DNA from: Bacteroidota bacterium
GTDB lineage: Bacteria > Bacteroidota > Bacteroidia > UBA8524
Assembly (NCBI GenBank): GCA_016124735.1
Contig: WGMZ01000001.1
Span: 1 to 64,000 of the forward strand
Reading direction: 5' to 3'
DNA: 64,000 nt
Below, piece after piece: positions 1-64,000 of this stretch; within the stretch, counting starts at the first letter, position 1, and every line of letters begins with the position of its first letter. The notes beneath the pieces were generated by a model. That model ran no database searches and was not told the DNA's origin. It was given only the letters and a program-made list of their open reading frames with translations. The translations under genes were made by a program, and so were the position numbers.

Positions 1-6
1 CATGTC

Positions 7-24
7 TGTCCCTCTTGAGAGGGA
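7..24. repeat. Perfect 18-bp inverted repeat at the left edge
   Basis: Two 8-base arms (GTCCCTCT and AGAGGGAC) flank a 2-base centre. The remaining stretch up to position 160 has no convincing coding frame or tRNA fold. No T-tract follows on either strand, so it is not called a terminator. Confidence 0.5.
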
Positions 25-160
25 CTCTATTCGAGTTCATTTTGCAGGGCCGGCAGCGAGGGTGTGTTTTCTCGCACTCAAACTCCAAACTCGAACTGTT
101 CCCCGGGATTACTCGCTCATTGCATTCGCTCGTGATCCGCAGGGGGTGGCTACAAAGAAT

Positions 161-189
161 AAAATCCCGAACACCTGCGGTGTTCTTGC
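161..189 (-). terminator. Second hairpin with T-tract downstream of tRNA-Arg
   Basis: A perfect 7-bp stem (GAACACC 169-175, GGTGTTC 179-185) has a 3-base loop. Read on the minus strand it is followed by GGGATTTTATT, and the flanking A/T stretches extend the stem. It would be a backup terminator for the tRNA transcript. Confidence 0.5.
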
Positions 190-248
190 GATTTTTTGTT
201 TCCCGACTCATCAAAGCCTGCGGCTTCATTCGTCGCAAACAAAAAATC
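190..248. repeat. Long imperfect inverted repeat between the two terminators
   Basis: GATTTTTTGTTT (190-201) is an exact 12-base inverted match to AAACAAAAAATC (237-248). Inner matches CGAC/GTCG and AAGCC/GGCTT close a 3-base loop. Its right arm shares bases 244-248 with the first terminator hairpin, so the two folds exclude each other. Confidence 0.5.
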
Positions 249-271
249 CCAGCGCTTGCGCGCCGGGATTT
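244..271 (-). terminator. Terminator hairpin right behind tRNA-Arg
   Basis: AAATCCC (244-250) pairs with GGGATTT (265-271), and GCGC pairs with GCGC inside. On the minus strand the loop reads GCAA, a GNRA tetraloop, and the stem runs into TTTTTTG. It lies about 10 bases beyond the tRNA 3' end, as expected for a factor-independent terminator. Confidence 0.7.
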
Positions 272-280
272 TCTTCTTTG

Positions 281-352
281 TGCACCCGAAGGGATTCGAA
301 CCCCTATCGTTGGTACCGGAAACCAATATTCTATCCATTGAACTACGGGTGC
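281..352 (-). tRNA. tRNA-Arg, anticodon CCG
   Basis: On the minus strand a complete cloverleaf can be drawn: a 7-bp acceptor stem (GCACCCG/CGGGTGC), a D arm, a 5-bp anticodon stem TTGGT/ACCAA with loop TTCCGGT (anticodon CCG, reads CGG), a 4-base variable region and a T arm with GGTTCGAAT. The discriminator is A. The 3' CCA is not encoded, so it must be added after transcription. Terminator-like hairpins follow it. Confidence 0.93.
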
Positions 353-487
353 CGATGGGCTGATAGTTCATAGACGAATGTCAACGGAAGCAATCAGCTA
401 TGGCCCATGGTCTATCGTCCTTGGTCCGGGCTTGCAAATATAGGACGCAATCGGGATTCCACTTATCTTTGCGTAAAATTTTCGGCA

Positions 488-1006
488 ATGAGCAAAATAA
501 AAACCCCTTCGCAGTCAGAAACGATTATGAATGAACTCGTTCTACCGAACGATACCAATACTCTGAATAACCTGATGGGAGGAAGGCTCTTGCATTGGAT
601 GGATATTGTAGCTGCCATTGCGGCACAAAAACACAGCAACCGTACCGTAGTGACAGCTTCTGTGGATTCGGTCTCTTTCAATCAGGGAATTGGACTCGGA
701 GATGTGGTGACCTTGAAATCATACGTAACCCGTGCCTTTACGACGTCTATGGAAGTTTTTATCGAAGTATGGTGCGAGAATATCCCCAAAGGAACCCGCT
801 TCAAATGCAATGAAGCGTATTATACGTTTGTGGCGGTAGATGGAAATGTGCGTCCTATAAGTGTGCCTGAAATCAAACCGGAAACGGATGAGCAAAAAGC
901 AAAATATGATGGAGCGCTTAGACGTCGTCAGCTGCGCCTTATACTGGCGGGTCGTATGATTCCGGAGGATGCCAATGAGTTGAAGGCTTTGTTTGTGAAA
1001 GGGTAG
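488..1006 (+). CDS. Acyl-CoA thioesterase, hotdog fold (YciA/ACOT type)
   Basis: The 172-residue product would hydrolyse acyl-CoA thioesters in the cytoplasm. A single hotdog domain is visible: residues 22-45 carry the DTNTLNNLMGG...WMD stretch typical of the acyl-CoA hydrolase family, followed by the VDSVSF strand. The C-terminal 40 residues are a charged helical tail. An in-frame upstream extension to 407 exists, but a -7-like TATCTTTG at 464-471 lies inside it, so the ATG at 488 is preferred. The gene stands alone between the tRNA (opposite strand) and the rpsP operon. The acyl-chain preference cannot be read from sequence. Confidence 0.85.
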   Translation: MSKIKTPSQSETIMNELVLPNDTNTLNNLMGGRLLHWMDIVAAIAAQKHSNRTVVTASVDSVSFNQGIGLGDVVTLKSYVTRAFTTSMEVFIEVWCENIPKGTRFKCNEAYYTFVAVDGNVRPISVPEIKPETDEQKAKYDGALRRRQLRLILAGRMIPEDANELKALFVKG

Positions 1007-1178
1007 GGAAGTAACTAAGTAGGGAAGGAAGTGTCCCTTCCTAAATAGGTTCGGGAGAACGGATGGTGTAACCTCGCAATTTATCTCGGCGCATCAATAG
1101 ATGTGATAAATGTTGAGTTTTAAGCTTAGCGTGCTTCACTTAATTCACTTACTTCGTTTATTTCGCTTCTGCGAAGCA
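1007..1178. repeat. Intergenic element with stuttered inverted ends (copy A)
   Basis: Just after the thioesterase stop the plus strand has a purine-rich head with GGAAGTAA, AAGTAG and GGAAGTG words (1008-1032). About 110 bases on comes a pyrimidine-rich tail of the complementary words (CACTTAATTCACTTACTTCG, 1138-1157). A small hairpin GCTTC-TGC-GAAGC sits around 1165-1177. No coding frame is convincing in 1007-1307; the rest of this gap holds the rpsP promoter. Confidence 0.5.
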
Positions 1179-1230
1179 GTTTCGCTTTTCAACCGCCGCG
1201 AGAAGTACATCTGGCGTCTTCGTAAAAGTA

Positions 1231-1261
1231 TTGTAAAATCCAAACCCGCATATTACCTTTG
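1231..1261 (+). promoter_or_regulatory. Bacteroidota-type promoter for rpsP
   Basis: TTG (1231-1233), 20 bases, then TACCTTTG (1254-1261) matches the TTG-N(19-20)-TAnnTTTG consensus of the primary sigma factor of this phylum. It places a start site about 40 bases before the rpsP ATG. Confidence 0.7.
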
Positions 1262-1307
1262 CAGCCCCTTGTTGTGGAGCAACTTGGGATTTTATAAAAA
1301 CAAAATT

Positions 1308-1970
1308 ATGTCAGTAAAAATCAGACTTCAGCGTTTCGGACGCAAGAGAAATGCTTTTTATCACATTGTGGTGGCGGATGCGAGAGCTCCTAGAGATGGT
1401 AAAAGTATTGAACGTATCGGGTCTTATAACCCGAACACCAACCCGGCAACAATCGACGTAGACGTCAACAAAGCTGCTCAGTGGTTGCAAAATGGTGCAC
1501 AGCCTACCGATACGGCCCGCGCCATCCTTTCTTACAAAGGGGTGTTGTACAAACATCACCTGAATCGCGGTGTTGCTAAAGGTGCCTTGACACAAGAGCA
1601 AGCCGATGCGAAATTCGAAAAGTGGCTGGAAGAAAAATCGGCACGTATTCAATCTAAAATTGATGGATTAAGCGGCAAGGAAGCAGCGGCTGCAAATGCA
1701 CGTGCAGAAGCTGAACGTAAAATTAACGAAGAGCGCGCAGCTAAAATTGCAGCGAAAAACAGTCCGGTAGCTGAAGAGGTTGAAGCTGTTGTTGAAGAAG
1801 TTGAACCTGTTGCTGTAGAAACAGAAGTTGTTGAAGAGGCCGTGGAAACTCCGGTTGCTGAAGAAGCAATTGAAGAGGCGCCAGCTGCTGAAGCAGGCGA
1901 AGAAACTCCAACTGCTGAGGCAAATGAAGAAGCACCAGCGGCAGAAACAGAAGAAAAACCAGAGGCTTAA
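1308..1970 (+). CDS. rpsP: 30S ribosomal protein S16 with long acidic tail
   Basis: Residues 1-85 are a canonical bS16 core beginning [21 protein letters not shown] lysine-rich helix follows (about 95-150), then a low-complexity tail (153-220) made almost wholly of Glu, Ala, Val, Pro and Thr. Typical bS16 is 80-90 residues; Bacteroidota versions are longer, and this one reaches 220. The ATG at 1308 is chosen because the core starts there and the promoter lies at 1231-1261, inside the longer open frame. It heads the rpsP-rimM-trmD operon, with 3 bases to rimM. The tail is probably disordered and solvent exposed; its role is unknown. Confidence 0.96.
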
Positions 1971-1973
1971 TCC

Positions 1974-2483
1974 ATGGTAAGGTTTGATGATTGCCGGCTC
2001 ATCGGTCGCATCGGAAAACCCCACGGACATGCTGGAGCAGTAAAACTTGAATTGCTCCCCGATCTGGAAACAGACTTAAATATAGATGAACCGGTTTTCC
2101 TCCTTATCGAAGGGAAGCCGGTTCCTTTTTTTATGGAGGAATGCAATGAGGCCGCAAATCCTCCGATTCTGCATTTCGAGGACATAAGCGATATGGAATC
2201 TGCCAAGACCTTGCAAGGTCTTCCGGTTTATGCCCCCAAATCAGCTATAGAAAGCGACAAGGAATGGTCGGCTTCCACGCTACTCGGATTTCAGACTTTT
2301 GACGGCGATACCGCCCTCGGTCCCGTATTGGAAATCATCGACGCCGGACTCCAGCAATTGCTTCGTTTCGAGATCGATGGGAGAGAAGTCCTGGTGCCTT
2401 TACAAGATGAACTCATCGAAGACTTTGACGAAGCCAACCGGGAACTCCATCTCCGACTTCCGGACGGACTCTTGGATATTTGA
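1974..2483 (+). CDS. rimM: 16S rRNA processing protein RimM
   Basis: The 169-residue protein is a 30S maturation factor that binds S19 and helps assemble the 30S head. The N-terminal beta-barrel carries the family signature GRIGKPHGHAGAVKL (11-25). The C-terminal PRC-barrel covers about 95-169 and ends in a strand plus an LPDGLLDI tail. It follows rpsP by 3 bases, the usual order. Its last 26 bases are the first part of a 111-bp tandem repeat, so the gene end has been copied twice downstream. Length is normal for the family. Confidence 0.95.
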   Translation: MVRFDDCRLIGRIGKPHGHAGAVKLELLPDLETDLNIDEPVFLLIEGKPVPFFMEECNEAANPPILHFEDISDMESAKTLQGLPVYAPKSAIESDKEWSASTLLGFQTFDGDTALGPVLEIIDAGLQQLLRFEIDGREVLVPLQDELIEDFDEANRELHLRLPDGLLDI

Positions 2484-2781
2484 CGAGTAAAAATTTTTAA
2501 CGCGGAGTCGCGGATAACATTGGCTTGCGCACAACGGAGGCGCAGTTTGTTTGCTTCCGAATAAATTCTTCCGGACGGACTCTTGGATATTTGACGAGTA
2601 AAAATTTTTGACGTGGAGTCGCGGATAATATTGGCTTGCGCACAACGGAGGCGCAGTTTGTTTGCTTCCGAATAAATTCTTCCGGATGGACTCTTGGATA
2701 TTTGACGAGTTAAAATTTTTAACGCAGAGTCGCGGATAATATTTGCTTGCGCACATAGGAGGTGCAGTTTGTATGACTCCG
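2458..2781. repeat. 111-bp tandem repeat, three copies, starting inside rimM
   Basis: Copies start at 2458, 2569 and 2680 at a constant 111-base period. The first two differ at about three positions; the third is diverged, especially after 2750. Each copy holds the rimM terminal codons and stop, then an A/T stretch (AAAATTTTT), an ACGCGGAGTCGCGG motif and a TTGCGCACAACGGAGGCGCAG motif. A short inverted relative of GGAGTCGCGG lies at 2896-2906. The period is 37 codons, so frames stay open through it, but I see no gene in the 500 bases between rimM and trmD. Confidence 0.9.
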
Positions 2782-2983
2782 CTTATTATTTTAGGGATAC
2801 AAAATCCGTCTTCGCCGGATGTATTGGAGGTAGGATGCGTAAGCGGGGTAATAGGTCTTATCAGTGATTCCGACAATTGTTCCCCGACAAACACACCGCG
2901 ACTCCGAGAGGCGTCAGCCCCTTGCTTTTGCGTCTAAGCATCAAAATTTATAAGTAACTTCGAGGGCTTTTAGCACTGCTGGA

Positions 2984-3658
2984 ATGAGAATCGATATCCT
3001 TACCGTTGTCCCCGAATCTTTAGTGAGTTTTCTGAACACCTCGATTCCTGCACGTGCACAGAAAAAGGGACTGGTTGAAATCCATCTGCATAATCTTAGA
3101 GATTATTCATCCAATGCCTATAAGCAGGTAGATGATTATCCCTTTGGTGGAGGCGCCGGAATGGTGATGATGATGGAACCAATCGTCAGTTGTATCGAAA
3201 AGCTCCAAGCTGAACGCAACTACGACGAAATCATCTACATGTGTCCGGATGGTGAAACGCTGAATCAGAAATCGGCCAACGGACTTTCGCTCAAAGGAAA
3301 CCTTGTCATTTTATGCGGTCATTATAAAGGCGTGGATGAACGTGTCCGCGAACATTTCATCACCAAAGAAATTTCTATCGGCGACTATGTACTAAGCGGA
3401 GGAGAGCTTGCCGCCTGTGTGCTAAGTGATGCCATCATCCGACTTATACCGGGTGTCATCTCCGATGAAGAATCTGCTCTCAGCGATTCTTTTCAGGATG
3501 ATCTGCTCGCTCCGCCGGTGTATACCCGTCCGTCGGAATTCAGAGGGTGGAAAGTGCCCGATGTACTTCTCAGTGGCCATGCGAAAAACATCGACAACTG
3601 GCGCTACGAGCAAGCATTGGAAAGAACGAAGTTGCGGAGACCCGATCTTTTGGAGTAA
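2984..3658 (+). CDS. trmD: tRNA (guanine-37-N1)-methyltransferase
   Basis: TrmD methylates G37 of tRNAs with G36 using S-adenosylmethionine, preventing +1 frameshifts. The 224 residues show the trefoil-knot SPOUT signatures: [11 protein letters not shown] (52-62), the GHYKGVDER loop (112-120) and YVLSGGELA (135-143). The C-terminal domain contains [13 protein letters not shown]. Its start lies 500 bases after rimM, beyond the tandem repeat, unlike the tight spacing usual in this operon. No rplS follows in this window. Confidence 0.96.
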
Positions 3659-3925
3659 GAGAAGTAAGCGTGGTAAGCGCAATAAGAGAAGTAAGCGCAA
3701 TATGCGCAATATGCGAATTGGAAAGTAATTGAGGAGAAATTTAAATCAATTCAAGCTTTTAATCAGGCTGTAAGTTGAAAGGAAAGATTCTCTAAATTCT
3801 TTAGTTACTTCACTTAGATCATTCAGTTACTTCGCTTACGTCTTTCGCTTACTTCGCTTTCTACATTCGCTTATTTCTCTTAGTCTTTCGCTTATTTCAC
3901 TTATTTCGCTTATTTCGCTTCTTCA
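3655..3925. repeat. Intergenic element with stuttered inverted ends (copy B)
   Basis: The head (3655-3716) repeats GAAGTAAGCG, GGTAAGCGCAATA and ATGCGCAAT. The tail (3801-3923) repeats TTACTTCGCTTA and TTATTTCGCTTA words about ten times. Head and tail are complementary, so the transcript could fold back on itself over an 85-base loop. The words are the same as in the element before rpsP. The tail runs right up to the exonuclease start; no other gene is visible. Confidence 0.65.
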
Positions 3926-3927
3926 TC

Positions 3928-4698
3928 ATGTTTATCCAAATTCACAGACCCTTGGTGTTCTTCGACCTGGAAACGACAGGCATCAACACCACCAACGATC
4001 GAATCATTGAAATCTATTTGATCAAGCTCATGCCCGATGGGAGTGAGGACCACAAACGCTATTTAATCAATCCCGGAATTCCGATTCCGGAACAGGCATC
4101 AGCGATTCATGGAATCTATGATAAGGATGTGGAAGGTTTGCCAGGGTTTAAGGATATCGCTCATGAATTGTCTACATACCTCGAAAATTGTGATTTTGCC
4201 GGATTTAACAGCAATCGTTTTGATTTTCCCATGCTGGTCGAGGAATTCCTTCGTCACAGCATAGACTTCGATATCGAGAACCGTAAATTTGTTGATGTGC
4301 AAAGAATATTTCATGTCTTGGAACCCAGAAACCTGGCTGCTGCATACCGGTTCTATTGCAATAAGGAGTTGGAAAATGCCCACTCTGCAGAAGCAGATAC
4401 CATGGCCACTTTCGAGATTTTAAAGGCACAAATAACGAAATACGATCAATTGGAACCGAGCCTCGATTTTCTGCATCATTTTTCTGGTCAATCCAACTTG
4501 GTGGATCTGGCAGGTAGAATCGTGAAAAATGAAAAAGGGCTTGAGGTTTTCAACTTTGGAAAGCATAAAGGAAAAACAGTAGCAGAGGTATTCAAGAAAG
4601 AACCTTCTTATTATGATTGGATGATGAAAGGCGATTTTCCACAGCAAACAAAAAATGTACTGACGCGCCTGCGACTTCGGGAATTCAATAAACGATGA
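3928..4698 (+). CDS. DnaQ-like 3'-5' exonuclease with ExoX-like C-terminal module
   Basis: The DEDDh exonuclease fold is complete: ExoI FFDLETTG (D13, E15), ExoII GFNSNRFDFPML (D99) and ExoIII HSAEAD (H152, D157). These residues bind two metal ions. A C-terminal module (about 208-250, FNFGKHKGKTVAEVF then a YYDWMMKGDFP stretch) resembles the ExoX-like C-terminal domain of other bacterial exonucleases. It probably trims single-stranded DNA ends or RNA; the substrate cannot be told from sequence. The stop overlaps the next start as ATGA, so the two genes are translationally coupled. Confidence 0.85.
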   Translation: MFIQIHRPLVFFDLETTGINTTNDRIIEIYLIKLMPDGSEDHKRYLINPGIPIPEQASAIHGIYDKDVEGLPGFKDIAHELSTYLENCDFAGFNSNRFDFPMLVEEFLRHSIDFDIENRKFVDVQRIFHVLEPRNLAAAYRFYCNKELENAHSAEADTMATFEILKAQITKYDQLEPSLDFLHHFSGQSNLVDLAGRIVKNEKGLEVFNFGKHKGKTVAEVFKKEPSYYDWMMKGDFPQQTKNVLTRLRLREFNKR

Positions 4699-5405
4699 AA
4701 AACCGATTCGAAGACTGGATCATCCATGAAGATGATCATACCCTGGCCATAGCCAAACCCCCCGGAATCGCTTCCCTGGATGAAAGAACTGGCGATGCCC
4801 CAAGCATTATCCGAATGGCCAAACAGTACAATCCTGAACTGCAACTTTGCCACAGGATAGACAAGGAAACTTCAGGCATTCTGCTCATGGCGAAGAGACC
4901 GGAAATTTACCGGGAGATTGCAATGGCATTTGAAGACCGACAGGTAGAAAAAGTTTACCACGCCGTTGTAGATGGCGCAGTGAACTTTCAGGAGCATGTC
5001 GTTGACCTGAATATTTTTGTTGGCAAAGCAGGAAAAGTGAAGATTGCCCGCGAAGGAAAGGAGGCGGTAACCCTATTTCAATCTCTGGAGATTTTTGAAC
5101 ACTTCACCCTGATGGAATGCATGCCGGTAACCGGTCGCATGCACCAGATCCGCATTCATCTTGCCTCTCAAAATGCACCAATCAGTGCCGACACCTTATA
5201 CGGAGGAAAAATGCCATACCTAAGCCAGATTAAACGAAAATTTAGCATGGGTAAGGAAAAGGAAGAAACTCCCATGATCAATCGCTTCGCCTTGCATGCA
5301 TACAGTCTTTTTCTGAAAACAGAAAACATTCTTCTCGACCTCAAAGCAGAATATCCGAAGGACTTTGACGTGTTCCTGAGGTTGATAAGGAAGTACGACC
5401 GCTAG
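4695..5405 (+). CDS. RluA-family pseudouridine synthase
   Basis: The 236-residue protein has the RluA motif HRIDKETSG (53-61), with D56 as the catalytic aspartate. The later VTGRMHQIRIHLA and an LYGG element are also family marks. It converts a uridine in rRNA or tRNA to pseudouridine. It has no S4 domain and is short, like RluA/TruC rather than RluC/RluD. It overlaps the exonuclease by 4 bases, so the pair forms a small operon. The target base is unknown. Confidence 0.88.
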   Translation: MKNRFEDWIIHEDDHTLAIAKPPGIASLDERTGDAPSIIRMAKQYNPELQLCHRIDKETSGILLMAKRPEIYREIAMAFEDRQVEKVYHAVVDGAVNFQEHVVDLNIFVGKAGKVKIAREGKEAVTLFQSLEIFEHFTLMECMPVTGRMHQIRIHLASQNAPISADTLYGGKMPYLSQIKRKFSMGKEKEETPMINRFALHAYSLFLKTENILLDLKAEYPKDFDVFLRLIRKYDR

Positions 5406-5421
5406 TTTTGGTTTAGGCTTT

Positions 5422-5952
5422 AAGTGAGTCACTTCGAGCCTGTCGAGAAGTGCTTCCTTCAGGGACATTGCTACATTGCAGTTCTCGACAAGCTCGAACT
5501 TACTGTGGTCAAAACGTTTAGAGATCTTAGCGGATTTAAGGTGCAGCGCGTAGGGTTAAGTTTTAGGTTTAAATTTTAGTGTTTAAGTGAGTCACTTCGA
5601 GCCTGTCGAGAAGTGCTTCCTTCAGGGACATTGCTACATTGCAGTTCTCGACAAGCTCGAACTTACTGTGGTCGAAACGTTTAGAGATCTTAGCGGATTT
5701 AAGTTGCAGTGCGTAGGGTTAAGTTTTAGGTTTTACATTTTAAGTGAGTCACTTCGAGCCTGTCGAGAAGTACTTCCTTCAAGGACATTGCTACATTGCA
5801 GTTCTCGACAAGCTCGAACTTACTGTGGTCAAAACGTTTAGAGATCTTAGCGGATTTAAGGTGCAGCGCGTAGGGTTAAGTTTTAGTTTTTAATTTTAGT
5901 GTTTAAGTGAGTCACTTCGAGCCTGTCGAGAAGTGCTTCCTTCAGGGACATT
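5422..5952. repeat. Tandem array of about 160-bp units with paired hairpins (BIME-like)
   Basis: Units begin with AAGTGAGTCACTTCGAGCC at 5422, 5585, 5742 and 5905 (163, 157, 163 bases, then a 48-base truncated copy). Each full unit carries TTCGAGCctGTCGAGAA and, about 45 bases on, its inverted match TTCTCGACaaGCTCGAA, then a TTTAGAG/GTAGGGTTAAGTTTTAGG spacer. Units 1 and 3 agree with each other against unit 2 in length and several bases, which suggests a dimer was duplicated. The arrangement resembles REP/BIME palindromes. No gene is visible in 5406-6050. Confidence 0.85.
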
Positions 5953-6050
5953 ATTATTCTTTCATCCTTATTTCTTTGTTCAAAGCCATAACCACTGCAT
6001 TTTTCTTTACTTTTTGAATAATCTGTACCTTTCCGCAGCGTTATGAATAC

Positions 6051-6839
6051 ATGAACCGACTATCAATCCTGATATTATCTCTTTTTTCATCGGCCTCACT
6101 ATTTTCGCAGGACACCTTAACAAGGGTGTTTTATTTCACCAGCAATAATTCATTGCTTACTTCCGGCACCTTGCAATCTCTGGAACGGAGTCTTCCGGCT
6201 GCCGATTCCATTGACGTCTTATCCTATCATATATACGGTTTTTGCGACGACGTAGGCTCGGAAGATTACAACCTGAAGCTTTCACAAAAGCGAGCGCAGG
6301 AACTAGCCGGGTCCATATCCGATATCAGAAAATACAATGCCCGTCCAAACATCCATCCGGAAGGAGAAATTCCACTGAGCAGTGATAGATTAGGTCCAGA
6401 TGAGAAGGAAACCGAACGAAAACAGCATCGGAAAAGTGTATTGGTTCTGGTTTATAGAGAGAGAGAATTGCAATTGGCTGACATGGAATTGGGGACTAAA
6501 ATGGTGCTCGATAATATTCTCTTTGTAGGAGGAAAAAGGCAATTTTTACCGGAGTCTGTTCCCGCCTTGGAGGAGCTGGTCAGGAAACTGAAAGCCAGTC
6601 CCGAAGTTAAAATCAATATCATCGGTCATGTCTGTTGTACAGGTGGCCCCGACGGACTTGATCTGGAAACAGGAAAATCCGACTTATCGGAGGTACGGGC
6701 TCGGACAGTTTATCTCTATTTGATCGATCACGGAATCGAAAAAGACCGACTACGCTACGAAGGCAGGGGCGGAAGTGAACCGCTGGGCAAAAATTATGAA
6801 CTCGATCGCCGCGTAGAGATTGAGATTACCGGGAAATAG
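6051..6839 (+). CDS. Secreted protein with two OmpA-like domains
   Basis: A signal peptide (about 1-20) precedes two OmpA/MotB-like peptidoglycan-binding folds. The first (about 25-137) has the YxIYGFCDDVGSEDYNLKLSQKRA pattern of the ligand loop. The second (about 148-262) has LDNILFVGGKRQFLPES, IIGHVCCTGG and LSEVRARTVYLYL. Bacteroidota OmpA proteins usually have one such domain after other modules, so a bare tandem of two is less common. It probably sits in the periplasm against the cell wall. An ATG at 6043 stops after three codons, so 6051 is the start. Monocistronic. Confidence 0.75.
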   Translation: MNRLSILILSLFSSASLFSQDTLTRVFYFTSNNSLLTSGTLQSLERSLPAADSIDVLSYHIYGFCDDVGSEDYNLKLSQKRAQELAGSISDIRKYNARPNIHPEGEIPLSSDRLGPDEKETERKQHRKSVLVLVYRERELQLADMELGTKMVLDNILFVGGKRQFLPESVPALEELVRKLKASPEVKINIIGHVCCTGGPDGLDLETGKSDLSEVRARTVYLYLIDHGIEKDRLRYEGRGGSEPLGKNYELDRRVEIEITGK

Positions 6840-6893
6840 GTTGAGAGTGTAGGGGGTAGAGTTGGTTTAAGGTTTATAGTTTATGGTTTAAAT

Positions 6894-6945
6894 GTGCCTC
6901 GACAGAATACACAATATACCATAGGGCATTGAGCATGTCGAAATG
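6894..6945. repeat. Solitary degenerate relative of the hairpin repeat
   Basis: GTGCCTCGACA (from 6894) and TGAGCATGTCGAAATG (to 6945) are an imperfect inverted pair with CGACA/TGTCG cores, like those in the tandem array 1.4 kb upstream. It is flanked by GTTTAAGGTTTATAGTTTATGG-type stutter. The rest of 6840-7056 holds no gene. Confidence 0.4.
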
Positions 6946-7002
6946 ACCGTGGGTGTGGCGTTTAGAGTGTAGGGTTAGTTTACAGTTTAGCGCGTCAATT
7001 GA

Positions 7003-7036
7003 CCGGTAGCTGCGCAATGCATTGGGTAGCTACCGG
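7003..7036. repeat. 34-bp inverted repeat between convergent genes
   Basis: CCGGTAGCT (7003-7011) and AGCTACCGG (7028-7036) are perfect 9-base arms around a 16-base loop that itself contains the palindrome CAATGCATTG (7015-7024). It lies 20 bases beyond the lysS stop. There is no T-tract on either strand, so it is not a classical terminator, but it could protect or end the lysS transcript. Confidence 0.6.
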
Positions 7037-7056
7037 GAATCTGGCATCTCTGAAAA

Positions 7057-8571
7057 CTATACCTCTTTCCTCATCTGCGGAAACAGTAGTACTTCCTGGA
7101 TAGATGAGTTATTTGTTAGCATCATTACGAGTCGGTCGACACCAATACCCATTCCGGATGTAGGCGGCATTCCATATTCCAAAGAACGCAGGAAGTCCTG
7201 ATCGATAAACATTGCTTCATCGTCGCCGCGATCCATCAATTTCAATTGTTCTTCAAACCGGGCACGTTGATCTATCGGGTCGTTCAACTCGGAATACGCA
7301 TTGGCAATTTCTTTCCCGTTAATCATCAGTTCAAAACGTTCGGTAAGATCCGGGTTATTCCGGTGACGTTTGCACAATGGCGACATCTCAATTGGGTAAT
7401 CAGTGATAAAAGTGGGTTGAATGAAGTTCTTCTCGCATTTCTCTCCAAAGATCTCATCAATCAATTTGCCTTTGCCCATCGACTTGTCGGTATGGATTCC
7501 GAGGTCTTTGCACACGCCGCGAAGCTGTTCTTCATCCATCCCCGAAATATCTACTCCGGTATACTGCTTGATGGCCTCGTACATAGTAACGCGTGGAAAT
7601 GGACGTTTGAAGTCGATGAGGTTCTCGCCCAACTGAACCGAAGTCTCGCCGTTATTGACACGGAAAACAACATGCTCCAACATAGCTTCGGTATAGTCCA
7701 TCATCCAATTGTAGTCTTTGTAAGCCACATAGATTTCCATGACGGTGAACTCCGGATTATGAGTACGGTCCATCCCTTCATTACGGAAGTTTCTGGAAAA
7801 TTCATACACCCCGTCAAACCCTCCTACAATTAATCTTTTCAAATACAATTCGTTGGCGATACGCAGGTACAGGGGCATGTCCAATGCATTGTGATGGGTA
7901 ATAAACGGACGTGCTGCGGCACCGCCAGGAATGGGTTGCAGTACCGGGGTATCTACCTCAAGGTATCCGCTGTTATTGAAGAATTCGCGCATCGCATTGA
8001 TAATCTTCGTGCGTTTTACGAATGTTCCTTTCACTTTTTCGTTCACTACAAGGTCAACATAGCGCTGACGGTATCTTTGTTCAGGGTCACTAAAAGCATC
8101 ATGAACCTTTCCGTCGGCATCCGTTTTAACCACAGGCAAAGGTTTGAGGCTTTTACTCAATAACTTCAGCTCGGTAACGTGGATGGAAATCTCTCCAACC
8201 TGAGTGGTAAAGACATATCCTTTAACTCCAATGAAATCGCCCATGTCCAGCAATTTCTTCCAGACGTTGTTGTACATGGTTTTGTCTTCTTCCGGACAAA
8301 TCTCATCCCGGTTCACATAAATTTGGATACGGCCGGAATGGTCCATGATTTCACCGAAAGAGGCCTTACCCATAATACGCTGGCTCATCAATCGTCCTGC
8401 TATACTCACGTTCTTGTAATCCAGCTTCGCTCTTTCGTAATTCTCCTTGATATCGGCAGCTGTTACATTGACTTCATACAAGTCGGCGGGATAAGGGTCT
8501 ACCCCCAATTCGCGTAACTGACCAAGTTTCTCTCTCCGCTGGATTTCCTGTTCTGATAATTCGTGAGTCAT
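7057..8571 (-). CDS. lysS: Lysyl-tRNA synthetase, class II
   Basis: It charges tRNA-Lys. The 504-residue protein has the N-terminal OB-fold anticodon domain and the class II catalytic core with motif 2 (FRNEGMDRTHNPEFT) and motif 3 (GMGIGVDRLVM). Its substrate loop contains PFITHHNALDMPLYLRIA. An open frame reaches 8613, but family members start near the ELSEQEIQRREKL stretch. A -7-like TATCTTCG on the minus strand at 8591-8598 also falls inside the longer version, so the ATG at 8571 is chosen. It converges with the OmpA gene. Confidence 0.95.
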   Translation of the reverse strand: MTHELSEQEIQRREKLGQLRELGVDPYPADLYEVNVTAADIKENYERAKLDYKNVSIAGRLMSQRIMGKASFGEIMDHSGRIQIYVNRDEICPEEDKTMYNNVWKKLLDMGDFIGVKGYVFTTQVGEISIHVTELKLLSKSLKPLPVVKTDADGKVHDAFSDPEQRYRQRYVDLVVNEKVKGTFVKRTKIINAMREFFNNSGYLEVDTPVLQPIPGGAAARPFITHHNALDMPLYLRIANELYLKRLIVGGFDGVYEFSRNFRNEGMDRTHNPEFTVMEIYVAYKDYNWMMDYTEAMLEHVVFRVNNGETSVQLGENLIDFKRPFPRVTMYEAIKQYTGVDISGMDEEQLRGVCKDLGIHTDKSMGKGKLIDEIFGEKCEKNFIQPTFITDYPIEMSPLCKRHRNNPDLTERFELMINGKEIANAYSELNDPIDQRARFEEQLKLMDRGDDEAMFIDQDFLRSLEYGMPPTSGMGIGVDRLVMMLTNNSSIQEVLLFPQMRKEV

Positions 8572-8590
8572 CTCGTCCTTAAAATTTGCG

Positions 8591-8598
8591 CGAAGATA
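8591..8598 (-). promoter_or_regulatory. Candidate -7 element of lysS
   Basis: TATCTTCG on the minus strand differs by one base from TAnnTTTG and lies 20 bases before the chosen ATG. No clear -33 TTG is seen at the right distance, so this is a weak call, but it helps decide the start. Confidence 0.35.
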
Positions 8599-8700
8599 GT
8601 TTGCTTCTGACAATTATTCTGTTTTTGACAAATGGATACAACTAAATGCCAGGAATTGCGGTCTACTTGGTAATTGAGCGGAATCATTAAATTTGAATTT

Positions 8701-11700
8701 ATGGGGTTTAAACAAAGGTCAGCTTGCTTGATAGGGGTATTATATGCCTTTGTTTTCTCAACCTTTGCGCAATCGTTGCAGTTTACTCAAAACAAGGGGC
8801 AATGGGACGACCGGATTCTGTTTGAATCGGATATCTTTTCAGGCAAACTCTATCTCGAGAAAAACGGTTTCACCTATTGCTTTTTAAATGGGGAGGATGA
8901 TGCTCAGTTTCAGCAAATGGCACACGATAAGGTGGCTCCTCCTGATTACTTTACCATGCATTATCACGCGGTTAGAACGCGGTTTGTAGGTGCAAGGACA
9001 GGCCTGGTAGAAGGCGATTTCGGTTACAATTTCTACCGGAATTATTTTTTAGGACGCGATAAGTCCAAATGGGCTTCCAAAGTGCCCGTGCACCAATCGA
9101 TTCATTACAGCGAATTATGGGATGGAATCGATCTCCTGGTGTATGGCCAGCAAGAGGGACTTAAATACGACTGGTTGATTAAAAAAGGGGGCAATCCGGA
9201 TGAAATACAGGTGCGCTACGATGGAGCAGAAAATGTCTTTCTTGAGGAAGGAAAGCTCTATGTATGGACTTCTGTCAATCATTTTGTGGAACAAGAGCCT
9301 GTGGCTTATCAAATAATAGAAGGCGTTCGTCAAGATGTTGCCTGTCATTTCGAACTCAACGGACAAACCATATCCTATATGGTGGGTGATTACAATTCCA
9401 ACTACGATTTGATTATTGATCCTCCTATTTTAATTTTTGCAACCTATTCCGGGTCAAGTGCGGATAATTTCGGATTTACTGCTACCTACGACATTAAGGG
9501 AAACTTATATGCAGCGGGAAACGTTACAGATGCCTACGCCATCGATACCACAGGTCATTATCCTGCTACTCCTGGGGCATTTCAGGTTAAACCAGCAGGA
9601 TTTGTAGGGGCCAGTGGTCCGTATGGATTTTTTCAGTGCGACATGGCCATTTCCAAATACGATTCTTCTGGTAGCAACTTGCTTTGGGCGAGTTACCTGG
9701 GAGGAACGGACAACGACTATCCGCACAGTCTGGTAGTAGATCATTTCAATAGATTGGTAGTATTGGGCAGTACCTATTCTACCGATTTCCCAATGGATAG
9801 TTTAAGTTTTGACACGACCCAAAATGGATTCTCAGATGTTGTCGTGGCTAAATTTTCAGAAGATGGTTCCGCGCTGGTTGGAGTAACTTATGTTGGAGGA
9901 GATCGAAACGATGGAGTACTGTCTGGTTCTCTCATCTATCAATTTGCAGATAATTTCAGGGGAGACATCCAAATTTCCCGAAATGGTGATATCTATGTCG
10001 CTACCTGCAGCAATTCACGAGATAGCTTGCCGCTGACTTCAGATGCTCTTTCCAGAAAACCGAATGGAGGTTTTGACGGCCTGCTCTTTGAATTGGATTC
10101 AGGTCTCCAAAAAATGAAATGGTGCACCCTGTGGGGAGGTAAGGGCGACGATGCGTTATACAGCATTCGGCTCGACAGAGAACAAAACTTAATTGTGGGA
10201 GGAGGTACCAATAGCGATAGCATTTTTACCACTTCAAAAGCATTCAATAGAAGTTACGGAGGAAATACCGATGGAATGGTGTTTCGCATTGATACCAAGA
10301 CTAAATCGGTGACTTCATCTTGCTATATAGGTACTCCTGAATTTGATCAGGTATATTTTGTTGACTATGATTTGCATAATCATGTCTATGTATTTGGTTC
10401 AACAGAAGGGGTATTCCCTATAATTGGCAACCCCTATAATTTCCCAAAAGGAGGGCAGTTCCTGATGAAATTGGATGAAAACCTCGATTCGATTTTAATA
10501 TCAACCACTTTAGGAGCCAGACAGCAGGACCCCAACATTTCTCCGACTGCATTTCTGGTCGACAATTGCTACAATATTTATTTCTCCGGTTGGGGATCGA
10601 ACGAAGGTTCCGGACCGGGTTTCCATTCGGGTACAACCAATGGTCTTCCCGTTACACCGGATGCGATGATCAGTCAAACCGATGGCAATGATTTTTATCT
10701 GGGGGTTTTAGACAAGGATGCACAGCATTTGATTTACGCTACTTATTTCGGAGGTAGTCAAACACATGATCACGTAGATGGAGGTACCAGTCGATTCAAT
10801 AAAGAAGGGGTCGTATACCATTCCATTTGCGGGTCCTGTCCGGATAATTACCCGACTCAAAAGTACATTTCAGATATTCCCACTACTGCAAATGCGGTAT
10901 TTCCACAGAACCTGAGCCCTCGATGCAGCAACGCATCGTTTAAATTAGATTTTAATATCACCTACTCGGTAGAATCTGATTTCCTGGCCAATCCTGTAAA
11001 CGGATGCATGCCGCTTACAGTAAATTTCACGAATAGAAGTCTTCACGGCACGGATTATCTCTGGGTATTTGGAGATGGAGCCACAGATACCAGCTACAAC
11101 AGCACCCATACCTATACCAAGGGGGGGAAATACCAGGCCTATTTAAAGGTTAAAGATTCGGTATCTTGTAATTTGGTCGACTCGATTATAATTGAAATCA
11201 ATGTGATTGATCATACAACTCCAGATTTCAATTTCTCCGTTGAGCCGTGTGGGAAAGAGGTGACTTTTTCAATTCCGGATAATGTGGATGCTCCACTCGG
11301 CTACTATTGGGATTTTGGAGATGGGACTACCTCCAATCTTAAAACGCCCAAACACAAGTTCAACGATTTTGGTACTCACACGATTAAGCTGATTACCAAT
11401 CCGGGAACACCTTGCCGGGATTCGCTGGTTAAGCAGATAAACCTGAGTGATCCGGGTCAGGGAAAACTCTTCATTCCCAATGTCTTTACACCGGGCGACG
11501 GAGATGCCTTTAACCCGTGTTATACCTTTGGTGGTTTACGCGATTGTGATGAGTTAGAAGTGGAGATTTACAACCGGTATGCCGAGAAAGTATATGAAAC
11601 AAAAGAACTGCATTTCTGCTGGAACGGAGCCGATAAAACCAGCGGGAGGCTACTTCCGGCTGGAGTCTATTATGTGATTGCAAAGGTCAGACAAAACGGG

Positions 11701-11745
11701 GGAGAATGGCTCGAGTTTAAAGGAACAGTCACCCTCATCTATTAA
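8701..11745 (+). CDS. Giant secreted protein: propeller, PKD and T9SS type B sorting domain
   Basis: A signal peptide (1-24) is followed by an FTQNKGQWDDRI domain common at the N-terminus of Bacteroidota surface proteins (DUF7948-like). A long series of repeats of the YSTYLGG/SBBP beta-propeller kind follows, then two PKD domains (WVFGDGATDTSYNSTHTY; WDFGDGTTSNLKTPKHKF). The tail starts FIPNVFTPGDGDAFNPC, a gliding-motility-associated C-terminal domain (T9SS type B) that directs export and surface anchoring. An upstream TTG at 8674 is open too, but the ATG at 8701 gives the clean signal peptide. A terminator follows directly. The ligand is unknown. Confidence 0.88.
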   Translation: MGFKQRSACLIGVLYAFVFSTFAQSLQFTQNKGQWDDRILFESDIFSGKLYLEKNGFTYCFLNGEDDAQFQQMAHDKVAPPDYFTMHYHAVRTRFVGARTGLVEGDFGYNFYRNYFLGRDKSKWASKVPVHQSIHYSELWDGIDLLVYGQQEGLKYDWLIKKGGNPDEIQVRYDGAENVFLEEGKLYVWTSVNHFVEQEPVAYQIIEGVRQDVACHFELNGQTISYMVGDYNSNYDLIIDPPILIFATYSGSSADNFGFTATYDIKGNLYAAGNVTDAYAIDTTGHYPATPGAFQVKPAGFVGASGPYGFFQCDMAISKYDSSGSNLLWASYLGGTDNDYPHSLVVDHFNRLVVLGSTYSTDFPMDSLSFDTTQNGFSDVVVAKFSEDGSALVGVTYVGGDRNDGVLSGSLIYQFADNFRGDIQISRNGDIYVATCSNSRDSLPLTSDALSRKPNGGFDGLLFELDSGLQKMKWCTLWGGKGDDALYSIRLDREQNLIVGGGTNSDSIFTTSKAFNRSYGGNTDGMVFRIDTKTKSVTSSCYIGTPEFDQVYFVDYDLHNHVYVFGSTEGVFPIIGNPYNFPKGGQFLMKLDENLDSILISTTLGARQQDPNISPTAFLVDNCYNIYFSGWGSNEGSGPGFHSGTTNGLPVTPDAMISQTDGNDFYLGVLDKDAQHLIYATYFGGSQTHDHVDGGTSRFNKEGVVYHSICGSCPDNYPTQKYISDIPTTANAVFPQNLSPRCSNASFKLDFNITYSVESDFLANPVNGCMPLTVNFTNRSLHGTDYLWVFGDGATDTSYNSTHTYTKGGKYQAYLKVKDSVSCNLVDSIIIEINVIDHTTPDFNFSVEPCGKEVTFSIPDNVDAPLGYYWDFGDGTTSNLKTPKHKFNDFGTHTIKLITNPGTPCRDSLVKQINLSDPGQGKLFIPNVFTPGDGDAFNPCYTFGGLRDCDELEVEIYNRYAEKVYETKELHFCWNGADKTSGRLLPAGVYYVIAKVRQNGGEWLEFKGTVTLIY

Positions 11746-11749
11746 AAAA

Positions 11750-11774
11750 AAGACCACCGGATTTTGGTGGTCTT
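11750..11774 (+). terminator. Terminator of the 1014-residue T9SS cargo gene
   Basis: AAGACCACC (11750-11758) and GGTGGTCTT (11766-11774) form a perfect 9-bp stem with a 7-base loop, followed by GAATTTTTG. It begins 5 bases after the stop codon. Confidence 0.85.
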
Positions 11775-11811
11775 GAATTTTTGTTTTCTGAAACTTACTA
11801 AACAATAAAAA

Positions 11812-11828
11812 AGCCACACGAGGTGGCT
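11812..11828 (-). terminator. Terminator of sucD
   Basis: On the minus strand AGCCAC and GTGGCT form a 6-bp stem around a 5-base loop, followed by a run of seven T residues (A-run at 11805-11811). It begins about 9 bases beyond the sucD stop. Confidence 0.8.
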
Positions 11829-11836
11829 AAGTATTT

Positions 11837-12718
11837 TTATGCTTGAGAGGCATTGAGAAGCGCTGCCATGGCAGTCCCGATTTCAGCTGGAGACTCCGCC
11901 ACAGTGATACCGCATTTTCTCATGATTTCCATCTTTGCCGCAGCTGTATCATCTTTTCCTCCGACGATGGCACCGGCATGTCCCATGCGGCGTCCTGCAG
12001 GTGCAGTTTGTCCGGCGATGAAGCCAACAACCGGTTTGGTGCCGTTTTCTTTGATCCACTCAGCCGCCAGGGCTTCGTAGTTGCCGCCGATTTCACCAAT
12101 CATTACGATGGCATCGGTTTCCGGATCATTCATCAGCATCATAACGGCTTCTCTGGTTGGAGTTCCAATGATAGGGTCTCCACCAATACCGATAGCTGTA
12201 GAAACACCAAGTCCTGCCTTGGCAATCTGATCGGCTGCTTCGTAGGTCAGCGTTCCGGATTTGGAAACGATGCCCACGCGGCCCGGCTTGAATACAAAGC
12301 CCGGCATAATACCTACTTTGGCTTCGCCTGGAGTGATAACTCCCGGGCAGTTTGGTCCGATAAGAATGCAATCTCTTTTTTTGATATACGCTTTGGTAGC
12401 GATCATGTCACGGGTTGGAATTCCTTCCGTGATACATACAATCACTTTGATCCCGGCATCTGCCGCTTCCATAATCGCATCTGCTGCAAAAGCAGGAGGA
12501 ACGAAGATGATGGATACATCGGCATCCGTTTTCTTCACGGCTTCTTCTACCGTATTGAAAACCGGACGATCCAGGTGCATATTGCCTCCTTTTCCGGGAG
12601 TAACACCGCCTACGACGTTGGTGCCGTATTCTATCATCTGGGAAGCATGGAAAGTACCTTCACTGCCGGTAAATCCCTGAACAATAACTTTGGAGTTTTT
12701 ATTAACGAGAACGCTCAT
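11837..12718 (-). CDS. sucD: Succinate-CoA ligase, alpha subunit
   Basis: With SucC it interconverts succinyl-CoA plus NDP and Pi with succinate, CoA and NTP in the TCA cycle. The 293 residues are full length. The CoA-binding loop [10 protein letters not shown] (15-24), the [12 protein letters not shown] stretch (121-132) and the phosphohistidine loop [11 protein letters not shown] with H247 are present. sucC is not next to it, a common split in this phylum. It stands alone with its own terminator and is divergent from the TPR gene. Confidence 0.97.
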
Positions 12719-12845
12719 TTCACAAAATTTGGCGCAAATTAGCCTTATTGGCCGACTTTTAGAAATTTTAGATGAAACCTTTTTGCTTTAGTTTCCGTCT
12801 TTCGATTCGGGCACAGTAACTGCAAACATTTATCTTCGAACCCCA

Positions 12846-14651
12846 ATGAAAAAACACTTTTTCGCCTTTTTCGGAATTTTACTTTCTGTTGTTTCCAGTC
12901 AGGCTCAGCCAAAAATTCCACTCGATCGACAGGCGCAGTTGTACATGCAAAATGGTGATTTTGTTACCGCCATAGCGATTTACGACCAACTTTTGGAAAA
13001 GGACTCCATGAATGCCGAATACCTGGTTAACCGGGGCTGGGCCAAGCTGAATGCCAGTTCTTTTACCCGTGGAGCAGAAGATCTGCTCCGATCGGCTACC
13101 ATCAATAAGCAATGCAGCCGTTGTTTCATAGGCCTTGCTATTTACAGCATGCAAAACGGTATTTTGGAAGATGCCCTGGAGCAGGCCAATATGGCGGTGA
13201 AAACGGGTGATACCGCCTCGTTCAATTATTTTATTCGGGCTCAAATTTATGAGACCATGGGCGATTCATACAAAGCAAGCAAGGACTTTAACAAGGCTAT
13301 TGAACTCAATCCGATGATGGCCGATTATTATTATTCAAGAGGAAATTTTCTATTTCATCTGGGCAAATATGAAAATGCAATCGATGATTTTTCCAATGCC
13401 ATTTTATTGGAACCTGCTATTTCCGATTTCTATTTTCAACGGGGCTATACGCACTTCATGCTGAAACAATTGAATTATGCCGTTATCGACGTGAACAAAG
13501 CGATTGATCTCGATAGCAATAATGCAGATTATTGGCTGGGAAAAGGAACCATTGAGGAAGCGATAGGAAATTATACCGAAGCTAAAAAATCGTATTCCGA
13601 AACGGTGAGGATAAACCCTTACAATGCGCTGGCCTATTTTAACAGAGCCAATATCTATTTTGAGAATGCCGAACTGGATTCTTCCTGTTCAGATTACAAC
13701 CGCTGTATTCAGGCCCTCTCTGTTTCAAAATATCCCCGGGAAGACATGTATCAGGAAGCAGTCGCGATGATTGGCAATCATTGCGATACCAGTTTGCCCA
13801 GTTATTATTATCAGCGTGGCCTTACTGCCATTGACCTGAAACAGTATCAGGAGGCACTCGATATTTTAAACCAAGGGCATTTGCGCTGGCCTGATCATCC
13901 ACTGATCAATGCATTTCGTGGAAATGCCTTACTCGGTATGAAGAAATACACTTATGCCGCTGCGGCTTACGAAGACGCATTGCATAACTCCAGCGAAATT
14001 CCGGAGGATGTGCGGAATTCATACACCTTAAAAAGCAATCAGGTGAGTCCGGACATATACATGCGACAGTTATTTGTGAGTGTGTACGACGGTCTTTCCA
14101 AATGCTATCTCAGCGTCGGTAAATTGGATGAATCCCTGGAATGTGTGAACAAGGCCATATTTCTCACTTCCAAACTACAGGAATCTCCGATTCTGACACT
14201 CAAGCTTTTGAAAGCGAATATTCTCTCTTCGATGAATGAAGATGTACAGGCATTAAAGATTTTGGAAGATTTAATTAAGATGAATCCTGAGTTCGCTTCT
14301 TCCTACGTGATTCGTGGCAGGATTTTACTGAAACAAGCCATAGCCAAAGGAAACAAAAGGGCGAAATTCTTGTACGCTTCTTCTCCTCAATCCGGAATGT
14401 ATTATATGGAGGTGCCACGACATTTTAAAGAATCGAAGGTGGATCAGGTTATGGCCAGCTCAGCCCTGGCGGATATTCGCATTGCGCTGGCTCTCAATCC
14501 TGATTTTGCAGAGGCCTATTTTGTGATGGGAGAAATCAAGCTATTGAGCGGCCTTAGCGATTATTGCCAGGATTTTCTAAAAGCGAAAACCCTCGGAATT
14601 ACCGATGCCATGGAATTGCTGAATTCGCCATGTCCTCAACCGAAGGAATAA
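12846..14651 (+). CDS. Secreted tetratricopeptide-repeat protein
   Basis: A signal peptide ending SSQAQ (1-21) is followed by about ten TPR units. The clearest run from residue 120 to 290 and have the W/Y-x-x-x-G...A...A pattern; examples are DYYYSRGNFLFHLGKYENAI and the units that follow. A second TPR group lies in the C-terminal third. It has no catalytic domain and is probably a periplasmic or outer-membrane-associated scaffold. A TATCTTCG -7-like element at 12831-12838 sits just before the start. Partner and function are unknown. Confidence 0.75.
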   Translation: MKKHFFAFFGILLSVVSSQAQPKIPLDRQAQLYMQNGDFVTAIAIYDQLLEKDSMNAEYLVNRGWAKLNASSFTRGAEDLLRSATINKQCSRCFIGLAIYSMQNGILEDALEQANMAVKTGDTASFNYFIRAQIYETMGDSYKASKDFNKAIELNPMMADYYYSRGNFLFHLGKYENAIDDFSNAILLEPAISDFYFQRGYTHFMLKQLNYAVIDVNKAIDLDSNNADYWLGKGTIEEAIGNYTEAKKSYSETVRINPYNALAYFNRANIYFENAELDSSCSDYNRCIQALSVSKYPREDMYQEAVAMIGNHCDTSLPSYYYQRGLTAIDLKQYQEALDILNQGHLRWPDHPLINAFRGNALLGMKKYTYAAAAYEDALHNSSEIPEDVRNSYTLKSNQVSPDIYMRQLFVSVYDGLSKCYLSVGKLDESLECVNKAIFLTSKLQESPILTLKLLKANILSSMNEDVQALKILEDLIKMNPEFASSYVIRGRILLKQAIAKGNKRAKFLYASSPQSGMYYMEVPRHFKESKVDQVMASSALADIRIALALNPDFAEAYFVMGEIKLLSGLSDYCQDFLKAKTLGITDAMELLNSPCPQPKE

Positions 14652-14666
14652 TCCTAACCAGCTTCT

Positions 14667-15383
14667 TTATTCGATCATTTGAAACTCGGTATGGTAGTGG
14701 TCGTCGTGCCGCAACCAGCGCTTGTTGTAAACAAAAAGTAATTTTTTCATCTCCTCGCCGTAGGAAGTTTGATAGAGATAAGGCAGGAATTCGGGAGCGA
14801 AGATGATGCGTCGGATTTTAAGATGATACCCTGGGGCAAGGGTATTTAGAAAGTGCAGATGTGCTGCCATGCTTTCAAAATCAATCCGATATGCAGATGT
14901 TTCACCCAGAGAATCGAACTCGAAAGCATAACCAAATCGTTTGAAAATGCTATGCGGCAGCATCACTACAGAGGAGTCATTCTTTTTTATTACAGGCACC
15001 ATAAAGTCGATTACCATTCCGTTTTGATGGGTATAATGTGGCCAGAATTTCCCTCCTTTTACCCAGCCTGTTTCTCCATATAAATAGCGCCATTCCGGGT
15101 GAAGGCTATAAAGCGTGTCGTAAGCGGCAACAGTTAAATCGCGTACCGCGCTGTGTACCCCGTTTCTCCCCAAAGCCAATAGCAAATAACTAACTCCGGA
15201 AAAATTATAACCATAGCTTGGCATGCGTTTCCCGTTTTCTAAATGACCCTTCCAACTTTCTCCATAACTTGTGCTGGGGGTATCATTCTCAAAATAGATC
15301 ATCACTGGATTTACAGCCCGGCAGGATGCAATCAGGAGCATCACTACCAGCAATCGATACATCCATTTTTTACTCTTACGCAT
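14667..15383 (-). CDS. MepA-like murein endopeptidase lipoprotein (LAS metallopeptidase)
   Basis: The protein is 238 residues with a lipoprotein signal (lipobox LIAS-C21). The LAS metal motifs are visible: HQNGMVID gives H119 and D126 (H-x6-D), and HDDHYHTEF gives H229 and H231 (H-x-H). This matches penicillin-insensitive murein endopeptidases, which cut D-Ala-meso-DAP cross-links. Overall similarity to MepA is modest, so the exact bond is inferred. It sits 179 bases after the alpha-2-macroglobulin gene on the same strand, so both may act on or at the cell wall. An alternative is a related D,D-carboxypeptidase. Confidence 0.65.
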   Translation of the reverse strand: MRKSKKWMYRLLVVMLLIASCRAVNPVMIYFENDTPSTSYGESWKGHLENGKRMPSYGYNFSGVSYLLLALGRNGVHSAVRDLTVAAYDTLYSLHPEWRYLYGETGWVKGGKFWPHYTHQNGMVIDFMVPVIKKNDSSVVMLPHSIFKRFGYAFEFDSLGETSAYRIDFESMAAHLHFLNTLAPGYHLKIRRIIFAPEFLPYLYQTSYGEEMKKLLFVYNKRWLRHDDHYHTEFQMIE

Positions 15384-15562
15384 GGTTTAGAGTTTGTAGA
15401 GTTTTTAGAGGCTTTAGAGTTTTTAGACTTTCAGGAATCCTTAGGTATTTCCATATGTTCAAATTGTATTGCATTTTATCAAATCCTCCTGTATCTAAAA
15501 TGTCTCATTCGTCTAACCAGTCAAAATAGTCTCTCTACAGACTCTAAACCCTCTAAAAAACT
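15384..15562. repeat. Intergenic element with TTTAGAG inverted ends (copy C)
   Basis: The left end has TTTAGAGTTTGTAGAG and related words (15387-15431). The right end has the complementary CTCTACAGACTCTAAAC plus CTCTAAAAAACTC (15533-15565). The intervening sequence is unique. The element fills the gap between two co-directional genes, so its RNA would fold into a long imperfect stem. Confidence 0.6.
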
Positions 15563-18500
15563 CTATTCAATCACAACCGTCCCGCCACCATGATAACTAT
15601 GGTATTCCCCATTGTACATAGCATCGGCGCCGATGGGACCGAGTTTATATTTTCCCGGAGACACCGCCCGTACAATATAATAGTAGTAACGCGTGCTGGA
15701 TTGTGCCGTAGTGTAAAGGTTCACCCTGTCGTCCCTGAAATCGTAGTAATCCGGAGTGGATTTGTTCTTAATCCAGTTCATATTCGGGAAATCGTTCAGG
15801 CGGGGATTCTCAATCTCAAAACCTGCTGGCAGCATGTCAGTTATCGCCACATTCTCAACAGAACTGGCGGCCAGAGACGAAATTGCGACGCGAACCACCA
15901 CCAAGTCGTTTTGTTTGAAATGATTAGAGGTTATCGGATTGCCAAAACGGTCAAAGTAGCTTCTTCGAACCTGTAAAAAGTTATCGTTTTCTTCAAAGTT
16001 TCCAGCGGCATTGATGCCACTTACCTCAGCAAAAAAGTACACCATTTTACCATTTACCTCAAGCTCGAGCTTTCCACTTTGAAGGTCTTTGCGATTGATT
16101 TTAAGGTCTTCGTTGCCGTCGAATCTTCCAATAATTCTCCCGTCCGATTTAATCAGGGCGCTGACATTGTTGTCTCCTAAGCTTTTTTGCAATTTCCCCA
16201 ATGCCAGGAAGCTGAACACCAGTTCCTGGGTATTGTAGTATCTTCTGGATCTTAACTTATTGCTTAACAGTCGGGCCAGAACAGGAATTTGACTGTTCTT
16301 CTGGTCGATCTCTACCAGCGTATTCAGGCTGATGGCAAGGTTTCTGGTATCTGAGGAGAAATTTCCGGAGAATTCGGACCTCGATGCTTCATCGGGGTAA
16401 GCTGCGGGTATGAGGTTTTTAAAGGTATTCATATCTCCGAGCATGGCATAGGCAGCCGCCAGCATGTATCTGGAGTCCACACTCAAAAAGTCAATATTTG
16501 CCTTGAAGTGATTCATGAGCGAACGGTTCGGTTTGCCTGCAATGGACAATACATACAAGCTGTATATCTGAGCCCGATCGGCAATAATCCGGTTGGTCCA
16601 GGTTCCCTGATCAAGGTACCAGTGGCGTTCGGATAGCTTTTCTCCATTTCTGTATTCCAGGTAGGAAAGGCATCGGTTGATTACCTGCTGACTCACTTCG
16701 TATCCTGCTTTTTTCGCTTCCAACAAAAAATGAGTGGCATAGGCAGTGCCCCAATAACTGGTATAACTGCCACCCGGCCAGTAACTCATGGCTCCATTGT
16801 ATTGCTGCATATTGCTCAGTTTTATAATGGCCTGCTGAACATTGTATTCGGGATTGGTGGATGATTCCTGATATTCTCTGAAGTAATTTTTGTGTTTCGT
16901 AATGAAAGATGAGAGGTATATCTGTGGAAATGCTTTGGAGGTCGTTTGCTCGACACAACCATGCGGGTAACCGATAAGGTAGTTGAACTTGTCCATGAAT
17001 TGAATCAGAGGCGATTTACTCACGATGAGATTTACTTCTCTGCTTTCAGGAATCAGTTCGTCGAAGCGGTTCAAAATCACCTGATGGTTCCCTTTTTCGT
17101 ACATTCCACTTACTGTATGACGCGTCAATGGAACAGCTGGTCGAATGGTGATATCCAGCTCTTCCTTAAAAGTCTCACCCAGTCCCTGCACCAAAACGGT
17201 AATTTTTCCCTGTCCCATGCTTTCATTGGCCAATAGCCTGAAATCACCCTTGGTTTCTTCGTGGGCCGGTACGCTTACGGAAAGGGAGGAAGGTCCATCG
17301 AGCTTTAATTCTCCTTCGACCATGATCTGAATTTTGGCCTGGGTTGCTTTATCCGTGGTGTTTGCCAGATTAACGGGTAATCGTACTTCATCTCCCGGTG
17401 ATAAAAATCGGGGAAGAGAGGTATTGATCACGATGGGGTCGGCAATTGTCATGGGTTTGCTGGAGGCACCAAATGCAGACCCTTTGTAGCAAACTGCCAT
17501 CAATCGAATTTCTCCGTTGAATTGAGGAATGTCCAGTTCGTAGCTGGCTTCCCCTTTGCTGTTGGTATGTAAAATACCGCTCCATTTAGAAAGTAATTTG
17601 ACCCGCTTGTTCGCCAAAGGGTTTGCACGTTTGTCTCCTCCCATATCTTCGCGATCAGCATCTCCTCCGGAGCTTTTTTTGTTATTTAATTCGGGAAAGA
17701 GCATGGCGTAGATATCGTAACTGCTCACTTCCAAAGCCCGCTTCTGATAATAATAGCCATGTGGATCCGGAGTTTTAAAATGACGCAATTGAAGAATTCC
17801 TTCATCTACCGCAGCAAGGGTTACTTCAATATCGGATTCTGGTCTCGATTTGATGGTAATTTTTTGCTTGGTCCGTGAACGACTCTTATCAACGGCCACA
17901 ATTTCTACCGGCAGCCGGGATGATTTCTTTTCAACCATCACAGGAATATAGCCGTGGGCTACTGTAAGCGGCATGTTGGAGCCATTCATCGGACGAATCA
18001 GTGTGGCGGAAACATAGACATTGGGGACATGTTCATCTGTGACTTTAAAGCGGTATTCAGCTGATTTTTTGTCCGTTTCGATCACCTTGTATTGAAACAC
18101 ATTATCTCGTTCGATGCTCAGAAGGATTTTTCCCGAAAAAGGAGTTTTCATAAGAATTTTCACTTCGTCGCCTACCTGGTAGTGCTCCTGGTTGGTCTCC
18201 ATCTCAATCTGTCCTTCTGTACTCACCTCAAATGAATTGTTTTCCGTATATCCCCAGCCGTAGGAATAGAAATGATAGCTGACATAGGCTTGTGCACCCG
18301 GATCTTTAATGCGTATCTCGTATTCACCGCTTACTCTGGGAATATATTGAAAGGCGTATGGCTGACTGCCAAAGGTGATGTTTTTGGTCAGCTGAATTCG
18401 TTCTGCTTTTCTGGATCGGTATTGATAGTAATTGTTACTGTTTTCAATAACATTCTGCCATTCATAGCGATAAATTTCCACGCTGGCTTTTGCGCCATTT

Positions 18501-21007
18501 TTAAACCGGTCCTGCTGATCGACTGCAGCAAAAAGGATATTCATGGGTGAGTTGGTACTCACATAGTAGTCGTCCAACCGAATACCATAGAATACATCCT
18601 GAGTGAATATTCTGGCGTTTTTTTGCGAGTGAACTGGCCGTCCACTTTCGTCAAAAACCGTGGTAAAGGTTTTGATATTCACCAGTCCGGTGCCTTTCAT
18701 GCTTTTAGCAATGATCATGTTTTCGTCGATCATGCCCTGATCAGACGTTTTCCCTTCTCGTAAAACATTTTCATAGCGGGTATTGTCGCTGTTATAAAAA
18801 CGAAAGGCAGGAAAGTTTTTACTCCGGTAATCCACCCGATTCATTTGAAGGGTGAATTCATATTTTCTGTTGGCAGCAGGAGGGCCAAAGAAATTTTCAG
18901 CCATTGCATGGTAACGAAGGGTGTCTCCCGGTGTATAAATCTCCTGATTCAGTTTCCCTTTGATGTGAATACGATCGGGCATGAATTCCTCGACCTGAAT
19001 GGCATAACTCGCGAGGTATTTGTCGTTTCCATTGTATACTTCAAAATTATATCCACCGGTGAGCGCACTGCCTGGTAATTCGATGCTGGTTTCTATTGCT
19101 CCTTCTTTATTGGTTTTAACCTTTTCAGTTTTTAACTCCCGTCCGTTGGGCATTAAAAGTTTCCATTTCAGCGGCACTTCTCCCACACTTTTCCAATCGT
19201 TGGTGCGAACCAGTGTGTTTAAATGGATGGTTTCTCCTGGGCGGTATAAATTTCTTTCGCCGTAGATATAGGCATCAAAACCCGTGGCGTTTTCATATTT
19301 TCCACCCACATCGAAACGAGAGGTTTCCACAGCCGTATTGGAGAAAGGAACAAAATTGAAGTCCTTGGCAGTTTGTACCGTCACCATGGCCGGTTTAAAA
19401 CCGGGGGCGGTTTCATTCAGTTTATCAAAAATAAGGACCCCATCAGGGCCTGTTTTTCCCTCTACCATGAGCTGGTTGTTGCTACTCACAAGTTGCACGT
19501 CGACTCCTGAGAGTGGACGGGTATCCATGATACTATGTGCCATGATCAGCACACGGTTCTCCATTACCTTGGTCATTATTCCGACATCAGAAACGGAGAT
19601 GAGCTTGGAGGCGCGCAGGTATCGTTGTCCAGATGATTGAACCATAACGAAATAGATGCCTCGGTAATCTTTGCTTTGATTGGGTATATCAATCTTCAAG
19701 GTACGAATGCCATTGATCTTGGGCAGGCTGTTGGTACTGATTTCTTGTTCCGAGAGTAAATCGCTGAAATTTCCGCTTTCATCTGGGCGGTAAATGGTTT
19801 TGGTGCCCGTGTATTCTTCTAATTCATAGTCATAATCCCAGTTTTCATAGGTGTTATAGCGTAAATAAGCGAGGATATTGTTCTGGTATATTTTATAGAT
19901 CTTAACTTTGATCTTGTCGACATTGACAATATTGACTCCGATGTTTTGTGCTCCCGCACTGCTCAGATAAATTGCTTTTTCATTCGTGAATCCAATGCTG
20001 GGCTTCAATTCTCCAAAACTCAGATTCTTTTGAAAGTCGTCTTTCATTTTTCCACCGAACACTCCTTCCAGCTTTTTAAAGATGGTGAGGGAGTATACCT
20101 GACTTATATCAAAACTGCCTTTGATTTCAAATCCGTTTTCCAGCTTTTCTGCATTGGTTGAGATGGATGGACTCAATTTATAAATACCACTTAAATCGAC
20201 GTTCTGCAGCTCTTGAGAAGTATAAACGGTAATGGTTCCTTCTCCGTTTTCGTATACCGCACTCACTTCAGTGACTTCCAGGCGGAGCCTGGAAGGAAGC
20301 ACTACCGATAGTTCCTGATCCTCTTGACTTTCCTTTTCACTGCCGGCAATGCGGAGTCCTTTTTTCATCCGAATCCGGAGCAACACATCCTCTTCTCCTT
20401 TATTTGCAGGATCAACAAGCAATTTGATTTGTTTATCACTGGCGTTGCTCAGCACCTGGCCTTCTGTTTTTTCATCATCTACAAAAAATTCCAGCATGGA
20501 TGCAAGTCCGTTGACTTCTACTTTATAATTAAAATCCAGCTGAACCTGCATTCTCACATCTTGTGAACCTTCCTGGCGTGACCAATAGGCCTGAATTGAT
20601 TCTGCCTTTAGATAAGGCGTGTGAAACGAGAAGTCATTTTTCAGCTCATCACTGAGGTACAAAGATTCTCCTTCCGTATCATTCAAAATTTCGGACTGGA
20701 CCCTCAAAGTATAATCGGTGCTTGGAGCAAATGAATGTTCCGGGGAAAAACTCAAAGTGTTCGGACTGCTCCATCGAAAACGTCCGGCCACTTCCGGTTC
20801 TATTTTGAAATATGGCACACTGTCCCATACACCAATCTTATCGGTGCTCACTAAATCATGGCTAAAAGTGAATTCAAGATTTTGCTGAAGGGCGATCTGG
20901 TCGCCGAAATTTTTGGTTTCTACAAAGACCTCGTTGCCCGGCTTTCTGGCACACGAGGTTAGAGCCAATAAAGCAATAAGGCTGAGGGTTTTAGTAATTT
21001 TAATCAT
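15563..21007 (-). CDS. Alpha-2-macroglobulin family lipoprotein with intact thioester
   Basis: At 1814 residues this is a full-length bacterial alpha-2-macroglobulin. It has a lipoprotein signal (LIALLALTSC), a series of MG domains (the MG2-like stretch includes GERNLYRPGETIHLNTLVR) and the thioester motif GCVEQT with C1351 and Q1354. An alpha-helical thioester domain follows, then a C-terminal receptor-like domain. Such proteins trap attacking proteases in the periplasm and are thought to guard the envelope. In many bacteria the partner is a penicillin-binding protein 1C, which is absent here; a MepA-like lipoprotein follows instead. It is divergent from guaA. The bait region sequence does not reveal its target. 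Confidence 0.92.
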   Translation of the reverse strand: MIKITKTLSLIALLALTSCARKPGNEVFVETKNFGDQIALQQNLEFTFSHDLVSTDKIGVWDSVPYFKIEPEVAGRFRWSSPNTLSFSPEHSFAPSTDYTLRVQSEILNDTEGESLYLSDELKNDFSFHTPYLKAESIQAYWSRQEGSQDVRMQVQLDFNYKVEVNGLASMLEFFVDDEKTEGQVLSNASDKQIKLLVDPANKGEEDVLLRIRMKKGLRIAGSEKESQEDQELSVVLPSRLRLEVTEVSAVYENGEGTITVYTSQELQNVDLSGIYKLSPSISTNAEKLENGFEIKGSFDISQVYSLTIFKKLEGVFGGKMKDDFQKNLSFGELKPSIGFTNEKAIYLSSAGAQNIGVNIVNVDKIKVKIYKIYQNNILAYLRYNTYENWDYDYELEEYTGTKTIYRPDESGNFSDLLSEQEISTNSLPKINGIRTLKIDIPNQSKDYRGIYFVMVQSSGQRYLRASKLISVSDVGIMTKVMENRVLIMAHSIMDTRPLSGVDVQLVSSNNQLMVEGKTGPDGVLIFDKLNETAPGFKPAMVTVQTAKDFNFVPFSNTAVETSRFDVGGKYENATGFDAYIYGERNLYRPGETIHLNTLVRTNDWKSVGEVPLKWKLLMPNGRELKTEKVKTNKEGAIETSIELPGSALTGGYNFEVYNGNDKYLASYAIQVEEFMPDRIHIKGKLNQEIYTPGDTLRYHAMAENFFGPPAANRKYEFTLQMNRVDYRSKNFPAFRFYNSDNTRYENVLREGKTSDQGMIDENMIIAKSMKGTGLVNIKTFTTVFDESGRPVHSQKNARIFTQDVFYGIRLDDYYVSTNSPMNILFAAVDQQDRFKNGAKASVEIYRYEWQNVIENSNNYYQYRSRKAERIQLTKNITFGSQPYAFQYIPRVSGEYEIRIKDPGAQAYVSYHFYSYGWGYTENNSFEVSTEGQIEMETNQEHYQVGDEVKILMKTPFSGKILLSIERDNVFQYKVIETDKKSAEYRFKVTDEHVPNVYVSATLIRPMNGSNMPLTVAHGYIPVMVEKKSSRLPVEIVAVDKSRSRTKQKITIKSRPESDIEVTLAAVDEGILQLRHFKTPDPHGYYYQKRALEVSSYDIYAMLFPELNNKKSSGGDADREDMGGDKRANPLANKRVKLLSKWSGILHTNSKGEASYELDIPQFNGEIRLMAVCYKGSAFGASSKPMTIADPIVINTSLPRFLSPGDEVRLPVNLANTTDKATQAKIQIMVEGELKLDGPSSLSVSVPAHEETKGDFRLLANESMGQGKITVLVQGLGETFKEELDITIRPAVPLTRHTVSGMYEKGNHQVILNRFDELIPESREVNLIVSKSPLIQFMDKFNYLIGYPHGCVEQTTSKAFPQIYLSSFITKHKNYFREYQESSTNPEYNVQQAIIKLSNMQQYNGAMSYWPGGSYTSYWGTAYATHFLLEAKKAGYEVSQQVINRCLSYLEYRNGEKLSERHWYLDQGTWTNRIIADRAQIYSLYVLSIAGKPNRSLMNHFKANIDFLSVDSRYMLAAAYAMLGDMNTFKNLIPAAYPDEASRSEFSGNFSSDTRNLAISLNTLVEIDQKNSQIPVLARLLSNKLRSRRYYNTQELVFSFLALGKLQKSLGDNNVSALIKSDGRIIGRFDGNEDLKINRKDLQSGKLELEVNGKMVYFFAEVSGINAAGNFEENDNFLQVRRSYFDRFGNPITSNHFKQNDLVVVRVAISSLAASSVENVAITDMLPAGFEIENPRLNDFPNMNWIKNKSTPDYYDFRDDRVNLYTTAQSSTRYYYYIVRAVSPGKYKLGPIGADAMYNGEYHSYHGGGTVVIE

Positions 21008-21132
21008 GGCAATTTTATAGGATTTCTGAATATACTATTTCATAATTGGATTAACGTAATTCGGTTAGAATTTGATACCTGCAGATCGAATTTTTATTTC
21101 CCACTGGCAAAAAGGCATATGGCGAAAAAGAA

Positions 21133-21140
21133 TAACTTTG
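21133..21140 (+). promoter_or_regulatory. Candidate -7 element of guaA
   Basis: TAACTTTG fits TAnnTTTG exactly and lies 15 bases before the chosen ATG, which leaves a very short leader. The -33 side is poor. It argues against a start at 21072. Confidence 0.45.
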
Positions 21141-21155
21141 CCGCTTCATCGATTT

Positions 21156-22676
21156 ATGACAGAAAAAATCATCATTCTGGATTGCGGCTCTCAGTATACA
21201 CAGTTGATCGCGCGCCGCGTCAGGGAACTGAATGTCTATTCAGAAATCCATCCATACAATCACATGCCTGAGTTGGATGAAACGGTTAAGGGAATCATTA
21301 TTTCAGGTTCTCCGTATTCGGTTCGCGACCACCATGCACCTCAGATAAATACCGAATTTCGTGGAAACTACCCGGTACTTGGAGTTTGTTATGGTGCACA
21401 GTTTTTGGCTCAAAGCAATGGTGGAGATGTACAGGCAAGCAAGCATAGAGAATATGGTCGCGCGGCTTTGTCGGCCAGTGATAATGAGCTGTTTGCCGGG
21501 ATGAAACGGGCTTCCGTGGTATGGATGTCGCATGGTGATACCATTACGGAATTGCCAGACAATTTTGAATTGATTGCCTCCACGGAATCTGTCCAAAATG
21601 CTGCGTTTAAAATCAAGGGAGAAACGACCTATGGGATTCAGTTTCATCCCGAAGTGACTCATAGCGAAGAAGGAAAAATTCTGTTGAAGAATTTCATCAT
21701 TGATATCTGCGGTTGCTCGGGCGATTGGACACCAGAGCACTTTATTGAGTCTACAATCAAAGATATTCGCGAGCAGGTGGGCGATGACAAAGTCATCCTC
21801 GGACTCAGTGGTGGAGTGGATTCATCTGTAGCGGCTGTATTGATTGAGGAGGCCATTGGAGATCAGCTTCAATGTATTTTCATTGACAATGGCCTGCTGC
21901 GTAAAGATGAATTTGATTCCGTTCTGGAAAGCTATAATGGCATGGGACTCAATGTGAAGGGGGTGCGTGCCGGACATCTGTTTTTGGATGCATTGGCTGG
22001 CGTAACCGACCCGGAAAAGAAAAGAAAAGCAATTGGAAAGGTATTTATTGACGTTTTCGAAGAAGAATCGAATAAAATTGAAAATGCCAGGTGGCTTGCC
22101 CAGGGTACCATCTACCCTGATGTAATTGAATCGGTATCCGTAAAAGGGCCGAGTGCCACCATTAAATCGCACCATAACGTGGGTGGGCTGCCTGAAAAAA
22201 TGAATTTAAAAGTTTTGGAGCCACTGCGTCTATTATTCAAAGATGAAGTACGCAGGGTCGGACGCGGTTTGGAGATTGACAATGCCATTTTGGATCGCCA
22301 CCCATTCCCCGGACCGGGTCTCGCTATTCGGATACTTGGAGACATTACGGAAGAGAAAGTCCGTATTACCCAGGAAGCAGATGCCATATTTATCCATGGA
22401 ATGAAAGAACATGGTCTGTATGATCAGATTTGGCAGGCGGGTGCCATTTTCCTGCCAATCAATTCTGTGGGAGTAATGGGCGATGAAAGAACGTATGAGA
22501 ATGTAATTTGCCTTCGTGCCGTAACTTCGGTGGATGGTATGACTGCCGATTGGGGACATTTACCTCGTGAATTTTTAGCACATATATCGAACAAGATAAT
22601 CAACCAGGTTAAAGGCATAAACAGGGTCGTCTATGATATCAGCTCCAAACCCCCTGCGACAATTGAGTGGGAATAA
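21156..22676 (+). CDS. guaA: GMP synthase (glutamine-hydrolysing)
   Basis: It converts XMP to GMP using glutamine and ATP. All parts are present in 506 residues. The class I glutamine amidotransferase has C78 in GVCYGAQF and H164/E166 in FHPEVTH. The PP-loop ATP pyrophosphatase has SGGVDSS (218-224). The C-terminal dimerisation domain ends in PPATIEWE. The start at 21156 is where the conserved [16 protein letters not shown] begins; the longer frame from 21072 contains the likely promoter. The downstream lipoprotein gene starts inside its 3' end. Confidence 0.97.
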
Positions 22677-23913
22677 ATTTTCTTTCATAATTCTGATTTT
22701 CCTTCTTGGAGGGGTGGCTTGCAGCGCATCAAAGCAAAGCAGCTACCTTCAAAATGAAAAGAAGGAAACGACACAAAATCCGGATGATATAATCCCGGAC
22801 AAGAGGAAGCAGGAGGACGAAATCAAGCAAAAGAGTCATCCGGAAAAACCGGAAATCGTGAATGATTTTCACGTTGCTGTTTTGCTTCCTTTCTCCTTAA
22901 ACAAAGATATCCTTCCCAGTAGTCGGGAATACGTGGTACTTGAATCAGTTACCGACTATTACCAGGGTATTTTACTGGCCCTTGATGATTTAAAGAAGTT
23001 TGGCATTGTGATCACCCTGCATGTCTACGATACTCAGAAAGATTCCATTCATACCGCAGCTTTATTGAAAAAGCCCGAAATGGCTTCGATGGACCTTATC
23101 ATCGGACCACTGGATCCTCCCTGTTTTCAAATGATTAATACTTTTTCAAAATCCTATTCCATTCCTATCGTTGCACCGTTTTCCCTTGTAAATAGTCAGA
23201 CTCCGGCTAATCCGCTGGCATTTTACTGCAGTCCTGATTTGGAATCGTATGGGCTTGCGGCCGGATCTTATATGTCTGAACACCGGAAAAATGCACGTTT
23301 TTTTTACCTCTCTGATGGTTCCTCTACCGATAAAGCGTTTAAAAAAGGACTGAACGTTTGGAAAGATTCCATGGGACTTAAAATTACCGAACGAAAAATT
23401 GTTCCTGAGATGGATGTCATGCCGCTTTTGAGCAAAAACGACAGCATCACGAATTATATCCTGCTTCCAAGCGACAACGAAAAAATGGTCAATCTGGCAC
23501 TTCGTTCTTTTAAACCGGCAGAGGAGGAAGAATACCGGTTGAAAGTTATTGGTTTGGATACCTGGATGGATTTCAGAGATCCGGAGATGGATCATTGGGA
23601 TAAAATGCAGGCCTGCATCATTACCGCATGGTCTGAAAACAGTGAGGACAGCAGCTTTCAGAAATTCAACAATACCTTTCGTGAAAAGTTCCAAATTCCT
23701 CCCGGGAAATACGCCTTGAAAGGCTACGATCAGATGATGTTCTTCGGAGAGGCTTTGCTGGCATTTGGTAAGGGGTTTCCTGCCTATACCCGAGACACTG
23801 AATTTATGGGAGTGGGCATGGATTTTACCTGGCATTTCACCGGTAGAGTAATTCAAAACCGGGCATTGCGTCTGCTTCATTACTACGATTATCGATTTGT
23901 TTACAAGCCATGA
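22633..23913 (+). CDS. Periplasmic-binding-protein-like lipoprotein downstream of guaA
   Basis: The protein is 426 residues with a lipoprotein signal (lipobox GGVAC near residue 30) and a charged linker (40-75). The rest is a type I periplasmic-binding fold: [36 protein letters not shown], and a final substrate-lobe region. Relatives after guaA in other Bacteroidota often carry LysM repeats; none are seen here. The ATG at 22633 lies 44 bases inside guaA. A TTG at 22663 would give a shorter, more typical signal peptide and cannot be excluded. It is coupled to the next gene by an ATGA overlap. The ligand is unknown; cell-wall sensing is one option. Confidence 0.7.
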
Positions 23914-25079
23914 GTCGTGCGGGAATCCGTATTCATCAGGCTGCTGAGGTTCTTCGTTTGTGGGATCCGTCCTTGCCATTTGCACCATTTTTCAGGCAAA
24001 ATTGCCAGAAGCACAAGGAGTGGGGAAGCCGCGACCGACGTGAAATTAAAGCGCTCTGTTATTCCTGGTTTCGTCTGGGGCAGGTATCCCACCTGATCGA
24101 AGAGAATGAATCCGCATTGGCATGGGCCGCGTACCTGTATGAAACAGAGATGCATCAATGGTTGACCGATTGGCAGGCAAAGGGACTTTTACCCCGCGAT
24201 TTAGAGGTTTTGGATTCCCTGGATGCGCGCATGCGGCAATTTCGTGAATTTCTGAACCTGGAAAATCCATTTTTCCCGCTGGCAGATGAAATTTCTCCGG
24301 CACTTGCCGAGTGGAATGCTGATGAAAGCCTGGCGATGCCATCCCGACTCTGGTTTCGTTGCAGGAAAGACAGAAAAGAAGAGCTTATTCAACTTCTTCG
24401 TACTCATAAGATTGAATTTACCGTAGATGGACTGGCATTTGGAATGGACACGGGCATCAATCTCGATCTGATCCTGGGAAAACAAGCATCTTCATTTGGC
24501 GCAATTCAGGACAGAGCATCGCAAGAAGTCATCAGGCGGATAGATTGGAATGGATATTCCGTTTGGGACACCTGTACCGCGTCCGGAGGCAAAGCCTTGC
24601 AAATAATGCAGGAATTCACTCCGGCCAGTCTTTTTTGCACGGATGTACGCGCATCCATTCTCGAAAATCTGAAGAGACGCTTTCAGTCCGCCGGAATGAA
24701 AATTCCAACGAATGGGGTGATGGATTTAAGCAGGTCGCAACCCAATCAGGCAAAAAAAGAATACGATCGAATTTTATGTGATGTGCCCTGCTCGGGAAGC
24801 GGGGTATTTGCCCGCAACCCGGATTCCATGCAACGCATGAACGAAGATTTATTAATACATTATTTGATGGTTCAGGAGAAAATTATTCTCCATACAGTTC
24901 CATTTTTAAAAAAGGGCGGCATCCTCGTATATGCCACCTGCAGTGTATACGAAAAAGAAAATGAAGGACATTTTGAGCGATTTGCCTCCATTGGACTCCA
25001 ACTGAAAGAATGGTCCTATCTTAACTACCGGGCAGAGGGTGGGGATATACTCTTTTATGCTCTATTCGAAAAGTCCTGA
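23910..25079 (+). CDS. RsmB/NSUN-family RNA m5C methyltransferase
   Basis: The 389-residue enzyme should transfer a methyl group from S-adenosylmethionine to C5 of a cytosine in RNA, most likely 16S rRNA. Motif IV DVPCSGSG (291-298, C294) and motif VI YATCSVYEKEN (341-351, catalytic C344) are intact. Motif I reads DTCTASGGKAL where the family usually has AAPGGK. The N-terminal 130 residues are an all-helical domain as in RsmB. It overlaps the lipoprotein gene by 4 bases and the convergent rnhA by 18 bases. Confidence 0.87.
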   Translation: MSRAGIRIHQAAEVLRLWDPSLPFAPFFRQNCQKHKEWGSRDRREIKALCYSWFRLGQVSHLIEENESALAWAAYLYETEMHQWLTDWQAKGLLPRDLEVLDSLDARMRQFREFLNLENPFFPLADEISPALAEWNADESLAMPSRLWFRCRKDRKEELIQLLRTHKIEFTVDGLAFGMDTGINLDLILGKQASSFGAIQDRASQEVIRRIDWNGYSVWDTCTASGGKALQIMQEFTPASLFCTDVRASILENLKRRFQSAGMKIPTNGVMDLSRSQPNQAKKEYDRILCDVPCSGSGVFARNPDSMQRMNEDLLIHYLMVQEKIILHTVPFLKKGGILVYATCSVYEKENEGHFERFASIGLQLKEWSYLNYRAEGGDILFYALFEKS

Positions 25080-25550
25080 TTCTTTTTGACTTTTTTCCTC
25101 AGCCTCAAATGTACTGTCAATTTTAAACGGACCCTTGTCCGCTGCCTCCGTCGCCAATTGATCGCAGCGTTCATTCAATGGATGTCCGTTATGGCCTTTA
25201 ACCCAGAAAAATTTTGGTTTGTATTGGGCTAAATATGGGATGAGCATCCGCCACATATCTGCATTCTTTTTCCCTTTGAAATTGGTCCTTTGCCAGGATT
25301 GCAGCCAGCCCTTGGTAATGGCATCGCAAACATACCTGCTGTCTGTGTGAATTTCTATAGGCAGATCGCTTCTTTTCAGCGCTTGCAAAGAACGAATGAC
25401 GGCAAGAAGCTCCATTCGGTTATTGGTGGTTCTTCGAAATCCTTCACTCAGTTCTCGCCTGTGTTTCCCCGCCATCAGCACTGCTCCATAGCCTCCAGGG
25501 CCCGGATTTCCTCTTGCTGCGCCGTCTGTATAGATGACAATCTTTTCCAC
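25062..25550 (-). CDS. rnhA: Ribonuclease HI
   Basis: It degrades the RNA strand of RNA-DNA hybrids. The catalytic carboxylates D9 (YTDGAARGNPGPGG), E47 (NNRMELLA), D70 (HTDSRYV) and D130 (NERCDQLA) are all present, as is the basic handle region WLQSWQRTNFKGKKN. The length of 162 is normal. The start is GTG at 25550; no nearby in-frame ATG is better. The C-terminal 25 residues are charged and poorly conserved. Its 3' end overlaps the convergent methyltransferase gene by 18 bases. Confidence 0.95.
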   Translation of the reverse strand: MEKIVIYTDGAARGNPGPGGYGAVLMAGKHRRELSEGFRRTTNNRMELLAVIRSLQALKRSDLPIEIHTDSRYVCDAITKGWLQSWQRTNFKGKKNADMWRMLIPYLAQYKPKFFWVKGHNGHPLNERCDQLATEAADKGPFKIDSTFEAEEKSQKESGLFE

Positions 25551-25575
25551 CTTCCAATATTAATGAATTCAACTC

Positions 25576-26553
25576 TCAGGCACAGGAGAAGTAATCCACG
25601 CATGGCTGATATCCTTTTTCAATAAAATAGGCGGCAACTTTTTCCCTCGTTCCAATTTGCGCAATCAAACTCAAAACAATCCATTCCTCAGACCAGGAAA
25701 TTTCATTCGCAGAAATAAATGGGGCTCCCATTTTGTTTTTAGGTGCGATATCGGTCCACGCATCCATCTTTAAGCCCTCTTGTTCCATCCAATCCCAACG
25801 TTGTTTTGCCTGATCGCTGCTGCCGCAGATCAAAACCTTTTTGCCAGTGGTCAGCGGTATCAGGTATTTGGCTTTCAAACGGAAAAAAGCCTCATCGGAA
25901 TACGATGGATTCGTCCGGCTCAGTCGACCGGGAGAATCCTTCCATATAAGTCCGACTATAAGAAGTTTTTGAATCAATTCTCCGGCTTCCATCCAGCGCA
26001 GCCAGAGTTCATAATCTTCCGGCCAGGGCAGGGTGGAATATGCTCCATGATTTTGAATCAAAATTTTACGAAAACAGATGGAAGGATGAGCAATTGCAGA
26101 CTCCTGAAACCGGTAAATGAAATGCTGTTCAGGACTAATTATTTCATTTTGCCACGCAACGAACTGTTTATAGCCTTCTGCTTGTTTCGGGCTATCAAAT
26201 AGTGTTCTGCAGGAAACGGCAGCAACATGAGGATGATTTTCCAGAAAGGCTACTTGTAATTGAAAGCGATTGGGCAGGGATACATCATCTGCATCCATTC
26301 TGCCGATATATTTTCCCCGGGCTGCAATTAATCCGGAATTGAGTGCATAGGCAATTCCTCTTTGATTTTCCATGAGATGGATAAAACGATCATCGGCTGT
26401 ATGCCTCTTGCAGCGGACATATTCCTCCGGATTTCCATTGGCGATAAGGATTAGTTCCCAATCGGTATATGTCTGTTTCAGAATGGAATCGATGGCCTTG
26501 AATAAGGCATCATCTGCATACAAGTAGGGAAGAAGTATACTGAGCAATGCCAT
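25576..26553 (-). CDS. Glycosyltransferase family 2 with extra C-terminal domain
   Basis: Residues 1-230 are a GT-A family 2 transferase: LLSILLPYLYADDALFKAI, the metal-binding RMDADD (85-90) and the WPEDYELWLR acceptor-side motif. Residues about 238-325 (KKVLICGSSDQAKQRWDWM, later VLSLIAQIGTRE and GYQPCVDYF) resemble the small Rossmann-like sensor domains appended to some sugar-nucleotide enzymes. It likely transfers a sugar to a cell-surface glycan; donor and acceptor are unknown. It stands alone, not in a polysaccharide cluster, 23 bases after the secDF terminator. Confidence 0.8.
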   Translation of the reverse strand: MALLSILLPYLYADDALFKAIDSILKQTYTDWELILIANGNPEEYVRCKRHTADDRFIHLMENQRGIAYALNSGLIAARGKYIGRMDADDVSLPNRFQLQVAFLENHPHVAAVSCRTLFDSPKQAEGYKQFVAWQNEIISPEQHFIYRFQESAIAHPSICFRKILIQNHGAYSTLPWPEDYELWLRWMEAGELIQKLLIVGLIWKDSPGRLSRTNPSYSDEAFFRLKAKYLIPLTTGKKVLICGSSDQAKQRWDWMEQEGLKMDAWTDIAPKNKMGAPFISANEISWSEEWIVLSLIAQIGTREKVAAYFIEKGYQPCVDYFSCA

Positions 26554-26571
26554 GATGTGCCAAGATAAAAC

Positions 26572-26596
26572 AAAAAAGCCCGCACAAGGCGGGCTT
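26572..26596 (-). terminator. Terminator of secDF
   Basis: On the minus strand AAGCCCGC and GCGGGCTT form a perfect 8-bp stem with a 5-base loop, followed by TTTTTTG (26572-26577 complement). It starts about 20 bases after the secDF stop. Confidence 0.92.
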
Positions 26597-26615
26597 CAGT
26601 CCCACAAATGAGCTG

Positions 26616-29612
26616 TTAAATTTCGTCTTCTTTGATTAAATCAGCAGCAAGTGGTGCACCGATGCAGATGGAAGAGTAAGATCCTACAAGAACCCCAACC
26701 AGCATTGCGAAGGAGAATCCACGAATTACTTCACCGCCAAATATGAAGAGGATAACCAAAACACCAAGAGTGGTGAGTGAGGTAATCATGGTGCGACTCA
26801 GAGTGCTGTTCAAGGCATCGTTGATAATGGTTTTGATGCTTCCTTTTTTGTGTTCGTTCAGGTATTCACGAACGCGGTCCATCACAACCACAGAGTCATT
26901 GATTGAGTATCCAATAACGGTCAGAATTGCTGCAATGAAGCTTTGATCAATCTCCAAGGTAAAAGGAACTACACCATCTAACAAGGAGAAGAGTCCCAAA
27001 ACAATCAAAACGTCGTGTGTCAACTTAATTACAGTACCAGTTGCAAATTGCCATTTGCGGAAACGAATCAAGATGTAAATAAACATCAATACCAAGGCTA
27101 CCAATACCGATTGTACCGCATCGAATTTAATATCGTCGGCAATGGTAGGACCAACCCGTGTTGCACTTTCAATGGTAAACTTATTGTTTAACGGCGCCAG
27201 CCCTTCATTCAGGTGAGCAGTTACGGTATCTGCTGCATTTTTGGAGTTGTCGGCAATATTAAAATCAGTAGTGACTTTGAAAGTGCTGTTGTCGCCAAAT
27301 ACTTTTACTTCGGGCTTGGAACCAAAAGGAGCTTCCAAGGCAGCACGAAGTTCTGAGGTGCTGCTGTTCTTTTCGAATTTTACCACATAAGACCAACCAC
27401 CTTTGAAATCGACGCCCAAATCCAATCCTCTGGTGGCAATAGAGGCAATTCCTGCTACAATCAATATTCCACTGATAGTGTAATATTTCATCCGGTTACC
27501 AATGAAGTTGATATTGGTGTTTTTCAACAGGTTGGCCGTAGAAGGCAGAGAGAATTTAATATATTTTTCTTTTCTTAAAGCCCATTCGAAAACCAGGCGG
27601 GTCATCAGGATTGCGGTAAAAAGAGAAGAAAGAATACCAATAATCAAGGTAATGGAGAAACCGAATACAGGTCCGCTACCAAAGGTATAGAGGACTATAC
27701 CTGTTAGGAGGGTAGTAATATTCGAGTCGAGAATCGCCGAGAGGGCATTCTTATAACCATTGTATATGGAGTTCTTCAGGTTTTTACCCGCGGCTAATTC
27801 TTCTTTTACCCTTTCGTAAATCAGTACGTTCGCATCTACGGCCATACCCAAAGTCAGGATAATACCGGCAATACCCGGAAGGGTTAACGCGGCACCCAGC
27901 GAAGAAAGAACGCCCATCATAAAGAAGAGGTTAAGCAATACGGCCAGGTTGGCAACCCAACCTGCAGTACTATAAATAACCGCCATGATGATTATTACAG
28001 AAAGGAAACCGGCAAGGATGGAATACAAACCACTGCTAATAGCCGCTTTACCCAAAGATGGACCCACGATGGCCTCTTCCACGATACGCGCAGGTGCAGG
28101 AAATTTGCCTGATTTCAGGATATTGGCCATCAACTTGGTTTCTTCCTGGCTGAATGATCCGGTAATGGAAGTTTGTCCGTATGGAATCTCACCGTTTACG
28201 ACTGGTGCTGAATAAACCACATCATCCAATACAATTGCCACATGTCCTTTTGGATCTTGTTCAGAAGCCTCTTTGGTCATTCTTTTCCATACAAGGCGAC
28301 CTTCCTGGTTCATCGACATGGATACTTCGAATCCTCCAGTCGAACCAATGACAGATTTTGCATCGGTAACGACATTTCCTTCCAAATCAGGACCGCCGTC
28401 ACGGCTGGCTTTCAAAGCATACAAGCCGAGGGTATTGGAACCTTCTGGTTTTTTACCCCAACGGAATACAACATCGCCAGGAATTACGTCGCGTAATTCA
28501 GGGTCATTGAGGTATTTATCAATTTCTGCAGTGTCAGAAGCATTTACAAAGGCTAATTCTGCACTACGGGAATTTCCTTGTTCATCCAGATTGAGGAAAG
28601 AAGTGGTTCCGTTGGCCAATTTAGCCATTAAAGGATTTTCTTTCTGGAATTGCTCAAAAGTTTGTTTGCCTGTGTCTTGAGCTGTTGTGTCGCCACCCTG
28701 ATTGAGGGTTGCAAGCAGGTCATCTGTTTGTTTTGATGTGTCTGCCTTGGCAGTGGTGTCCTGATTTACAATAGGCTCACCGGTAATTGGGTCAGTTTCT
28801 ACGGCAGTTGAATCTGTATTGAGTCCGTTTTCCTCATCCAGCCGTGCTTTGAGTGTTTTGTCCATTTTTGACAAAAACCCAAAGGCTTCAGCTGGATTGT
28901 AAACGTTCCAGAATTCGAGTTTTGCAGATGATTGTATCAGTTTACGTGCGCGTTCCACGTCGTTTACCCCAGGAAGTTCAACCATGATGCGGCCCGAATT
29001 TTCAAGCTTTTGGATGATTGGTTGAGCCACCCCGAATTGATCGATACGTGAGCGAAGTACACGGTAAGTTCTTTCTACTGCATCATCTGACTCGGCACGG
29101 AGAAAACTGATTACTTCGTCGTCAGTAGAGTTGAAGCTGATTTTGTCTTTATTCTCTTTGTTAGCAAACCATGAATTGAGTTTTTTATTGGGAGCAGCAC
29201 TGCGAATGGCCTCTACAAAAAGATTGACATAATTATCCTGGCTATTGGTTGATTTCTCGTTGGCCTGTTTCAACGCTTCCATAAACTGTGGATCTTTGGT
29301 TTTATTGGCCAGGGCATGAATCACGTCTGGAAGAGATACTTCCAAGGTAACGTTCATACCGCCTTGCAGGTCAAGACCCAGGTTCATTTCACGCTCTTTT
29401 ACCTGCATGTAGGTGTACTGTTTCAGCAATAAATCGTACACGGGCATGCCGGCAATAGAATCGAGATAACGTTGTTTCAACGCAGGATCACCGTGTGCAT
29501 ATTCTGCTGCATCGGCATCGATCATGCGCGATTTCACCGTAAAGGATAGGTGGAACAGACATACCAGAGTGAGCGCAATGGTAAAAATCTTAACTACTCC
29601 CTGATTTTTCAT
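26616..29612 (-). CDS. secDF: Protein translocase subunit SecDF, single chain
   Basis: It uses the proton gradient to pull proteins through SecYEG into the periplasm. At 998 residues it is a fused SecD-SecF. The SecD half has an N-terminal helix, the DLQGG motif (GLDLQGGMNVTLEV), a large periplasmic domain with a low-complexity Thr/Asp/Gln insert (about residues 235-310), and six-helix block features GTLGMAVDANVLIYERV-like. The SecF half has GVDFKGGWSY and GYSINDSVVVMDRVRE. The frame is open to 29681, but the promoter at 29651-29681 fixes the ATG at 29612. The fused form is usual in Bacteroidota. Confidence 0.96.
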   Translation of the reverse strand: MKNQGVVKIFTIALTLVCLFHLSFTVKSRMIDADAAEYAHGDPALKQRYLDSIAGMPVYDLLLKQYTYMQVKEREMNLGLDLQGGMNVTLEVSLPDVIHALANKTKDPQFMEALKQANEKSTNSQDNYVNLFVEAIRSAAPNKKLNSWFANKENKDKISFNSTDDEVISFLRAESDDAVERTYRVLRSRIDQFGVAQPIIQKLENSGRIMVELPGVNDVERARKLIQSSAKLEFWNVYNPAEAFGFLSKMDKTLKARLDEENGLNTDSTAVETDPITGEPIVNQDTTAKADTSKQTDDLLATLNQGGDTTAQDTGKQTFEQFQKENPLMAKLANGTTSFLNLDEQGNSRSAELAFVNASDTAEIDKYLNDPELRDVIPGDVVFRWGKKPEGSNTLGLYALKASRDGGPDLEGNVVTDAKSVIGSTGGFEVSMSMNQEGRLVWKRMTKEASEQDPKGHVAIVLDDVVYSAPVVNGEIPYGQTSITGSFSQEETKLMANILKSGKFPAPARIVEEAIVGPSLGKAAISSGLYSILAGFLSVIIIMAVIYSTAGWVANLAVLLNLFFMMGVLSSLGAALTLPGIAGIILTLGMAVDANVLIYERVKEELAAGKNLKNSIYNGYKNALSAILDSNITTLLTGIVLYTFGSGPVFGFSITLIIGILSSLFTAILMTRLVFEWALRKEKYIKFSLPSTANLLKNTNINFIGNRMKYYTISGILIVAGIASIATRGLDLGVDFKGGWSYVVKFEKNSSTSELRAALEAPFGSKPEVKVFGDNSTFKVTTDFNIADNSKNAADTVTAHLNEGLAPLNNKFTIESATRVGPTIADDIKFDAVQSVLVALVLMFIYILIRFRKWQFATGTVIKLTHDVLIVLGLFSLLDGVVPFTLEIDQSFIAAILTVIGYSINDSVVVMDRVREYLNEHKKGSIKTIINDALNSTLSRTMITSLTTLGVLVILFIFGGEVIRGFSFAMLVGVLVGSYSSICIGAPLAADLIKEDEI

Positions 29613-29650
29613 GGTATATATTAGACTATAACTCGTTTTTTTAAAGCGGG

Positions 29651-29681
29651 CAAATATATGGATAGCTGGCAACTTGTGCAA
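29651..29681 (-). promoter_or_regulatory. Promoter of secDF
   Basis: On the minus strand TTG (29681-29679), 20 bases, TATATTTG (29658-29651) fits the Bacteroidota consensus fully. The start site would fall about 32 bases before the ATG at 29612. Confidence 0.75.
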
Positions 29682-29723
29682 CAGCGACCAAGATTAGAAA
29701 TTTCCGATAATTTTCCTCTGATT

Positions 29724-30416
29724 TTAACGGTTTACTTCGATAAACCTTTCAATGTCGACTTCCTGACCCAGAAGAATCAGGGTGTCGTTTTCGTAAATCA
29801 CCGTGTCGGATTTGGGAACTCCCAAAATATGTTTTTCGATAATAATTTCTCCGTTTTTTTGGAGTTCATATTCACGCTTCAGGGTAATCAGATTGAGGTT
29901 GTACATTTCACGCAGTTGCAATTCTCCAACGGTTTTATTCCAAACCCCTCTGGGAGGTACAATTTCTGCGATTTCGTATCCATCTGGTAATTGAAGGAAG
30001 GTCATCACGCTCGGGTGGAGCAGGCGCTCTGCTACCAAAATCCCCACTTCATCCTCAGGGGAAAGAATTTCTGTGACACCCATTTTTTCCAGAATCATAC
30101 GCTGTTGCGGAGTAGCGGCACGGGCAATGACCCGCTTCACTTCCATATCCAAAAGATGAGCGGTAGTGAGCAATAAGGCTTCAAAGTTTTCTCCGATAGC
30201 CACTACCACTGCGTCCATGTCCTGAATACGCTGTGATTGAAGTGACTTCACATCTGTTGAATCCATGGTAACCGCATAGGCCACGTCATCACGCAGGTTG
30301 TCGGTTTTATTTTCATCGCTGTCGATTGCCAATACTTCCGCACCTCGGTTACTTAAAGTTCGGGCTATTTTGGTTCCAAAGCGGCCGAGTCCGATTACCG
30401 CAAATCTGAAGTTCAT
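29724..30416 (-). CDS. KtrA/TrkA-type RCK protein for K+ uptake control
   Basis: The 230-residue cytoplasmic protein has an N-terminal Rossmann RCK domain (GLGRFG 9-14, acidic D32 after strand 2 for NAD/ATP binding) and a C-terminal TrkA-C domain (about 145-228). Such proteins form octameric rings that gate a KtrB-type potassium channel. No channel gene lies beside it here, so the partner must be elsewhere. Its start overlaps the udk stop by 4 bases (ATGA), so the two are co-translated. Confidence 0.88.
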   Translation of the reverse strand: MNFRFAVIGLGRFGTKIARTLSNRGAEVLAIDSDENKTDNLRDDVAYAVTMDSTDVKSLQSQRIQDMDAVVVAIGENFEALLLTTAHLLDMEVKRVIARAATPQQRMILEKMGVTEILSPEDEVGILVAERLLHPSVMTFLQLPDGYEIAEIVPPRGVWNKTVGELQLREMYNLNLITLKREYELQKNGEIIIEKHILGVPKSDTVIYENDTLILLGQEVDIERFIEVNR

Positions 30417-31030
30417 TTGTTCAATATTATTTTAATGTGGTCGCTGATAACCTGCAGCGAAGTAAGGAAATGTTCATTATTATTAATAATGATATCCGCT
30501 TCATCTCTAAATGGTGCCAGATATTTGTGAAAAGAGGGAAGTACATGGTTTTCCCATTGGTAAATGACTTGCTCCCTGGGTACGCCTCTTTCCTTTATAT
30601 CCCGTTCTAAACGACGTTGCAACTTAATGGAATCCTGCGCATCAATAAAAATTTTCAAGTCCAATTCGTTAAATATTTCCTCGAAATGCAGCAGGAACAG
30701 GCCTTCTACAATTATTACAGGCGAGGGATTGGTGATGATTTCCCGGGTATCGTTTCCTTCCAGTTGAAATTGGTATTCCTTCCTTCTGATACTTTTTCCG
30801 GCTTTCAATTGGCGGATATCGTTCAGGAAACTTTTCATGTCGATGCAATTGGGGAGATCAAAATTTATTTTTCCATTCTCATCGCATTCCTGCTCAAATT
30901 TCTCTTTGTAATAATTGTCTTGAGAAAGGATGCATAACTCTTCATTATCAAATAGTTGGCTCAATGCCTGTATGAATGAAGTCTTCCCAGAGGCGCTTCC
31001 TCCGCTAATCCCAATTAAATAACTGAACAT
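30413..31030 (-). CDS. udk: Uridine kinase
   Basis: It phosphorylates uridine and cytidine to UMP and CMP in pyrimidine salvage. The 205 residues show a Walker A GGSASGKTS (10-18), the LSQDNYYK stretch, the VIIVEGLFLL Walker B region and an RRLERDIKERG lid. Length and motifs fit Udk rather than phosphoribulokinase. First gene of a two-gene operon with the RCK protein. Confidence 0.92.
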   Translation of the reverse strand: MFSYLIGISGGSASGKTSFIQALSQLFDNEELCILSQDNYYKEKFEQECDENGKINFDLPNCIDMKSFLNDIRQLKAGKSIRRKEYQFQLEGNDTREIITNPSPVIIVEGLFLLHFEEIFNELDLKIFIDAQDSIKLQRRLERDIKERGVPREQVIYQWENHVLPSFHKYLAPFRDEADIIINNNEHFLTSLQVISDHIKIILNK

Positions 31031-31111
31031 GCGGGTGCAAAGATCGTATTCAGGATGGTCAAATCCAATAATTGATTTTTATCGAAATGCTCTGTATTTT
31101 CAGGTAATTAG

Positions 31112-31142
31112 TTTGGAAAAACCAGCTATTTTCTTATTTTTA
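31112..31142 (+). promoter_or_regulatory. Promoter of the 1288-residue PKD protein gene
   Basis: TTTG (31112-31115), 19 bases, TATTTTTA (31135-31142) matches the consensus except for the final G of the -7 box. The TTG start codon at 31176 lies about 27 bases downstream of the expected start site. Confidence 0.5.
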
Positions 31143-31175
31143 CATGTTTAAACAAAACCATATAAATCTCTGCGC

Positions 31176-34100
31176 TTGAAAAGACTTTTACCTATCGTAG
31201 TCTTTTTGTTTTTCACCACGGCATATGCTCAGAAACGAGCAATGAACTGGTATTTTGGAAAACATGATGGTCTTGCCTTTAATACGGCAGGAGAGAGCAA
31301 TCTATTGAGTGATGGACATCAGGATGCTTTCGACGCCTGTGTCTCATTGTCTGATTTATCTGGAAATTTACTGTTGTATTCCGATGGAGATTCTATTTGG
31401 AACCGCAATCATGAGGTGATTCAAAATTGCCAGGGAATACAAATTGAAAAGACGGCTACCCAAGGCGCTTTGCTGGTTCCCCAGCCCGGATCAAAAAGCA
31501 TTTACTATCTATTTACCCTTGACGATTCTACTCTTGGGAAGTTCAATCTGAAATATTCTGTCATTGACATGAGTCTGAACAACGGTAAAGGAGCTGTTAC
31601 CTCAGATAAAAACGTGGCACTTTTCAGCGGTGTTACCGAAAGAATGGCGGCTACCTACAACAATACCGGTAACGGAGTTTGGATTGCTGTGCGAGATGCA
31701 GAGAACGCTCAGTTTTATTCTTTTCTTCTTAATTCTTCCGGTGTTGGATTGAATCCGGTAAGCTCTTCCGTTGGTAGTTCTACATCGACCACTGCCGGTG
31801 TATCTAAAGGGCAAATGAAGTTCTCACCGGACGGGTCATATCTTGCCTGGGCCTGTAAATTGGATCGATTTGTTGAGTTATTGAAATTTAATAAAGTCAA
31901 TGGAACTTTTGAAAACTGGTCGAGGAAAATCACTTTTTATGGGAACTACGACTATCCTTATGGGGTTGAGTTTTCAAGCAAGGTGTCTTACCTTTATGTA
32001 AGTCTTATTGGAGTTGGGATATACCAATACGACCTGGGCATGGTGATGAGTGAATCGCTGTTTAATTCAAGCGGCACCAAAATTAATAACGGGAATACAG
32101 GTATATGGACTCATTACCTCGGCATGCAATCGGCACCCGATGGTAAAATCTATATTTCGTCGGGATACAATACCCTGCATGTCATTGATTTCCCGAATAA
32201 TACAGCCAGCTCTTGTAACTTTGAGCACAACGCGAAGTCATATACCAATGCAGTGAATCAGGGGCTTCCAAATTTTATCTCCAATTATTTTGTAGATAAA
32301 AAAATTGTTGCGGCCGATACATGTGTCGGAGATTCCACCTCCTTTACATTCCTCCTGGAATTGGGCGACTCTCTGTTATGGAATTTCGGTGATTTTTCCT
32401 CTTCAACTAATCTTTCCAGAAAGGTTCATCCAAAACATGTTTTTAGCCAAAATGGCAAATACGATATTACATTATATGTCTTCAATGGAGATGGGGTAGA
32501 TACCCTGCATAGTTCGGTTACCATAAACGCAATACCGGATTTTACACTGGGGCCTGATACGATAATTTGTGGATATGGTCAGTATTTGTTGAACCCGGGT
32601 GTGTCAAACGCCATGTACCGTTGGCAAGATGGTAAAACAACGCCGGTATATGCGGTGAAATCTTCGGGAACATATTCTGTGAAGGTAGATCGGTATGGCT
32701 GTTTAGCATACGATACTGCGGTAATTGAAGTAAGTGAACCCAGTACGGAGATCGTATTATCTACCGGTGCACATTGCTCCAATAACAATGTGTTCAATTT
32801 CTCTATCAATCAAAGCGACCGGGTAGCCTCTGTTATTTGGAATTTTGGAGATGGAAATACGTCCACTACCAGACAAACCGGTTATTCTTACAATATGCCG
32901 GGAACCTTTGAGGTAAAACTGGAAACAGTGAATGATAAGGGCTGTAAGGCCACGGATAACATACAAATTGAAGTATTTGATATTGTCAAATCTCAAGCAA
33001 GTGTAAATCAGGAAAGTCAATGTTTTACGGGAAATCAATTTGTTCTTCAATTGGATCAGGCGGGAAACAGTGACCTGAAAAATTACAGTTTTTTATTTTC
33101 CGATGCGGCGAAGGTACTGAACGCCCCGCCCAAGCATAGTTTCGCGAATGCCGGTGAAAAATGGGTACAGGTGATTACAACTACTGTGCATGATTGTAAA
33201 GACACGACAACAATTTCTTTGCACGTGCTGGCAGATCCTATTGCTCAATTTACCATTGATTCATCCCTTCATTGCGAAACAGGAAACAAAATCATCCTGA
33301 ATGACATTACCAAATCCCAAAATGGAAGCATTACCAGTCGAATGTTTGAATCCGAAGGGTTCAGCAGTACTACCGACTTCGCAGTTTTCCATTTCTCAAA
33401 TGCGGGTGAATTTATAATCAATCTACAAGTAGAAGACAGCAAAGGGTGTAAAGGATCCACATCTCAGAAGGTGCAGGTCTATCCCAACCCTCAAACATCG
33501 TTTAGTTTTGATCAGTCGGGTTCCTGCATTGGAAATAAACCGATTCAATTGAACAATGAAAGTTCAATTTCCAAAGGTAACCTGGTTTCTTATGCTTGGG
33601 ACTTTGGAGATGGAACAACCAATACCCACAAAAATCCAGTGAAGAAATATACGGTTGCCGATGCGTTTGAAATCAGTTTGACAACCACATCGGATCAGGG
33701 CTGTACATCCAATAAAAAAGTGAAAGTCGAAACGTATGAGGCGCCAATTGCCGATTTTGATGTGAGTAAGTTTGAACCTTGTATGAATGAAAACATGCTT
33801 GTTTTGGAGAATTTATCGAGCATAACAGATCAATCTCCGATGATATTCCAATGGGAGGTAGATGGGGTGAAATATCAGGGCACAAAGCCAGCGCCAATTC
33901 ACTTTGATTCGTATGGTCCGAAACAGGTATCTCTTACAGCTACTTCCAACAGAGGATGTAAATCGGGCAAGCAATTGTCGTATATGATACTGCCAAGTCC
34001 AATGGTAAATTTTGAAATCAATGAACCGGAGCAGTGCGAGAACGGGAATTTATTTCTGGCCATCAATACATCCGACAATCCAATCAGTCCGATTGTTGAT

Positions 34101-35042
34101 TTGACCTGGAGCTTAAGTGATGGGCGAACAAATAAATCGAACAAGTACGACTTTAGCTTCCCGAGCGCAGGGGAATACCAGTTGGAACTGCAATTAACCA
34201 ACCAGTACGGATGTGAGAGCAAGGCACATACGAATGTAACAGTGAATCCACAACCTGTGGCTTCTTTTGAGGCCGAAGATGTATGCTTAAGTTCCCCAAT
34301 GCAATTTGTAAATAACAGTTCGGTAAGTAGCGGTCAAATTGTAGAGTATTGGTGGAATTTTGGCGACAAAGCAACATCCAAGGAGTTTGGCCCACAGCAT
34401 AAATTTGACCATCCCGGTGAATATGGTGTATACCTTCAAGCCAGGTCCGATAAGGGGTGTGAAAGTTTTGTCTTTAATAAAGTGAATGTGCTTGAAGAAC
34501 TCCGCGCTGATTTTACCTTTCGGAAATACAAATACAAAACAGACCTGAACGAAACGATTTATAAGTTCGATGCGGTGAATCCTACCGATAATGCAACCAT
34601 TACATGGTACCTGAATGGAAGTGAGGTTTCTGGAGGGAAGACTGCGTATATTGGTTTTGGAGATACCGGGACAGTTGAGATTCAATTAATTATTGAGAAT
34701 GGTGTGGGGTGTCCTGCCACGTCAAAACAAAAAATATTCGTTGCACCGCCGTTTGAGTACTTTGTTCCAACTGCCTTTACTCCGAATGCAGATGGAATGA
34801 ATGATGTATTTAAGCCTGTGGGAGATAATTATGTTATCGAATATGAATTTATCATCTTGAATCGCTGGGGAAGTAGAATGTTCAGCACGGATGATCCGGA
34901 TCAGGGTTGGGATGGACGTTTTACGGGCAAAATAGCCGAGTCTGGCATGTATGTGTACATCATTCGTGTGAAAGACATTGAAGGACAGGAATGGAAGTAT
35001 CAAGGCACCTTTATGCTAATAAACCCAGGAAGCTCTTTTTAA
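31176..35042 (+). CDS. Giant surface protein with PKD array and T9SS type B tail
   Basis: The start is TTG; the only nearby ATG (31144) is out of frame and stops within 12 codons. A signal peptide (1-18, ending AYAQ) leads to an about 360-residue beta-propeller-like region (MNWYFGKHDGLAFNT; APDGKIYISSG). About nine PKD/Ig-like modules of 80-85 residues follow, most with a Cys near each end (QC...GN and DKGC). The end is a T9SS type B sorting domain (FVPTAFTPNADGMNDVF, ILNRWG, QGWDGRFTG). It is exported through the outer membrane and probably acts in adhesion or gliding. Same module type as the 1701-residue protein 6 kb away. Confidence 0.88.
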   Translation: MKRLLPIVVFLFFTTAYAQKRAMNWYFGKHDGLAFNTAGESNLLSDGHQDAFDACVSLSDLSGNLLLYSDGDSIWNRNHEVIQNCQGIQIEKTATQGALLVPQPGSKSIYYLFTLDDSTLGKFNLKYSVIDMSLNNGKGAVTSDKNVALFSGVTERMAATYNNTGNGVWIAVRDAENAQFYSFLLNSSGVGLNPVSSSVGSSTSTTAGVSKGQMKFSPDGSYLAWACKLDRFVELLKFNKVNGTFENWSRKITFYGNYDYPYGVEFSSKVSYLYVSLIGVGIYQYDLGMVMSESLFNSSGTKINNGNTGIWTHYLGMQSAPDGKIYISSGYNTLHVIDFPNNTASSCNFEHNAKSYTNAVNQGLPNFISNYFVDKKIVAADTCVGDSTSFTFLLELGDSLLWNFGDFSSSTNLSRKVHPKHVFSQNGKYDITLYVFNGDGVDTLHSSVTINAIPDFTLGPDTIICGYGQYLLNPGVSNAMYRWQDGKTTPVYAVKSSGTYSVKVDRYGCLAYDTAVIEVSEPSTEIVLSTGAHCSNNNVFNFSINQSDRVASVIWNFGDGNTSTTRQTGYSYNMPGTFEVKLETVNDKGCKATDNIQIEVFDIVKSQASVNQESQCFTGNQFVLQLDQAGNSDLKNYSFLFSDAAKVLNAPPKHSFANAGEKWVQVITTTVHDCKDTTTISLHVLADPIAQFTIDSSLHCETGNKIILNDITKSQNGSITSRMFESEGFSSTTDFAVFHFSNAGEFIINLQVEDSKGCKGSTSQKVQVYPNPQTSFSFDQSGSCIGNKPIQLNNESSISKGNLVSYAWDFGDGTTNTHKNPVKKYTVADAFEISLTTTSDQGCTSNKKVKVETYEAPIADFDVSKFEPCMNENMLVLENLSSITDQSPMIFQWEVDGVKYQGTKPAPIHFDSYGPKQVSLTATSNRGCKSGKQLSYMILPSPMVNFEINEPEQCENGNLFLAINTSDNPISPIVDLTWSLSDGRTNKSNKYDFSFPSAGEYQLELQLTNQYGCESKAHTNVTVNPQPVASFEAEDVCLSSPMQFVNNSSVSSGQIVEYWWNFGDKATSKEFGPQHKFDHPGEYGVYLQARSDKGCESFVFNKVNVLEELRADFTFRKYKYKTDLNETIYKFDAVNPTDNATITWYLNGSEVSGGKTAYIGFGDTGTVEIQLIIENGVGCPATSKQKIFVAPPFEYFVPTAFTPNADGMNDVFKPVGDNYVIEYEFIILNRWGSRMFSTDDPDQGWDGRFTGKIAESGMYVYIIRVKDIEGQEWKYQGTFMLINPGSSF

Positions 35043-35049
35043 AAAGTAA

Positions 35050-35074
35050 AAGCCGGTGATTAGCCGGCTTTTTT
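35050..35074. terminator. Bidirectional terminator between PKD gene and rng
   Basis: AAGCCGG (35050-35056) and CCGGCTT (35064-35070) form a 7-bp stem with TTTT after it on the plus strand and a T-rich TTTACTTTTT on the minus strand. It sits between two convergent stops only 34 bases apart and can serve both. Confidence 0.85.
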
Positions 35075-35075
35075 G

Positions 35076-36626
35076 TTAAAGAATAATTTCTTCTCCTACT
35101 TCATTCAGGAAGTAATATTCCCCCAGATGATAACTTTGATCTTCAGTTACCCGAATTCGGGTGCGGTATTTCCACATCCATTTCCAGTGAAGTGGCGGGA
35201 AACCATGACGCATGTATGCCGCAATGTAAGGATGAGAAATAATGGTCAGTTTTTTAAGATTGAGGGTATTAATCAGATATTCAAGTTTTTGTTGAATTTC
35301 ATCTACCATCAATATACTGGAACCGATCTCACCGGTACCTTTGCACATAGGGCACTCTTCTGAAGTGACTACGTTCATCTCCGGACGTACCCTCTGACGG
35401 GTAATTTGAATCAGGCCGAACTTAGACATTGGCAATATAGTATGCTTTGCCCGATCGTTTTTCATTGCCTCTTTCAGTCGCTCGTAGACTTTGCGTTTGT
35501 TGGATGCATTGCGTTGATCAATGAAGTCGATAACAATAATGCCTCCCATATCGCGGAGCCTTAATTGACGTGCAATTTCATCTGCGGCTTCCATGTTTAC
35601 ATTCAGTGCATTCGATTCCTGATCGGCATCGGTGGTCGCTTTACTTCCGGAATTGACATCAATTACGTGCAGCGCTTCTGTATGCTCGATTACCAGATAG
35701 GAACCACCCTGTAAGGAAACATTCTTTCCAAAGGATGCCTTGATTTGTTTGTTGATCCCGAATTGATCAAAAATGGGCAGTTTCCCAGAATAAAGATTAA
35801 CAATCTTTTCGGATTCAGGAGATACCTTTTTGACATAACTCTTCAGCTCATCATGGAGTGTCGGGTTATCGGTAACAATATTGGTAAAGTTCTCATTCAA
35901 TAAATCGCGAATGTGGGAAGATGATCGGTCTATTTCGCTTAATATGCGTACCGGAGGTTTCGCTCCCTGGAGATTTTTATAAATGGTTTGCCATTTCTCC
36001 TGGAGCGTCATTAAATCTTTGTGAAGTTCTGCAACGGGTTTTCCTTCTGCTACCGTTCTTACAATCAATCCGAAATTTGCCGGTTTGATACTCAATGAAA
36101 GGTTGCGAAGGCGATTGCGCTCTTCGAAAGACTTGATTTTTTTGGAAATAGAAATCTGATTGGCAAAAGGAACCAGCACCATGTACCGGCCCGCCAAAGA
36201 GAGTTCTGAACTAATCCGGGGTCCTTTGCTTGAAATCGGTTCTTTCTGAATCTGTACCAGAATCTGTTGATTCTTACTCAGTACCTGATCGATTTTACCA
36301 GTTTTAATAATATCGTCTTCAAGTTCGAAATCCTGTAGGCTTTCTGTCTTGATGCCGCCCTGAAGACGGTACTTGGTAAATTTATTCAGTGAACGGATTT
36401 GCGGTCCTAAATCGTGGTAATGCAGAAACGCATCCTTTTCGTATCCTACATTTACAAAAGCAGCATTCAGGCTGGGCATGATTTTACGCACCTGGCCCAA
36501 ATAGATGTCTCCAACAGAAAAATTATTTTGATTTTTTTCCTGATGGAGCTCTACAAGTTTTTTATTGCGGATAAGGGCTATCCAGACCCCGGACGAATCG
36601 GATTGAATTATCAACTCATTCGACAC
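35076..36626 (-). CDS. rng: Ribonuclease E/G family endoribonuclease
   Basis: The 516-residue enzyme cuts single-stranded A/U-rich RNA and matures rRNA. An S1 domain (about 38-130) contains an insert of roughly 35 residues at 80-115. The catalytic domain has the metal-binding D323 (HVIDVNSG) and D367 (VIDFIDQRN), and the Zn-link CPMCKGTG (425-432) joins subunits. It lacks the long scaffold tail of RNase E, so it is the RNase G form. It closes the operon HU-TPR-small basic protein-rng, a gene order I recall as common in Bacteroidota. Confidence 0.95.
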   Translation of the reverse strand: MSNELIIQSDSSGVWIALIRNKKLVELHQEKNQNNFSVGDIYLGQVRKIMPSLNAAFVNVGYEKDAFLHYHDLGPQIRSLNKFTKYRLQGGIKTESLQDFELEDDIIKTGKIDQVLSKNQQILVQIQKEPISSKGPRISSELSLAGRYMVLVPFANQISISKKIKSFEERNRLRNLSLSIKPANFGLIVRTVAEGKPVAELHKDLMTLQEKWQTIYKNLQGAKPPVRILSEIDRSSSHIRDLLNENFTNIVTDNPTLHDELKSYVKKVSPESEKIVNLYSGKLPIFDQFGINKQIKASFGKNVSLQGGSYLVIEHTEALHVIDVNSGSKATTDADQESNALNVNMEAADEIARQLRLRDMGGIIVIDFIDQRNASNKRKVYERLKEAMKNDRAKHTILPMSKFGLIQITRQRVRPEMNVVTSEECPMCKGTGEIGSSILMVDEIQQKLEYLINTLNLKKLTIISHPYIAAYMRHGFPPLHWKWMWKYRTRIRVTEDQSYHLGEYYFLNEVGEEIIL

Positions 36627-36662
36627 GGGAATAATCGTTTAGTGAAAATTAGAGCAAGAAAA

Positions 36663-36752
36663 TTATTTCTTCTTATGTCTGTTTTTTCTCAGTCTCTTTT
36701 TTCTTTTGTGCGTTGCGATCTTATGTCTTTTTCTTTTTTTTCCGCTTGGCAT
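36663..36752 (-). CDS. 29-residue Lys/Arg/His-rich protein, probably ribosome-associated
   Basis: A complete ATG-to-TAA frame on the minus strand encodes 29 residues: 11 Lys, 8 Arg and 4 His, with no acidic residue. The N-terminus reads MPSGKKRKRHKIATHKRKKR. It lies 36 bases before the rng start and 7 bases after the TPR gene stop, in the same direction. I recall near-identical short basic peptides in other Bacteroidota, often unannotated. The composition is that of tiny ribosomal proteins such as bTHX or bL36, so an rRNA-binding role is inferred. It might be the extra small protein bL38 reported in a Flavobacterium ribosome structure, but I cannot confirm that from memory. Confidence 0.75.
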   Translation of the reverse strand: MPSGKKRKRHKIATHKRKKRLRKNRHKKK

Positions 36753-36759
36753 ATGTCTT

Positions 36760-37584
36760 CTATTTTAAATGTTTAATAATATCGTCTAATTGCTCCTGAA
36801 CCTGCAGATCACCGCTGAGGTCCCTGCACTTGCTGTAATAACTGATTGCCAGTTCTTTATTTCCCATCATCTCGCAAATTCTTCCTGCCTGAAAATGGTA
36901 CTCAGCATTGGAGGGCTGCAAAGATATTAATTTTTCAAATCTTATCAATGCCTTGTCTAATTGACCGGATTCTATGGCCAACATGCCCAGGGTATAGTTG
37001 GCAAGAATATTAGCACTGTCGCTGCGAACTACATTGAGCAATAGTGGCACGGCCTGCATCATTGTTTCTCTTTTGTCGGCAAGGGCCAATCCTTTGTATA
37101 AAGTAGCCGTTTTGTTTTCGGGTTCAGATTTTAACTGTTCATCGAAACAAGCTATTGCCTCCGCCATAAGAAAATCACGACGGTTTGTGTCTTGCATTTG
37201 AACTCCGTAGGTATAGATATACCTTCCGGCCATCTCCCAATCATTTGCCAAATTGGTTTTTTTGGCTAATTGCAGTTGAAAATATGCGGCCAGGCTGGTA
37301 TAGCTGTTCTGTAAAGAAAATTCTACGGATTTGCGAAGTGAGGTGCTGTCCTCGTGAGGAATGACCAATTTCCCCTGTTCGCTTTTGATAATACTTTCTG
37401 GAATGGAAAGACCCTGGATTTCATTTGACAGGGTTTTAAACCAATTCATGTTGGTGTTTCTTGGAACCGTGGACTCCGTGTTAATGGTGGCCCCCGATCG
37501 GTTCAAGTTGTTCCAGCTTAGGGCTAGAACAATAAAAAGGCAGGCTGCTCCTAGAAGCAGCGCAACCTGTTTTTTATCACCCAT
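36760..37584 (-). CDS. Membrane-anchored TPR protein downstream of HU
   Basis: The 274-residue protein has one N-terminal membrane helix (about 7-24) and a periplasmic or cytoplasmic body with at least four TPR units in the C-terminal half (LYKGLALADKRETMMQAVPL; ANYTLGMLAIESGQLDKALI; AEYHFQAGRICEMMGNKELA). It begins 2 bases after the HU stop and precedes the small basic gene and rng, so it is part of that operon. Function unknown; it may hold complexes together. Confidence 0.75.
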   Translation of the reverse strand: MGDKKQVALLLGAACLFIVLALSWNNLNRSGATINTESTVPRNTNMNWFKTLSNEIQGLSIPESIIKSEQGKLVIPHEDSTSLRKSVEFSLQNSYTSLAAYFQLQLAKKTNLANDWEMAGRYIYTYGVQMQDTNRRDFLMAEAIACFDEQLKSEPENKTATLYKGLALADKRETMMQAVPLLLNVVRSDSANILANYTLGMLAIESGQLDKALIRFEKLISLQPSNAEYHFQAGRICEMMGNKELAISYYSKCRDLSGDLQVQEQLDDIIKHLK

Positions 37585-37586
37585 TT

Positions 37587-37886
37587 TTATAGGAGTTTCT
37601 TCGTAGCCTCAGACTTTTTCACTTTGTCTGCAAAAGTCTTGGCAGGCTTAAACTTGGGAATATAGTGGGCTGGAATTTCCATTGCAGTATTTTTGGAAAT
37701 GTTCCGAGCAATTTTCTTCGCTCTTTTCTTCAACACAAAACTTCCAAAACCACGGAAATAGATGTTGTTACCTTCCACCATAGAATTTTTCATTACTTTG
37801 AAAAAGGTTTCAACCGTTTGTTGAACTTCTGCTTTGCCTATTCCGGTTCTGTTTACGATTTCGTTGATTACCTCGGCTTTAGTCAT
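37587..37886 (-). CDS. HU family DNA-binding protein
   Basis: The 99-residue histone-like protein has the two N-terminal helices MTKAEVINEIVNRTG...VEQ and the beta-arm region FRGFGSFVLKKRAKKIARN. The arm normally bends DNA; here it ends in IPAHYIPKFKPAKTFADKVK. A short basic tail follows. It is the first gene of the HU-TPR-small protein-rng operon and is divergent from mutY. It compacts and bends DNA as a dimer. Confidence 0.93.
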   Translation of the reverse strand: MTKAEVINEIVNRTGIGKAEVQQTVETFFKVMKNSMVEGNNIYFRGFGSFVLKKRAKKIARNISKNTAMEIPAHYIPKFKPAKTFADKVKKSEATKKLL

Positions 37887-37949
37887 AATATTAAGATAAA
37901 ATATTGAAATTGAGTCTTTTGTAAATGTTTTTTTCCTCCAAAAGGGCTA

Positions 37950-37978
37950 CAAATTTAGCCTTTTATATTGGGATTCAA
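37950..37978 (-). promoter_or_regulatory. Promoter of the HU-rng operon
   Basis: On the minus strand TTG (37978-37976), 18 bases, TAAATTTG (37957-37950). The -7 box lies in an inverted repeat (AAAGGGCTA...TAGCCTTTT, about 37940-37964), which could be an operator. Confidence 0.55.
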
Positions 37979-38021
37979 CAGCGAAGATTTTTATTTGTTC
38001 ACGATTTCTCTCAAAATATTC

Positions 38022-39080
38022 ATGAATCACGCTTTTTCTGAGACACTAATTTCCTGGTACAAATCGAATGCCCGCAATTTGCCATGGCGCGAAACAAGCG
38101 ACCCTTACCGCATTTGGTTATCGGAAATCATCTTACAACAAACCCGGGTGGAACAGGGATTACCCTATTTTCATCGCTTTATGGAAATTTTCCCTTCTTT
38201 GAAGGATTTGGCCGAAGCACCGGATGAAAAAGTAATGAAATGCTGGCAGGGGCTCGGGTATTATAGTCGGGCCAGAAATTTACAATCGGCGGCCCGTCAT
38301 GTTTTTTATGAATGCCAGGGAAATTTCCCTGAAAAATACCATGATCTGCTGAAGCTTAAAGGCGTTGGACCTTATACAGCCGCAGCAATTGCTTCATTTT
38401 CCTTTGGTGAAAAAATACCGGTGGTAGATGGAAATGTATACCGATTCATATCCCGATACTTCGGAATAGACCTGGAAGTAGGGAATCAAAAAGCTCATCG
38501 CTATTTTAGTGAATTGCTTCTGAAACTTATGCCCGATGATCGACCAGATCTGTTCAATCAGGCTTTAATGGAATTTGGGGGCCTTCAATGTGTGCCTCAA
38601 TCGCCCAAATGTGTCCGATGTCCTTTTCGGGAAAACTGCTATGCCCGGAGGAATAATTCTGTGTCTGCATTTCCGGTAAAGGGCAGGAAAACAAAAGTAA
38701 AGGAAGTCTATTTTAATTTTGGAGTGGTACATCACCAGGGTAAATTTTACCTGAACCAGCGCGACGATCAGGGCATTTGGAAAAGATTATGGCATTTTCC
38801 ACTGATTGAAACGAATCGAGCGATGGAGATACCAGAAATCCTTTCACTTTTCGCAAAAGACTGGAATATCAGTTTGAATGAACTGCGTCAGACAGGAGTC
38901 TGGAAGACCATTCATCTATTGAGTCATCGAAAAATTCATGCATTCTTTTGGGAGCTGGAAGCCGATATTCCGCCGAATAAAAATGATATATTTGAGATGG
39001 AGGCCGATGAGATTGAAAAATATGCGTTGCCTCGATTAATGACCAAATATTTAATAGAAAGAAAGCATGTCAGTAAATAA
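38022..39080 (+). CDS. mutY: A/G-specific adenine glycosylase
   Basis: It removes adenine mispaired with 8-oxoguanine. In 352 residues it has catalytic E35 (LSEIILQQTRVE), the helix-hairpin-helix LKGVGPYTAAAI with D136 (VVDGNVYRF), and the [4Fe-4S] cysteines C190, C197, C200 and C206 in the C-x6-C-x2-C-x5-C spacing. A C-terminal NUDIX-like domain (about 225-350) recognises 8-oxoG. The frame is open from 37968 with TTG, but the ATG at 38022 starts the conserved region. Its 3' end overlaps ssb by 14 bases. Confidence 0.96.
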   Translation: MNHAFSETLISWYKSNARNLPWRETSDPYRIWLSEIILQQTRVEQGLPYFHRFMEIFPSLKDLAEAPDEKVMKCWQGLGYYSRARNLQSAARHVFYECQGNFPEKYHDLLKLKGVGPYTAAAIASFSFGEKIPVVDGNVYRFISRYFGIDLEVGNQKAHRYFSELLLKLMPDDRPDLFNQALMEFGGLQCVPQSPKCVRCPFRENCYARRNNSVSAFPVKGRKTKVKEVYFNFGVVHHQGKFYLNQRDDQGIWKRLWHFPLIETNRAMEIPEILSLFAKDWNISLNELRQTGVWKTIHLLSHRKIHAFFWELEADIPPNKNDIFEMEADEIEKYALPRLMTKYLIERKHVSK

Positions 39081-39489
39081 AGTGATTTTGGTAGGAAATG
39101 TTGGCAGAGACCCGGAAGTCCGTCATCTGGATAATGATCGGGTTGTAGCCAATTTTTCACTGGCCACAAGGGAGACATACCGCGACCGAAATGGACAACG
39201 CCAGGAGCTTACCGAATGGCATACGATTGAGCTGTGGGATGATCTGGCCCGTACGGCAGAGAAATATGTGAAAAAAGGAAAGTTAATCTACCTCGAAGGT
39301 AAAATAAGAACCAATACCTGGACGGACAAAGAATCGGGGCTGGAACGCTCTGCCAAAATTATCCGTTGCAATGTCATGACCTTCCTGAACACCGGAACGG
39401 GTGGACATAAAGAGGGAAGTGAGCATAGCTCTTCAGAACATACTTCATCAAATGAAAATGAGGAGCAAGGAGATGACCTTCCCTTTTAA
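39067..39489 (+). CDS. ssb: Single-stranded DNA-binding protein
   Basis: The 140-residue SSB has the OB fold (MSVNKVILVGNVGRDPEVR...EWHTIELWDDLA) in residues 1-110. An acidic, Ser/Glu-rich linker leads to the DDLPF tip that docks partner proteins. It overlaps mutY by 14 bases and precedes gldE by 31, as in other members of the phylum. Tetramers protect single strands in replication and repair. Confidence 0.96.
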   Translation: MSVNKVILVGNVGRDPEVRHLDNDRVVANFSLATRETYRDRNGQRQELTEWHTIELWDDLARTAEKYVKKGKLIYLEGKIRTNTWTDKESGLERSAKIIRCNVMTFLNTGTGGHKEGSEHSSSEHTSSNENEEQGDDLPF

Positions 39490-39520
39490 TACCTTTGTGA
39501 CCAACTAAAAGAAGAAGTAT

Positions 39521-40891
39521 TTGGACATTCCCCCTGGTGAACAGAGTCAGCTTCCTGCGCCACTGCTGCAGATTCTTCATACAAATCTGGAAGGCAGTGA
39601 TTGGGTAACGTTTATTATGTTACTCGGCGGCATTTTGTTTTTATTGGCCCTTTCTGCGCTCTTTTCTGCTTCGGAAACTGCATTTTTTTCGCTCGGTCCT
39701 CAATCCATTAAAGAAATTCGGGAGAAAGAAGACAAAGCATCTGCCACGACCATCCGCTTGTTATACAATCACCGGAAACTTTTGGCAACCATACTTATTG
39801 CCAACAACTTTGTCAATGTGGCCATCGTCTTCCTGTCGACCTTCATCTTTCAAAAAAGCATCTTTGATTTTGCAAATTATCCTTACCTGGGCTTCATACT
39901 ACAGGCAATTGTGGTAACTGCCATATTGGTCTTTTTAGGTGAGGTATTTCCAAAAGTTTATGCTACTGCCAGAAAAGAAGCAATTACCCGAATGATGGCC
40001 CTGCCACTTTATTGGCTTTCCAGAGCTCTGGCACCAATGGTGATGTTGCTGGAAAAAAGCAGCAAGCTGCTGGATAAAAGGATGACCAAAAAAGGACATC
40101 AGGTTTCTCTGGATGATATCAATCAGGCTATCGACATGACGGCGGAGGGAGAGCAATCAGAAGATGAAAAAGATATTTTAAAGGGAATTGTGAATTATGG
40201 CAATATTCCGGTGAAGCAAATCATGCGTTCTCGTTTGGATGTATCCGGATTGAGTATAGATACTCCTTATGAAACCGTCCTCGAGAAGGTCAAAGAACTG
40301 GGATATTCTCGCTTGCCCGTGTACGAAGAAAATTTTGACTCGATAAAAGGCATTCTCTATATCAAAGATTTAGTTCCCTACATCCGCGAGAAAGAATATG
40401 CCTGGCAGGATATTATCCGGCCTCCTTATTTCGTTCCCGAGTCCAAGAAATTGGATGATTTAATGAGTGACTTTCAGGAAAAACGTGTGCATATGGCCAT
40501 TGTGGTAGATGAATATGGTGGCAGTTCCGGTCTGGTTACCATGGAAGATGTGCTCGAGGAAATTTTTGGAGAGATTAAAGACGAATTCGACGACGACGAC
40601 TTTTCATACAGTCATCTCGACGACAGAACCTATGTGTTTGAAGGAAAAATTCTGCTGAATGATATTTGCAGGATTGTAGACATGGATACTTCCATATTTG
40701 AGGATGTTCGCGGAGATTCGGATACATTGGGAGGAATGCTGATCGAAATTCAGGGTAAAATTCCGAACATAGGTAACAGGATTAAATTTGACGGGTTTGA
40801 GTTTGTGGTGGAATCTGCAGATCGAAGAAGAATTAAGCGGGTAAAGATGATATTGCCCGAGGAAGAAAAAGGAGAGGAACAGGCAGAATGA
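39521..40891 (+). CDS. gldE: Gliding motility-associated protein GldE
   Basis: A 456-residue membrane protein of the CNNM/CorC type. An N-terminal DUF21 region with about four membrane helices (32-165) is followed by two CBS domains (about 225-345, IMRSRLDVSGL and YGGSSGLVTMEDVLEEIFGEI) and a C-terminal CorC_HlyC domain. In Flavobacterium, GldE is linked genetically to GldD and needed for gliding/T9SS function; relatives transport divalent metals. The start is TTG at 39521, since the next Met (residue 33) would cut into the first helix. It overlaps gldD as ATGA. Confidence 0.92.
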   Translation: MDIPPGEQSQLPAPLLQILHTNLEGSDWVTFIMLLGGILFLLALSALFSASETAFFSLGPQSIKEIREKEDKASATTIRLLYNHRKLLATILIANNFVNVAIVFLSTFIFQKSIFDFANYPYLGFILQAIVVTAILVFLGEVFPKVYATARKEAITRMMALPLYWLSRALAPMVMLLEKSSKLLDKRMTKKGHQVSLDDINQAIDMTAEGEQSEDEKDILKGIVNYGNIPVKQIMRSRLDVSGLSIDTPYETVLEKVKELGYSRLPVYEENFDSIKGILYIKDLVPYIREKEYAWQDIIRPPYFVPESKKLDDLMSDFQEKRVHMAIVVDEYGGSSGLVTMEDVLEEIFGEIKDEFDDDDFSYSHLDDRTYVFEGKILLNDICRIVDMDTSIFEDVRGDSDTLGGMLIEIQGKIPNIGNRIKFDGFEFVVESADRRRIKRVKMILPEEEKGEEQAE

Positions 40892-41463
40892 AGAAACATT
40901 TCATGATACTGGCAGCGTCTATTTTATTGTTTGCCTGTGAAAACGCAAAGACCCCGCGACCCCACGCATATTTTAAGATTGATTTTCCTGCCAAGTCCTA
41001 TGTTCCTTTTAATTCGCCTTGTCCGTTTCGTTTCGAAGTTCCATTCTATGTGCAGGTGGTGCAAGATTCTTCACCCAATGCTGAGCCATGCTGGTTAAAC
41101 ATGAATTTTGTTCCTTACAATGCCACCTTGCATCTTACCTATAAGCCGATTGGAACCGAATTCAATCTGGTAGATCTTCAAAATGATAGCAGGAGATTTG
41201 TGATGAATCATACCATAAAAGCACAGGAAATTCTGGAAAATGAAATTAACAAGCCGGCAGAACATGTGCACGGAGTACTTTATCGACTAAAGGGAAACAC
41301 GGCAACTTCTTTGCAATTTTATGTAACGGATAGCACCAAACACTACCTGCGCGGGGCTTTGTACTTTAATACCCATACAAATCCAGACTCTATTGCCCCG
41401 GTTTTGGAATATCTTTCTGAAGATGTCTTGCAACTAATTGGTACCCTTAAGTGGTCATATTAA
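40888..41463 (+). CDS. gldD: Gliding motility lipoprotein GldD
   Basis: The 191-residue lipoprotein has the lipobox LLFAC (C17) and the family body starting PRPHAYFKIDFPAKSY, with the later KAQEILENEINKPAEHVHGVLYRL stretch. GldD is required for gliding and chitin use in Flavobacterium johnsoniae and is tied to T9SS. It is coupled to gldE by a 4-base overlap and is the last gene of mutY-ssb-gldE-gldD. Its biochemical role is not known. Confidence 0.93.
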   Translation: MKKHFMILAASILLFACENAKTPRPHAYFKIDFPAKSYVPFNSPCPFRFEVPFYVQVVQDSSPNAEPCWLNMNFVPYNATLHLTYKPIGTEFNLVDLQNDSRRFVMNHTIKAQEILENEINKPAEHVHGVLYRLKGNTATSLQFYVTDSTKHYLRGALYFNTHTNPDSIAPVLEYLSEDVLQLIGTLKWSY

Positions 41464-41535
41464 AAAATTAATACACCGTTCATGAAGCGGAATATTATTT
41501 TCGCGAACTATACGTTTTAATGCGTAGGGAACCGA

Positions 41536-44500
41536 ATGAGCCAAAGTACAATTCTTCGTTGCCTGATTCTGGGATTTGTATGTCTTTTCTACGGGCTTCA
41601 AAATCAGATATATGCTACCCATGTGATGGGGACTGATTTTGCATACGAGTGTTTGGGGAATGGAAAATACCGAATCATTATCAACTTATACCGGGATTGC
41701 AACGGAATCCAGATGTCGAACTATGTGGGATATTCCTATAAATGTAAATCTGCATCTGGCACAGGCACTACCGTATCTGCCAATCGAATTTCTGTCACGG
41801 ATGTTACAGGTATAGACTCTGCTTGTGGGGTGGTATCCAAATGCAAGTCGGGAAGCAACTTTGCCTATGGTATTGAGCAGCACGTTTATGTGGACACCCT
41901 TGACCTCAGCTCTTTGAACTGCTGTGAAGTCAGTATTATTTTTGTCTCCTGCTGCCGGAACAACGGAATATCGACTGGCGCCTCCGGGCAAAATTTTTAT
42001 GCCGATATGACGATCAATAAGTGTTTGTCGGCTTGTAACAGCTCTCCGAAATACACCAATTATCCGGTAGCCATTGTATGCAAGGATCAGGATGTGGTGC
42101 TGAACAGCGGTGCCACAGATACCATTGATGTCGGCGATTCCCTGAGTTATGAACTTACCCAATCATTGACATCAGCCGGGAATAGCGTAACTTATTCTGG
42201 CAGCTTTTCCTATAATAAACCTTTGACGTTTTTAGGTTTTCCAAATGCAAACCAAAGTCTGCCCTATGGCTTTCATCTGGATCCAACAACAGGAGACCTT
42301 GCTTTTCGTCCGACTTCCCTGAATCAAATGTCGGTGGTTGCTTTTAAGGTGAAAGAATGGCGCAAAGACAGCACTGGAACCTGGGCTCAAATCGGAGAAA
42401 CCAGGAGGGATTTGCAGGTTATTGTAATCAGTTGTGTGAATTCCAGCGGAGTGTCGAATGATCTCCCATCTCTTCCCGCACAGCCTATAGCAAAAGTATG
42501 TTCAGGAGACTCTATTTGTATGCGCATTGTAACCAGCGATGCCAATTCCGGGGATTCGGTCAGACTAACCTGGAACAAAGGAATTCCCGGGGCAAGTTTT
42601 ACGATAGTTAATCCGGGACAGAAATATGATACCGCTTATGTCTGCTGGAAACCTTCCGTCAAAGACACTTCCTCGGTTCCTTATGCATTTACTATTACAG
42701 CAAAAGATGATGCCTGTCCGTTTCCCGGATCTACCACCCGTGCCTTTTCTATCCAGGTGGGATTGAAACCGGAAACAAAAATGTCGTATACAATTGATAC
42801 CTGTGGATTGATTGAAATGAACTCTACTCCTTTAACCACATACGTGGACCCCTTGTATACATGGATTATTACGGATACGGCAACGGACACGGTATTCAAG
42901 TCTGTCAGTTATGCAAAAAACGCATACTCTTTTTTAAGTCCGGGAAAATATTATGTCTACCATAAAATAGCGACAAGCTTTCCCTGTTATTCTGACTTTT
43001 ACGACAGCTTCAATGTGGCATCTTATCCAGTGGTTCGAACCAGTTTGCCCAATGATACTGCCGTGTGTACTTTTTCTTCCATCCATCTGGATTCAAAAGT
43101 AAGTGGGGGAGTGGCGCCCTTAAAATATTCCTGGAATACTTCTTCGACAGATACCCTTACTTCCAAATCGCTCATCATAGAATACGACAGCTTATTAATT
43201 GTCACAGTAAGCGATAAGTACGGTTGTTACCATCGCGATTCAGTAAATGCAACGGCATGGGCACTGCCAAAAGCATCCATCTATGTTCCATTGGATGAAC
43301 AATGCTTTTCCGGAAATGAATTTTCATTTTACGATTCCACCCGAATTGAGGATGGATCCAATTTAGCGAGGACCTGGATTTTAGGAGAATCGGATTCAAG
43401 TTCGTTGGCAAATGCCTCCAAGCATTTTTCCAGTTACGACACCTTCGCAATAACCCTGTACAGTAAGAGCAAACACGGTTGTTTGGATACGGCATACGAT
43501 TCTGTCATTGTGCATCCGCAAGCGACACCGCGAATTCATCTTTCAGATTCTGCCCAATGCCTTTTGGGAAATCATTATGTGTTCGATTCGAAACTGAGCA
43601 CCATACCCTACGAAAGCATTGATACCTCATTTTGGGATTTTGGAGATACAACAGGAGATACCGCGCAAACAGTTCAAAAGACCTATTCGAGGTATGGGTA
43701 CATGAATGTGCGGCTCATTACACAAACGCAAAGTGGGTGTCTGGATACGGCATGGCAAAGCGTTCGCGTCAATCCCAATCCAAAGCTTTCTATCACCATA
43801 AACGATTCATTGGTATGTCTGAGTGAGAACGAAGTGCAGCTAGACGCATTGAATTCAAGCATAGATGATGGCTATATCGCTTCATTGTCGTGGGATTATG
43901 CGGATGGACATCAGGATACAGGCTGGAGTCCTGCTACCTATGCTTATTCTCATGCAGATACGTTCCTCGTTCGTCTGAACGCGTTATCCGACCAGCAATG
44001 TGGAGATACAACATGGCAAAATGTCGTGATTCATCCTCAGAGCCAAATTCGTTTATTGGTTGATACTTCCGAAGTTTGTTACCGCGGAAATATATTCCAT
44101 TTTGACGGATCGAAAAGTACTGTGAGCTCGGGAAGTATCGTGCAGTTTGTCTGGAATTATGATGACGGACAATTCGATTATGGAGCGCAGCATAGTCATA
44201 CTTATAGCAATTACGATTCATTCCGGGTACGTTTGGTCACCGCAACCCATCTATATTGCCGGGACACGGCCTATCAACTAATCATTGTGCATCCCCAGAC
44301 GAGTCTGGATTTTGTGTCCAACCTGGATTCTCAATGCCTGAACCTCAACAATTTTAGTTTTGATGCTTCAGGAAGTCAAATTCCATGGGGCAGCATCGAT
44401 CGTCTCTATTGGGATTTTGGCAATACCGTTCAGGATACCGGATGGTTGATTCAAAATTTCATGTATCAAAATGCTGGCACTTTTACTGTCAGGCTAGCAA

Positions 44501-46641
44501 GCAAGAGCGATTACGGATGCAGGGATACGGTTCGGTATACACGAGTCGTACATCCGAGAATGACTCCTGTGATTCAGTCGAATTATTACACGCACTGTTT
44601 CAGTTTTCATTCTTTTCAGTTTGATGCTTCTCTCAGTCAGATTCCCTGGGGAAGCATCGATACCTTCCAATGGGATTTGGAAGATGGAGCGAATTTTAGA
44701 GGAATGCAGCCAGCGGCCTATTCATTTAATACAGCCGATTCATTTGACGTTCGCCTGATAAGCACCAGCAATGAAGGATGTAAGGATACTACATTTTCGG
44801 AGGTAGTGGTGTATCCGCAACCTGTGGCTCGAATTGATTTCAATGAAGATGAACATTGCTTATCGGGAAATGATTTTCGTTTTGATGCGTCGAGCAGTTC
44901 GGTAGCTACGGGAAATATCACCAACTATCATTGGGATTTTGGAGATGGAGCTTCCTCTGATCAGATACTGGTAGCCCATAAAATATATGGATCGAACGGA
45001 AGTTACGTATTGAAGCTTCGAGTGGAAACCGGACTGTCTTGTGCCGATTCAGCGTATGCTCCAATTGTTGTACACCCGCAAATGGTTCCAAAAGTGCAGA
45101 TTGTGGATTCCTTTGTTTGTATACGTGGTAACTTTTTTGATTTGAACGCATCATCCTCTACGATTCCTTATGGCGGAATACAATCGTATTTGTGGAGTTT
45201 TAATGATGGAACGAATCTATCCGGCGCTCTTGTTCAAGTCAGATTTGCGTACTACGACACCTTTAATTTTCAGTTAAAGACCATTTCTGACAAGGCCTGT
45301 GAAGACTCCATTTCGCGAAAATTGATAGTTTATCCTCAGCCGACAGCTCGATTTGTAATAAATGATTCCATCCAGTGTTTTGACAAAAGACAAGCCTTTG
45401 ATTTTGATGCGAATAGCAGTTCGGTGCCCGATTCATGGTCTGGAATTGTTAAGTATGAATGGTCGAGCGACGACCCCGATACCCACAGCGGACAATACTG
45501 GTTGAATAAGACCTTTGCATCCAGAGGAGTTTATACGATTCAATTGCGCGTTCAAACGAAAGATGGTTGTTGGGACACGACCGAAAGAAAGGTGCTTTTT
45601 TATCCGGCCATGGTACCCGGATTCACAACCCATGATACGGCGCAGTGCTTTAATGAACATTCCTTTGTTTTCAACGGCACGAATAGCCGCATTCCACTGG
45701 GTTCTATTTCTAAATATACCTGGAAATACGAAGATCAAACATCATCTACCGGATTGTTTAGTCCGCCGAAGCGTTTTGCCACATACGATACATTCACCGT
45801 CTGGCTGGTAACCACAAGCAATGAGAATTGCGAAGACTCTACCTCTGGTGAGGTGATCGTGTTTGAATCGCCGACAGCCAATTTCTCTGTTCCGGAAACC
45901 TGCCTGAAGCAAGCTTCCATATTTACAGATGAGTCTGCAACAAATCATGATACTCTGATTTCCTGGCATTGGCAGTTTGGCGATCAGGATACTTCTATTG
46001 AGCAAAATCCGGTACATTATTACAAGGGAGTGGCCTATTACGATGTAGTTTTGAGTGTAGAGTCGCAGAATCATTGCTTTCATGACACGATGATTCCGGG
46101 TGCTGCCTGGGTCAAAGAATTACCCCTTGCGGATTTTACCTTTGAAAGAGTCAATTTCGATTTTGAAAAAGTAGAATTTCACTATACTGACCATTCGCAG
46201 AATCCAATTTCATGGGACTGGGATTTTGGAGATGGACAGAGCAGCTCATATCAAAATCCAAATGTAAAGTATGCCGACACGGCCCATTACCGGGTGCAGC
46301 TCATTGTTTCCAATGACTTGAATTGTTTGGATACAACGGTGAAAACGGTTTGGGCATTACCGGAGTTTTTGTTGTACATGCCGAATGCTTTCTCTCCGAA
46401 TGCAGATGGAAACAATGAGACTTTTGGCCCGTCGGCGTCTCAGTATTTCATTGAATACAAAATGCAAATATTTAATCGCTGGGGCGAGATGCTTTTTGAA
46501 ACAGAAGATTTAAACCAGCGTTGGGATGGTAGATTTCGAGGCGAAGTATGCGAGAGCGAAGTATACCTTTACAAGGTGCATATTATTGATCTTTTCGGGA
46601 AGATACACAACCTGAATGGGGTGGTTACCCTGCTGCACTAA
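41536..46641 (+). CDS. 1701-residue surface protein with 12-13 PKD-like modules and T9SS type B tail
   Basis: A signal peptide (1-27) is followed by the ATHVMGTDFAYECLGNGKYRI module found at the N-terminus of many Bacteroidota PKD proteins (to about 300) and a short Cys-rich region. Next come about 13 modules of 84-90 residues, each starting near Q/V-C and ending G-C-x-DT before a VHPQ-like joint; 12 have the Cys pair. Most keep the WDFGD-type PKD motif in degraded form. The end is a T9SS type B sorting domain (MPNAFSPNADGNNETF, IFNRWGEM, QRWDGRFRG). It is presumably a long cell-surface fibre of the SprB sort. It overlaps the convergent folC by 4 bases. Confidence 0.88.
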   Translation: MSQSTILRCLILGFVCLFYGLQNQIYATHVMGTDFAYECLGNGKYRIIINLYRDCNGIQMSNYVGYSYKCKSASGTGTTVSANRISVTDVTGIDSACGVVSKCKSGSNFAYGIEQHVYVDTLDLSSLNCCEVSIIFVSCCRNNGISTGASGQNFYADMTINKCLSACNSSPKYTNYPVAIVCKDQDVVLNSGATDTIDVGDSLSYELTQSLTSAGNSVTYSGSFSYNKPLTFLGFPNANQSLPYGFHLDPTTGDLAFRPTSLNQMSVVAFKVKEWRKDSTGTWAQIGETRRDLQVIVISCVNSSGVSNDLPSLPAQPIAKVCSGDSICMRIVTSDANSGDSVRLTWNKGIPGASFTIVNPGQKYDTAYVCWKPSVKDTSSVPYAFTITAKDDACPFPGSTTRAFSIQVGLKPETKMSYTIDTCGLIEMNSTPLTTYVDPLYTWIITDTATDTVFKSVSYAKNAYSFLSPGKYYVYHKIATSFPCYSDFYDSFNVASYPVVRTSLPNDTAVCTFSSIHLDSKVSGGVAPLKYSWNTSSTDTLTSKSLIIEYDSLLIVTVSDKYGCYHRDSVNATAWALPKASIYVPLDEQCFSGNEFSFYDSTRIEDGSNLARTWILGESDSSSLANASKHFSSYDTFAITLYSKSKHGCLDTAYDSVIVHPQATPRIHLSDSAQCLLGNHYVFDSKLSTIPYESIDTSFWDFGDTTGDTAQTVQKTYSRYGYMNVRLITQTQSGCLDTAWQSVRVNPNPKLSITINDSLVCLSENEVQLDALNSSIDDGYIASLSWDYADGHQDTGWSPATYAYSHADTFLVRLNALSDQQCGDTTWQNVVIHPQSQIRLLVDTSEVCYRGNIFHFDGSKSTVSSGSIVQFVWNYDDGQFDYGAQHSHTYSNYDSFRVRLVTATHLYCRDTAYQLIIVHPQTSLDFVSNLDSQCLNLNNFSFDASGSQIPWGSIDRLYWDFGNTVQDTGWLIQNFMYQNAGTFTVRLASKSDYGCRDTVRYTRVVHPRMTPVIQSNYYTHCFSFHSFQFDASLSQIPWGSIDTFQWDLEDGANFRGMQPAAYSFNTADSFDVRLISTSNEGCKDTTFSEVVVYPQPVARIDFNEDEHCLSGNDFRFDASSSSVATGNITNYHWDFGDGASSDQILVAHKIYGSNGSYVLKLRVETGLSCADSAYAPIVVHPQMVPKVQIVDSFVCIRGNFFDLNASSSTIPYGGIQSYLWSFNDGTNLSGALVQVRFAYYDTFNFQLKTISDKACEDSISRKLIVYPQPTARFVINDSIQCFDKRQAFDFDANSSSVPDSWSGIVKYEWSSDDPDTHSGQYWLNKTFASRGVYTIQLRVQTKDGCWDTTERKVLFYPAMVPGFTTHDTAQCFNEHSFVFNGTNSRIPLGSISKYTWKYEDQTSSTGLFSPPKRFATYDTFTVWLVTTSNENCEDSTSGEVIVFESPTANFSVPETCLKQASIFTDESATNHDTLISWHWQFGDQDTSIEQNPVHYYKGVAYYDVVLSVESQNHCFHDTMIPGAAWVKELPLADFTFERVNFDFEKVEFHYTDHSQNPISWDWDFGDGQSSSYQNPNVKYADTAHYRVQLIVSNDLNCLDTTVKTVWALPEFLLYMPNAFSPNADGNNETFGPSASQYFIEYKMQIFNRWGEMLFETEDLNQRWDGRFRGEVCESEVYLYKVHIIDLFGKIHNLNGVVTLLH

Positions 46642-47921
46642 ACCACTTCTGCGACCACGAAAGTACTTCCGCCAAGAAAGATCAGATCATTTTTATCCGC
46701 TGATTCTTTAGCTGCTCTCAAGGCACTTGGGACATCGGGAATAATTATTCCCTGCAGTCCTACCGCCGCAGCCTTTTGGGCCAGCAGTTGGGCAGGCATT
46801 GCTCTGGGTATTTTTGCCTGTGTAAAATAGTATTTGGCTGCTTTTGGAAACATTTTCAATACTTTCTCGACATCCTTATCTCCAACCATACCCAGGATGA
46901 AATGCAGTTTCTTATAATCCTCCATTTCCAGCATTCCGAGTACTTCGCGGATTCCATCCTCATTATGCCCGGTATCGCATACCACCCGTGGATTTTCGCT
47001 CAGCCATTGCCAGCGTCCCATGAGTCCGGTACTTTCTTTCACCTGCATCAGGCCCTTTTGAATATTTGTTTGATTCACAGAAAATCCTTTGTCTTCTATC
47101 AATTGCAGGGTCATTAAGACCCCTGGAATATTGTACCGTTGGTATGATCCAAGCAGATCGGTACTTAAATCATAAGATTTGTCATGCTGTGTTACCCGAA
47201 ACTTTTGATAATAGTTGTTTCTTTCCAGAAATTCCATCTCAATGGTTTGGTCGGCGAAAAAGAGCGGGGCATGCATTTGTTGCGCTTTATCCGAGAAAAC
47301 CCCACTGGTTTCCTGCTGGCTTGTGCCGATGACTACAGGCACCTTTTCTTTGATGATGCCTGCTTTTTCTCCGGCAATGGCAGCCAATTCGTTGCCCAGA
47401 AATTCCATGTGGTCATATCCAATATTAGTGATGAGAGAAACCAATGGAGTAATTACATTGGTGCTATCCAAACGTCCGCCCATTCCGGTTTCTATTACAG
47501 CAATATCTACCTGATGACGCGCAAAATGGTCAAAGGCCATTGCCACGCCTAATTCAAAGAAGGATGGCTGAATCTCTTCAATCTTTTCTTCCATCCTGGA
47601 GGTAAAGCCAATCACTTCTGATTCTGAAATCATCTCGCCATTCACACGGATCCGTTCGCGAAAATCGCGCAGGTGAGGGGAAGTATAAAGTCCGGTTTTG
47701 TAACCTGCGGCCAGCAATACTGCGGCCAGCATATGAGAAGAACTCCCTTTTCCGTTGGTGCCGGCTACATGTATGCTTTTGAACTTATGGTGTGGTTGAT
47801 CCAAAAAATCACAAAGAGCCAGTGTATTGGTCAGATCTTTTTTAAAGGCTATTGCACCAACCCGGGTAAACATAGGTAGGCGACTGAATAGAAATTCTAG
47901 GGTTTCGGAATAACTGCGCAC
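46638..47921 (-). CDS. folC: Bifunctional folylpolyglutamate/dihydrofolate synthase
   Basis: The ATP-dependent Mur-ligase-like enzyme adds glutamate to dihydropteroate or folates. The P-loop GTNGKGSSS (54-62), the YTSPHLRDFRERIRVNG signature, the ETGMGGRLDSTN loop and the C-terminal CDTGHNEDGI are all present in 427 residues. The start is GTG at 47921, immediately after the tonB-like stop, which keeps the conserved SYSETLEFLFSRLPMF start. It is the last gene of the envelope operon; I recall folC with exbD/tonB genes in other Bacteroidota. Confidence 0.95.
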   Translation of the reverse strand: MRSYSETLEFLFSRLPMFTRVGAIAFKKDLTNTLALCDFLDQPHHKFKSIHVAGTNGKGSSSHMLAAVLLAAGYKTGLYTSPHLRDFRERIRVNGEMISESEVIGFTSRMEEKIEEIQPSFFELGVAMAFDHFARHQVDIAVIETGMGGRLDSTNVITPLVSLITNIGYDHMEFLGNELAAIAGEKAGIIKEKVPVVIGTSQQETSGVFSDKAQQMHAPLFFADQTIEMEFLERNNYYQKFRVTQHDKSYDLSTDLLGSYQRYNIPGVLMTLQLIEDKGFSVNQTNIQKGLMQVKESTGLMGRWQWLSENPRVVCDTGHNEDGIREVLGMLEMEDYKKLHFILGMVGDKDVEKVLKMFPKAAKYYFTQAKIPRAMPAQLLAQKAAAVGLQGIIIPDVPSALRAAKESADKNDLIFLGGSTFVVAEVV

Positions 47922-48671
47922 TTATTGAAATTGTACAGGCAACACATCTACCACATTTTGAGTGGTATTGGGATCGGCTTCGAAGCGCCAGGTTTTAGCA
48001 TAGTTAATTGCCTCTGTCCTGCAAACCATATTTGAGATGGTTGAGTTTTTAGGGTCATATTCGGCTTTTACCACAAATCCTCGAGGGTCTACTTCAATGC
48101 GCACCATAATAATTCCTTTCATCTCACAGCGGGAATGTCCAATGGGTTTTTGAATGGCATTCCGACTTCCCAATCCTGTTCCGTTTTTTCCAGTACCACC
48201 AATACCTGTGGGAGATCCATTGTCTCCACCATCGGGGCTGCCCTGATTCCCAGGGTTCCCATTTTCTCCGGTACCACCGGAAGTTCTGCCATTGTTCGTG
48301 AAAGTTCTCGGAGGAGTGGGGGTAGGATTGGATTGCTCCGGAGTATTGCTGGACACTTCCGTAGGCTTGCTTGGATTTTGATCGATGCTTGGAGCATCTT
48401 CCATATCCTGAGTAAGACTCTCTTCCGGGTTGGGGTTGGATGTCGTTGGATTGGCTTCCGGCAATTCTGCAAATTCCTGCATCATACCACCATCAGGGGT
48501 TCCTAAAATGAGGTCGACCCCTTCTTCTTCCGGGGGCGGGACCTGGTAATACAATCCGAGTGAAAATAGCACAGCAAGGATCAGTCCGACACTTATCAAA
48601 GTGCCGAGAATCCCTGCTCTGCGGTTTTTCTTCTCCTCTTGACTGTATCTTTTTTCGATGGATGTTTTCAT
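47922..48671 (-). CDS. TonB-family energy transducer
   Basis: The 249-residue protein has a cytoplasmic lead, one membrane helix (about 21-42), a long Pro/Asn/Gly-rich periplasmic spacer (45-170) and a TonB-like C-terminal domain (about 178-249, IIMVRIEVDPRGFVVKAEY). The spacer has a glycine-rich second half instead of the usual Lys-Pro/Glu-Pro repeats. It would carry energy from ExbB-ExbD to outer-membrane receptors. The ATG at 48671 overlaps the exbD stop as TGATG; a GTG one codon earlier is equally in frame. folC follows with no gap. Confidence 0.82.
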   Translation of the reverse strand: MKTSIEKRYSQEEKKNRRAGILGTLISVGLILAVLFSLGLYYQVPPPEEEGVDLILGTPDGGMMQEFAELPEANPTTSNPNPEESLTQDMEDAPSIDQNPSKPTEVSSNTPEQSNPTPTPPRTFTNNGRTSGGTGENGNPGNQGSPDGGDNGSPTGIGGTGKNGTGLGSRNAIQKPIGHSRCEMKGIIMVRIEVDPRGFVVKAEYDPKNSTISNMVCRTEAINYAKTWRFEADPNTTQNVVDVLPVQFQ

Positions 48672-49069
48672 CACTTCGGTCCTGTTTTTATTACCATGCG
48701 AAGTTTCAACTCCTGTGCTACGGTCATCACTTTAACCACATATTCAAGTGGTACGGACTTATCCGCGCTTAGTGCAAGAGTTACTTCATCCGGATTTTTA
48801 CCTTTTAATACCTCTTGCATGGCAGAAGGTAAACTCTCATACGTTACCTTATTATTATTGACGTAGACATTGGTTTCCGCGTCAATGGCTACACTAATGG
48901 GTTTAGGTGCCGGCGTTTGAATGGTTCCTTTGGGCAACAGCAGCTTGATGGCATTTGGGTTGACCATGGTCGAAGTGATGATAAAGAAAATCAGCAACAG
49001 GAAAATCAGGTCTGTCATGGACGACATGCTGAACTCTGTTTTTACCTTGCTTCTTGTACTTAAATTCAT
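48671..49069 (-). CDS. exbD: ExbD/TolR biopolymer transport protein
   Basis: The 132-residue inner-membrane protein has one helix (about 18-38) with the conserved Asp of the proton path in EFSMSSMTDLIFLLLIFF (D19). A small periplasmic domain follows. Partner of ExbB. It overlaps exbB by one base (TGATG) and the tonB-like gene by one base. Confidence 0.92.
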   Translation of the reverse strand: MNLSTRSKVKTEFSMSSMTDLIFLLLIFFIITSTMVNPNAIKLLLPKGTIQTPAPKPISVAIDAETNVYVNNNKVTYESLPSAMQEVLKGKNPDEVTLALSADKSVPLEYVVKVMTVAQELKLRMVIKTGPK

Positions 49070-49743
49070 CAGGCGGGCTCTTGAAGTAAGTCAATAAATT
49101 CTACGGCAGCAGCTTCCATCCGGTGGACCACCTTTTCTATCATGGCAGAAAGCAGGTTGTGACCGATGTATGCAAAAATACCTACCACCAAGCCAGCTAC
49201 GGTTGTTACCATTGCTTCGTAAATACCACCTGACAGTTGGGTGATGTCTATATTGTTTCCTGCATTGGCCATTTTAAAGAATGCACGAATCATTCCCGTT
49301 ACAGTGCCAAGAAAACCAATCATTGGTGCAGCACCGGAAATGGTGGCCAAGGTAGCCATGCCTTTTTCCAGGCGGTATATTTCCAGTTTACCGACATTTT
49401 CTATGGCTACTTCGATGTTTTTCATAGGCTTTCCAATGCGGGAAATTCCCTTTTCGAGCATTCTGCCTATTGGCGTGCCGTTATTAGCACATAACGATTT
49501 GGCGCCTGCTATATTGCCACTGGCAACCATGTCTTTCACATTGGCCATGAAAGTGCCGTCCTGTTTGGACGCTTTCTTAATCGTCATGTAACGCTCAATA
49601 GTGAGGTAGATCCCAATCAGGAATAGAATAGCGATTGGAATCATAATCAGACCACCTTTCATGGTGAGGTCCAGCAAATTGAGTTTTTCTTCTGTAATGC
49701 TTACGCCGGTTGAGGTGGTGTCAGAGACAATTTGTAGAAACAT
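49069..49743 (-). CDS. exbB: ExbB/TolQ/MotA-type proton channel protein
   Basis: A 224-residue protein with three membrane helices: about 30-52, a second near 127-150 (ATISGAAPMIGFLGTVTGMI, the family signature) and a third near 170-195 (AMVTTVAGLVVGIFAYIG). Five copies form the channel around ExbD. The gene sits in the order barrel-SPOR-exbB-exbD-tonB-folC, with 5 bases to the SPOR gene. Confidence 0.93.
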   Translation of the reverse strand: MFLQIVSDTTSTGVSITEEKLNLLDLTMKGGLIMIPIAILFLIGIYLTIERYMTIKKASKQDGTFMANVKDMVASGNIAGAKSLCANNGTPIGRMLEKGISRIGKPMKNIEVAIENVGKLEIYRLEKGMATLATISGAAPMIGFLGTVTGMIRAFFKMANAGNNIDITQLSGGIYEAMVTTVAGLVVGIFAYIGHNLLSAMIEKVVHRMEAAAVEFIDLLQEPA

Positions 49744-49748
49744 AAAGT

Positions 49749-50783
49749 TTAGTGTATATCGTTAGCAACGGCTAGAATCCAGGCCTTTGAGTTGGCACTA
49801 CTTCGGATGAAACCTAGCCGTTCTTCTGCTTCAAATCTTTGGGTATGTCTTTCCGCACAAACGCGAATCCAATCGCCTTCTTGTGCCTGATAAGTGCATG
49901 CGCTATAGCCTTCGTGCTTGATTTTTTTCTCAAGCCTTTCGGCATTTTTGTAGTTTTTAAAAGCACCAATAACAATGTAGTACACCGAATCTGTAGATGA
50001 TGCTGACGGGTTGAATTCCTCAGTTTGCACTTGCTCGGTTTCGATGTTTTTGGTATAATCTACCTCCGGCGCCTGGGTTACTGCCTCGGGCATATCTTTT
50101 GTCATGTCTACTTCTTCCTCCGGTGAATTGGCAGACTCTTCTGGTGCTGCATCATTCTCAGGATTCGAAATCGGGGCATTGGAATGATAGCTGTGACCGA
50201 ACGGGTTTAAAATACCCCATTGTTTTCCAAAGGGAGTATCAACCGCATTATTTATTATCCAGCCACCGAGAATGATCAAGGCAAGGGAAGCCGCCATAGT
50301 TATCCACCCGATGCTTTTTTTACGTATAGGTGCCATCGCTTTTCTCTGAATTTGTTTCGGTTTTACCAGGGGTTCAATCTTCAGACTGTCCAAGCCATAG
50401 GTTTCCCTGTCAGCATTGGTGTTTTTGTCAGGAAAGAAAGTGATTTGTCCCTCCTGGTTTTGTTTGAATTCTCCTAGTCCTGGCATGGCGTATTCCCGTT
50501 TGTCGCTCAGCGTATCTTTCACCTGTTCGACAAATCGGTTGATTTCTTTCAAAGCACTGTTGTAATCGTATTTTTCCTGATTGACCAATGCGGCAGCCAG
50601 AAGACCGTCGTTGCTTTGCAGTTGCTTATTAAAAAAGGGGAGCGCACGTGCCGGATAAAACCGCTTGTCTTTCTCATCGTACGCTGCGGGCAAATGATTG
50701 AGAATGAAGCCCCCGAGTCCGGGAATCACCACACAATCATTTTTAAATAATAACAGACGTATTTGTTCGCTGATCAATTTCAA
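49749..50783 (-). CDS. HU-CCDC81/SPOR-domain membrane protein
   Basis: The 344-residue protein starts with TTG. Residues 1-125 hold two short HU-like folds of the prokaryotic HU-CCDC81 type (IRLLLFKNDCVVIPGLGGF; YAMPGLGEFKQNQ). One membrane helix (158-178) follows, then an acidic Pro/Glu linker, then a SPOR domain (about 264-335, YYIVIGAFKNYKNAERLEKK) that binds denuded peptidoglycan. The topology puts the HU-like part in the cytoplasm and SPOR in the periplasm, a design known in Bacteroidota and suggested to link the chromosome or a protein filament to the wall. It leads exbB-exbD-tonB-folC and has its own promoter. Confidence 0.83.
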   Translation of the reverse strand: MKLISEQIRLLLFKNDCVVIPGLGGFILNHLPAAYDEKDKRFYPARALPFFNKQLQSNDGLLAAALVNQEKYDYNSALKEINRFVEQVKDTLSDKREYAMPGLGEFKQNQEGQITFFPDKNTNADRETYGLDSLKIEPLVKPKQIQRKAMAPIRKKSIGWITMAASLALIILGGWIINNAVDTPFGKQWGILNPFGHSYHSNAPISNPENDAAPEESANSPEEEVDMTKDMPEAVTQAPEVDYTKNIETEQVQTEEFNPSASSTDSVYYIVIGAFKNYKNAERLEKKIKHEGYSACTYQAQEGDWIRVCAERHTQRFEAEERLGFIRSSANSKAWILAVANDIH

Positions 50784-50801
50784 GTTATTCGCTTTAGGCT
50801 G

Positions 50802-50833
50802 TAAAGTTACATTGTGCCAACTGTTCTGTCAAA
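50802..50833 (-). promoter_or_regulatory. Internal promoter for the SPOR-exbB-exbD-tonB-folC genes
   Basis: On the minus strand TTTG (50833-50830), 20 bases, TAACTTTA (50809-50802); one mismatch in the -7 box. The start site would be about 13 bases before the TTG start codon at 50783. Confidence 0.55.
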
Positions 50834-50846
50834 CGTCTTCTCCATT

Positions 50847-52478
50847 TTAAAATCCAATAGCAATTCCGGCATGCATATTAAAGCTATACATGGGGTAGCG
50901 GTACCAAACCTGGAAATTTTGACCCAATAAATTGTTCAGTCGCAGGAACGCAGAAATTTGTTTCTTATACCGATAGTCCAAACCCAGGTTAAAATCACCC
51001 AATGCCTTAATGCTGTGGAAGGCATCCGTAGGTTCATTTATCCGATAAGATTTTCTTTTCCCATAGACGAAGGCGTCCATGCTCAACAGGATTTTATCTC
51101 CCATATTGTATGTCATGTTCAGCTTGGTTTGCAGATTCGGCAATTGCCAGGCTGCTGTCTGAATGGTGGTTTTATAAAAATTATATTTCACATCCAGAGC
51201 CAGTCTGAATTTTTCACTGTATTGATGGGTTATTTCGCCATTGAGTTGGGTGAGTTCTATGTCGTCATTAATGATTACATAGGTGTTCAACATATTTGTG
51301 TCCATTACAAACAGAGGCATGTCTTTGGTGCGTGTGTAAAGTACTTTTGCCACGAAACCTGTATTTCCTGTCAATTTACCTTTCAATCCGCCATTCATAA
51401 TAAACTGCTGAATGCTGGGTTGAAGGTTTGGGTTATAGCTCATATAGGGATTTGTATTAGCGAAATCCCTGAAATTGTTCTTGTTTACCTGTCCGGTAAT
51501 GCCTGCAAAAAACGCAAGTTGATTTTTTTCAATTTCGTAAACACCTTCCAATCTTGGAAAGAAGGTAAACAAGGTGCTTTCATTTTGTTGTTGCTTGATG
51601 GTGCTGTTGAAACCCAGGGTCATCTCCCAGTTTTTCTTACGAATCGTATAGTAAGGTTGGATGTCAATATAGTTTCTGACAAACGATGTACTGTCGTTGG
51701 AGAAATTTTGCATTTGATAACCCAGTTGGATGGACAACTCATTCTTTTCTACCAGAAAGCGATACAATCCATGCAGATTTAAGCGGTTCTCTGTTTGTTT
51801 CCAGCGATCAGAAAATGAGTAAAAGTCGCCTTCTGCCCGGAAATAGGTTTTGTTTCTGCCCAAGGGTTTGGTTTCCCATGCGAGTTTTCCGCCAAGGTTC
51901 TGAAAGAATTGCTGGATATCTGAGTTCTTAGCCGGTTTGTATACTTCCGGATCATAACCATAGAAGTAAAAACTTCTTCGCTTGAAGTTAAAATTGGCTT
52001 CCAGGTTCCCCTTTTTAAAGTATCGTTTGCCTACGATTCCTCCCCGGTTGCGGATAAAATCCATATAACCCGGACCATTGGCGCTCATGAAATGATAGTC
52101 AAAAGCCAGCATGCCATTTTTACCTGGCATTACAATATAGGCATCGGCCATGGGAGAAAGGTTTGAGCCATACCCAACTTTGATATAATTGTGATGATAG
52201 CTGGGTTCCTTTTCTTTCTGCATTCTCTCCGCTTTTGGAACCTGAATTTTTGCAGGTACGGCAAGCGGACTTACCTGTACGCTGTAACTCAGCTCGGGAT
52301 GATGGTATTCCGGAGTTTCAATTTTTGGCTCTGTAGGAATTCGGCGCGCATCTGTTAACTCAACCCGGTTTCTGCCAATCATGATGGCAGTATCTCCCTG
52401 AGTCAGGTTTCTTCTGTTTTGAGCATTCGCTCCTGCACAAATTCCCAGCGCCAAGCCAGTTATAATCCAATGTTTCAT
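50847..52478 (-). CDS. Outer-membrane beta-barrel protein of the TonB operon
   Basis: The 543-residue protein has a signal peptide (1-19, AGANAQ) and a proline-rich periplasmic lead (30-90). The remainder alternates aromatic and polar residues as in an outer-membrane barrel (HHNYIKVGYGSNLSPMADAY; ending SFNMHAGIAIGF, a C-terminal aromatic strand). There is no TonB plug domain, so it is not a standard TonB receptor, although its strands look like the barrel half of one. It is first in the envelope operon, 63 bases before the SPOR gene. Substrate unknown. Confidence 0.75.
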   Translation of the reverse strand: MKHWIITGLALGICAGANAQNRRNLTQGDTAIMIGRNRVELTDARRIPTEPKIETPEYHHPELSYSVQVSPLAVPAKIQVPKAERMQKEKEPSYHHNYIKVGYGSNLSPMADAYIVMPGKNGMLAFDYHFMSANGPGYMDFIRNRGGIVGKRYFKKGNLEANFNFKRRSFYFYGYDPEVYKPAKNSDIQQFFQNLGGKLAWETKPLGRNKTYFRAEGDFYSFSDRWKQTENRLNLHGLYRFLVEKNELSIQLGYQMQNFSNDSTSFVRNYIDIQPYYTIRKKNWEMTLGFNSTIKQQQNESTLFTFFPRLEGVYEIEKNQLAFFAGITGQVNKNNFRDFANTNPYMSYNPNLQPSIQQFIMNGGLKGKLTGNTGFVAKVLYTRTKDMPLFVMDTNMLNTYVIINDDIELTQLNGEITHQYSEKFRLALDVKYNFYKTTIQTAAWQLPNLQTKLNMTYNMGDKILLSMDAFVYGKRKSYRINEPTDAFHSIKALGDFNLGLDYRYKKQISAFLRLNNLLGQNFQVWYRYPMYSFNMHAGIAIGF

Positions 52479-52507
52479 GTAAGGGCCTTCCTTATAGAAG
52501 CAACGCC

Positions 52508-52515
52508 CAAATCTA
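52508..52515 (-). promoter_or_regulatory. Candidate -7 element of the outer-membrane barrel gene
   Basis: TAGATTTG on the minus strand matches TAnnTTTG and sits 30 bases before the ATG at 52478, in the 44-base gap behind acs. The -33 side is not clear. Confidence 0.4.
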
Positions 52516-52522
52516 GAGAAAA

Positions 52523-54436
52523 TTACAAAGCACCCTGGCGGATACTATCAACAACAGAAGGATCGAGAAGGGTAGAGGTGTCGCCTAAATTAGACGCGTC
52601 ACGTTCTGCTATTTTTCGCAGAATTCTGCGCATGATTTTTCCCGATCTTGTTTTCGGCAACCCTTGTACGAACTGGATTTTATCGGGTTTTGCAATGGGG
52701 CCAATAATCCGGATAACAGTTGAGAGAATATCGGAGCGCAGCTGGTCCTGACTTTCATTGTGTTTTCCCTGATAGATGACATAGGCATAAATGCCTTGTC
52801 CTTTTAGATCGTGTGGATAACCTACCACTGCACTTTCCACTACTCCCTGATGCATATTAATGGCATTTTCTACTTCTGCAGTCCCAATCCGATGTCCGCT
52901 CACATTCAACACATCGTCTACTCGTCCTGTGATCCGGTAATTTCCATCCTTGTCGCGAAGCGCACCATCGCCGGTAAAATATTTTCCCGGATAGGCAGAG
53001 AAATAAGTTTGCTTGCATCGTTCATGGTCGCCCCAGGTGGTACGAATAGTTGCAGGCCAGGGGTGACTAATAACTAAATTCCCACTAACCTCGTTACCCT
53101 CAATTACGTTTCCATTTTCGTTGACCAATTCCGGGAATATTCCAGGCAGCGGCAAAGTGGCAAATGCTGGTTTTTGTGGTGTAATACCCGCTATATTGGA
53201 AATCATGATACCTCCGGTTTCGGTTTGCCACCAGGTATCGACAATCGGACAACGTCCTTTGCCCACCTTGTCATGGAACCATTGCCAGGCTTCTTCATTG
53301 ATTGGTTCTCCTACAGAGCCCAGCACCCGGAGACTTTGGAGAGAAAAGGACTCTACAAATTCATCCCCCAATCCCATTAAGCTGCGAATGGCCGTTGGAG
53401 CAGTATACAAAATATTTACGCGGTGTTTTTCACAGATTTCCCAAAAACGCGAAGCATTGGGCCAGGTTGGAATGCCTTCAAACATCAGGCTGGTAGCGCC
53501 GGCACATAATGGACCATATACAATATAGCTGTGGCCGGTAATCCAGCCAATGTCGGCAGTGCAAAAATGAACTTCCCCAAGCTGGTACTGGAACACGTTG
53601 ACAAAGCTGTAGGTAGCATATACCATGTACCCACCGCAGCTGTGAACGACTCCCTTGGGTTTTCCTGTCGATCCGGAGGTATAGAGGATAAACAAAGGGT
53701 CTTCGGCGTTCATTGGTTCCGGTTCGCAAAAGCTTCCCAAAGGAATATTTAGCATTTCTTCATCCCACCAGTAATCGCGATCCTTGATCATACTTACAGG
53801 CGTATTGGTTCGGTTGACTACAAAAACCGATTGGACGGAAAGACATTGCTCCAGAGCGTCATCTATGATGGATTTTAGTTCTATTTGTTTTGCTCCACGA
53901 TATGCGCCATCACAGGTTATAACTGCTTTGGCCTGTGCATCGTTAATTCTGTCGGCAACACTTCTGGCACTGAAGCCTCCGAAAATGACCGAGTGTATTG
54001 CACCGATTCGCGCGCAAGCCAGAACGGCAATTGCCAGCTCCGGAATCATCCCCATGTAAATGCAAACACGGTCGCCTTTTTTTATTCCCCGTGCTTTCAT
54101 TACCAGTGCCATTCGATTCACCTCATCATATAATTCCTGATAAGAAATATGGCGGGATGCTTCTTCCGGATCATTTGCGTCAAAAATGAGAGCGATATCG
54201 CTGGCATGTTCTTCCAGATGACGGTCGAGGCAATTCACAGTGATATTCAATTTGGCTCCATCGAACCACTTTACAGAAGGCTCCTCAAAATTCCAATCGA
54301 GTACATTTTTCCATGAATGCATCCATGAAAAATTTCGGGCTATATCTCCCCAAAAGGCGGCCGGATTGTCTAAACTTTGCTTATAGGCTTCTTTATAAGA
54401 TTCGAGTGAGTCAATTTGATATGGATAATGCTTCAT
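52523..54436 (-). CDS. acs: Acetyl-CoA synthetase
   Basis: It makes acetyl-CoA from acetate, ATP and CoA through acetyl-AMP. The 637 residues show the adenylate-forming core motif YTSGSTGKPKGVVH, the WWQTETGG motif, GRVDDVLNVSGHRIGTAEVE and the regulatory lysine in PKTRSGKIMRR, which is acetylated in other bacteria. The frame is open from a TTG at 54454, but a -7-like TAGTTTTG overlaps it, so the ATG at 54436 is chosen. Upstream on the same strand is a phosphodiesterase gene 57 bases away. Confidence 0.96.
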   Translation of the reverse strand: MKHYPYQIDSLESYKEAYKQSLDNPAAFWGDIARNFSWMHSWKNVLDWNFEEPSVKWFDGAKLNITVNCLDRHLEEHASDIALIFDANDPEEASRHISYQELYDEVNRMALVMKARGIKKGDRVCIYMGMIPELAIAVLACARIGAIHSVIFGGFSARSVADRINDAQAKAVITCDGAYRGAKQIELKSIIDDALEQCLSVQSVFVVNRTNTPVSMIKDRDYWWDEEMLNIPLGSFCEPEPMNAEDPLFILYTSGSTGKPKGVVHSCGGYMVYATYSFVNVFQYQLGEVHFCTADIGWITGHSYIVYGPLCAGATSLMFEGIPTWPNASRFWEICEKHRVNILYTAPTAIRSLMGLGDEFVESFSLQSLRVLGSVGEPINEEAWQWFHDKVGKGRCPIVDTWWQTETGGIMISNIAGITPQKPAFATLPLPGIFPELVNENGNVIEGNEVSGNLVISHPWPATIRTTWGDHERCKQTYFSAYPGKYFTGDGALRDKDGNYRITGRVDDVLNVSGHRIGTAEVENAINMHQGVVESAVVGYPHDLKGQGIYAYVIYQGKHNESQDQLRSDILSTVIRIIGPIAKPDKIQFVQGLPKTRSGKIMRRILRKIAERDASNLGDTSTLLDPSVVDSIRQGAL

Positions 54437-54451
54437 GCGTATGCGTTTCCC

Positions 54452-54459
54452 CAAAACTA
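54452..54459 (-). promoter_or_regulatory. Candidate -7 element of acs
   Basis: TAGTTTTG on the minus strand fits TAnnTTTG and lies 16 bases before the acs ATG. No -33 TTG is at the proper distance. It supports the shorter start. Confidence 0.4.
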
Positions 54460-54493
54460 GGGAAAATCGTGCGAAGCGTCCAGCACAATTGTC

Positions 54494-55000
54494 TCATTCT
54501 TCTCCGGCAATCCGGGGCCCAAGTTCTATTACTGCGGGATTCAGGATTTTACCTTTCTCAATCTCAAAACGTATCATCGTTCTCATTTTATGAAACCCAT
54601 GAATTCCTGCCGCTCCCGGATTCATGTGAAGCAAGTTTAATTTAGGGTCGCGGATGATTTTCAATATATGGGAATGCCCGCAAATGAAGAGTCCGGGAGG
54701 CCTGGCTTGTATAGCCTGACGAATATCGGGGTTGTACCGGCCGGGATATCCACCGATATGGGTTATCCAAACATCCAGCCCTTCGCAGATAAATCGGTTA
54801 TGAACTCTACAGACAGAACGAATATCCTGTCCATCGATATTTCCAAAAACGCCTCTGACCGGCTTTAATGCCGATAAGGTTTCATAGACTTTAAATTGCC
54901 CCCAGTCGCCGGCATGCCAAATCTCATCTGCCCAGGCTGCGTGCTTCAATATAGCATCGTCCAGGTAGGAATGGGTGTCGGAGAGGAGGAGGATTTTCAT
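54494..55000 (-). CDS. YfcE/MJ0936-type metallophosphoesterase
   Basis: The 168-residue enzyme has the calcineurin-like metal sites in order: SDTHS (D8, H10), HAGDWG, GNID (in place of GNCD/GNHE), THIGGYPG and GHSHI. Members hydrolyse phosphodiesters such as cyclic nucleotides; the natural substrate here is unknown. It precedes acs on the same strand, with no obvious functional link. Confidence 0.85.
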   Translation of the reverse strand: MKILLLSDTHSYLDDAILKHAAWADEIWHAGDWGQFKVYETLSALKPVRGVFGNIDGQDIRSVCRVHNRFICEGLDVWITHIGGYPGRYNPDIRQAIQARPPGLFICGHSHILKIIRDPKLNLLHMNPGAAGIHGFHKMRTMIRFEIEKGKILNPAVIELGPRIAGEE

Positions 55001-55015
55001 GGAATAATGTACAAG

Positions 55016-55180
55016 AGTACAAAATTTGACTCTTTAGAGTTTATAGAGATTTTAGACTCTTTAGACTTTTTAGAGCAATTGGACCATTTGAAAAAATTAA
55101 TTTCCATCATCCATAACTTGGATAAAGCGACGAAGGTTCATACAAGAGTCTGAAACCCTAAAGCCTGAAACTTATATCCG
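55016..55180. repeat. Intergenic TTTAGAG-type stutter element (copy D)
   Basis: The left part (55028-55076) repeats CTCTTTAGAGTTTATAGAG and TTTTAGACTC words. The right part (55141-55175) has AGAGTCTGAAACCCTAAAGCCTGAAAC, the reverse-complement style of the same words. It resembles the element at 15384-15562. No gene is seen in 55001-55195. Confidence 0.45.
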
Positions 55181-55195
55181 TTTTTCGCTAATTAC

Positions 55196-56836
55196 TTATT
55201 CCTTTACAATTTTCACCGTCTTTTTAAATCCAGTTTTATCTGAAATAGATAGGAAGTACACCCCACTTGGACACTCAGTAATATCCAGTTGATTGGAAAC
55301 AGAGTTTAGTTGAAATTCTTTGATTCGCTTTCCCTGAAGGTTGAATAAAACAGCGCTTAGCTTTTCTAGCTCCGTATCCAATTCCAGATTTACAATTCCA
55401 TTACCTGGGTTTGGATAAATCTTGATTCCAGCCATTTGAACGGGTCTCTGAAAGCCCGTTGGGTTTAGTGAAGCATCGAGTTTTAAAAGAAAGGTCCTTG
55501 TCATGCTGGAGTTTGAAGTATTTCCAGCGAACAGACTGTCGGTCCCGGGATTGAAATCGGGGTTGCCGGCGAAGCGGCCTGAAGCATAAATGTTCTGCTT
55601 ATCATCTACAAATAAGTCGTTGGCAAATTCACTTGCATAGTGCCCGGGAAGTGAGCCGATGAGCTTCACCCAGGTAAAATCTCCCTGATGGTTTAGCTTG
55701 ATCATGTAAATTTCCGATGTATCTCTATTGATTACTGAATCAGTGAGATTGCCATGTTTTATTCCAAATGGATTACGAAAGGTTCCATAACAGTAAAGGT
55801 TTCCCAAATTATCGCTGGTGAGCAACGCATTTGGACCTACCTTTTTTTGCCAAATATTGCTGCCGGCGGAATTGTAGTAGTAAACGGTGTCGCTAGTGCA
55901 GGTAAAAATATCTTTGCCACTTATACAAAGACTTTGTGTGTAATTGGCAATTTTTTTAACCCAGATGAAATTGCCTAGCTGGTCGTATTTTGCCAAGCAC
56001 CAGGTTGAATTCATCTCATTAATGGTAGCACTTGCATTCCCCGGGTCAAACTCAGTACTTCCATTGTTAATATCAAGGATATATACATTTTTATCGTCGT
56101 CTGTTTGTACAAGCCAGCCATAGATATTTCTGGTGGAGGGCATGGCTCTAACCCATATAAGCTGCCCGATCGCTGACAGCTTGAGTAAAAATCCGGACTG
56201 TTTGCCTGGAACGCCTTTTTTTGCGGTTCCAGCACCGGAGCTGAAATCAATTTCATTCCAGAAATAACCATTCACATAGATATTTCCGGAAACATCAAGG
56301 GTAATGGCGTGTCCAATATCATCACTTCCAGCTTGTGGAGCGCCGGATTCTCCGAAACTTCTGGCCCAACGAATGCCTCCGGACGAGTCCATTTTTATTA
56401 CGAAAGCATCAAAACCTCCTTCTGACACAAGAGAATCTGGATAACCTAGTATGGTTAAATAGGCGGTTTTATTAAAGTAGCCAGTAAAATACAAGTTGGC
56501 TGAGTCGTCTATGCAAAATGCACTGGGATAGGTCGTACTGTTTAATCCATCGTATGATTTAGCCCAGAGGAATTGTCCATTCCCATCAAATTTGATGAGA
56601 TAAATTCCAATACCACTCGATTGCAAGAGTGATGTTCCGGGGCCTGGATCTGCATCCATCGTTTCAGTAAAATGTTCGGTCATGTACACATTACCGCTTT
56701 TGTCCGTTTTATTGATTATTGAGCCAATTCTGTCTTTGCTGTTAAATGCCTTGAGCCAGGTGGAGTTTTGCCCATTGACAGAAAAAGTAAAAAAGAGCAG
56801 ACAGACTAAGATGGATAGAGTAAATAAGTTTTTCAT
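55196..56836 (-). CDS. Secreted beta-propeller protein with T9SS type A sorting domain
   Basis: The signal peptide MKNLFTLSILVCLLFFTFSVNGQ leads to about 440 residues of SBBP-like repeats (WAKSYDGLNSTTYPSAFCID; YFTGYFNKTAYL; WVKLIGSLPGHYA). The end is a T9SS type A sorting domain (IKIYPNPGNGIVNLEL...GVYFLSISDKTGFKKTVKIVK), which targets the protein across the outer membrane for attachment or release. An upstream in-frame ATG at 56878 is less likely because the signal peptide starts at 56836. No catalytic motif is seen; role unknown. Confidence 0.85.
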   Translation of the reverse strand: MKNLFTLSILVCLLFFTFSVNGQNSTWLKAFNSKDRIGSIINKTDKSGNVYMTEHFTETMDADPGPGTSLLQSSGIGIYLIKFDGNGQFLWAKSYDGLNSTTYPSAFCIDDSANLYFTGYFNKTAYLTILGYPDSLVSEGGFDAFVIKMDSSGGIRWARSFGESGAPQAGSDDIGHAITLDVSGNIYVNGYFWNEIDFSSGAGTAKKGVPGKQSGFLLKLSAIGQLIWVRAMPSTRNIYGWLVQTDDDKNVYILDINNGSTEFDPGNASATINEMNSTWCLAKYDQLGNFIWVKKIANYTQSLCISGKDIFTCTSDTVYYYNSAGSNIWQKKVGPNALLTSDNLGNLYCYGTFRNPFGIKHGNLTDSVINRDTSEIYMIKLNHQGDFTWVKLIGSLPGHYASEFANDLFVDDKQNIYASGRFAGNPDFNPGTDSLFAGNTSNSSMTRTFLLKLDASLNPTGFQRPVQMAGIKIYPNPGNGIVNLELDTELEKLSAVLFNLQGKRIKEFQLNSVSNQLDITECPSGVYFLSISDKTGFKKTVKIVKE

Positions 56837-57013
56837 CGTATTCGGTTTAAGAGGGTATTGAAGGTGTGACGCGCTCAATCTTGTTCAGGTTGTCCTGATT
56901 GATAAATGAGCGATGTTGAATAAGACTCCGGAGATAATTCCTTGCATTGCTACAAGAGACGTTCAGTCGTCTTTCATCTGGCATCTCAATTCCAAAATAC
57001 GTATACTTGACAC

Positions 57014-57610
57014 ATGAGCATTTCCCTGTTTTTTATCCTGGTTACGATTGGGATATCTATCTGGTCTTTTCAAAATCCGGATATCAAATACAAATTGATT
57101 TTTTCGCCCACAATTATTGAGGAACGGAAAGAGTGGTACCGCTTTCTGACTTGCGGGTTCATCCATGCAGACTATATGCACTTGCTCGTCAATATGTATG
57201 TGTTCTACATGTTTGGGGACTATGTAGAAAAGTACTACGCGTATGCCATGCCGTTGGGGGAAATAAAATACATCACCATGTATCTGCTCACGATTGTATT
57301 AGCCAATGTCCGAACCTTTTTCAAAGAACGACACAATCATGCCTATTTTTCGCTCGGGGCATCGGGAGGTATCAGCGGAATAGTATTCAGTTATATGCTC
57401 ATCAATCCAACAGCCAAGCTGGGTTTACTTTTCATTCCATTTTATATCCCAGCTTATGTGTTTGGCCCATTGTACCTGCTTTACTCGCATTATATGAGTA
57501 AAAGATCGGGAGATAATATCAACCACGACGCGCATCTGTGGGGTGCGGTTGTGGGAATCCTGTTTACCGCAATCAGCAGTCCTGATTTGGTGATGCGCTA
57601 TTTCAACTAA
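57014..57610 (+). CDS. Rhomboid family intramembrane serine protease
   Basis: The 198-residue protein has about six membrane helices. The helix 2 motif HADYMHLLVNM gives H56 and N60, the helix 4 motif GASGGISG has the catalytic S117, and AHLWG in the last helix has H174. Membrane helices and spacing fit an active rhomboid that cuts other membrane proteins within the lipid bilayer. It overlaps the convergent small barrel gene by 4 bases. Substrate unknown. Confidence 0.9.
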   Translation: MSISLFFILVTIGISIWSFQNPDIKYKLIFSPTIIEERKEWYRFLTCGFIHADYMHLLVNMYVFYMFGDYVEKYYAYAMPLGEIKYITMYLLTIVLANVRTFFKERHNHAYFSLGASGGISGIVFSYMLINPTAKLGLLFIPFYIPAYVFGPLYLLYSHYMSKRSGDNINHDAHLWGAVVGILFTAISSPDLVMRYFN

Positions 57611-58206
57611 AACAAGAATCCGATACGATAAACCAGGGGACTTTGGTAATAGGGTGAATTCGAATTTTCAGATTTGAACGCGAAAAGCGCCATAATACGA
57701 TAACTCCCTTTGTTGCCCATAGGTTGGCTATAACCCAGACCTAACATGGGCGTACTAAACCAGATACGGTTGTAGTCGCCAGAAAGAAAATCATAATGAT
57801 TGAAGTTCAGGTATTCAATTTCCCCGTGAGCAAAAACAGAAGGAAGAAACTGAAATTCAGAAAGGATGCGCCCGCCGTATAAATTGGTTTGGTAAATTTG
57901 ATGGGATCCTCCACCCATGCTGTAGTTCTGACGGTAGTATATATAACTTAACCCCGTACCCACAAGCAACTGGTCTGTAAGCCAATAGCCTATCAAGGGA
58001 GATATGTTAACATAGGTCAGTGTTCCGAAATTCAATCCCAGATAACCTCCATAAGTCAAATTCTCTTTATCAAATTGAAATCCTTGACCATTGTCTGTCA
58101 CTTTCTTAGGAGTAATATTTAGATTATAATGGTTGCCAGGGGAGAAACTATATGTTTCAAATCCAGCGGCGAAAAAGAGAATGAGGAGAATGGTCCGAAT
58201 CTTCAT
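57607..58206 (-). CDS. Small outer-membrane beta-barrel protein
   Basis: The 199-residue protein has a signal peptide (about 1-20) and a series of amphipathic strands with many Tyr, Gly and Asn (GYLGLNFGTLTYVNISPLIG; FAHGEIEYLNFNHY). It ends in RIGFLF, a typical barrel-closing strand with C-terminal Phe. Size suggests an eight-stranded barrel. No recognised family signature. Promoter region is shared with divergent serC. Confidence 0.65.
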   Translation of the reverse strand: MKIRTILLILFFAAGFETYSFSPGNHYNLNITPKKVTDNGQGFQFDKENLTYGGYLGLNFGTLTYVNISPLIGYWLTDQLLVGTGLSYIYYRQNYSMGGGSHQIYQTNLYGGRILSEFQFLPSVFAHGEIEYLNFNHYDFLSGDYNRIWFSTPMLGLGYSQPMGNKGSYRIMALFAFKSENSNSPYYQSPLVYRIGFLF

Positions 58207-58236
58207 ACTTCAAATTAAAGGAAACTTTTTCTTCAT

Positions 58237-58267
58237 TTTGGGGGCTTAAGCAATTGCCTTAACTTCG
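58237..58267 (+). promoter_or_regulatory. Promoter of the serC operon
   Basis: TTTG (58237-58240), 19 bases, TAACTTCG (58260-58267); one mismatch to TAnnTTTG. The start site lies about 15 bases before the serC ATG. Confidence 0.6.
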
Positions 58268-58287
58268 CGGCAACAACAGAAAAAACT

Positions 58288-59373
58288 ATGCCTAAAGTTC
58301 ACAATTTTAGCGCCGGTCCCGGCATTTTACCTCAAGAAGCAATTGATCAGTCTATTGCTGCATTGCAGAATTTTTCAGGTACTAACCTGTCTCTTATAGA
58401 AGTTTCACACCGGGGAAAAGAATTCGAAGCCATAATGGAAGAAGCCCGTAACACCGTGCGGGAGCTTTTCAATGTCCCGGAATCTTATTCTGTGCTGTTC
58501 CTACAGGGAGGGGCCAGCATGCAATTCTGCATGGTGCCTTATAATTTGTTAGATGAAGGAGAAACAGCGGCCTATGTCAATACCGGTGTGTGGGCGAAGA
58601 AGGCAATCAAAGAAGCAAAACTCTTCGGAAATATTGAAATTCTGGCAAGCTCAGAAGATAAGAACTTCTCGTATATCCCAAAAGGATGGAATATCCCTTC
58701 GAATGCCAAGTACCTGCATATCACTTCCAACAATACGATTTATGGAACGCAGTACCAGGAATTCCCGGATTCACCTATTCCTGTAGTCTGTGATATGTCG
58801 TCCGATATTTTTAGTCGTCCAATCGACATCAATAAATTCGATATGATTTATGCCGGAGCTCAGAAAAATATGGGCCCGGCGGGAGTGACTCTTGTCATCA
58901 TCAAAAACGAATTATTGGGTAAGGTGAAAAGAAGCATTCCGAGCATGCTGAACTACCAAACTCATATTGACGGCGAATCGATGTACAACACCCCACCTGT
59001 ATTCCCTATTTATGTTTCTCTTCAAACCCTAAAATGGGTGAAATCCATGGGAGGCTGCGTTGCAATGGAGAAACGCAACAGCGAAAAAGCGGCATTGCTC
59101 TACGGAGAAATTGATCGCAACAGCATGTTCCAGGGAACGGCAGCTACAGAAGATCGTTCGAAAATGAATGTCACTTTTGTATTAAAAGATGATTCATTAA
59201 CTGACGAATTCATGGCGCTCTGCAAATCCAATAACCTGAGCGGATTAAAAGGACACCGTTCCGTTGGTGGATTCCGTGCATCCATCTACAATGCTTTGCC
59301 GAAAGAAAGTGTTCAGGCATTGGTAGACACCATGCAACAATTTGAAAAAAGCAAAACCGGAGTAAACGCATAA
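58288..59373 (+). CDS. serC: Phosphoserine aminotransferase
   Basis: It makes 3-phosphoserine from 3-phosphohydroxypyruvate and glutamate, with PLP. The 361 residues show the NFSAGPG start, the HRGKEF loop, the LQGGASMQF stretch and the PLP lysine K193 in [12 protein letters not shown]. It heads serC-serA-DUF1015 with 10 bases to serA. The enzyme can also serve pyridoxine synthesis in other bacteria. Confidence 0.96.
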
Positions 59374-59383
59374 ACCCACAGAA

Positions 59384-60346
59384 ATGACTCGAATTTTAGC
59401 CAATGATGGCATGGAAGCCGCCGCTATTGAAATGTTAGAAAAGGCTGGCTTTACCGTAGATACAAACAACATAGCTCAGGCGGATCTGGCCGAAGCGCTT
59501 AAAAATTACGACGCAATCACGGTTCGTAGCGCAACCAAGATCAGAAAAGAACTGATTGATGCTTGCCCGAATCTGAAACTGATTGGCCGTGGCGGGGTTG
59601 GTATGGACAATATCGATGTAGAATACGCGCGGGCCAAAGGTATAAGAGTGGTAAACACTCCAGCCGCCTCTTCTGTTTCCGTGGCAGAAATGGTTTTCGC
59701 TCATATCTTCAGCGTAGCCAGAAATTTGGCTGAATCTAACCGGTTAATGCCGGTAAAAGGGACGACCGACTTTTCCGCTATCAAGAAAAGTAGCAAAGGC
59801 GTGGAGCTGAAAGGCAAAACCCTGGGAGTCATTGGATTTGGTAGAATTGGACAGGAAACTGCAAAGATTGCCTTTGGTTTAGGAATGGAAGTTTTTGCAT
59901 ACGATCCTTATGTATCAGAAGCTGAATTGTATTTGCACCTAGGCGCAACGGCCGGAAACCAACGCATTAAAATTCCTGTGCGCACAGTAAGCAAAGACGA
60001 GGTTCTTAAAAAAGCCGATTTTATTTCTCTGCATGTACCATTCAGCGAGGGGGATAAGCCCGTGATTGGTGCAGAGGAAATGGCGAAAATGAAGAAAGGT
60101 TCCGGAATCATTAACTGTGCCCGTGGCGGCGCTGTGAGTGAAGAAGACCTGATGGCCTCCATGGCTGCCGGTCATATAGCTTATGCTGGCCTGGATGTGT
60201 TTGCCAAAGAACCCCCGGTCGATGACCGCATTCTGAAAGTGAAAGGTGTTTCTCTGAGTGCACATGTCGGTGGTTCCACAAACGAAGCGCAAGAGAATAT
60301 CGGAGCGGAACTCGCCGAGAAAATCATTGATTTCTTTCAATCTTAA
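59384..60346 (+). CDS. serA: D-3-phosphoglycerate dehydrogenase, short form
   Basis: It catalyses the first step of serine synthesis from 3-phosphoglycerate. The 320 residues contain the Rossmann motif GFGRIG (151-156), the substrate loop GRGGVGMDNID (68-78) and the catalytic R247, E276 and H294. It has no C-terminal ACT domain, so serine feedback as in E. coli is not expected. It lies between serC and the DUF1015 gene, separated from the latter by 12 bases. Confidence 0.93.
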   Translation: MTRILANDGMEAAAIEMLEKAGFTVDTNNIAQADLAEALKNYDAITVRSATKIRKELIDACPNLKLIGRGGVGMDNIDVEYARAKGIRVVNTPAASSVSVAEMVFAHIFSVARNLAESNRLMPVKGTTDFSAIKKSSKGVELKGKTLGVIGFGRIGQETAKIAFGLGMEVFAYDPYVSEAELYLHLGATAGNQRIKIPVRTVSKDEVLKKADFISLHVPFSEGDKPVIGAEEMAKMKKGSGIINCARGGAVSEEDLMASMAAGHIAYAGLDVFAKEPPVDDRILKVKGVSLSAHVGGSTNEAQENIGAELAEKIIDFFQS

Positions 60347-60358
60347 ATCTGAGTTCTC

Positions 60359-61603
60359 TTGCCACTGATTAAAGCATTTTCTGCTCTCAGGCCTCAGCCT
60401 GAGCTGGCCCAACTGGTGTCTTCGCGCTCCTGGGATAGCAACCACAATCATATTTCCAAAGAGATAATGGATAACTATGAGTATTCCTATCTTCATGTGG
60501 TGAAGCCCCATTTGAATTTTACCGATCCGGAAAGAATCCCGGAAAAGCATTATCCTTTTGCGCGTCAGAAATTTCTGGATATGAAGGAATTGGGAATTCT
60601 TGAAAAAGAAGACCAGGACTGTCTTTACATCTACCAGATAACTGACTTGAAACTGGGTTTTGAGTATTGCGGAATCACCGGGTTGGCCTCGGCCGACGAC
60701 TACCTGAATGGGAAGATTAAAGTGCATGAGCACACGCTTTCAAAAAAGGAAGAGGCCCTGGTTAAACATGTTGATTATGTGAAGGCAGTAGGCGAGCCGG
60801 TGCTCCTTACATTCGAAGGCGGGACCTGGTTCGACCGTTTGGTAGATCGGGTAGAGTCGGAGGAACCTTTGTTTTCTTTTACTGCAGACGATTTGGTTAA
60901 AACAGAAGTTTGGCCCATTCGCGCGGAAAAAGACATCAATAATATCGTAACTCATCTGACAGAGCTCGACGCATTTTATATTGCAGATGGTCATCATCGA
61001 TCTGCGGGTTCAGTGCGTTATGCGCAAAAAATGAGGAAGGAAAAACCGGACTATACCGGAGAAGAATCCTTCAATTATTTTCTGGCCTATTTCATCCCAA
61101 CAGATAAGCTGAAAATTTTTGAGTTTAATCGCCTGGTTAAAGATTTGGGATCACTCAGTGAGACCCAATTTCTGGAAGCCTTAGCGAAAAAATTCACCAT
61201 CACTCCAATTGGCCACAGCACATTGCAGGTGCAAAGGAAAAGTCATCTTTTTGGTATGTACCTGAATGAAATGTGGTATGGATTGGACCTTAAAGAAGCC
61301 CAGGAAGGTTCTGTGCTGGAAAAACTGGACGTTTCTTTATTGGAGAAGTACATTTTAAAAGAAATCCTTCATATTCACGATTCCAAATCCGATGATCGAT
61401 TGTCTTTTTTAGATGGAACAAAAGGAATCCATCGCTTGCAGGAAATGGTGGACATTGGAGAGTTTAAACTAGGTTTCTCTCTTTTCCCAACCAAAATAGA
61501 AGAAGTCATTCAGGTGGCAGATGAAGGTTTGGTAATGCCGCCTAAATCAACGTGGTTTGAACCAAAACTGAGAACCGGTTTGTTGATCTATGAAATGGAC
61601 TAA
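60359..61603 (+). CDS. DUF1015 family protein of the serine operon
   Basis: The 414-residue protein starts with TTG at 60359, giving PLIKAFSALRPQPELAQLV, the conserved N-terminus of the DUF1015 family; the next Met is 37 residues in. The family motif YIADGHHRSAGSVRYA and the final WFEPKLRTGLLIYEM are present. The domain has been tied to serine metabolism (a serine kinase, SerK, is known in an archaeal branch), which fits its place behind serC-serA. No serB is seen here, but phosphoserine phosphatase activity is not evident in this protein. Confidence 0.85.
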   Translation: MPLIKAFSALRPQPELAQLVSSRSWDSNHNHISKEIMDNYEYSYLHVVKPHLNFTDPERIPEKHYPFARQKFLDMKELGILEKEDQDCLYIYQITDLKLGFEYCGITGLASADDYLNGKIKVHEHTLSKKEEALVKHVDYVKAVGEPVLLTFEGGTWFDRLVDRVESEEPLFSFTADDLVKTEVWPIRAEKDINNIVTHLTELDAFYIADGHHRSAGSVRYAQKMRKEKPDYTGEESFNYFLAYFIPTDKLKIFEFNRLVKDLGSLSETQFLEALAKKFTITPIGHSTLQVQRKSHLFGMYLNEMWYGLDLKEAQEGSVLEKLDVSLLEKYILKEILHIHDSKSDDRLSFLDGTKGIHRLQEMVDIGEFKLGFSLFPTKIEEVIQVADEGLVMPPKSTWFEPKLRTGLLIYEMD

Positions 61604-61976
61604 ATTTTTACAGGCGGCATTATTCGTTGCCGCATTTATCTTATTCACGGAATCCAATGCCCAGATGGAAATTCAAAAAGGCATCGAAGGAAAGACTTTT
61701 TTCGATACGGCCCGCAGTATGGTACACGAAGCTTATGAGTACAAGCTTTTGTATCGAATGATTATTAATCCTAAGACGGGGCATGCAGAACCGGTGGGGG
61801 ATCCTGCAGAAGTGAAAAACGGACTTTATATCCGGTATCGGAAAGATGGAACCATTGAATGCACGGGTTATTACCGAAACGATGTCGCCTGTGGGGAATG
61901 GAGCTACAAAGATGAAACGGGTAAAATTGAATTGCGCAGTGAAAACCTGGGTGGCGACTGCTATACGGGAAATTAA
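61590..61976 (+). CDS. Small secreted protein with MORN-like strand pair
   Basis: The 128-residue protein has a signal peptide (1-24, cut at SNA-Q). Its C-terminal half (NGLYIRYRKDGTIECTGYY then DVACGEWSYKDETGKI) looks like two YwqK/MORN-type beta hairpins. It starts 14 bases inside the DUF1015 gene, so it is translated with it. It overlaps the convergent DUF535 gene by 4 bases. Function unknown. Confidence 0.65.
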   Translation: MKWTKFLQAALFVAAFILFTESNAQMEIQKGIEGKTFFDTARSMVHEAYEYKLLYRMIINPKTGHAEPVGDPAEVKNGLYIRYRKDGTIECTGYYRNDVACGEWSYKDETGKIELRSENLGGDCYTGN

Positions 61977-62905
61977 ATAGTCTGTTTCAATTTGGCAGCA
62001 AAGAGCTGTATTTCCTGATGCATCTGATCCATTAATTGATAACGGCGTCGATACAGGGATCTTTTATTGGATTTAATTTCCTCCATTGATTTTCTGGCCG
62101 GAGGTAAAGGAAGGCGATACCAGCCTTCTTTATCTTTAATGCCACCTGCTTCTTCCCAAACGGCATCGTAATTAAATTCAATCCTATGCAGGAAATGGAT
62201 ATGAATCATATGTTTTTTGCGATAGGCCTGAATTGCATCACTACTTCCTCCCACGACAGTGGCACCCATGGCCATTGCCAATTCCTGGATGATAAAGATA
62301 TTCGCCGCTTTTGGACGCCATCCATGCAATTGTTTTTGTAACTGTTTAGAAGGGCGATCATCCTGAATTCCATGCCCCTGAATACAACCAATCCAACAAG
62401 CCAACTTACCCGAGTCAAGCACTTCAAATGAAAACGAGGCGGCGGAAATAAAACCACCCAATGATTTACAATGGATGCTCACTACCAACTCGCCTTCTTT
62501 TCGGTAGCGGTTATCGTAACCTAAATGGCATTCCAGTTGAACTTCATCCAATTGAATCCGAAAGATTTCCAATTCCTTTTCTGAATGAATCAGCTGATTT
62601 AACAAAGCACCGCCTTCGCTCAGCAAGGTATACGTTTCCTTGATTACCTTCATTTTTCTATACCGGTCCCATTTTAGTGACATGTACACGCGGTAAGGCT
62701 TCATGTAAACGGGAAGTCGATGGTGATTCAGAGATTGAAACATATCCTCATCCAATAGATTGAACCAGGTGGAGGTGAAACGAGCACTTGTAAGTGCGAA
62801 AAATATGCTTCTAATTTTATTCTTTCGGCGAACTTTTGCATTCTCATGAGCGAATGCCCTTTCTGCATACTGGCCGGCTTTTCTGGCTAAAGAAATCAGG
62901 TTCAT
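61973..62905 (-). CDS. DUF535 (VirK/YbjX) family protein
   Basis: The 310-residue protein keeps the typical DUF535 blocks: CWIGCIQGHGIQ in the middle, LHGWRPKAANIFIIQELAMAMGA, and the end pattern WYRLPLPPARKSMEEIKSNKRSLYRRRYQLMDQM. Enterobacterial VirK and YbjX are linked to envelope stress and virulence, but no enzyme activity is known. It is downstream of two uncharacterised secreted genes on the same strand (8 bases to the next). Confidence 0.8.
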   Translation of the reverse strand: MNLISLARKAGQYAERAFAHENAKVRRKNKIRSIFFALTSARFTSTWFNLLDEDMFQSLNHHRLPVYMKPYRVYMSLKWDRYRKMKVIKETYTLLSEGGALLNQLIHSEKELEIFRIQLDEVQLECHLGYDNRYRKEGELVVSIHCKSLGGFISAASFSFEVLDSGKLACWIGCIQGHGIQDDRPSKQLQKQLHGWRPKAANIFIIQELAMAMGATVVGGSSDAIQAYRKKHMIHIHFLHRIEFNYDAVWEEAGGIKDKEGWYRLPLPPARKSMEEIKSNKRSLYRRRYQLMDQMHQEIQLFAAKLKQTI

Positions 62906-62912
62906 TGTTTAT

Positions 62913-63653
62913 CTATTCAAAGATAAATTCCCAATTGCATTTTCCATCAAACAGATTGAGTTTGTTGCCGTCATAGGAATAACGAATCAATCTCTGCGGT
63001 TCGGTAAGTAAAGTGTAAAGTTGCTTTTCCGCCTCATTATGGTAGTCGCTGCATTGATACCCGCTGGGTTCCCGAATAAAGGAATGATTTGCAGCCAGAT
63101 AATATTTAAAAAATAAGGCATTGTCATCGCCGCAGCGAAAAAGTATCACAGAATCGGAAAGCACAAAGAGCTCAAAATTGAGGCTGTCGTAGGATGATTT
63201 GCAGGATTGGCTCTTGAGTTTTAGGGTGTTCCCATCCAAAGGGTTATTAAAAAGATATTCAATTGGATAAGCAATTCCACCGGTCCATTTGCAGGTTAGA
63301 TGATTGATTTTTAATTGGATTCGATTTCCCTGAAACTGAATTCGGTTAATAACCAGACTTTTGAGTTTCTCCTGAAAATTACCCAACACATCCAATTCCA
63401 ATTCTTGTACAGTATTTCCCTGACGAATTTCGATAATGGCTTTCCCATTGAAGCCATCCAAAGCCCATTGTTGCCAGCCTGAATTTTCCGCATTGCTCAC
63501 TCTGTAAACAGAACAGGTTGGTGAGCTGATCTCAAGTGGATTGGAAACTATTTTCCCATTGATATCATAGTAGCGAAAAGTCAAATCCAATGCATCGACC
63601 GACAACCAGGTCAAACAGATAAAGCAGCTAATAATAATTCGAATATTATTCAT
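62913..63653 (-). CDS. Uncharacterised secreted protein
   Basis: The 246-residue protein has a signal peptide (about 1-21, ending SVDA) and a beta-rich body with several Cys (C47, and pairs near 120 and 152). It has no family motif I recognise. It overlaps the end of the upstream gene by 8 bases and is followed by the DUF535 gene, so the three look like one operon. Confidence 0.6.
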   Translation of the reverse strand: MNNIRIIISCFICLTWLSVDALDLTFRYYDINGKIVSNPLEISSPTCSVYRVSNAENSGWQQWALDGFNGKAIIEIRQGNTVQELELDVLGNFQEKLKSLVINRIQFQGNRIQLKINHLTCKWTGGIAYPIEYLFNNPLDGNTLKLKSQSCKSSYDSLNFELFVLSDSVILFRCGDDNALFFKYYLAANHSFIREPSGYQCSDYHNEAEKQLYTLLTEPQRLIRYSYDGNKLNLFDGKCNWEFIFE

Positions 63654-64000
63654 CTACAATGCTAATTTGATGGGCATCATTATGCATCAGCACCTGAAAA
63701 TGAAAACGATCATTTTCCCAGGGCTTGCGTACTGCAAATTCAATCAGGTACATAGAGATTGAGGGCTCGAAAATCATCAGATGAACATCTTCCAACAGGG
63801 CTTCATTCAGGTAATCTTTGTTGACAAAGTTAATCAGGCTGTCTTTTGTGATATACAGGCTGTCATTGTTTTTTCTAATTACCAAAGCTAAATCCTGGTA
63901 AAAATGCGCTTCAATAAATGAATCCGATTCGTTTTGTCCCAGCACAAAATAACCAGGAATTGGGCTTAGATCGATGGAAAATTTATTGCTATCGGCTTGA
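63646..64000 (-). CDS. Uncharacterised protein, 3' part only
   Basis: The frame is open to the right edge: 117 residues up to a TAA at 63646-63648, with no in-frame stop between 63945 and 64000 either. The visible part (…IPGYFVLGQNESDSFIEAHFY...) has no motif I recognise; it may be a secreted or lipid-anchored partner of the next gene. A GTG at 63945 is in frame but need not be the true start. Confidence 0.55.
   Translation of the reverse strand, partial: QADSNKFSIDLSPIPGYFVLGQNESDSFIEAHFYQDLALVIRKNNDSLYITKDSLINFVNKDYLNEALLEDVHLMIFEPSISMYLIEFAVRKPWENDRFHFQVLMHNDAHQISIVDE

Follow-up and report, generated by a model that had tools for sequence, protein, structure and literature searches.

A 29-codon gene preceding rng in Bacteroidota is a copy of the known gene for ribosomal protein bS22

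We identify a 29-codon frame in the window, i.e., the whole stretch of 64,000 nucleotides analysed, as the Bacteroidota copy of bS22, an already known and structurally solved protein of the small ribosomal subunit. The assignment draws on matches to chains of solved ribosomes, on conservation and on selection. We regard it as almost certain that the frame encodes this small, basic 30S protein, which would be made from an HU-TPR-bS22-rng transcript and would lie as a bent helix in the pocket formed by h27, h44 and h45, from where it would reach H67/H68 of the 23S rRNA as an intersubunit bridge. Because bS22 has already been seen in solved ribosomes, the frame is an ordinary gene that is readily overlooked rather than a novel one.

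The frame and its match to ribosomal chains

The bS22 gene (36663..36752, minus strand) is an intact frame that runs from an ATG start at 36752 to a TAA stop and is translated as MPSGKKRKRHKIATHKRKKRLRKNRHKKK. It starts 7 bases past the end of a gene for a TPR-repeat protein (36760..37584, minus strand), the sequence of which is poorly conserved, and stops 36 bases ahead of rng, a gene of the RNase G/E family with a GTG start (35076..36626, minus strand). The frame thus occupies the 133-base gap between the TPR stop (36760) and the rng start (36626), and coordinates and strand agree with the initial annotation, which had described a complete frame in the correct direction in a gap of this size. 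The same annotation had called the product almost all Lys, Arg and His without acidic residues; the absence of Asp and Glu holds, while "almost all" was a slight overstatement for 11 Lys, 6 Arg and 3 His (20/29 residues, 69% basic).

The first gene of the apparent operon encodes an HU-type DNA-binding protein (37587..37886, minus strand) and is the conserved upstream neighbor of bS22. Upstream of HU lies a promoter-like site of the Bacteroidota type, TTG-N19-TAAATTTG (37949..37978, minus strand), recognized by its match to the consensus, and a terminator-like hairpin (35048..35072, minus strand) directly follows rng. A second promoter-like site, TTG-N19-TATCTTTG (36919..36948, minus strand), lies some 170 bases ahead of bS22, within the TPR gene. 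It is kept in 5/5 fetched family members and overlaps a conserved run of TPR codons; this site may be an internal promoter for bS22-rng. No Rfam family was found in the HU-TPR-bS22-rng operon.

Several lines of evidence identify the product as bS22. First, in a phmmer search of PDB chains, the only matches among sequences of solved structures were three ribosomal chains, each covering residues 1-28 or 1-29: 7jil_5 (E 2.3e-10; "30S ribosomal protein S22", also deposited as L38), 9i5v_10 (E 4.4e-10; "AURKAIP1/COX24 domain-containing protein") and 8fmw_V (E 3e-6; "30S ribosomal protein bS22"). Structure 7jil is the 70S ribosome of Flavobacterium johnsoniae, and the initial annotation had pointed to the extra small proteins of Flavobacterium ribosomes as a comparison; the full-length match to 7jil_5 answers it. 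Second, a profile built from seven sequences, those of 7jil_5, 9i5v_10 and 8fmw_V among them, retrieved the same three chains at E 1e-15 to 8e-14 and nothing else from the PDB chains. Third, the window protein has the features of the Bacteroidota/spirochaete type of bS22, i.e., a length of about 28-31 residues, a very basic composition and the pattern MPxGxKRKxxKxxTHKRKKxxxxNRHKK. Over its full length it is 90% identical to F. johnsoniae bS22, with coinciding start and end; the substitutions are I12 to V, L21 to A and K23 to A, and the chain in the structure has 30 residues vs 29. To Borrelia burgdorferi bS22 (8fmw_V, gene bb0822) it is 75% identical over 28 residues. The Borrelia protein has been described as a short basic helix in the same ribosomal pocket, in a paper that also describes F. 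johnsoniae bS22 and the similarity of the two (PMC10618245); it differs in having RKLKK in place of RKRHK in the N-terminal half, in its GTG start and in that adjoining HU and rng genes were not detected.

Family models gave no name to the protein. Searching the 29-residue product against Pfam and NCBIfam returned no family, in line with the expectation that the gene is easily missed in annotation, and PF08213 (COX24_C), run over the relatives, gave no score above its cut-off; by the Pfam gathering score the window protein is therefore not a member of the COX24_C/mS38 family. Because Pfam also misses the accepted bS22 proteins of F. johnsoniae and Borrelia, we consider this a limit of the models, and it is the matches to ribosome chains that identify the protein as bS22. 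PF08213 does match Mycobacterium smegmatis bS22; the query sequence used for the latter was confirmed by its match to deposited bS22 chains. Since the searched models miss the subfamily, annotations based on these models may lack bS22 or give it no name.

Actinobacterial bS22 (M. smegmatis, Cutibacterium acnes) and mitochondrial mS38/AURKAIP1 occupy the same ribosomal pocket according to publications, and mitochondrial mS38 and eukaryotic eL41 have been regarded as the equivalents of bS22 (PMC10618245; PMC10085706). However, neither direction of search gave a significant sequence match between these PF08213 proteins and the window protein, and the bS22-subfamily profile did not reach the actinobacterial chains among PDB chains. 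C. acnes and F. johnsoniae bS22 are reported to be 37% identical (PMC10085706). The relation of bS22 to mS38 is thus a published structural argument that our sequence tests neither confirm nor exclude. Eukaryotic/archaeal eL41, compared by publication only, is likewise a short basic helix in an equivalent pocket but is shorter and lacks the bend (PMC10618245).

Gene order and the link to RNase G

In the class of the window organism, the surroundings of bS22 are strongly conserved. Among the 30 loci of a first search within the class, rng lies downstream in the same direction in 30/30, so that relatives do keep the frame beside rng, as had been anticipated, and HU lies upstream in 29/30; most of them also have a recognizable TPR gene, in many cases at low identity. 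Across all 58 loci compared, HU is present in 48 and rng in 45. The loci without rng all stem from a phylum-wide search, and several loci outside the class have bS22 with HU but without rng, or without both; L044, L055, L057 and L058 keep HU only, and in three genomes of genus g110 (L159-L161) HU-bS22 is kept with no rng in the fetched flank. HU is, therefore, the more widely kept neighbor of bS22, and rng is a class-level neighbor.

This pattern bears on the possibility that the peptide is a nonribosomal RNA-binding partner of RNase G that, for example, delivers or protects rRNA during 16S 5'-end processing. The invariable position of bS22 directly upstream of rng in the class sample is what such a partner would predict. 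However, bS22 adjoins HU without rng in the loci outside the class named above, genomes without bS22 still have rng, no rng was detectable near the spirochaete copies, and the F. johnsoniae and Borrelia orthologs have been modelled as parts of the ribosome. Moreover, an RNase G accessory should accompany rng as an adjacent gene wherever rng occurs, which bS22 does not. Because adjacency to rng is a class-level feature and HU is more widely kept, the functional link is weakened, and we consider an RNase G partner very unlikely. Thus, of the earlier proposal of a conserved rRNA-binding protein of the phylum, either ribosomal or RNase G-linked, the ribosomal part is borne out by the full-length match to bS22 chains, with an rRNA site published for relatives, while the RNase G function gains no support, HU often being kept without rng outside the class.

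Binding site and proposed role

Published ribosome structures show bS22 as a basic, bent helix lodged in a pocket that h27, h44 and h45 (also h2) of the 16S rRNA form; it makes an intersubunit bridge by touching H67 or H68 of the 23S rRNA and is located next to the neck, the pivot of the 30S head (PMC10618245; PMC10085706). By analogy with these relatives, we suggest that bS22 of the window organism is made from the HU-TPR-bS22-rng transcript, that its bent helix would occupy the h27/h44/h45 pocket and that it would reach H67/H68 to form an additional intersubunit bridge. Its position beside the neck and the decoding region suggests that bS22 stabilizes the junction between 30S head and body as well as 70S association. 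The near-invariant basic residues of bS22 fit direct contact with rRNA.

An additional function as a cationic antimicrobial peptide outside the ribosome has been proposed for C. acnes bS22, which, when added externally, inhibited bacterial growth and cell-free translation (PMC10085706), and the window peptide is also short, with 69% basic residues. However, inhibition in such assays is expected from many very basic peptides, the gene encodes no signal peptide, its neighbors (HU, TPR and rng) are not export genes, and bS22 is vertically kept and operonic. Hence, we find it very unlikely that the window protein acts in this way besides its role as ribosomal protein bS22.

Conservation, loss and occurrence beyond the phylum

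The expectation that the protein is conserved across Bacteroidota, verifiable by a tblastn-type search, proved correct. A protein search detected bS22 in 40/40 genomes, i.e., the window's own and 39 relatives of its class, nearly all from other families, each with a single match free of internal stops, and in a phylum-wide search 289/297 Bacteroidota genomes encode bS22, nearly all with one match. Nearly every genome of the phylum has thus retained one vertically transmitted copy of bS22. At the 58 loci compared, the start codon is ATG in 58/58, and third codon positions differ in 50% of comparisons while second positions differ in 1.4%. Changes are almost only silent, as a comparison of synonymous and nonsynonymous change had been expected to reveal for a translated frame: pN/pS is 0.058 (pN 0.054, pS 0.93), which is an order-of-magnitude figure only because pS is near saturation and in which pN is somewhat lowered because the 58 loci are the best-matching ones. 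The frame is, therefore, a real protein-coding gene, far beyond chance; that it is a chance open frame without product in a low-complexity gap, as its mere 29 codons and strongly biased composition could suggest, is refuted by amino acid conservation throughout the phylum alongside saturated silent change and can be dismissed.

Eight of the 297 phylum genomes gave no bS22 match, even when a profile was searched with E values of up to 10 allowed; two of the eight (G283 and G326) are fragmented assemblies. Within genus g110, three species (L162, L163 and L164; genomes G309, G321 and G262) lack bS22 and three (L159-L161; G116, G285 and G186) have it. In the latter, bS22 lies between HU and a convergent gene of 216 residues; in the former, the same convergent gene follows HU directly with no bS22 frame in between, and the contigs are unbroken there. 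In family f66, 3/3 sampled genomes (G234, G230 and G182; loci L062, L063, L064 and L167-L169) are without a bS22 match, and the fetched loci have a GC content of about 0.64-0.67. We consider it likely that bS22 was secondarily lost in several Bacteroidota lineages, the three g110 species lacking it at the very junction where three congeners keep it. Because some lineages are without the gene, bS22 is not indispensable throughout the phylum. If this loss is real, close relatives with and without bS22 provide a natural test of its function. We considered whether loss of bS22 marks acidic proteomes adapted to salt and rejected this: the RNase G homologs of the three f66 genomes are acidic (pI 5.2-5.5), whereas those of the three g110 genomes without bS22 are basic, at pI 9.2-9.6, which argues against a common cause.

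Beyond the phylum, a DNA pattern search of viral contigs yielded no bS22 copy, and neither did a search of phage records, in which the low-complexity filter may hide such a query. A wider occurrence of bS22 has been predicted, and the GTG start of the Borrelia gene noted (PMC10618245). With a DNA pattern designed for spirochaete bS22, we retrieved 78 loci (L078-L155); their titles name spirochaetes in nearly all cases and unassigned bacteria in the others, and 78/78 carry a bS22 sequence. The gene is widespread among spirochaetes. The start codon is GTG in 74 of them, ATG in three and TTG in one; this uniformly kept non-ATG start might be regulatory.

Two individual loci deserve mention. One class member (G021, contig C20; L074/L065) has a divergent bS22, MPCGRKRKLRKVKRHKFKKRRRKNRHKKKKV, directly before rng, and the N-terminal half of this protein resembles the spirochaete form. 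In genome G067 (L157), bS22 forms the end of a 444-codon open frame (minus strand, 1492-2826). Because the plus-strand frame that overlaps it (1858-2667) resembles an alpha/beta-hydrolase gene, a fusion is unlikely, and the long frame is probably just an open frame in high-GC DNA.
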